Shown here piece by piece: positions 1 through 23,208 of a stretch of DNA of 23,208 nt; positions within the stretch are counted from its first letter, which is position 1; each line of letters starts with the position of its first letter. The notes under the pieces are model-generated. The model saw only the letters and a list, made by a program, of their open reading frames with translations, searched no databases and was not told the origin of the DNA. Made by a program: the position numbers and the translations under genes. The DNA is taken from the IMG/VR virus record IMGVR_UViG_3300031753_000038, positions 1 to 23,208 of that record; one strand, 5' to 3'. The stretch comes from a virus.

Positions 1-237
1 GGTAAAAAAGAGATGATTCCGAAACCATTTTCTGTGAAGTTGTAGTTTTTCATATTGGCTCTGGAAGTAGAACTGATCGAGCAGCCACATGATGCGGCGC
101 TCTGGCTTTTCCTGAACCGGGTATGAAGGGAAAACATCCTTCGGCTTCCCTTTGGCAAGCGGACTGCGGATTTGCTTCGGTGCGCCCTTAAACAGTCCGC
201 GCAGACCTGCCATCAATCCAGTGGGTGTTTGGCCCAT
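1..237 (-). CDS. Portal protein, N-terminal fragment (cut by window edge)
   Basis: Seventy-nine codons read leftward from ATG at 237 to base 1 without a stop, so the 3' end lies outside the window. The fragment carries a Gly/Lys-rich start and then YEKLQLHRKWFRNHLFF at about residues 62-78. This resembles the Tyr/Trp/Asn-containing start of phage portal proteins, which form the dodecameric vertex ring through which DNA is packaged. Its position a few small genes downstream of the large terminase is the usual place for a portal gene. The start overlaps the preceding stop as TAATG, so it is probably translationally coupled. Only the N-terminus is visible, so the call rests on weak similarity plus context. 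Confidence 0.6.
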   Translation of the reverse strand, partial: MGQTPTGLMAGLRGLFKGAPKQIRSPLAKGKPKDVFPSYPVQEKPERRIMWLLDQFYFQSQYEKLQLHRKWFRNHLFFT

Positions 238-569
238 TATTTCTTAGTGACTTCCCCCATCCCCGCTCTCGGCATTCCTGGTATGTTGAACCTCACTGCT
301 TCCGGCCTTCGCTTCAATCGCGCAATCGCCTTTATGGACTGCTCGATTTTCTCTGCGATTTCTTCCTTCTTCGCTGTGCCCGTAATCTCCGCCAAAGGCT
401 TGATTTCAGGTAGCGGCTCAAGACCGCTTTTCATTAGGATTCTGTCCAGAAGTCCTTTCTGTATCTTGCTGTTCTGGTGCTCTCTGAGGAGCAACACTAG
501 CACGAGAACGACCAGACAAATACAGAATGGAGTCAGCGACAGCCAGTAACTCGGCCCGAGAGTATTCAT
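237..569 (-). CDS. Small single-pass membrane protein between terminase and portal
   Basis: A 110-residue product. I chose ATG 569 because an AGGAG lies 8 bases upstream, although the frame stays open further upstream. Residues about 8-29 form a hydrophobic segment (LSLTPFCICLVVLVLVLLL) followed by REHQ, typical of a single transmembrane helix with a charged stop-transfer side. The remainder is a charged helix-rich tail (AKKEEIAEKIEQSIKAIARLKRR). The stop overlaps the portal ATG by one base. I do not recognise the family; candidates are a small membrane-anchored accessory protein or an exclusion factor. An alternative-frame ORF (418-603) overlaps the 5' half of this gene. Confidence 0.6.
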   Translation of the reverse strand: MNTLGPSYWLSLTPFCICLVVLVLVLLLREHQNSKIQKGLLDRILMKSGLEPLPEIKPLAEITGTAKKEEIAEKIEQSIKAIARLKRRPEAVRFNIPGMPRAGMGEVTKK

Positions 570-603
570 TCCAGCACTCCTCGTCTCCAAATTTCTCAAC
601 CAT
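418..603 (-). CDS. Possible overlapping small gene, unknown function
   Basis: Sixty-one codons starting at ATG 603, which lies 8 bases inside the end of the zinc-finger gene and has AAGGGGAACCA just upstream as a plausible ribosome binding site. The first 30 residues (MVEKFGDEECWNEYSRAELL and onward) are acidic and look like genuine protein. The last 30 are Arg/Ser/Gln/Pro-rich, as expected where the frame is constrained by the membrane-protein gene on the same strand. It shares about 150 bases with that gene. It may be real, or it may be the true downstream partner of the zinc gene with the membrane protein nested inside it. Function unknown. Confidence 0.4.
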   Translation of the reverse strand: MVEKFGDEECWNEYSRAELLAVADSILYLSGRSRASVAPQRAPEQQDTERTSGQNPNEKRS

Positions 604-829
604 TGGTTCCCCTTTGCGGATGGCAATTCGGGCACGCTTCCCTTGCCAAGCTCGGATGGATGTGCGTGTCGTAAGGCTTCAAGTCTTCTGCATTGTACAC
701 CTGGCCGCAGATGTGGCATCGCTTGAGAGTGCCGATGAATTGCTGAATCGGAATCTTTGGCACGGCATCCAGTTCTTCTTTTTCCTGCTCGATTTGGGCT
801 TCGAGAGCCGTTTTGGGAGTGTCGCTCAT
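596..829 (-). CDS. Small zinc-finger protein
   Basis: A 77-residue product. Its N-terminal half is an acidic helix (ALEAQIEQEKEELDAV). The C-terminal half carries CHIC at about residue 38 and CPNC near residue 67, with His residues between (THIH). This is a CxxC...CxxC arrangement typical of a treble-clef or zinc-ribbon fold. The start forms an ATGA overlap with the stop of the upstream gene, so it is in the packaging operon. Small zinc proteins of this kind are common next to phage terminase and portal genes, but I cannot assign a role. Confidence 0.75.
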   Translation of the reverse strand: MSDTPKTALEAQIEQEKEELDAVPKIPIQQFIGTLKRCHICGQVYNAEDLKPYDTHIHPSLAREACPNCHPQRGTNG

Positions 830-963
830 TTCGCCTTTGCCTTGGCGCTAATTTTCAATTTCATCGAGGCTTTGCCCTTTTTGGACTTTTGGGCCATCGC
901 GGCGACCTTATTCATCATCGGCTTGGCGAGAGCGTGAACGCCGGACAGGTCAGCTTGCCCCAT
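826..963 (-). CDS. Very small Lys/Ala-rich protein
   Basis: A 45-residue product starting at ATG 963, where GGGAG lies 6 bases upstream. The gene overlaps the end of the Cys-rich gene by 14 bases and the start of the zinc-finger gene by an ATGA. The C-terminus is strongly basic (AQKSKKGKASMKLKISAKAKAK, given here in parts as AQKSKKGK and KISAKAKAK), which suggests binding to nucleic acid or packaging with DNA. An upstream in-frame ATG exists at 1041 but would overlap the previous gene by 92 bases and lacks a better site. No family recognised. Confidence 0.55.
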   Translation of the reverse strand: MGQADLSGVHALAKPMMNKVAAMAQKSKKGKASMKLKISAKAKAK

Positions 964-1570
964 TCTGACTCCCGATAATTTTAATTGCCTGTCTCCATTC
1001 AAGAATATCGTCGTCCCACCACAATGCGCATTCGTCGCCACAAGCTACAGTAACTTGGAGTGCTCTGCAAAATCCTGTTGGGCTGTTCCACTTCTCAATT
1101 TTCCCATCAGTTGAATAGTGATCGCAATCATCCCCTTGATCGCAACCACCACAGTTAGCTCCAGATCGCTCTAATCCTGGTTTCGGAGCGTTGATCCATT
1201 TAAGGGCAGTGTAGTCAGGGTCGCGTTGAGCTGAGTAAGAAGTCTCTGCCTTTGGTTCCCCGTAGAGAAAAGCAGCGCAATGAGGCCAGTATTCAATGCC
1301 ATCTTTTTGAAGTTTACGAATCGGAATTCGAGGGCCGTGGATGGAGCAGGTCTTGGCTCCAGAATTGTACATCTGACAGTTATAACAACTGGCAGGTTCA
1401 TTGTGCATCTCCTCTGCCGTTGTAAACAGGGCTTGGCCCTTTGTGGGCACGATAGGCGTCTCGAGATCGGGAAGCGACTTGGCGCGGCGCATGGCATTCA
1501 CTTTGCCGATTTGCGCGGCCTTATACACCGGGAAACCTCCATCTTCGATAGTGAGGTTGCCACGGCTCAT
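950..1570 (-). CDS. Cysteine-rich protein with HiPIP-like module
   Basis: A 206-residue protein translated from an ATGA overlap with the small upstream gene. It has two Cys clusters. The first, near residues 62-100, is CYNC, then Cys after 8 residues, then YWPHCAAF. The second, near residues 137-185, is CGGC-DQGDDC, GFCRAL, ACGDEC. The first cluster (CxxC-x8-C ... HCxxF) resembles the iron-sulfur binding pattern of high-potential iron-sulfur proteins. The second looks like a separate metal site. It lies between the large terminase and portal, where I would expect packaging or head accessory proteins. The metal and role are inference; the spacing of cysteines is directly visible. Confidence 0.7.
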   Translation of the reverse strand: MSRGNLTIEDGGFPVYKAAQIGKVNAMRRAKSLPDLETPIVPTKGQALFTTAEEMHNEPASCYNCQMYNSGAKTCSIHGPRIPIRKLQKDGIEYWPHCAAFLYGEPKAETSYSAQRDPDYTALKWINAPKPGLERSGANCGGCDQGDDCDHYSTDGKIEKWNSPTGFCRALQVTVACGDECALWWDDDILEWRQAIKIIGSQNGAS

Positions 1571-1737
1571 TTCGCTCTGCCTGCCTTCACGTCGCGGGCG
1601 TGCTTTTTGGCCATTGCCTTACCCTTCGCAGTTTCGCGGTTTCCATGCATCGCGGCGATGGAGTTCATAATCTTGTACGGTGTGGCACTGTTCTGGCCGT
1701 ACTTGGCTTTGAGTTTTTTCTCTAAAAAGGCGGGCAT
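1567..1737 (-). CDS. Small conserved-looking phage protein downstream of TerL
   Basis: A 56-residue product beginning MPAFLEKKLKAKYG and ending KKHARDVKAGRAK. The ATG at 1737 follows the terminase stop by one base (TGA-G-ATG), and its own stop overlaps the next start as ATGA, so both ends are fixed by coupling. The middle, YKIMNSIAAMHGNRETAKG, and the overall pattern recall small basic proteins that often lie between terminase and portal in phages. I do not know a named family or function. Confidence 0.65.
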   Translation of the reverse strand: MPAFLEKKLKAKYGQNSATPYKIMNSIAAMHGNRETAKGKAMAKKHARDVKAGRAK

Positions 1738-1738
1738 C

Positions 1739-3274
1739 TCAATGTCTATCCATGAGGTTCTGCCATTGGGTGACGGTCATCTCACCCGTAGCCTTCCGAG
1801 AGGATAGTCCTCTCCGCGTAGAAAGAAAAGGGGTTTTTCGCCAGCGTTCTCGGTGAGCCTGCTTTTCGTCGTTCAGCTCTTTTTGCTGCCAGAAGACTTT
1901 CGAGTTGATGTCGAGCGAACCTTTTTCCCAGTTTTTAAGGGGAGCAATTTCTGATGGGACAGGTCGGAAGGTATGGAGGGCGTAGCGGATAGCATCAGGC
2001 ATATGAGAATGTTCGTGATTTGTTGTGAAGTCGTTTCTAGGGAGTCCAGAACGATCCTTAGGCCATTTATAGCCTGAGATATCCGCGATTGTATTGACGC
2101 AAGATCGCGCAACGAAATATCTGGGACTTCCTTGGATGTTAGCATTGAACGGATGCTCCAATCTTTCGTCGATGTGCATGTACTGCTCGGTCTTCAACAG
2201 GCCAGGTTTGCGCTCTTTTAGGGCCGGAGTGCCTTGGATGCCGAAAGCGTCTAGTTCTTGAGCGGCTGCGGCTTGAGCTGTATCGTAAGCCAAACCGTCA
2301 AGTGTTCGTCCTCGTAGGTAAGTATGGAGTTCGCTGGCAATCGGAGCAATTCTGAGGTTGACTCCGTATATTTCAGCAAACTGATACAAGCGACCATCTG
2401 GAGCGACAGAGATAATAGGCAAAGCCCAAGGATCGCCTTCGGCACCGGAACCGATGTCCATGCCAACAATGACTGGCCAATCGTTAGGAGGCAGATTAGA
2501 ACCGCCAAAAACTTGATAATTCCTAGTGTCGTCATAGACATGGCTTACCTCCGTGAATTCCTTATACACCAGGTCGGTAAAATCCGTGAAATAGCCGTAG
2601 ATGAAGCGGTCGGCCCAGTCTTTCGGGTAGGTGGCGCGTCGAACTTCGAGGTATTCTTCGGCCAGGAACACGTTTTCCATCGAGGAGCAGTTGATTCCTT
2701 GGTAGAGTTCCTTGAATTTGTCCTTCCGGTTAGGGTCGAAGAAGTGCCGCCACATATAATCATGCCCTGCTGGGTTCGAGGCAAGCCGGATGATGCGCTT
2801 GGACTGAGTTTTCCTTCGGAGACGACCTACCAGCAGGAAGAAAATCTTCTCATCCACCTCCGAGGCTTCATCTACGAACGCTTTGGAGAGGTTTAGCGAC
2901 TTGATGTGGCCCGATACCTTCGGATCGCTAATGTCCAGGTGGGTAAAGATCGTGCGGTGGCCGTTCTTGAATGTCCAAATCTTCTTCGCTTCGGCCCAAT
3001 CCCCCCAACTCTCAGGCACCAACTCCAGGAAAATCCGCATCGTGGAGGTTTCAAGCGACGGCATGTGCAACCGGCCTATGAGGGACTGCCCGCCAGGATC
3101 ATCGAAGGCGTGCATGATGGCGGCAGTGCAGAGGGCAACGGACTTCCCGCTGCCCTCCCCTCCGACATAAGCCGCCCCGAATGCCTGAGAGGTCAGGAAT
3201 TCCTTCTGCTTGGGCATCTTCGGCAGGTTCTCTAGCGCGGTTTCGAACTCAAGTTCCCCAGAGTAATACCCCAT
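1739..3274 (-). CDS. terL: Terminase large subunit (packaging ATPase/nuclease)
   Basis: A 511-residue motor protein that pumps DNA into the prohead and cuts it. The N-terminal ATPase has a Walker A GGEGSGKS at residues 38-45, a Walker B with acidic pair in KAFVDEAS (D135, E136), and a coupling motif ASNPAG at 165-170. The C-terminal RNase H-like nuclease has the three expected acidic residues: D273 in VGMDIGSG, D331 in LAYDTAQ, and D427 in HMPDAIRYAL. The length is normal for the family. The start directly abuts the stop of the ribbon-helix-helix gene (TAG then ATG). No key residue is missing. Confidence 0.93.
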   Translation of the reverse strand: MGYYSGELEFETALENLPKMPKQKEFLTSQAFGAAYVGGEGSGKSVALCTAAIMHAFDDPGGQSLIGRLHMPSLETSTMRIFLELVPESWGDWAEAKKIWTFKNGHRTIFTHLDISDPKVSGHIKSLNLSKAFVDEASEVDEKIFFLLVGRLRRKTQSKRIIRLASNPAGHDYMWRHFFDPNRKDKFKELYQGINCSSMENVFLAEEYLEVRRATYPKDWADRFIYGYFTDFTDLVYKEFTEVSHVYDDTRNYQVFGGSNLPPNDWPVIVGMDIGSGAEGDPWALPIISVAPDGRLYQFAEIYGVNLRIAPIASELHTYLRGRTLDGLAYDTAQAAAAQELDAFGIQGTPALKERKPGLLKTEQYMHIDERLEHPFNANIQGSPRYFVARSCVNTIADISGYKWPKDRSGLPRNDFTTNHEHSHMPDAIRYALHTFRPVPSEIAPLKNWEKGSLDINSKVFWQQKELNDEKQAHRERWRKTPFLSTRRGLSSRKATGEMTVTQWQNLMDRH

Positions 3275-3637
3275 CTACTCGATCACCGCCATCCCTCCGC
3301 ACTGCCAGCAATGGTCGCCCTTCGGACGACCATGCTTGCAACCACCAGTTTTTGCGCTGGAGAACTGGCTAGAGGACTCCTCCCCTGTCACGGGACTTGC
3401 TTGCGCATTGTTTCTACATTTTGAACCTCTTAGTTTGGTAGTGGCAATCGGCATCTCAGCGCGAGCCAGAGTGTAATCACTGGTTATTACCGCTCTGCGC
3501 GGCTCTGCCCCGTCGAGCATACTGTTACAGCATTCCCGAATCCATTCCGATAGCAACATCCCCTCATCAGCGCCCTTCGCCTTCCATTGGGCTATTTCCT
3601 CTTGTGTCGCACGTACGTATAGGCGAGCATCCTTCAT
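3275..3637 (-). CDS. Ribbon-helix-helix regulator with C-terminal zinc knuckle
   Basis: A 120-residue product. Residues about 4-43 (ARLYVRATQEEIAQWK, then LLSEWIRECCNSML) match the beta-strand plus two-helix pattern of Arc/MetJ-type DNA-binding proteins. The C-terminus has CKHGRPKGDHCWQCGG, a likely zinc-binding knuckle. No Shine-Dalgarno precedes the ATG. Instead a TTGACA/17/TAATGT promoter ends 6 bases before it, pointing to a leaderless transcript. Four TGTGCGTAC-type repeats occupy this promoter, strongly suggesting autoregulation. Its stop abuts the large terminase start, so it may control expression of the packaging operon. An RHH-zinc fusion could alternatively be a small-terminase-like DNA-binding factor. 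Confidence 0.7.
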   Translation of the reverse strand: MKDARLYVRATQEEIAQWKAKGADEGMLLSEWIRECCNSMLDGAEPRRAVITSDYTLARAEMPIATTKLRGSKCRNNAQASPVTGEESSSQFSSAKTGGCKHGRPKGDHCWQCGGMAVIE

Positions 3638-3699
3638 GTGCGTACATTAGGCCTTGTGCGTACGATTGTCAAGGGAATTGTGCGGACAAATGTGCGTAC
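3637..3699. repeat. Four tandem TGTGCGTAC-type operator repeats
   Basis: TGTGCGTAC occurs at 3637-3645, 3655-3663 and 3691-3699, and the variant TGTGCGGAC at 3679-3687, all in the same orientation. Start-to-start distances are 18, 24 and 12 bases. The copies overlap the start codon, lie in the -35/-10 spacer and lie upstream of -35. Short tandem repeats are typical binding sites of ribbon-helix-helix repressors, and the gene just downstream encodes one. Confidence 0.65.
3644..3672 (-). promoter_or_regulatory. Promoter of the ribbon-helix-helix/terminase genes
   Basis: On the minus strand a perfect TTGACA (3672-3667) is followed by a 17-base spacer and TAATGT (3649-3644), 3 of 6 to the -10 consensus. 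Six bases then separate it from ATG 3637. The predicted transcription start is at or within a base of the start codon, and there is no ribosome binding site. Confidence 0.55.
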
Positions 3700-3707
3700 A
3701 AGAAATC

Positions 3708-3728
3708 AAAAAAAATTGTCTAGCACAA
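3708..3728 (-). terminator. Weak terminator-like T-run
   Basis: On the minus strand TTGT-GCTAG-ACAA is followed directly by eight T (3715-3708), downstream of the HTH gene. The stem is only 4 A/T-rich pairs, so it is at best a weak terminator separating the HTH transcript from the ribbon-helix-helix promoter. Confidence 0.3.
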
Positions 3729-3768
3729 CCTGTATATGTAAACGGGTGCCGCCTTCCGTTGCCTGCTT

Positions 3769-4308
3769 CTAGGTGGGGGTCTCGGGGCCAGGATCAGGCT
3801 TTACATCCTGCTTAACACAATCACTGTTATGCGACACGAATTGCTTATCTTGTTGTGCGGGTTGGACTTGCATGGTTATCGTAGTATCGGACTGTGCTGC
3901 CACAGGCTTATCCGGGTGCAAAAGCATCTGAATTGTATGCGAGATGTGCATGTTCCCCATGCTCGGATCGCGCGGCGCGGCGTCTTTCGAGAGCACTAGC
4001 GGGTTAAGTATTGCAAGAGCGGCAGTTAGCGAATTGCGGTTCAAATGATGATCTACTACGCGCACACTCTTAGGCAAAAGCTTTGCACACCCGAGCCGAT
4101 TGTCCTGCAAAAGCGTATCAATCTCCGTTAATTCTATGATGCCGGAGACTGTATTTGGCGCAATTCCAAGCTGTTGAGATATTTGAGCCTTAGATTCGCC
4201 ATACGCTCGACGTGCCACAACCTCTGCTTGAATTGCTGGGGACTTAATACTGCGCTTGGGAAGATACGACTTGCGAGGCTTAGGAACTTGCTGATCGACT
4301 GTTGCCAT
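3769..4308 (-). CDS. HTH protein, possible small terminase subunit
   Basis: A 179-residue product. The N-terminus is basic, and residues about 38-60 (ESKAQISQQLGIAPNTVSGI) form a clear helix-turn-helix. The rest includes a helical segment (LTAALAILNPLV) and a Gln/Pro-rich, probably disordered tail. A DNA-binding protein two genes upstream of the large terminase on the same strand is the usual place for the small terminase, which recognises the packaging site. It could equally be a transcription factor. There is no Shine-Dalgarno: TAGAAT lies 6 bases before ATG, and a parS-like site lies 28 bases upstream. Confidence 0.55.
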   Translation of the reverse strand: MATVDQQVPKPRKSYLPKRSIKSPAIQAEVVARRAYGESKAQISQQLGIAPNTVSGIIELTEIDTLLQDNRLGCAKLLPKSVRVVDHHLNRNSLTAALAILNPLVLSKDAAPRDPSMGNMHISHTIQMLLHPDKPVAAQSDTTITMQVQPAQQDKQFVSHNSDCVKQDVKPDPGPETPT

Positions 4309-4314
4309 GAGCCG

Positions 4315-4320
4315 ATTCTA
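4315..4320 (-). promoter_or_regulatory. Putative leaderless -10 element of the HTH gene
   Basis: TAGAAT (5 of 6 to consensus) reads on the minus strand exactly 6 bases before ATG 4308. The -35 region at normal spacing (TGGAAC or GGAACA) is poor and falls inside the parS palindrome at 4337-4352, so a protein bound to parS would cover the promoter. Confidence 0.45.
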
Positions 4321-4336
4321 CACCGTGAGTCAAGAG

Positions 4337-4352
4337 TGTTCCACGTGAAACA
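4337..4352. promoter_or_regulatory. parS: parS-type partition site
   Basis: TGTTCCACGTGAAACA matches the bacterial chromosomal parS consensus TGTTNCACGTGAAACA at every fixed base and is a near-perfect palindrome. The site binds the CTP-dependent clamp protein ParB (Spo0J). It lies in the divergent intergenic region, 28 bases upstream of the HTH gene. No ParA or ParB homologue is visible in the window, so host ParB or a phage gene outside the window would have to recognise it. A chance match at 15 fixed positions in 23 kb is very unlikely. Confidence 0.85.
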
Positions 4353-4355
4353 TTT

Positions 4356-4395
4356 CGTGTCGAAACACACACAAAGCGTGTCGAACAAGACACGC
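4356..4395. repeat. Direct repeats and hairpin beside parS
   Basis: CGTGTCGAA occurs at 4356-4364 and 4377-4385, 21 bases apart (two helical turns). The second copy is part of a perfect 7-base inverted repeat, GCGTGTC-gaacaa-GACACGC (4376-4395). Together with TTTCG-tgt-CGAAA at 4353-4365 these look like repressor operators in the divergent control region. Confidence 0.5.
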
Positions 4396-4518
4396 CTACA
4401 ACTGAAACAAAGTAATAGGCTTACCACAAGACAGGCGATAGTGTGTGCTCAGTGACACGAAAGGCGAAACCTCTCGCTTTTTCGCATCATTACAATCAAT
4501 GAGTTACGGAGTCGAATC

Positions 4519-4752
4519 GTGGAAGTCGAAATGCACATAGAAGCGTGCTGCTCGGGACGCCAGTCCAAAACCAAAGCAGCATGGGAGATCAAATGCTTAA
4601 TTCAGTGCTTTCTCCATGCCGATCAGCTAGAAAGAATGGCGCAACTTGAACGCTCGCTAGCTTTTGGGCATACCAAACCACATGCCGGAGACATCGGAAG
4701 AGATGCGCTAGTCAAGACGTTGATCCGCTATTTAGTAGAGGAATGGCTTTGA
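4519..4752 (+). CDS. Small hypothetical protein, first plus-strand gene
   Basis: A 77-residue product if GTG 4519 is used, which has CGGAG 7 bases upstream. ATG 4531 with GGAA upstream is an alternative that gives 73 residues. The protein has a helical body (IKCLIQCFLHADQLERMAQL) and four Cys residues without a clear metal motif. I do not recognise it. It stands alone between the divergent control region and a GC-rich terminator, so it is a separate transcription unit from the main early block. TACAAT at 4491-4496 could be its -10 box, but no good -35 accompanies it. Confidence 0.5.
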   Translation: MEVEMHIEACCSGRQSKTKAAWEIKCLIQCFLHADQLERMAQLERSLAFGHTKPHAGDIGRDALVKTLIRYLVEEWL

Positions 4753-4808
4753 CCTTTGGGCCATGCATCCCAGTATGGCGCGAGGCGTTGCTGGGTGGTC
4801 CGGCATAT

Positions 4809-4835
4809 GGGCTGCCACGTTAGAGCAGCCCTTTC
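4809..4835 (+). terminator. Rho-independent terminator
   Basis: A perfect 7-base GC-rich stem, GGGCTGC (4809-4815) and GCAGCCC (4825-4831), has a 9-base loop and is followed by TTTC. It sits 57 bases after the stop of the small plus-strand gene and before the next promoter. The U-tract is short. Confidence 0.55.
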
Positions 4836-4880
4836 ATTAGGGTCTCATAACTCTATTTTCGAGGCTCAGCACGAATTAAC

Positions 4881-4909
4881 TTGACAGCGGATGAGCGGTT
4901 TGGTATAAG
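4881..4909 (+). promoter_or_regulatory. Strong sigma-70 promoter of the early operon
   Basis: TTGACA (4881-4886, perfect), a 17-base spacer and TATAAG (4904-4909, 5 of 6) lie 6 bases before ATG 4916. The predicted start of transcription is at the start codon, and there is no Shine-Dalgarno between. This geometry matches leaderless phage repressor transcripts such as lambda cI from PRM. Confidence 0.8.
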
Positions 4910-4915
4910 ACAGAA

Positions 4916-5125
4916 ATGGACGCAAATGAAATCATCGAACGGATCGAAAAGCTGGTAGCAGAAGCGGGAAGTCAAAAGGCCCTCGCCGACAAATGGGGCA
5001 TTAGCCCGCAGTACTTGTGCGATGTCCTGGCAGGGCGGCGCGATCCTGGCAATTCGATTGTGAAGCATTTAGGACTCAAGAGAGTGGTGGCTTGGAAAGC
5101 TCGACTCGATGCACCAGACCGCTAG
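4916..5125 (+). CDS. Small Cro/cI-like HTH transcription regulator
   Basis: A 69-residue product with a single helix-turn-helix at about residues 18-42 (SQKALADKWGISPQYLCDVL) followed by AGRRDPG, typical of XRE-family phage regulators of Cro size. There is no dimerisation or cleavage domain. It is the first gene behind the strongest promoter in the window, so it probably controls the early operon or the divergent minus-strand operon. The ATG has no ribosome binding site, and the promoter -10 box lies 6 bases upstream, so translation is probably leaderless. Whether it acts as repressor or anti-repressor is not visible. Confidence 0.78.
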   Translation: MDANEIIERIEKLVAEAGSQKALADKWGISPQYLCDVLAGRRDPGNSIVKHLGLKRVVAWKARLDAPDR

Positions 5126-5155
5126 GGTGTGTGGGTGCCGAAATAAGGAGGCATG

Positions 5156-5494
5156 ATGAACGTCGAACTGTTGCGCAAAATTCAGCAGCACATCAAAGAA
5201 GAGCCTCGCCGGTATAGCTTCGACTGGGCATCCGAATCGGACAAGTCGCCGTGTGGCACTCAAGCCTGTATCGCAGGCTGGGCGATGGTGCTTTCCGGTA
5301 AACGGACGATTCAAACGGTCACGAAAAAATTTGATGGTCTTTGGTGTTCACGTGACGCTGCTGAGATTCTTGAGATTGATTCTAAGCAAGCATCACGGTT
5401 GTTTGTTTGGTGGCCGCGTGAATTCTATGTCGATAATCCTCTCGATGCCGTGGAGCGTATCGCCCTATTCATTGAGTCGAAAGGTGAGAAATGA
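5156..5494 (+). CDS. Hypothetical protein with CGTQACIAGWA motif
   Basis: A 112-residue product. AAGGAGG precedes two adjacent ATGs (5153, 5156). I chose the second because the first is only one base from the site. The central motif CGTQACIAGWA followed by Ala-rich helices and LFVWWPREFY is, as I recall, a recurrent pattern in small phage proteins of unknown function (Cys-Gly-Thr...Cys-Ile-Ala-Gly-Trp-Ala). The two cysteines may bind metal or form part of a compact helical fold. It is the second gene of the early block. Confidence 0.65.
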   Translation: MNVELLRKIQQHIKEEPRRYSFDWASESDKSPCGTQACIAGWAMVLSGKRTIQTVTKKFDGLWCSRDAAEILEIDSKQASRLFVWWPREFYVDNPLDAVERIALFIESKGEK

Positions 5495-5579
5495 CCCTTT
5501 CCCACCAAGTCTGGGTGCCTCGATGAGCTTCTATTTCGAACTGGCGAAGGAACTGAGTCGAAGAGAGGTGAGACGAACA

Positions 5580-5750
5580 ATGGGCCAAATAATCGAAATA
5601 ACGTGCCCAGCTTGTGGAAGAATGTTCGATAGTTATGCAGGCTGGGTCGAATGCAGTTGCTGCCGACATCTATTCCATCACCAAGACAGCGAATTGAGCG
5701 AGGCGCAACATGAAGCTGAGCGCGAATTGAGCGAGGGGGCCGATGAATAG
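5580..5750 (+). CDS. Zinc-ribbon mini-protein
   Basis: A 56-residue product from ATG 5580, with GAGAGGTG about 9 bases upstream. An in-frame ATG at 5523 would add 19 residues but has no ribosome binding site. CPAC near residue 9 and CSCC near residue 28 form a zinc ribbon with HLFHH following. The C-terminus is a Glu-rich helix. The stop overlaps the next gene by 8 bases. Probably a DNA- or protein-binding accessory; the function cannot be assigned. Confidence 0.6.
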   Translation: MGQIIEITCPACGRMFDSYAGWVECSCCRHLFHHQDSELSEAQHEAERELSEGADE

Positions 5751-5919
5751 CTACGAGGACGAAATGCTCCAGCGCGCCGAACAGCCAACGTGGTTTAAGG
5801 TAACGTCGGAGTTGGCTGACGAAAAGTTGCATTGTCTAGAATGTGGCGAACCTATCAAATCTGGTGAGACGGTCGAAGAAATCGGGCTGTTCCTAATCCA
5901 TGAAAGGTGTGCCGAATGA
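5743..5919 (+). CDS. Zinc-ribbon mini-protein
   Basis: A 58-residue product, MNSYEDEMLQRAE to HERCAE. CLEC at residues 31-34 with a C-terminal HERC suggests a CxxC...HxxC zinc site, similar to short treble-clef proteins. The start overlaps the preceding gene and the stop forms an ATGA overlap with the ERF recombinase gene, so it is co-translated with recombination functions. No family name recognised. Confidence 0.6.
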   Translation: MNSYEDEMLQRAEQPTWFKVTSELADEKLHCLECGEPIKSGETVEEIGLFLIHERCAE

Positions 5920-6677
5920 CCGACCCGGCGACAGTCGAAACACCTAAACCGCTCTCCCTTGAGCAGAAGATTGCTGCTATCAGCGCATCCGTGCGCAAGA
6001 TCAAGATGACCGGCTTCAACAAAGACTCAAATTATAAGTACCTCAAGATCGAGGATGTGGTAGACGCTGTGCGGCCTGGCATGGAAGCCCATGGGTTGAT
6101 TCTCACGCCGGAAGTGCAAGCTCTAGAGACTGTGCCTGAGACTAAAGGAATCCTATTCCGGCTGACTGTGCTGTGGAAGCTGCGCGACGTGACGACCGGC
6201 GACAGCATGGAGTTCACGATGCCGGGAACCGGATGGGACTTCCACGATAAAGGCGTTTACAAAGCCCTCACAGGCTCCCGTAAGTATGCACTGATTCTGA
6301 TTTTCAACCTGCCTGTAGGCGACAACCCCGAGCAAGCTGGCGGCGCAGATCGAGATGCGAAGGCTACACAGCGAGGCGTAGCAGCCAAAAAGATAGGCGA
6401 TGCCGCTGGCCGTGGAGTTCCAGCAGCTATCGAAGCCATCCTGCAGACCGAGCGTGATAAGAAAATCGTCATCACACGGCCAGAAGAGCTGAACGGCCAC
6501 TTTTTCCATGCAGAAGGCTATATCGCTATACCAGACCTTGACCAGTTCTTTGAGGACACAGGCTGCAAGCGATTCAAGCGCAAGACTGACGGAGTTCCGT
6601 ACTGGCGCGTGCCAGCCGACTACGAAAAGGGCTTTGTTGATCTGTGCGATAGGCTGAAGATCGAGGTCGAAGGATGA
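5916..6677 (+). CDS. erf: ERF-family single-strand annealing recombinase
   Basis: A 253-residue product starting at ATG 5916 inside an ATGA overlap. The N-terminal domain shows the ERF pattern: NYKYLKIEDVVDAVRPGM (about residues 43-60), HGLILTPEV, and DKGVYKALTGSRKYALILIF with NLPVGDNPE following (about 110-140). Such proteins coat single-stranded DNA and anneal complementary strands during phage recombination and genome circularisation. The C-terminal third (FDDT-like FEDTGCKRFKRK region) is less typical and may carry interaction sites. The gene is followed by an ATGA-coupled gene that probably belongs to the same recombination module. Confidence 0.82.
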   Translation: MTDPATVETPKPLSLEQKIAAISASVRKIKMTGFNKDSNYKYLKIEDVVDAVRPGMEAHGLILTPEVQALETVPETKGILFRLTVLWKLRDVTTGDSMEFTMPGTGWDFHDKGVYKALTGSRKYALILIFNLPVGDNPEQAGGADRDAKATQRGVAAKKIGDAAGRGVPAAIEAILQTERDKKIVITRPEELNGHFFHAEGYIAIPDLDQFFEDTGCKRFKRKTDGVPYWRVPADYEKGFVDLCDRLKIEVEG

Positions 6678-7030
6678 GCGATAGGCCGGAAATATCGAAA
6701 CTTGAGAAGAATGGCTTCTCAGTGCGGCAATTCAGCCCATATCACTATCGCATCAATGACCAACTCGACCTTTTCGCCAATGAGCACAATCGAGTCTGGC
6801 GTTGGAGGGATTCGGAATGCGTCTTGCACGGCATGGTTTGGCCGCAAGACGTTCACAGTTTTGTGCCTGCATATTTGAAAACGCACCCTAAGCCTGAACC
6901 TCATTATGTGCGCTTAGGTGGTGCTGGATGGTGGGTTTGCCCAATGCCAGATTGCGACTTCAGGATAGAGGATGACGGCTCGTCGAAAGCAGAGAAAGCA
7001 CAGTCGGCTCATCTGGAGGGCCACCCATGA
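6674..7030 (+). CDS. Hypothetical protein with C-terminal zinc finger
   Basis: A 118-residue product coupled by ATGA overlap to the ERF gene. The N-terminal part (FSVRQFSPYHYRIND, LDLFANEHNRVWRWRD) looks like a small beta-rich domain found beside recombinases in other phages. The C-terminus has CPMPDCDF and two His residues (SAHLEGHP), a plausible C2H2-type zinc finger. It may bind single-stranded DNA or assist the annealing protein; this is inference from position only. Confidence 0.6.
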   Translation: MSDRPEISKLEKNGFSVRQFSPYHYRINDQLDLFANEHNRVWRWRDSECVLHGMVWPQDVHSFVPAYLKTHPKPEPHYVRLGGAGWWVCPMPDCDFRIEDDGSSKAEKAQSAHLEGHP

Positions 7031-7245
7031 AGGGCACCCATCCGAGGCGAGGAGCGCAAATGGAGCGAATCGAAATGAGTCGAGACTGGTGGTGCCAGGA
7101 CTGTTCGACAACCGTGGTATTGGACACCCACGGGCGCTGCTCGAATTGTGGGAGCAGCGCTGTCCATGTGGCCATTCCAGAAACACAACCGGGATGGCGG
7201 GATGTGTCGATTCGTGTGTCGATTGTGCGTAAGGAGTCGAAATGA
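7027..7245 (+). CDS. Zinc-ribbon mini-protein
   Basis: A 72-residue product. WWCQDC (about residues 22-25) and CSNCGSS (about 38-43) make a compact four-Cys zinc ribbon of the rubredoxin-like type, with a short C-terminal beta segment. Both ends are ATGA overlaps with neighbours. An internal ATG at residue 12 is a less likely start. Function unknown. Confidence 0.65.
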   Translation: MKGTHPRRGAQMERIEMSRDWWCQDCSTTVVLDTHGRCSNCGSSAVHVAIPETQPGWRDVSIRVSIVRKESK

Positions 7246-7556
7246 GCAAATTTAGGCCAGAATCCAAAAAGTCTTACGCCCAGCCGCTAGCCGATGATAC
7301 TGCCCTGTTTCTGATTCGGGATTCCGTTGCCAAACGACGTGGTTTGATCTACGGCCGGTTGCGCGATGTGGCAGGGAATTTTTGCGCCATCGGCGCGTTT
7401 TGGGAAGATCATCCGAAAGCTTCGCTGCGCAGTAGTCTGGTAGATGAAGTGGCGGCAGTCAATGATTCCCTGCCTCCCACAGCTTCGCCGCGTGAACGAT
7501 GGAAGAAGGTGAATAGCTGGCTGCGATTCAAACTTGCTTGCTTGGCCCGACGATGA
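7242..7556 (+). CDS. Hypothetical protein
   Basis: A 104-residue product, coupled at both ends by ATGA overlaps. It is basic at both termini, with a central helical part (KRRGLIYGRLRDVAGNF, FWEDHPKASLRSSLVDEV). I see no catalytic or metal motif and recognise no family. It belongs to the early operon between recombination genes and a winged-helix protein. Confidence 0.6.
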   Translation: MSKFRPESKKSYAQPLADDTALFLIRDSVAKRRGLIYGRLRDVAGNFCAIGAFWEDHPKASLRSSLVDEVAAVNDSLPPTASPRERWKKVNSWLRFKLACLARR

Positions 7557-7804
7557 GAACAACACAGTGTGATCGTATCCTTGCATTGCTCCAAGCCCAC
7601 CAAGGCTATTGGGTCGGCCTGTTTCGAATCATGCAGCTCCACATTGCCAGCCATACGCGCAGGATTCACGAGCTTCGAAAGATGGGGCATGTGATCGAAA
7701 TGAAAAGTCACTTCATCGGCAGGCAACGGCTTGTCGAATATCGGCTGGTCGAAAAACAAGGAGGAACTTCCAATGCTCGCATTCCACAACGATCCGAAGA
7801 TTAA
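7553..7804 (+). CDS. Small winged-helix DNA-binding protein
   Basis: An 83-residue product from ATG 7553 in an ATGA overlap. It begins TTQCDRILALLQAHQGYWVG and continues with IASHTRRIHELRKMGHVIEM and a beta wing (VEYRLV). This is the classic winged-helix layout with HIASHTRRIHELRK as the recognition helix, seen in many small phage regulators. The end overlaps the next gene by 32 bases. Confidence 0.65.
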   Translation: MRTTQCDRILALLQAHQGYWVGLFRIMQLHIASHTRRIHELRKMGHVIEMKSHFIGRQRLVEYRLVEKQGGTSNARIPQRSED

Positions 7805-8411
7805 GAAAACGTACCTCGCTCGCATCCGTGCTCATATTGCGGCTGATGAGTTAGTTCATGGCGTGTACTGGGAAAACGGCAAAGGCTGCGCGGTCGGCTG
7901 CACAGTCCATTCTTCGAGTCACAGTGTGTATGAAATAGAACTGGGAATCCCGCGCCTCCTTGCGAAGCTTGAGGATGGAATTTTCGAATCGCTTGGCAAT
8001 GGACGCGCAAAAAGATGGCCCGAAGAGTTCTTACTTGCCCCCAGGGTAGGGGCTGATTTGTCGATGGTGTGGCCTCGATTTGCCGCGTGGCTGCTTGTCG
8101 ATCCGAAGTATGGCGTAATTCAGTTCAGTAAATCCGCTCAATCGAAGAAATCTATCCAGGATGTAGCGGATGCCTATGGGCAGGTTGTCGGTGGCACAGC
8201 GGAAGACGTAAATTGGTCGAAGTTGAGGAGGGCTGCCGTTGACGCTGCCGATGCCGCTGCCGCTGCCGCTGCCTATGCCGCTGCCGCTGCCTATGCCTCT
8301 ACCGCTGCCGCTGCCTATGCCGCTGCCGCTGCCGCTGCCGCTGCCCGAAAAGAATGGAGTAATGCGCAGGCGGACAAACTTCTGGAATTGATGCGTGATG
8401 CTCCAGTTTAG
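7773..8411 (+). CDS. Conserved phage-type protein with Ala/Tyr repeat tail
   Basis: A 212-residue product. ATG 7773 follows AAGGAGG by 9 bases, better than the upstream GTG or ATG options. The N-terminal 130 residues carry HIAADELVHGVYWENGKGC, AVGCTVH, YEIELGIPRLLAKLEDGIFE and WPEEFLLAPRVGADLSMVW, which I recall as a recurrent domain of unknown function in phages and bacteria. The C-terminus is nearly all Ala with periodic Tyr (from about residue 155), ending QADKLLELMRDA. The tail is encoded by a GCC/GCT microsatellite. It may form a long helix or coiled coil. Confidence 0.7.
   Translation: MLAFHNDPKIKKTYLARIRAHIAADELVHGVYWENGKGCAVGCTVHSSSHSVYEIELGIPRLLAKLEDGIFESLGNGRAKRWPEEFLLAPRVGADLSMVWPRFAAWLLVDPKYGVIQFSKSAQSKKSIQDVADAYGQVVGGTAEDVNWSKLRRAAVDAADAAAAAAAYAAAAAYASTAAAAYAAAAAAAAARKEWSNAQADKLLELMRDAPV
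8243..8345 (+). repeat. GCCGCT microsatellite encoding poly-Ala
   Basis: An almost pure run of alternating Ala codons GCC and GCT is broken by TAT (Tyr), TCT and ACC. The repeat period is 6 bases with higher-order units ending in GCCTATGCC. Slippage could change the length in steps of two Ala without breaking the frame. Confidence 0.85.
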
Positions 8412-8455
8412 ACTTGACACGGATCGGCGAAAAATCTTCTTGACAGGACTGAGAA

Positions 8456-8824
8456 ATGAGAGATACCTTGAAGCTACGGATTCCGAGGGGCGTGCTGGTA
8501 GGTAGCTGGCCTAGCCGTCCGCGCCTGTCACGCGCCCCAACTAATCCGAGAAAGCGGACGGCTGAGTATGCAATCACGCCAAAACTTTCCAGTCCTGACG
8601 CCATCATTTCTGCGAATGAAGGGCAAGTACGCTTTGCGGCGGATACTACCGCTGAACCTCAGAATCGCGGCAAGTCCGGGCAGTTTCGGGCCAAAACACC
8701 TTTTCGTGTCGTGGGGCTGCTGACAAGGCTCTTACCAGTCGAGGGACAGCAGGCACTATTCCCCACCACAATGGCCCAGGATGAGTCAAAATCTACTACT
8801 GAGGGAAAGGGGTTTTTGTGCTAG
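8456..8824 (+). CDS. Uncertain small protein in a structure-rich stretch
   Basis: A 122-codon reading frame beginning MRDTLKLRIPRGVL. The ATG follows GGACTGAG with tight spacing, and the end overlaps the next GTG by 7 bases, as in other genes here. The product is basic, rich in Pro, Arg, Ser and Thr, and has no visible domain. The underlying DNA holds a perfect 10-base inverted repeat and a second CTGCTG/CAGCAG one, unusual for a coding gene in this operon. It may be a real but fast-evolving gene, or the region may act as a structured RNA. Confidence 0.4.
   Translation: MRDTLKLRIPRGVLVGSWPSRPRLSRAPTNPRKRTAEYAITPKLSSPDAIISANEGQVRFAADTTAEPQNRGKSGQFRAKTPFRVVGLLTRLLPVEGQQALFPTTMAQDESKSTTEGKGFLC
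8513..8563 (+). other. Perfect 10-base stem-loop
   Basis: AGCCGTCCGC (8513-8522) and GCGGACGGCT (8554-8563) are exact reverse complements separated by a 31-base loop. There is no following T-run, so it is not a terminator. It could be an RNA element, a processing site or a protein-binding site. Confidence 0.5.
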
Positions 8825-9015
8825 TTGAAATTGTGAAGATGGAAAAGATTGCGCGAAACTACTTTTTACACGGTGGCGGTGACTTTGAGGATGGAGAGGC
8901 TGGAGCACGAGCGGTTAGCTTTACGTTCGATGGGATGGTGGAGATGGCAGCCTGCTTTGCACAGCACGCGCTGGAAAATCTTGAGATTGTATGGCATTTG
9001 GACCGCGAGAAATGA
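8818..9015 (+). CDS. Small hypothetical protein
   Basis: A 65-residue product from GTG 8818, with AAAGGGG about 7 bases upstream. ATG 8839 is an alternative. The protein is compact: EKIARNYFLHGGGDFEDGE followed by a helix (MVEMAACFAQHALENLEIVW). No family recognised. The stop overlaps the next start as ATGA. Confidence 0.55.
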   Translation: MLVEIVKMEKIARNYFLHGGGDFEDGEAGARAVSFTFDGMVEMAACFAQHALENLEIVWHLDREK

Positions 9016-9311
9016 ATCTTTTCAACGCCTACGTCGGCAAGCATCTGACCGTCTCGTGGGACGACGACCGGGATTATGCGCACTGGTTCCCGAATGTGTT
9101 TCTATTTTCCGAGTATCGAATCATCGACTCGTGGCTCGATCTGCATCCGAAACGGCGAGGCACACGGAGATTCGTGAGGATGTGGCTCAAGGAAGAACAA
9201 CGGAAAATGATTCTCAAGGGTCGGGAAGCTCGGGTGGGGAGCTTCGATCCTGGGCCGGTTCGAATCAAAGAGTCGTACGTTCGAAAACTAGCTGAAAAGG
9301 AGAAACGATGA
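9012..9311 (+). CDS. Hypothetical basic protein
   Basis: A 99-residue product from ATG 9012 in an ATGA overlap. The N-terminus is aromatic and acidic (VSWDDDRDYAHWFPN), and the C-terminal half is strongly basic (RRGTRRFVRMWLKEEQRK, VRKLAEKEKR). It may bind nucleic acid. I do not recognise it. Both ends are coupled to neighbours. Confidence 0.6.
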   Translation: MNLFNAYVGKHLTVSWDDDRDYAHWFPNVFLFSEYRIIDSWLDLHPKRRGTRRFVRMWLKEEQRKMILKGREARVGSFDPGPVRIKESYVRKLAEKEKR

Positions 9312-9592
9312 CAGAGCGAGACAAATACCTCCAAGCCGAATATCCATATGATTTTGCGAATTGTGGGTTTTGTATTCTAGCGCACAAGGTTGGCCAGTGC
9401 GACCTACCAGAGCACGCTGAACTTGTTAGGGCTGCTATAGAACTTCTGAGGGGCCGGAGTTTGTGGTCTGACCCAAATTCGACCTGTGAAGTGTTTACCA
9501 ATCTTCGGGAACTGTTTCGAGAGTTCTACCAGGCGCAGGTCGAGCCTTCGGCTCAGCCGGAAGTTGCCGTTGAAGCGAAGCTTCGATCGTGA
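9308..9592 (+). CDS. Hypothetical protein
   Basis: A 94-residue product coupled by ATGA. It has three Cys residues and a His near the N-terminus (NCGFCILAHKVGQC) that could bind zinc, and then helices (LPEHAELVRAAIELLRG, FTNLRELFREFYQAQ). The tail is Ala/Glu/Pro-rich. No known family. It overlaps the next gene by a GTGA. Confidence 0.58.
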   Translation: MTERDKYLQAEYPYDFANCGFCILAHKVGQCDLPEHAELVRAAIELLRGRSLWSDPNSTCEVFTNLRELFREFYQAQVEPSAQPEVAVEAKLRS

Positions 9593-9810
9593 AGCAAACA
9601 TACACAACCCGAGAGGTGGCCGAGAATACTGCCCGAATGCTTGCTCGATTCGGCTGTAAGCCTTTACCTTTCAAAGTATTAGAATCCGCGCGCCGGGCTT
9701 CAAAGAGAATCGCAGTGCCCCATTGGATGTGCCCGTGTGGAGCGAAACTACGAGCAGCATGGTTACCGGCGACTTGCCCAAGATGCCAGAGGAGGCGTGA
9801 TGCGGTCTAG
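9589..9810 (+). CDS. Zinc-ribbon mini-protein, GTG start
   Basis: A 73-residue product from GTG 9589 in a GTGA overlap. The N-terminus may be helix-turn-helix-like (YTTREVAENTARMLARFG). The C-terminus has WMCPCGAKLRAAWLPATCPRC, here split as CPCG and CPRC, a four-Cys zinc ribbon. The end is very basic (QRRRDAV). Probably a nucleic-acid-binding accessory protein. Confidence 0.6.
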   Translation: MKQTYTTREVAENTARMLARFGCKPLPFKVLESARRASKRIAVPHWMCPCGAKLRAAWLPATCPRCQRRRDAV

Positions 9811-10033
9811 AATGGCCCCTAAACATGCCACAGAACGCAATACGAGGCGAATTGGCGCATCGGAGAAGCAGGAAGCCACTTTGCTATGTGTCTGCGGGCA
9901 TCGGCGTGAGGAACATCACCCGACAATCACTGATTGCCTATACCAAAACAGAGAAGGTAAGTTCTGTAGATGCACGGCATTTCGGCCAGCCAAGGATCAG
10001 GCGGATCACCCAAGGATGGTGCCGAATGCCTGA
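9800..10033 (+). CDS. Cys/His-rich zinc-binding protein
   Basis: A 77-residue product from ATG 9800, with GGAGG 4 bases upstream. The core CVCGHRREEH, then a Cys at DCLYQNREGKF and CRCTAF, is a pattern I have seen in many phage and bacterial mini-proteins (CxCGH...H...C...CxCxxF), probably a zinc site. The N-terminus is basic. It overlaps both neighbours by 8-11 bases. Role unknown. Confidence 0.6.
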   Translation: MRSRMAPKHATERNTRRIGASEKQEATLLCVCGHRREEHHPTITDCLYQNREGKFCRCTAFRPAKDQADHPRMVPNA

Positions 10034-10217
10034 AGAATGGGCCTCTCTCTATCGAAGGCTCCCAAAGTCGGTCTATTCGACCTGGGAAGATGCGGAGCGC
10101 AAAGCGGCTGCTCGACTCGGCATCACGGTCGGGGAGAAGGCGACTGGCGGCTATGTCGCGCTGTACGAGGCGCTGGCTCAACATCTGTTACAGCTCGAAA
10201 ACTGGGAGAACTTCTAG
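10026..10217 (+). CDS. Small hypothetical protein
   Basis: A 63-residue product, MPEEWASLYRRLPKS to LQLENWENF. It appears fully helical (WEDAERKAAARLG, YVALYEALAQHLLQL). The start overlaps the end of the upstream gene by 8 bases and its TAG overlaps the following GTG by one base. No family recognised. Confidence 0.5.
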   Translation: MPEEWASLYRRLPKSVYSTWEDAERKAAARLGITVGEKATGGYVALYEALAQHLLQLENWENF

Positions 10218-10396
10218 TGAAAGTCACACTCCAAGAAAAGATTGCAGAGCTTGAATCTCGAATTTCCGCCTTGGAAAAGAAAACTCACGTGCCACTGATT
10301 CAATCATCAATCGAAAGCAAAGCATTCTGCTCTCGCTGGAACAATCTTTGGAGAGAATTCGATTTGATGATGCGCGATATTTTCAGATATGAGTAG
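10217..10396 (+). CDS. Small coiled-coil protein, GTG start
   Basis: A 59-residue product starting at GTG 10217 (TAGTG junction). The first 22 residues (KVTLQEKIAELESRISALEK) have a clear heptad pattern typical of a coiled coil. The rest (WNNLWREFDLMMRDIF) is an amphipathic helix. GGGAG lies 9 bases upstream. It overlaps the HNH gene start by 8 bases. Function unknown; an oligomerising adaptor is possible. Confidence 0.5.
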   Translation: MKVTLQEKIAELESRISALEKKTHVPLIQSSIESKAFCSRWNNLWREFDLMMRDIFRYE

Positions 10397-10724
10397 GAAG
10401 AAACATAAATTGGATTTGGAACGCACGGCCCAGGCTGGCTTTCTCGACCGTCGAAGCTACTGGACAATATTCGGCAAGGTCTACCTGTTCGGGGCCGATA
10501 TGGAACACATACGTGAGGTCGTTTTCGACCGCGACAAATATCGCTGCGTATGGGTGCTGCCGTCCGGGGCACGTTGCAGCGTTACTTTCAATCTTGAACT
10601 CGACCATAAGCTCCCACGTGGTCGAGGCGGTGATGATCAGGAAACCAACTTGCAGACTCTTTGCCGGGAGCATCACCAGATTCGACATGTGCAAGTTCGA
10701 TGGACCAAGAGGAGTGAAAATTGA
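10389..10724 (+). CDS. HNH endonuclease
   Basis: A 111-residue single-domain nuclease. The HNH core is LELDHKLPRGRGGDDQETNL (D72, H73, N87), followed by LCREHHQIRH. Cys53 and Cys63 with Cys92 and a later His suggest a structural zinc site, as in many phage HNH enzymes. Such enzymes cut DNA during packaging, recombination or host takeover. In HK97-like phages HNH proteins sit beside the terminase; here the gene is in the early operon instead, so a role in recombination or homing is as likely. Confidence 0.8.
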   Translation: MSRKKHKLDLERTAQAGFLDRRSYWTIFGKVYLFGADMEHIREVVFDRDKYRCVWVLPSGARCSVTFNLELDHKLPRGRGGDDQETNLQTLCREHHQIRHVQVRWTKRSEN

Positions 10725-10808
10725 GTTTGGCTGGCGCATGGCTTAGCAGAACTGCGGGGCCGAAATGCTAGTACCGCTCTCTCAGCCAAAGCAATTAAGG
10801 AGGAGTCA

Positions 10809-10970
10809 GTGAAAGAAATGTTCAAGATTCTCGACGAGAACTGCTGGGCTTATCGCAGAAAGCGTTGTGTATCTGTTTATAACGGATCGCAAATTCTAGT
10901 AGAGAAGTTCGGCATTTCTTGGGAAACAGCAAACCAAATCGTTCAAGAATGGGTGTGGCAAAGATTTTGA
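10809..10970 (+). CDS. Small HTH-like protein, GTG start
   Basis: A 53-residue product beginning MKEMFKILDENCW. GTG 10809 follows AAGGAGGAG by a few bases. The C-terminal half (SQILVEKFGISWETANQIVQ) resembles a helix-turn-helix. The 84 bases before it (10725-10808) hold no gene that I can support. It could be a small regulator, but the assignment is weak. Confidence 0.5.
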   Translation: MKEMFKILDENCWAYRRKRCVSVYNGSQILVEKFGISWETANQIVQEWVWQRF

Positions 10971-10996
10971 GGAGCGCGTAGATGAGAAGGAGCTAA

Positions 10997-11299
10997 ATGC
11001 CAAATCCAATTAAGAGTGCGGCAGTGATTGCAAGGTTGCTCATAACGGAAGGCTTTTCGGATCATCTTGGGAATCAGATTGAAAAATATTGGATGCGAAA
11101 CATTTGCCACGGGGCAAGTAAGCGACGATACCGTAAGTTCGATAAAGAGATTTCCGAAATGCTCAAAAAGCTCACGGACGCTGAGCGACTTGTGCTTGGC
11201 AAGTGGATTTCTTATCACAAGGCCATGTCCTTTGATACTGGCCTACGGATCGGACTGACGGCCTTTGCAAAGAAAAATGATAAGGAAATTCAGGTCTAA
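10997..11299 (+). CDS. Hypothetical helical protein
   Basis: A 100-residue product. ATG 10997 has AAGGAG 5 bases upstream. It is basic and mostly helical (KFDKEISEMLKKLTDAERLV, GKWISYHKAMSFDTGLRIGL). I see no catalytic motif. The region before it (10971-10996) is short. No family recognised. Confidence 0.58.
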   Translation: MPNPIKSAAVIARLLITEGFSDHLGNQIEKYWMRNICHGASKRRYRKFDKEISEMLKKLTDAERLVLGKWISYHKAMSFDTGLRIGLTAFAKKNDKEIQV

Positions 11300-11379
11300 T
11301 CAATAGACACAAAATCATGATTGTACTACTCCCAATTCGCACCCGGATTCGATACCTTGGACGATTGGAGATGAAGCCG

Positions 11380-11934
11380 ATGAGCGACACCAAGCTGCCC
11401 GCTGCGCTGGAGCGCCTGATCGAGAAGTGGCGCAAGAATGGTGAAGGCTCTCGTTCTGTGGGTCGATATGGACAACCTACAGCAGCCGGATGCTCTATGC
11501 TGACTTGCGCCGACGAACTTGAAGCTCTCGCCCCTATGCTCGCGGAGCGGGAGAAGGCAGCGGAGGAGGCTGGACTGAACGAAGGCTGCGATGCCTTATT
11601 TCAGGCGGCAAATACAGCGATTCTTAATCTTTCATCCGAGATGGAGCTTCCTAAGCATCCAGTTCATTGTTCTTGCTATGGCTGTGGCTTGAGAAACGCC
11701 GTTGTGAAATACGCACTGGAACACGGAAAGCGTAATGTCTTAGGAATAGTAGAACGTGAGGTAGCCGCTGAGGAAAATCGCCCTGTTAGGTTGGGTCCTC
11801 TCGCCACAGCCGAGGCCCGAGCGCAGGCGGAGGCGTATCAAGATTGCGCTGATAGCGTATTCGATAAAAACCAGATCTTGGGTCAAGCGTTTGCGCAGAA
11901 AGCAGCCAAAGCCCGGGAGCGAGGCGGAATATGA
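11380..11934 (+). CDS. Hypothetical protein with Cys pair
   Basis: A 184-residue product. ATG 11380 has TTGGAG 9 bases upstream; in-frame ATGs at 11317 and 11371 are less well placed. The N-terminus (LPAALERLIEKWRKNGEGS) is a pattern often seen in phage proteins of unknown function, followed by long helices (ADELEALAPMLAEREKAAEE). A central CSCYGCG may bind metal. The C-terminus is Ala-rich. It is coupled by ATGA to the next gene, which is also Ala/Glu-rich. Confidence 0.6.
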   Translation: MSDTKLPAALERLIEKWRKNGEGSRSVGRYGQPTAAGCSMLTCADELEALAPMLAEREKAAEEAGLNEGCDALFQAANTAILNLSSEMELPKHPVHCSCYGCGLRNAVVKYALEHGKRNVLGIVEREVAAEENRPVRLGPLATAEARAQAEAYQDCADSVFDKNQILGQAFAQKAAKARERGGI

Positions 11935-12563
11935 ACGCAGAAAAGTGGTTAGCTGATCCTACTACCTGCTCAGATTTACCGATGCATTTATTTACAAATG
12001 AATCCTCGACGAAATTAGTTCAAGCTGCGATGGATGCAGCCCAAGCCGAGATGCGCGAACAGCTTCATGCTGCTGAGGATGCCATCGAAGTCCTCAAGGG
12101 TGACTTAGCAAGGATGGAAGCCGGAGAGCACGAGCAAGCTGCGATTGCGACGGCGCTACGGGAGGTATCTGATTTAGCTGAAGATGAAGTATTTGATCTG
12201 GCCGGGAGAAGGAAGTCGAATGCGGTTCGTGACGCTATCCTTGCCCTCATCTCCCCCGAACAGCAATCGGCGCTCGACCGGCACGATGCTAAGATTCGAG
12301 AAGAGAATAAAGCCACGGAACTCGAATGGGAAAAGCGATATGTCCGACGTGGCCGAGAGTTATCGGAGATGGAGCACACCCACAAGCTCGCCCTGCTGCG
12401 GGCGGTGAGGGATGAGGCGAAGTGGTGGCATCACTATCAAGTCGAGTCAGAAGGCCATGAGTGCGAAGTGTATTATCCAGATTGTGTTCGCCTCGCCGCC
12501 ACTCAACGCGCCATCGAGGAAGCGGAGGCCAATGCGAAAACTAACGATCTACCGGGACGATAG
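11931..12563 (+). CDS. Hypothetical coiled-coil protein
   Basis: A 210-residue product from the ATGA overlap. Much of it is strongly helical: AQAEMREQLHAAEDAIEVL, KGDLARMEAGEHEQAA, LDRHDAKIREENKATELEWE. These are likely coiled coils. A His/Cys-rich stretch near the end (WWHHYQVESEGHECEVYYPDC) could bind metal. The function is not visible. Its end overlaps the following gene by 32 bases. Confidence 0.6.
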   Translation: MNAEKWLADPTTCSDLPMHLFTNESSTKLVQAAMDAAQAEMREQLHAAEDAIEVLKGDLARMEAGEHEQAAIATALREVSDLAEDEVFDLAGRRKSNAVRDAILALISPEQQSALDRHDAKIREENKATELEWEKRYVRRGRELSEMEHTHKLALLRAVRDEAKWWHHYQVESEGHECEVYYPDCVRLAATQRAIEEAEANAKTNDLPGR

Positions 12564-12783
12564 TACGACCCAAGTCGTCTACGAGCACGTGAAGCATTTC
12601 TTCTGGACGGCAAACGCTACCGTACTGACCATCGCTCAGTACACGAACATTCAGACGGGAGAGCATCGCTATATTCATTGGCCCCGCGAAAGGATTTGCT
12701 GGTTCAAGGATGAGGAGGAAAGCCATGAAGCCAGTTGTGATTGTGTTGTTGCTCGCCATGCCGCTGTTCGCACAGTCGGATAA
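12532..12783 (+). CDS. Hypothetical beta-rich protein
   Basis: An 83-residue product from ATG 12532, with GCGGAGG about 4 bases upstream. The N-terminal 60 residues (KLTIYRDDSTTQVVYEHVKH, TIAQYTNIQTGEHRYIHWPR) look like a small beta-sheet domain. The last 25 residues are encoded where the gene overlaps the next one by 59 bases and may not be conserved. No family recognised. Confidence 0.5.
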   Translation: MRKLTIYRDDSTTQVVYEHVKHFFWTANATVLTIAQYTNIQTGEHRYIHWPRERICWFKDEEESHEASCDCVVARHAAVRTVG

Positions 12784-13147
12784 GTCGTCAGTAGGCACGA
12801 GCGGAACGGCTGTTTTTATTCCTAAATCTGGGAATCTACCAACCTATGAATGCCATCACGAGGGAAGGGCGATGGTTTGCACTATGCCAACTTCTGGAAT
12901 AAGCATAGCTCTTTCGTCATCTCCTGTTCCGCAACCCGAATGGGTCCCCGACCCAAGCGCCGGGCACTACGACTGCCCGGATGGGTGGATGGCAATGATA
13001 TCAGCGGAACCTGAGAAGTGGCATATACCGAATACATTTGTAAATGGAATGGCAATGGGTGGTGGTCCGCCTAATCTCGACAAAAAGGGCCATATACTTC
13101 GGGATCGTCCCAGTCCGCCAATTTGTATACAGGATGTGAAACCATGA
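12725..13147 (+). CDS. Exported protein of unknown function
   Basis: A 140-residue product from ATG 12725, with GAGGAGGAAAGCC upstream. It begins with a Sec-type signal peptide, MKPVVIVLLLAMPLFAQS, with likely cleavage after AMPLFA or AQ. The mature part has four Cys residues (YECHHEGRAMVC, YDCPDG, ICIQD), which could form two disulfides in the periplasm. The context is a run of membrane and exported genes. A role at the cell envelope, such as blocking superinfection, is inferred. Confidence 0.65.
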   Translation: MKPVVIVLLLAMPLFAQSDKSSVGTSGTAVFIPKSGNLPTYECHHEGRAMVCTMPTSGISIALSSSPVPQPEWVPDPSAGHYDCPDGWMAMISAEPEKWHIPNTFVNGMAMGGGPPNLDKKGHILRDRPSPPICIQDVKP

Positions 13148-13416
13148 GAACCGCTGCTGTGCTATTTATGTCTATCATACTTTGCGTTTCCCTCATGCTT
13201 AACTTCAAACTCTTGCGGCATCCGCCTACTGTGACGGTATACGCAGAACCACCGGCGCTACCGGGCGATATAAACCTACATGATCTCTACAATTGGAATA
13301 CACTGTGGAGAGAAGCGCTTCTGAAGTTGCCGCCAGGTGTAATGTTTCATTGTGTGAGCAATCGCACGGAACCAGAAGTTGTATATGAATTTAACCTTCG
13401 AAGAACGGAGAAGTGA
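13144..13416 (+). CDS. Membrane-anchored small protein
   Basis: A 90-residue product from ATG 13144 in an ATGA overlap with the exported protein. Residues about 4-22 (AAVLFMSIILCVSLMLNF) are a transmembrane anchor without a clear cleavage site. The rest faces one side of the membrane (PALPGDINLHDLYNWNTLW). It probably works with the exported neighbour. Family unknown. Confidence 0.58.
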   Translation: MRTAAVLFMSIILCVSLMLNFKLLRHPPTVTVYAEPPALPGDINLHDLYNWNTLWREALLKLPPGVMFHCVSNRTEPEVVYEFNLRRTEK

Positions 13417-13420
13417 AGCC

Positions 13421-13555
13421 ATGACCCTACTAGAAATAGCATTCTTTTTAGGTGTATGTATTGGTTTTGCAGTCAAATCAATCTTGTATTGGATTACTGA
13501 TCCAGCACACGATGACTCGGGACCGTATAGTACCTGGAGAAGAAGGAGGCATTAA
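13421..13555 (+). CDS. Very small membrane protein
   Basis: A 44-residue product, MTLLEIAFFLGVCIGFAVKS to WRRRRH. One hydrophobic helix occupies residues 2-26, and the C-terminus is strongly basic. GGAG lies about 10 bases before ATG 13421, and the stop TAA is followed directly by the next ATG. It is too short to assign but fits the local group of envelope genes. Confidence 0.55.
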   Translation: MTLLEIAFFLGVCIGFAVKSILYWITDPAHDDSGPYSTWRRRRH

Positions 13556-13858
13556 ATGTCAGGTCTTCATCGACTCGCGAGGCGCGAGGCGCAGGCTGCC
13601 GCTCTTGTGGCAAACGGCCTGCCTGACAAAGAAATAGCTAAGGAGATGAGGCTCACTCTCCACACGGTCCACAATTACCTGAACCGTGTTTACGAGAAGC
13701 TGGGGATTTCCAGCCGCGTCGAGTTAGTGCTGTACATGCAAGTAAACTCACCCGAAGTGCGATGCTCGGCATGTGGACTTTGCAGGAAGTGTTGCAGGTG
13801 CTGGTTGGATCAAGACAACTGGCTTGGTAGGGTTTCATGGCCCTACTCGCCCTCGTGA
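13556..13858 (+). CDS. LuxR/GerE-type HTH with C-terminal Cys cluster
   Basis: A 100-residue product; AGAAGGAGG lies about 6 bases before ATG 13556. Residues about 5-62 form the four-helix GerE/LuxR DNA-binding domain: LARREAQAAALVANGLPDKE, then IAKEMRLTLHTVHNYLNRVY and KLGISSRVELVLYM. There is no receiver or autoinducer domain. The C-terminus has six cysteines in CSACGLCRKCCRC, a pattern able to bind a metal or iron-sulfur centre. It may be a redox- or metal-sensing regulator of the late or envelope genes. The tail is encoded partly where the next gene overlaps, but the Cys cluster itself lies upstream of that overlap. Confidence 0.75.
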   Translation: MSGLHRLARREAQAAALVANGLPDKEIAKEMRLTLHTVHNYLNRVYEKLGISSRVELVLYMQVNSPEVRCSACGLCRKCCRCWLDQDNWLGRVSWPYSPS

Positions 13859-13971
13859 CGCTGAGGCGTCGAATCCGATACGACTTCTACGTCCGTCGAT
13901 TGTCGGCCCTGGGCTGCGCTCGCAAATACGGCAAGACCGTTCGGCAGATCGAGGAGGTGCTTCGATGGTGA
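13837..13971 (+). CDS. Small Arg-rich protein overlapping both neighbours
   Basis: A 44-residue product from ATG 13837, with TAGGG 5 bases upstream. It fills the space between the LuxR-type gene and the nuclease, overlapping the first by 22 bases and the second by 7. The sequence is basic and helical (RRRIRYDFYVRRLSALGCAR, KTVRQIEEVLRW), possibly HTH-like. Without comparison, it is only moderately supported. Confidence 0.42.
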   Translation: MALLALVTLRRRIRYDFYVRRLSALGCARKYGKTVRQIEEVLRW

Positions 13972-14372
13972 AGAATCGAAAGACGGAGGCAGCTATCCTG
14001 CTCGAAACGCACATGCGAGAATTGGGGCTGCGTTTCCTGCCAGATGGCAAGCGTGAAAAGGAATTACAATTTTGCCCTCCCAGGCGCTGGCGATTCGATT
14101 ACGTCATCCTGTATAAGCGTGGTCCAGTCGGGAACATCGCAAAAAATATCTTGGGCGGCCTATATCCCTACGAGCTTGCTGTCGAAATCGAGGGGGGTGG
14201 TTGGATTGGCGGTCGGCACATGCGCGGCAAGGGATTCGAAGCGGACCTGGAAAAATATGCAACGGCGACCGCGATGGGCTATACTGTCTTTCGATTCAGC
14301 CCTCGTATGATTCTTACCGGCCAAGCCAAAGAGTTCCTAGCCCAGTGGCTAAAACTAAAGGAGACTCAATGA
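13965..14372 (+). CDS. PD-(D/E)XK-like nuclease (resolvase-like)
   Basis: A 135-residue product from ATG 13965, with GAGGAGG 8 bases upstream. Key features are RRWRFDYVILY (D45), YELAVEIEGGGW (E74, E76), GGRHMRGKGFEADLEKY (with K97) and a final beta strand GYTVFRFS. This matches the restriction-endonuclease-like fold of small phage nucleases related to VRR-NUC and DUF559 proteins, which act as Holliday junction or branched-DNA nucleases. It would process recombination intermediates made by the ERF protein. A long in-frame extension upstream exists but overlaps the LuxR-type gene and lacks a better start. Confidence 0.72.
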   Translation: MVKNRKTEAAILLETHMRELGLRFLPDGKREKELQFCPPRRWRFDYVILYKRGPVGNIAKNILGGLYPYELAVEIEGGGWIGGRHMRGKGFEADLEKYATATAMGYTVFRFSPRMILTGQAKEFLAQWLKLKETQ

Positions 14373-14761
14373 AAAAGCTGTTCCTGCTGTCGACCCTCGC
14401 AGTCTTGCTTATCGTCGCTGTTGCCTTGTCGGGATGCGCGGCATATGTCATCCATCCAGGCGCAACCAGTAGTTTCGATTCACACGCCTATGATGCGTTG
14501 CTGGTGGCCAATGATTCGATCAACTCGGCCAAAGCAGCCCTTTCGACAGGCTCCCTGCCGACCAACTCGGTGGAATACCTGAACATCCTCATCAAGTCGT
14601 ACAACGCCGCCGACGCGCTCTACAAGGTCTACCACGATGCCGCAGTCAAGGGGCAAGACACGTCACAGATGATGGCAAACCTGCAAATCGACCTCAACCA
14701 ACTGGCGACCGACCTGGCAAGCTTCAAGAAAGTGAGCGGAAAAAGAGATGCCGCGATATAG
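14369..14761 (+). CDS. Lipoprotein
   Basis: A 130-residue product from ATG 14369 in an ATGA overlap, preceded by AAAGGAG. The N-terminus MKKLFLLSTLAVLLIV continues to VALSGCAAYV, a canonical lipobox with Cys27 as the lipidated residue. The mature protein is helical (AYDALLVANDSINSAKAAL, ILIKSYNAADALYKVY, DLNQLATDLASFKK). Phage lipoproteins often block adsorption or DNA entry of related phages, so superinfection exclusion is a reasonable guess. It is the last of a run of envelope-directed products. Confidence 0.8.
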   Translation: MKKLFLLSTLAVLLIVAVALSGCAAYVIHPGATSSFDSHAYDALLVANDSINSAKAALSTGSLPTNSVEYLNILIKSYNAADALYKVYHDAAVKGQDTSQMMANLQIDLNQLATDLASFKKVSGKRDAAI

Positions 14762-15014
14762 GTGCCACAAAGAAGTCTGGGCGCTGAAAATCAAGGAAAT
14801 CACAGACCCAACAATCCCAGGAAATGAATCTGACGGCAGCCTAATGCTCCATGTGGAGGGAGACGGTTACGCTCCTATCCTAGTGGGCAGAGAGTATGTC
14901 CGTAGGCATAGTCCCAAACCGGGAGGCTATTACGTAGTCTACAAAGACGGCTATGTTTCATGGTCTCCAGCAGATGCTTTCGAGGAAGGCTATACGCTAA
15001 TTGGAGGCAAATGA
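14748..15014 (+). CDS. Conserved-looking phage protein, KEVWALKI type
   Basis: An 88-residue product, overlapping the lipoprotein gene by 14 bases. It begins MPRYRCHKEVWALKIKEI and continues with YAPILVGREYVRRHSPKPGG and YYVVYKDGYVSWSPADAFEE, a pattern I recall from many phages as a small beta-rich protein of unknown function. There is no catalytic motif. The stop overlaps two successive ATGs of the next gene. Confidence 0.7.
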   Translation: MPRYRCHKEVWALKIKEITDPTIPGNESDGSLMLHVEGDGYAPILVGREYVRRHSPKPGGYYVVYKDGYVSWSPADAFEEGYTLIGGK

Positions 15015-15241
15015 TGAGCACTACACCAGTACCGCAACCCGGCAGCAAAGTTCAGACGTTCCTGGCCATACTCGAATTGGCCCTCGGCACAGCAGCGGGA
15101 GTGCTGACCGGCGGCGCGGCGGCGGACATCAAGCTCGTTACGGCGCTGCTGCAAATCGCCATCCATGCCAATGCTGTATTGCAAAGCGAGATTGGCAAGC
15201 CAATCGACGAAGGAAAAATCCCGCAGCAATCTCAAGTTTGA
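15014..15241 (+). CDS. Small hydrophobic helical protein
   Basis: A 75-residue product. GGAGG lies 6 bases before ATG 15014; ATG 15011 is closer to it and less likely. The middle is hydrophobic (VQTFLAILELALGTAAGVLT, LVTALLQIAIHANAVL) with a Gly/Ala-rich turn, and could be one or two membrane-associated helices. It is not clearly a holin. Family not recognised. Confidence 0.6.
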   Translation: MSTTPVPQPGSKVQTFLAILELALGTAAGVLTGGAAADIKLVTALLQIAIHANAVLQSEIGKPIDEGKIPQQSQV

Positions 15242-15275
15242 GCGGAATACCCATAAAGCTCGGCACTGGGGGGCG

Positions 15276-15608
15276 ATGTCAATGACCTACAGGGAAACTA
15301 GACGTAAGTCAAAAACGGGACATCTCAGTTTCGCGCTGACTCTCCCGCCGTTTCTCCGAGAAGCGAGACGAAGTAAACCTCTTGGTGCCGAGCTTCCCAA
15401 GTTTGGCCGGTATGTGGACGCTGCCGAATATCGAAATAAGGCAGAGGGATTGGCCTTCGGACCAATCGGCTCAGAAGTCCCAGTACCGGCCTGGAGTAGA
15501 AGTGCATTTTATTTAGAGGAGGCCATTCGACCGCACAGGAGCCGGGTCGATCCAGGGGACGGCCTATCGCTAGGACGTAGTGGGTCGATCCGGCGCAAAA
15601 TGCTATGA
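15276..15608 (+). CDS. Hypothetical protein
   Basis: A 110-residue product. ATG 15276 follows a G-run (GGGGGG); an internal ATG at residue 3 is possible. It is basic, with no recognised domain: FALTLPPFLREARRSKPLG, KFGRYVDAAEYRNKAEGLAF. The DNA near its end contains the 10-base direct repeat GGGTCGATCC twice (15544-15553 and 15582-15591). The stop overlaps the next ATG as ATGA. Confidence 0.5.
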   Translation: MSMTYRETRRKSKTGHLSFALTLPPFLREARRSKPLGAELPKFGRYVDAAEYRNKAEGLAFGPIGSEVPVPAWSRSAFYLEEAIRPHRSRVDPGDGLSLGRSGSIRRKML

Positions 15609-16123
15609 GCTTTCAAGATTCAGTTCGACTCATCATGCTTCAGCATCGAATCACGCATCCCTGGTTTCGACTGTGCCGATATGTGAGACGCGGAGACGTA
15701 GCGGTCTATACGATGGCAAGAACGGGAGAACTTGCCCCACTCAAAGGCTATCGGCTTGTGAGTGGCCGTAGAGCAAAGCGAGTGAGACTTGACAGAAAAT
15801 GGCCCGTCGAAACTTTGAGTCAGATGGAAGTTCTCAAACCTGGGGATGTACAGGGACTATTTTCGGGGATCGACTGGAATCAGTGGTCTCTGGCTGGGCT
15901 GACTGCGTTCCGTCGTAGCTCGGGAGCCTCGCCAGGACTTCACTCGCATACTCTGGGTTGCCGCCCCCGTTCCAAGCGAGCAGGGCTGCTCCGATGTCTG
16001 TGGGATGCTTTTTCAGAATTATCTTCAGATGCGTACATCCTCGCTCTAATCCGGTCAGCGGGTCGCAAAGTTCGGAAAGAAAACGCCCCTCGAAGCCTTC
16101 CTCCCGCGCCACCTCTCCCATGA
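15605..16123 (+). CDS. Hypothetical protein overlapping the lysis gene antisense
   Basis: A 172-codon reading frame from an ATGA overlap. The first 80 residues (SFQDSVRLIMLQHRITHPWF, KGYRLVSGRRAKRVRLDRKW) look plausible for a small basic protein. The remaining half lies opposite the transglycosylase gene over 290 bases and is Ser/Arg/Pro-rich, as expected of antisense reading. The gene start is supported by coupling; its full length is doubtful. Confidence 0.4.
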   Translation: MSFQDSVRLIMLQHRITHPWFRLCRYVRRGDVAVYTMARTGELAPLKGYRLVSGRRAKRVRLDRKWPVETLSQMEVLKPGDVQGLFSGIDWNQWSLAGLTAFRRSSGASPGLHSHTLGCRPRSKRAGLLRCLWDAFSELSSDAYILALIRSAGRKVRKENAPRSLPPAPPLP

Positions 16124-16349
16124 TCTGAAGAAGGCCCCAACTCATCGCCCGCGTGTAGGCTTCTGTCGCGCTCATGTTACCCTTGACGTACAGAGGCGCG
16201 ATGTAGCGGGTCATAAAGTTCGTCTCATAGCGTGTCGCCCACGGGCACCAGCCGCTCTCTTGTTCGATAACAGCACAGACCAGCGCCGCGTCGATGCCAT
16301 GCTCTTGAGCCTTCTGTCGAGCGAGGGCAATCAGGTCAGCCTTTTCCAA
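15834..16349 (-). CDS. Lytic transglycosylase (endolysin)
   Basis: A 171-residue SLT-type enzyme that cleaves peptidoglycan glycan strands during host lysis. The catalytic Glu is E31 in VIEQESGW. The typical GLLQIMG follows at about 72-78, and the AWNGG motif is at about 125-129. No signal peptide is present, so it needs the holin to reach the wall. The last 30 residues are polar and may be a linker. It overlaps the upstream gene by 14 bases and is the last gene of the late minus-strand cassette. Confidence 0.85.
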   Translation of the reverse strand: MEKADLIALARQKAQEHGIDAALVCAVIEQESGWCPWATRYETNFMTRYIAPLYVKGNMSATEAYTRAMSWGLLQIMGEVAREEGFEGRFLSELCDPLTGLERGCTHLKIILKKHPTDIGAALLAWNGGGNPEYASEVLARLPSYDGTQSAQPETTDSSRSPKIVPVHPQV

Positions 16350-16584
16350 GGTCTTGCTCCTCTAGGTCATCGACAATCTCGGCCCGCTGCTCATCGTGAA
16401 TTTCGGCTGCCTTGGTATGGCCGGGAAAGATGGCATTGAGGGTTCCGGCCAGAAGCCGCCCCCACAATTTACCGGCATCCTTCGCTCGACCGCTTCGGGC
16501 ACTCAAGGTCTCATCATTCTTCCCGCCCAGGATCACATTGCACAGCACATCGAAGGCGATAGCCACATTGCAAAGATATTGCAT
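16336..16584 (-). CDS. Small lysis-cassette protein of unknown function
   Basis: An 82-residue product. The N-terminus is hydrophobic (QYLCNVAIAFDVLCNVILGG), followed by NDETLSARSGRAKDAGKLW, a pattern I recall next to phage endolysins. The acidic C-terminus ends EEQDLGKG. There is no Shine-Dalgarno, but TATAAT lies 8 bases before ATG 16584, so it may have its own promoter. Possible accessory of lysis. Confidence 0.58.
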   Translation of the reverse strand: MQYLCNVAIAFDVLCNVILGGKNDETLSARSGRAKDAGKLWGRLLAGTLNAIFPGHTKAAEIHDEQRAEIVDDLEEQDLGKG

Positions 16585-16607
16585 CTTAGGGAATTATATA
16601 GTTAACT

Positions 16608-16892
16608 TCACGCCTTTGATTTGTCAGGTACAAGTTCGATTTGTTTAAAAATATCGGGGTGCGTGGCCGCTAAAACATCCGTCCTAAGCGGCAGCAGTGC
16701 CAGCACATCTTCCAAGTGCAAGCATTCTTGCAGGTTTGGACAAGGATCGTTGGGCTTCGTCACTGCGATTTTGCCATTGCAGTAATCGTTTCCTGCCATA
16801 GCATCATAAAGAATACCTACGACTGGCCCTCCATAACCGAAAAATACGACCTTATCGCCGTTCTTTGCTTCGCGTCCGTTTCTGTAATGCAT
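16608..16892 (-). CDS. Conserved-looking phage protein, HYRNGREAKNGD type
   Basis: A 94-residue product beginning MHYRNGREAKNGDKVVF, then GILYDAMAGNDYCNGKIAV and CPNLQECLHLEDVLAL. I recall this small beta-rich pattern from other tailed phages as a protein of unknown function. TATAAG lies 8 bases before ATG 16892, with AGAAG between. It sits between membrane genes and the endolysin. Confidence 0.65.
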   Translation of the reverse strand: MHYRNGREAKNGDKVVFFGYGGPVVGILYDAMAGNDYCNGKIAVTKPNDPCPNLQECLHLEDVLALLPLRTDVLAATHPDIFKQIELVPDKSKA

Positions 16893-16923
16893 GTTATCTT
16901 CTTATAATTCCACCATTCTACAC

Positions 16924-17295
16924 CTAAACTCTGCCGTGAACATCCAACTCCTCACGAAGTATGCGCCGAATGGCTTCGTTTCGCGCTGCCATAATGTTAT
17001 CGAAATGGGCTTTCAACCTGATATTGGATTCTTCGGCGGCAGCATCGCAGATTTCGCGCAACTTAACTTCCCATTCGCCAGCCTCCCGCGCCCCGGAACC
17101 CTTCCTTTCGGCCATCACGCTTCTCATCATTTCTCTTGTCCTCATCTCCCATTCAGCAAGACCCAGATTGCCAATGCCGGGAATAGTATCCTTTCGACTT
17201 GTCCCGTTGCGCCACGGCTTGAACTTGAGCACAAGCCACAAAGCGAGTAGCGCAAATCCGCCAACGGTTATTTGGCTGGTTGGATCGAAATTCAT
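16924..17295 (-). CDS. Membrane-anchored coiled-coil protein, spanin-like
   Basis: A 123-residue product from ATG 17295 overlapping the holin-like stop. Residues about 10-24 (VGGFALLALWLVLKF) are a transmembrane anchor, and the remaining part is a long charged helix (WEMRTREMMRSVMAERK, AHFDNIMAARNEAIRRIL). This layout resembles inner-membrane spanins, which join inner and outer membranes at lysis. No lipoprotein partner nested in it was found. The assignment is by layout and position. Confidence 0.55.
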   Translation of the reverse strand: MNFDPTSQITVGGFALLALWLVLKFKPWRNGTSRKDTIPGIGNLGLAEWEMRTREMMRSVMAERKGSGAREAGEWEVKLREICDAAAEESNIRLKAHFDNIMAARNEAIRRILREELDVHGRV

Positions 17296-17570
17296 TCATG
17301 TCGTCCATTCGGTGCCTCTGGCGGGGTTGGAGGAGTTCCGTTCGTCGGCGGCTTGCCGTTCGCTGCCTGCGCGAGACGGTACCCGGTCATCATCCCGAGC
17401 AGTGCCGCGAGAATCTGGTCCGATACATGCTCCAGCCAGTTGAGCGTGGCCTGATCTTGCGTGTGATGGACGACATGCAGAAGAACGCCGCCAGCACACA
17501 GGAACAGCGTTACCAGCACAAGGACGTTGAAATGTTCGTCTACGAACTGCCTCACCGTCTCACCCTCCAT
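17292..17570 (-). CDS. Holin-like membrane protein
   Basis: A 92-residue product with two hydrophobic segments, NVLVLVTLFLCAGGVLLHVV (about residues 15-34) and ILAALLGMMTGYRLA (about 53-67), and a Pro-rich polar tail. Two transmembrane helices, small size and location upstream of the endolysin fit a class II-type holin that opens the membrane for the transglycosylase. It overlaps the next gene by an ATGA. The Pro/Thr tail is unusual for a holin. Confidence 0.6.
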   Translation of the reverse strand: MEGETVRQFVDEHFNVLVLVTLFLCAGGVLLHVVHHTQDQATLNWLEHVSDQILAALLGMMTGYRLAQAANGKPPTNGTPPTPPEAPNGRHE

Positions 17571-17579
17571 CCTCTCCGC

Positions 17580-19481
17580 TCATCGAATCACTGCTCCATT
17601 CGATAGCACGCATCCGTTAGCGCAGACAGCCCCACCACCAGGTGACGAAGGCGGCGGTGGTGGAGGCGGGGGCGGTCCTCCACTGCCAACATAGCACACG
17701 CTTCCGTCAAAAGTAGTCACATTCGTCGTGCCATTTGATGTGGCGGAGTTAAAACATGTCAGGGCCGGAATTACATTGACAAACCCATGTAGCGTCGAGG
17801 CCGAGGGATTCTCCCAGTCCGTGAAGTTGCCGCCTACTACATCCGGTCCAATCGGAGGCCATGTGCCGCTCCACCATGTCGGCCTTGCGCTCAAGTAGAA
17901 GCTCGACGGCAGTGCAGCAGGATTTGTGAAAGTATTGACGCCACAGTTGAAGACGTTCGTGTACAGCATCGTGCTGTCGGTGTTGTTTGGTGTGTGTGTG
18001 CCAGACCCGGACATGTACCCAACCGCGATACAGGTCGGACCGCCACCGCTCCCGGCAGCCGTGGGAGACTTGCGGATACTCGAATAGCCTTGGGAGTTGA
18101 TGGCGAAGTCCGATCCTGCCAGGATACCTACGAGGTTATAGTTCTGGGCTGTCCAATCAATCGAATAAGCGACAGCGTTTCCAGTCTGCTGATTAGCAGC
18201 ACCTAAGTTCAGCGCACCTCTAGCATTGATGGGAGGAACACCCTTATTCGACCCGGTTGAAAGTGTACGAAAGAGCGTGTCGTTATTCGCAGACCCCCAT
18301 ACGGAGTCGGCTTGAAAATGTGTCGTTATGTTTCCCTCAAATAAATTGAACATCGGATTCGCGCCATGGGTGGCATCAATGTCCGATATTAACCAGCTAT
18401 TGAAGGTGCCGGTCGGAGCATCATAGGCTCCCGTCGAGTAGTTATAAGCGATGACATTGCCAGACGCACCCCACTCTAGCATGATGCTTACGTGCTGCCG
18501 CCATAAGATGTTGTTCTGAATGAGATTGGCGCTTGATTTGTAGCTCAGTCGTAGCTGGTCATCCTCAGTGCCTGGGCCATGCGAATAACCATCATGAAAG
18601 AAGCTATCCTGAATTGTATCGTGGAGCGACCAGTCAATATGCATGTGAGCACCGTTGGCGAAGTCGCTCTCGACATTCTTGACCCAACTGTTGACGGTAG
18701 CAACCATGTTGATGTTCGGATTGTAGCCTGTGTTGGGTTGCGCTGTGAGATGAAGATTCTCTAGGCCAGCGTTTGCACACGCCGCGTTGTATGGGTAAGC
18801 AGCCTGGCCACCGTTCGTGTAGGCAAGATAAAGTGGTTCGCTGATGCCGATTGTTGTTCCACTGATGCTTGTCACTTGAACAGTCTGGCCTGACAAGCCG
18901 CCGATTCCTCCGTTGCACCAGGAGCACGTCCCATTGTCACCCTGGTTTGTCATAATAGCCGAGTCGTTCTGAGAGAGTGTCATCAGCATCCCGACGCTGA
19001 TCCCCGAGGCGCTCGCTACGGTGATACTCTTGGAGTTCTGGGCCGTGCCTCCGGTAATCGCGGTGCTATTCCCTGAGTTCGGGCCACCGCCATTTCCAAA
19101 ACTGACGATCCCGCAACTGGCGCTTCCAGTCGTATTGATGATTGTTTTCGTCGGGCCTGAGCCGCGCAATACAACATTGCTTGGGATGATGATACATCCA
19201 CCGTTCGTGTTATAGGTGCCAGGATTGAGCAGCACGACTTGCCCGCTAGCACATCCAGCCAGAGCTGAATTGATCTGAATTGTCGTGACAGATTGCACAG
19301 TACTTGAGGATAGACCAGACGTACCGAGCGTGGAACACAACACGGTCCGTGACGGGATGCCGCTTGGGACGCCTACGCCAGACCAGTCGGTCGCTCTGGC
19401 TGGGTTGAGAATGCCAGACCAGAGCTGCGCGTGGGCAGCAACAGGCAAGAGAAACATGACAATGAAGAGTCTTCGGATCAC
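17580..19481 (-). CDS. Exported right-handed beta-helix protein (depolymerase or tail spike type)
   Basis: A 633-residue product from GTG 19481 in a GTGA overlap. It starts with a Sec signal peptide, MIRRLFIVMFLLPVAAHAQ. Residues about 85-150 (GQVVLLNPGTYNT, IPSNVVLRGSGPTKTIINT) are typical of right-handed parallel beta-helix proteins of the pectate lyase type. The centre has several Asn/His/Asp-rich turns (HDTIQDSFFHDGYSHG). The C-terminus has a run of nine Pro followed by SSPGGG and a Cys-containing cap (VCANGC). It likely binds or cuts surface polysaccharide. A signal peptide on such a phage protein is odd. Confidence 0.72.
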   Translation of the reverse strand: MIRRLFIVMFLLPVAAHAQLWSGILNPARATDWSGVGVPSGIPSRTVLCSTLGTSGLSSSTVQSVTTIQINSALAGCASGQVVLLNPGTYNTNGGCIIIPSNVVLRGSGPTKTIINTTGSASCGIVSFGNGGGPNSGNSTAITGGTAQNSKSITVASASGISVGMLMTLSQNDSAIMTNQGDNGTCSWCNGGIGGLSGQTVQVTSISGTTIGISEPLYLAYTNGGQAAYPYNAACANAGLENLHLTAQPNTGYNPNINMVATVNSWVKNVESDFANGAHMHIDWSLHDTIQDSFFHDGYSHGPGTEDDQLRLSYKSSANLIQNNILWRQHVSIMLEWGASGNVIAYNYSTGAYDAPTGTFNSWLISDIDATHGANPMFNLFEGNITTHFQADSVWGSANNDTLFRTLSTGSNKGVPPINARGALNLGAANQQTGNAVAYSIDWTAQNYNLVGILAGSDFAINSQGYSSIRKSPTAAGSGGGPTCIAVGYMSGSGTHTPNNTDSTMLYTNVFNCGVNTFTNPAALPSSFYLSARPTWWSGTWPPIGPDVVGGNFTDWENPSASTLHGFVNVIPALTCFNSATSNGTTNVTTFDGSVCYVGSGGPPPPPPPPPSSPGGGAVCANGCVLSNGAVIR

Positions 19482-20206
19482 GGTCCACCAAAAGTGATAC
19501 TAGCCTGCGGCGCATTCGACGCCCCGACAGTAGCCGGAAGCAAACACACTATGCTAACCCTCGCGTGAAACGTATTTGTGGTAGCGGTAAACTGCGCCGC
19601 GACATTGCCCGCCGTTCCCTGCACCACACTAGAGGATTCATTGTAGTTGCCGTTCGTGCCTCGCAGAACCCAGGAATAGTTCGTCCCGGCAGTAAACGTG
19701 TTGTTGGAGTTCTGGTCATCATGAATTGCCGAGAAGCAGTAGTCTGCCGCTGTCGTAGTGACAGTTGCTCCAGTAAAAGAAGTTCCAGTCAAGTCACCGC
19801 TCAAGCTGTGCACGTCAAGTGCGGCAGCAGTTTTAACGCCACTGGCCTCATGGCAATCAAGGCTTTGGGCAAGGACCGATCCTGAAATCGTAACCGTGAC
19901 GGTTGCGGTCCCGCCAGCCTCATTCAATAAGTAATAGGTTGCGGCGGTATTTGTCGATGAGCTAGTACTGTCAATGACCGTAAAATTCGCAGCATTTCCA
20001 TCTCTAAATGTGCTGATCGTAACTGACGTACTACCCCATCCAAACATACAGATCACTGCGCTTCCAATGCTCAGGTTAGAGGAAAAGGTTGCTGTCAAGC
20101 TCGTGCCAGAGGTTTGCGTGGCACTTGCAGCTTGTACAAACGTAGCGGTGGCCTTCACGGACCTTGCACACAGCAACAAAGGAAGCAGTAGAATTAAGCG
20201 TTTCAT
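19478..20206 (-). CDS. Exported beta-sandwich protein
   Basis: A 242-residue product. ATG 20206 overlaps the previous stop (ATGA) and has GGG 6 bases upstream; ATG 20212 is a poorer choice. The signal peptide is MKRLILLLPLLLCARSVKA. The mature part is Thr/Ser/Ala-rich and beta-strand-rich (TSLTATFSSNLSIGSAVICM, GGTATVTVTISGSV, DCHEASGVKTAAAL). This resembles Ig-like domains of bacterial surface proteins in which an E-x-S-G-V element is recurrent. Probably a receptor- or surface-binding protein. The signal peptide implies export rather than normal virion assembly. Confidence 0.68.
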   Translation of the reverse strand: MKRLILLLPLLLCARSVKATATFVQAASATQTSGTSLTATFSSNLSIGSAVICMFGWGSTSVTISTFRDGNAANFTVIDSTSSSTNTAATYYLLNEAGGTATVTVTISGSVLAQSLDCHEASGVKTAAALDVHSLSGDLTGTSFTGATVTTTAADYCFSAIHDDQNSNNTFTAGTNYSWVLRGTNGNYNESSSVVQGTAGNVAAQFTATTNTFHARVSIVCLLPATVGASNAPQASITFGGP

Positions 20207-21642
20207 CGCCATCCCTTACAGTTGATAGAGGCCGCTCCTGGAGTGATGCTCGACCCTGTAGTATTCAACTGGTCCACGTTGATTGTATTCGTTGTCAAGT
20301 AGGGCTTGAGGGTCAGAACGGTCGTCCCGCCATAGCCGGTCACCGCGTTCGTGTCCCCGACTAGCGTACAGTTGATCGTGTCTGTCGCCGTCGATAGACC
20401 AGTACACGCCGCAGTATTGGCAACTCGGACACCCGAACCAATCGCGCTGGTCGAGAGAGCGATCTGGACAGGAGGGCAAATCTCTAGTGGCAGCCTGCCA
20501 GTAGTGCCCCCATTAAACGAGCACAGTGGAGCACTTGTCGTTGTGGAGTCGTTGTAGCAATTATGCTGCCCCGCTGTGGCAAAGCCAACCGGGATCGTAC
20601 CTGCATTGGGTAGGCTCCACTCTGATCCCGCACCACTGCCGGAGCCAGATTGAACCGGCCCAGGAGTAGTGAAGGTGGTTATGCCGGTGCTCGTTCCTGA
20701 GACACCAAGAGCAATCGTGAGAGGGGCATTGACTCCATTACCAGGAAGAATAGACATGTTCCAACAGGACTCGACATCGGAGCCGGTCCAGGCGCGGCCA
20801 CAGCCGCCAAGAAAAGGGCTACCTTGGCTGGTGCCTACCGAGGCAGGTGTCGTGTTCTTCAGATCGAATGCGTGAGAGAGGGCCGTTGTATAATTCAGCG
20901 TTGTGAGGTTCGATGCCATCGTCAACCCCAGGCTAGAGGCTGGATTGGTTAAGCTGGACCATGCAACGGTTCCGGCACTCGATCCCCATGATGGCACGCC
21001 TGCATTCGTCTCCTGTAAGAACTGCGTTCCAGAATTGTTGCCTGGCAATAGTGACCAGGCTGTACAGACACCGCTGAACGTCTGACAATAAATCATGTCC
21101 CCAGCTCGCGTAGCTGCCGGGAGAATATCATTCAAGCAGTTCTGTCCTGTGTCTACCTTGATGTCGGCCCCACCATTTCCAACAACGCACGAATTGAGAG
21201 TCAAGCTACCAACCGTGTGGAGTACTGTACCGGAGTTGCTAGAGGTGGTCGTAGCCGGGTTGATGAGAATAAACTCTGTGCCGTCATAGATGTGGCACGC
21301 CGGAACTCCCAACACCCAGTCATTTGCAACTAGCGGCGCGATGCCGTTGCTATTTTTCACGGTAGGTTTAGCACCGAGGCCACTCCAGTTGAGCGTAGGC
21401 GCTGCGCCCGTGTTATTGGCCACAGGGGTGAAGCAGTACAGAACCCCGGTCGAGATGTAACTGGTGATTGCTGGATTCGGCGTTGCGGTCTGAGCCTGAG
21501 CCGTGCCGCCGCCAGCACCACTGACAATGGTGCCAGGTGAGCCAGGGGCGAGTCCCGTACCGCCACCCACCCTGACACCCTGCGCCCACAGGCTCCAGGG
21601 AATCAGTAGTGCAATAAGTAGTCGTTTCATGTTTGGTCTCAT
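20203..21642 (-). CDS. Tail-fibre-like protein with signal peptide
   Basis: A 479-residue product. ATG 21642 has AGGA 8 bases upstream; ATG 21630 would give a shorter form, and both carry the leader MKRLLIALLIPWSLWAQG. The mature part has phage tail-fibre patterns: TLNWSGLGAKPTVKNSNG, WVLGVPACHIYDGTEFILIN and LLPGNNSGTQFLQETNAG. The C-terminus is Thr/Gly-rich, ending INCKGWR. Tail fibres recognise the host receptor. The leader before a tail fibre is unexpected and is shared by the two downstream genes. Confidence 0.68.
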   Translation of the reverse strand: MRPNMKRLLIALLIPWSLWAQGVRVGGGTGLAPGSPGTIVSGAGGGTAQAQTATPNPAITSYISTGVLYCFTPVANNTGAAPTLNWSGLGAKPTVKNSNGIAPLVANDWVLGVPACHIYDGTEFILINPATTTSSNSGTVLHTVGSLTLNSCVVGNGGADIKVDTGQNCLNDILPAATRAGDMIYCQTFSGVCTAWSLLPGNNSGTQFLQETNAGVPSWGSSAGTVAWSSLTNPASSLGLTMASNLTTLNYTTALSHAFDLKNTTPASVGTSQGSPFLGGCGRAWTGSDVESCWNMSILPGNGVNAPLTIALGVSGTSTGITTFTTPGPVQSGSGSGAGSEWSLPNAGTIPVGFATAGQHNCYNDSTTTSAPLCSFNGGTTGRLPLEICPPVQIALSTSAIGSGVRVANTAACTGLSTATDTINCTLVGDTNAVTGYGGTTVLTLKPYLTTNTINVDQLNTTGSSITPGAASINCKGWR

Positions 21643-21667
21643 CGCTAGAATCCTATTGCCGTGAAGG

Positions 21668-21811
21668 TCAGTATGCTGTAGTCACCCATTTATTTACGAT
21701 CCAGGTTTTATTTCCAGCCGCTATACCTGGCCCATTGCCCTGCACGAAACCGTTCGCAGCCCAAAGAGACTGGCCGGTTATTAGAATTAAAAAGATTAGG
21801 CACTTTTTCAC
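21668..21811 (-). CDS. Very small exported peptide, possibly a truncated gene
   Basis: A 47-residue product from GTG 21811 in a GTGA overlap. MKKCLIFLILITGQSLWAAN is a clear Sec signal. Only about 28 residues would remain after cleavage (GFVQGNGPGIAAGNKTWIVN and a short end). The part after the leader resembles the start of the next protein (LWAQG-V-GGGTGLAPG). A shift of one base near the stop would add SILTFTAIGF, so a frameshifted relic is possible. A functional secreted peptide cannot be excluded. Confidence 0.5.
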   Translation of the reverse strand: MKKCLIFLILITGQSLWAANGFVQGNGPGIAAGNKTWIVNKWVTTAY

Positions 21812-23208
21812 TGCAACCTCACCACGGATGCTTGTAGGCGATAAGTTCCAGTTCCGACCCCACAAGCTGTATAGCCGGTGGCATATTGGATAACTGAACC
21901 GTTTGAAGAAAGCGTGAATTGACCGCTCGCCCAAGCAGTACCCAAAGCAGTTTGGAAATGAAAAGTCTGTGAGACGGCATTGATGGCAGAGGCATCATCC
22001 ATACCCAACGATACAGCTGAGTGCGTTGTTCCATTGGCGTCGGTCCAAGTGAGCAGAAACGTGACTCCGCCCGTGCCTGGAGTACCACACGCTGTGCCGG
22101 TTTCTATGAAATCAAAGTGGACCTCGTATTGACCTGCCTGATTACAGGCTCCAGCAGCAGCAGCGCAAAGAGTCGCGGTAGAAACTGCCGCAGTAAGGTC
22201 TCCAGAATTGATTGCGGTCGGCTGAGTCAAATTATACATCTGCGCCCCACCGCTAAACACAGTCACCGGCGTAAAGGCTGTATTTGAAGATGGGATCGCC
22301 GCTCCAGCACTAACAGATGTAAATGTTGCATTTCCTGCCCCTACAGTATATAACTGTCTAATCTGCTTCACTTGGCAGGCTTGCTTGTTTCCTGGCAAAG
22401 TAATTACAGCGTTCGCAGAACCACAGACGGTACTATTTATAGGCTGAAGAGTTTCACTTCCTGCACCACCTCCGGCCGCAGAAATATAAGTTCGGAATCC
22501 AATAATGCCCTCCGCTGTAGTAGTGAAAAAATTCCCATTTGGGCTCGCAAGAATCGAAGATGTTGTCCCGGAGCACACAACCGAGGTTCTCGCTACTGTC
22601 GTCTCTCCCAGGAGGCTATTTACGTAGGTAGTTGACACCTGGTATGTTCCAGCTCCTATTGTTCCTCCTGTTGATGGACAGCTTGCGGTCGTTGAGGATG
22701 GAACAGAAATCTGCACTCCCGTGCTCATCGCCCTTCCAACGATTTGGTTATTCAGCGGAGGCATTGTAGAAGCGGCCCCGAAATCGTGTACGGCTCCGGC
22801 GAGTGTAGAACTTAAAATTATATAATCGCCAATCGTTACGGCATTGTCTGGGATGCAGTACGCCTGCCCAGTAAGAATTACTTCTGCAAATCCTGTAGTT
22901 GGTTGGTTCGGAGAATTAGCTTCGTAATCCCTACGTTGTGTAGAGCAGCCCAATGCGCCATTTGCGTCTGTAGTGGCCGTAGTCGTAACCTTCCCTGTAG
23001 CTCCAGACCACTTAACAACACCCAACGCGAAAATACCGTTTGTTCCTGTGTCTATTGGAAGTTCTTGTGTTATCGGTGCACTGCCAAAATTCATCGTGTT
23101 TGGCGCAATGTCAGCAAGCGTGTTAGGCTCGTTTGCCGGTGGGACACTATTGAATGTAATTGCGCTCCCAGTATCCAACCAATGTGTAAGTGGAATCCCA
23201 CCCTGTGA
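21808..23208 (-). CDS. Tail/adhesin-like protein, 3' part (cut by window edge)
   Basis: The frame is open from the right edge to a TGA at 21808, at least 466 residues, so the start lies outside the window; TTG 23178 need not be the start. The visible part is Thr/Ser/Gly/Ala-rich and beta-rich. The C-terminal domain has EVHFDFIETGTACGTPGTGG, VTFLLTWTDANGTTHSAVSL and SQTFHFQTALGTAWASGQFT, a compact jelly-roll-like module that may form trimers or bind receptor. Several paired Cys residues suggest disulfides, which would fit export like that of its downstream neighbours. Confidence 0.6.
   Translation of the reverse strand, partial: SQGGIPLTHWLDTGSAITFNSVPPANEPNTLADIAPNTMNFGSAPITQELPIDTGTNGIFALGVVKWSGATGKVTTTATTDANGALGCSTQRRDYEANSPNQPTTGFAEVILTGQAYCIPDNAVTIGDYIILSSTLAGAVHDFGAASTMPPLNNQIVGRAMSTGVQISVPSSTTASCPSTGGTIGAGTYQVSTTYVNSLLGETTVARTSVVCSGTTSSILASPNGNFFTTTAEGIIGFRTYISAAGGGAGSETLQPINSTVCGSANAVITLPGNKQACQVKQIRQLYTVGAGNATFTSVSAGAAIPSSNTAFTPVTVFSGGAQMYNLTQPTAINSGDLTAAVSTATLCAAAAGACNQAGQYEVHFDFIETGTACGTPGTGGVTFLLTWTDANGTTHSAVSLGMDDASAINAVSQTFHFQTALGTAWASGQFTLSSNGSVIQYATGYTACGVGTGTYRLQASVVRLQ

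Follow-up and report, generated by a model that had tools for sequence, protein, structure and literature searches.

Four consecutive genes of a tailed soil phage encode products that each begin with a predicted Sec leader, and sequence comparison indicates that the fibre- and spike-type proteins among them are probably exported through the host Sec system, folded under oxidising conditions and released at lysis. The tail fibres of tailed phages normally assemble in the cytoplasm, and leaders on fibre-like proteins are for this reason unexpected. The window, meaning the whole stretch of DNA that was analysed, is an entire virus record of 23,208 bases and a linear fragment. On its minus strand, toward lower coordinates, a fibre-like open reading frame (ORF) cut by the contig end is followed by the four leader-bearing ORFs, a holin-like ORF and an SLT endolysin (Table 1; products are named here by the position at which their genes start). 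An earlier note gave the cassette coordinates correctly. It also described the genes as coupled by overlaps, which is the case at 21808-21811 (GTGA), 20203-20206 (ATGA) and 19478-19481 (GTGA), but the junction between the 21811 and 21642 genes is a 25-bp gap. The setting of the cassette in a late structural operon, beside tail and lysis genes, is seen from the family and the window together, as the contig breaks off before the window's own upstream tail genes are reached.

Table 1. Leader-bearing cassette and neighbouring genes in the window
Feature	Position	Strand	Remarks
Fibre-like ORF, frame open to contig end at 23208	21808..23208	-	N-terminus beyond contig
47-aa ORF, GTG start	21668..21811	-	Predicted Sec leader 18 aa (21758-21811) and 29-aa mature peptide
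479-aa fibre-like protein, ATG start	20203..21642	-	Predicted Sec leader 20 aa (21583-21642); 14 mature Cys
242-aa beta-sandwich-like protein, ATG start	19478..20206	-	Predicted Sec leader 18-21 aa; 4 mature Cys
633-aa right-handed beta-helix protein, GTG start	17580..19481	-	Predicted Sec leader 18 aa (19428-19481); 13 mature Cys (odd)
Holin-like protein, directly downstream of cassette	17292..17570	-	Weak matches, below cut-off
SLT-domain endolysin	15834..16349	-
Terminase large subunit; defines phage family	1739..3274	-

Leaders were scored with a rule of our own for the n-, h- and c-regions, not with SignalP. The rule looks for a positive n-region, a hydrophobic core of at least 9 residues and an AxA-type site within about 15-30 aa, and its cut-off is 7.5. 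All four ORFs score 8.5-9.5, which bears out the proposal that each carries a Sec/SPase-I leader. The predicted cleavage sites follow MKKCLIFLILITGQSLWA (before ANGF) in the 21811 product, MRPNMKRLLIALLIPWSLWA (before QGVR) in the 21642 product, MKRLILLLPLLLCARSVKA (before T, or alternatively between ATA and T) in the 20206 product and MIRRLFIVMFLLPVAAHA (before QLWS) in the 19481 product. Because the scorer is a simple rule, controls matter. The same rule passes 80 of 4979 spurious ORFs from 28 related contigs (1.6%), while in the 23 largest core clusters not one of the roughly 385 genes passes; four passing in a row by chance would have a probability of about 7e-8 if independent. Therefore, four consecutive leaders are far beyond chance.

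Leader-bearing genes of this kind are found across the phage family. A terminase search identified 17 relatives, a profile then gave about 40 close ones, and 27 related records formed the comparison sample. The relatives have a common structural operon with terminase, a portal-sized protein, the major head protein and, later, tail genes; these gene names, except for terminase and head protein, are mostly putative. The earlier note suggested looking for leaders on homologues in related phages, and the answer is positive: all 13 terminase-related contigs that reach the tail cluster encode at least one long, low-charge, leader-bearing fibre-like protein, with up to five leader-bearing genes per contig. 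They may follow the portal-like gene, precede the large tail gene or come after the tail cluster. Their leader sequences differ while the architecture is kept, and Q at +1 is common. Leaderless fibre-like genes likewise occur in relatives. One relative, G006 (IMGVR_UViG_3300020579_000009, 78,747 b), contains two complete morphogenesis modules and two terminases; it comprises two phages in tandem or else was joined during assembly.

The mature leader-bearing proteins are also distinguished by their cysteines. After removal of redundancy at 50% identity, 66 such proteins were counted; cysteine makes up 2.27% of their residues compared to 0.49% in core proteins and 0.86% in leaderless fibre-like proteins. 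The number of cysteines is even in 52 of the 65 leader-bearing proteins that have any (binomial p=1e-6), compared to 16 of 32 leaderless fibre-like proteins. Even cysteine numbers are frequent in exported bacterial proteins, owing to disulfides (PMC12421883). Export with disulfide bonding of the leader-bearing proteins is thus a well supported reading of these sequences.

The clearest paired comparison comes from a domain with an invariant Cys pair that opens the mature form of many fibres in the relatives, although none of the four window proteins contains it. It was found at 65 viral loci. At 30 of these a leader lies ahead of it, in most cases adjoining it or separated from it by a few residues, and the proteins mostly have 10-44 Cys each. 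At most other loci the protein begins at the domain (M-x-x-x-R-[YF]-D or similar), the Cys pair is altered and only 0-2 Cys are present. The mature start of the leader-bearing forms equals the start of the leaderless forms (Q-N-L-R-Y-D versus M-S-N-R-Y-D), and the leaderless domain proteins contain fibre-like repeats. Leader and extra cysteines seem to have been gained or lost together in three sets of homologues, namely those of this domain, of the 20206 product and of the 21642 product. The domain with and without a leader offers a ready pair for laboratory comparison. Two candidate connections were rejected: profile comparison does not place the L221 beta-helix protein ('QGYSYQ') among the domain's carriers, and group C, another leaderless fibre domain, proved not homologous to the exported domain. 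A tblastn search of INPHARED with the two N-terminal domains gave no matches. In the large phage contigs L237-L268 the domain occurs without a leader, often followed by a leaderless fibre-like protein of ~1500 aa.

Searches of Pfam, PHROGs and NCBIfam with the four cassette proteins gave no matches. Residues 62-128 of the 21642 product form a domain shared with the tail fibres of coliphages PTXU04 and Pondi (Xuquatrovirus), at about 47% identity over 67 aa. The coliphage fibre has no leader, and it lacks Cys at two positions where the 21642 domain has it. The description of this product as fibre-like is therefore apt, and it is the only one in the cassette with a domain of a known fibre. The 20206 product has two leaderless relatives in structural operons, G003_22 and G013_19 (phmmer 3e-5 and 3e-4); by eye, its mature cysteines appear to fall where these relatives have mostly hydrophobic residues. 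Neither 20206 nor 19481, used alone as a direct query against viral contigs, yielded relatives, and no relatives of the small 21811 peptide were detected. An AlphaFold prediction of one relative's fibre gave no usable model (pLDDT 37). A leader-bearing protein of 1618 aa from contig L221 (IMGVR_UViG_3300021180_000018) ends in a region that matches the C-terminal ~140 aa of the ORF at 21808..23208, which lies at the contig end of the window. L221 has an apparently different terminase, and it carries leader-bearing relatives of both this ORF (in the C-terminal domain) and the 19481 product, in the same order.

The 19481 product differs in origin from the other cassette proteins, belonging by homology to a family of secreted bacterial beta-helix proteins that is widespread in Acidobacteriota. 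Its homology to secreted pectate-lyase-like beta-helix proteins, from Acidobacteriota and from other phyla, extends over nearly the full length and takes in the leader, which the Acidobacteriota homologues retain. The best homologue has 38% identity, the genome collection gave more than 300 matches, and nearly all homologues are cellular; what sets the phage protein apart is that its gene belongs to a late operon, with fibre-like genes on one side and holin/endolysin on the other. In a tree it lies among cellular sequences, and two other phage copies group with Acidobacteriota elsewhere. At least two transfers are therefore likely. The name beta-helix fits the predicted fold, whose core has pLDDT mostly of 75-95, and also the best Foldseek matches, which are phage tailspike or capsule depolymerases and secreted polygalacturonases or epimerases, all at low TM-scores (about 0.35). 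Homology and fold agree with PF12708 (pectate-lyase-like beta-helix), and although 19481 itself has no Pfam match at the gathering score, its homologue L143 passes (29.7 vs 27). Tailspike depolymerases such as LKA1 gp49, phi297 gp61, AP22 Gp54 and the Klebsiella K1 lyase resemble it in fold and in the position of the gene near lysis genes. In contrast to these, it has a Sec leader, many cysteines and close homologues that are secreted cellular proteins.

The homologues of 19481, together with a phage region found on a bacterial contig assigned to an Acidobacteriota genome, suggest that the host is a member of the Acidobacteriota. The phage region resembles the cassette in layout: a domain protein without a leader precedes a leader-bearing fibre-like protein of 1143 aa, with 20 Cys in its mature part, and a phage lysozyme comes two genes later. 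Ordinary chromosomal genes lie farther along the same contig, and mis-binning of the contig is possible.

Regarding function, the earlier note had suggested that the products may be secreted adhesins or depolymerases, or virion parts that are added once exported. The idea of export has good support from the family-wide pattern and the cysteine signature; the treatment of the four as one kind does not stand, as their homologies point to a member of a secreted bacterial family (19481), two proteins with leaderless phage relatives (21642 and 20206) and a lone small peptide (21811). The fibre- and spike-type proteins of the cassette would probably be produced late in infection and carried out of the cytoplasm by the host Sec machinery, with the leader cleaved between A and Q, or between A and T or A. 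The mature proteins would then acquire disulfide bonds as they fold in the periplasm, an oxidising compartment, and they may bind or cut cell-surface polysaccharide, as their fold and homology suggest. Finally, the neighbouring holin/endolysin pair would open the cell and free them together with the particles. The coat proteins pIII and pVIII of filamentous phages also use Sec before assembly, but those phages are extruded through membranes, whereas the terminase here is of a tailed-phage family.

Two fates can be considered for the exported proteins; both are sub-cases of the explanation just given, and their probabilities lie within its own. The first, a real possibility that falls somewhat short of an even chance, is that fibres matured in the periplasm attach to tails at or after lysis and act as true receptor-binding proteins. 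The coincidence of mature N-termini with leaderless starts, the fibre-like repeats of the leaderless forms and the position of leader genes within the structural operon, where several relatives have them among portal-like, capsid and tail genes, argue for this. However, the role of the leaderless form as a tail anchor is judged from position and composition, and 19481 has no recognised phage anchor domain.

The second fate, which we consider just as probable as the first, is that the products stay off the virion as a phage-encoded secretome of adhesins or depolymerases directed against host capsule, matrix or neighbouring cells. This is consistent with the membership of 19481 in a secreted bacterial family with phage copies at two or more places in the tree, and with a predicted secreted peptide of 47 aa within the same cassette. 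Moreover, the leaderless fibre-like genes of relatives could serve the virion. On the other hand, fibre-type domain composition and operon position match virion fibres.

If the fibres are exported, either the assembly of tailed phages can span two compartments, or phages possess a secretome whose adhesins and depolymerases derive from fibres. The proposal that a lineage of tailed soil phages makes its virion receptor-binding fibres outside the cytoplasm, by way of Sec, periplasmic disulfides and docking at or after lysis, is slightly less probable than either fate. Disulfide-bonded fibres could have unusual stability in soil. No precedent for two-compartment assembly in tailed phages, or for leader-bearing tail fibres, was found in the open-licence papers that were searched.

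The nearest precedent is lambda Lom, a leader-bearing gene between tail genes in the tail operon (PMC12309495). The genes could likewise be lysogenic-conversion morons that alter the surface of the lysogen, as the leader-bearing gene in the tail region of the bacterial contig would allow, but this is unlikely. Lom is a single outer-membrane beta-barrel, whereas several fibre-type proteins are present per phage here. Start and stop codons overlap those of neighbours, and promoter- and terminator-like sites are no more frequent than chance. In addition, searches with a TerL profile yielded no prophage, either in a scan of genomes or among 396 Acidobacteriota genomes (0 of 396), and the terminase family therefore gives no sign of lysogeny. 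That the hydrophobic N-termini arose by accident, or serve to anchor the proteins in a membrane instead of being cleaved leaders, is very improbable: the leader prediction is rule-based only, but leaders are absent from the core genes and present in all tail-reaching contigs, the site between A and Q recurs, and cysteine parity and enrichment accompany them.

Three further ORFs on the plus strand of the window, outside the cassette, may be mentioned. A 145-aa ORF at 12710-13147 has a strong predicted leader, MRRKAMKPVVIVLLLAMPLFA before QS (score 9.6), and the ORF at 14369-14761 encodes a predicted lipoprotein of 130 aa with an LSGC lipobox, which has a relative in G006 (HPGA motif). The ORF at 7731-8411 features a long Ala-rich low-complexity tail that arises from GCC-type repeats.
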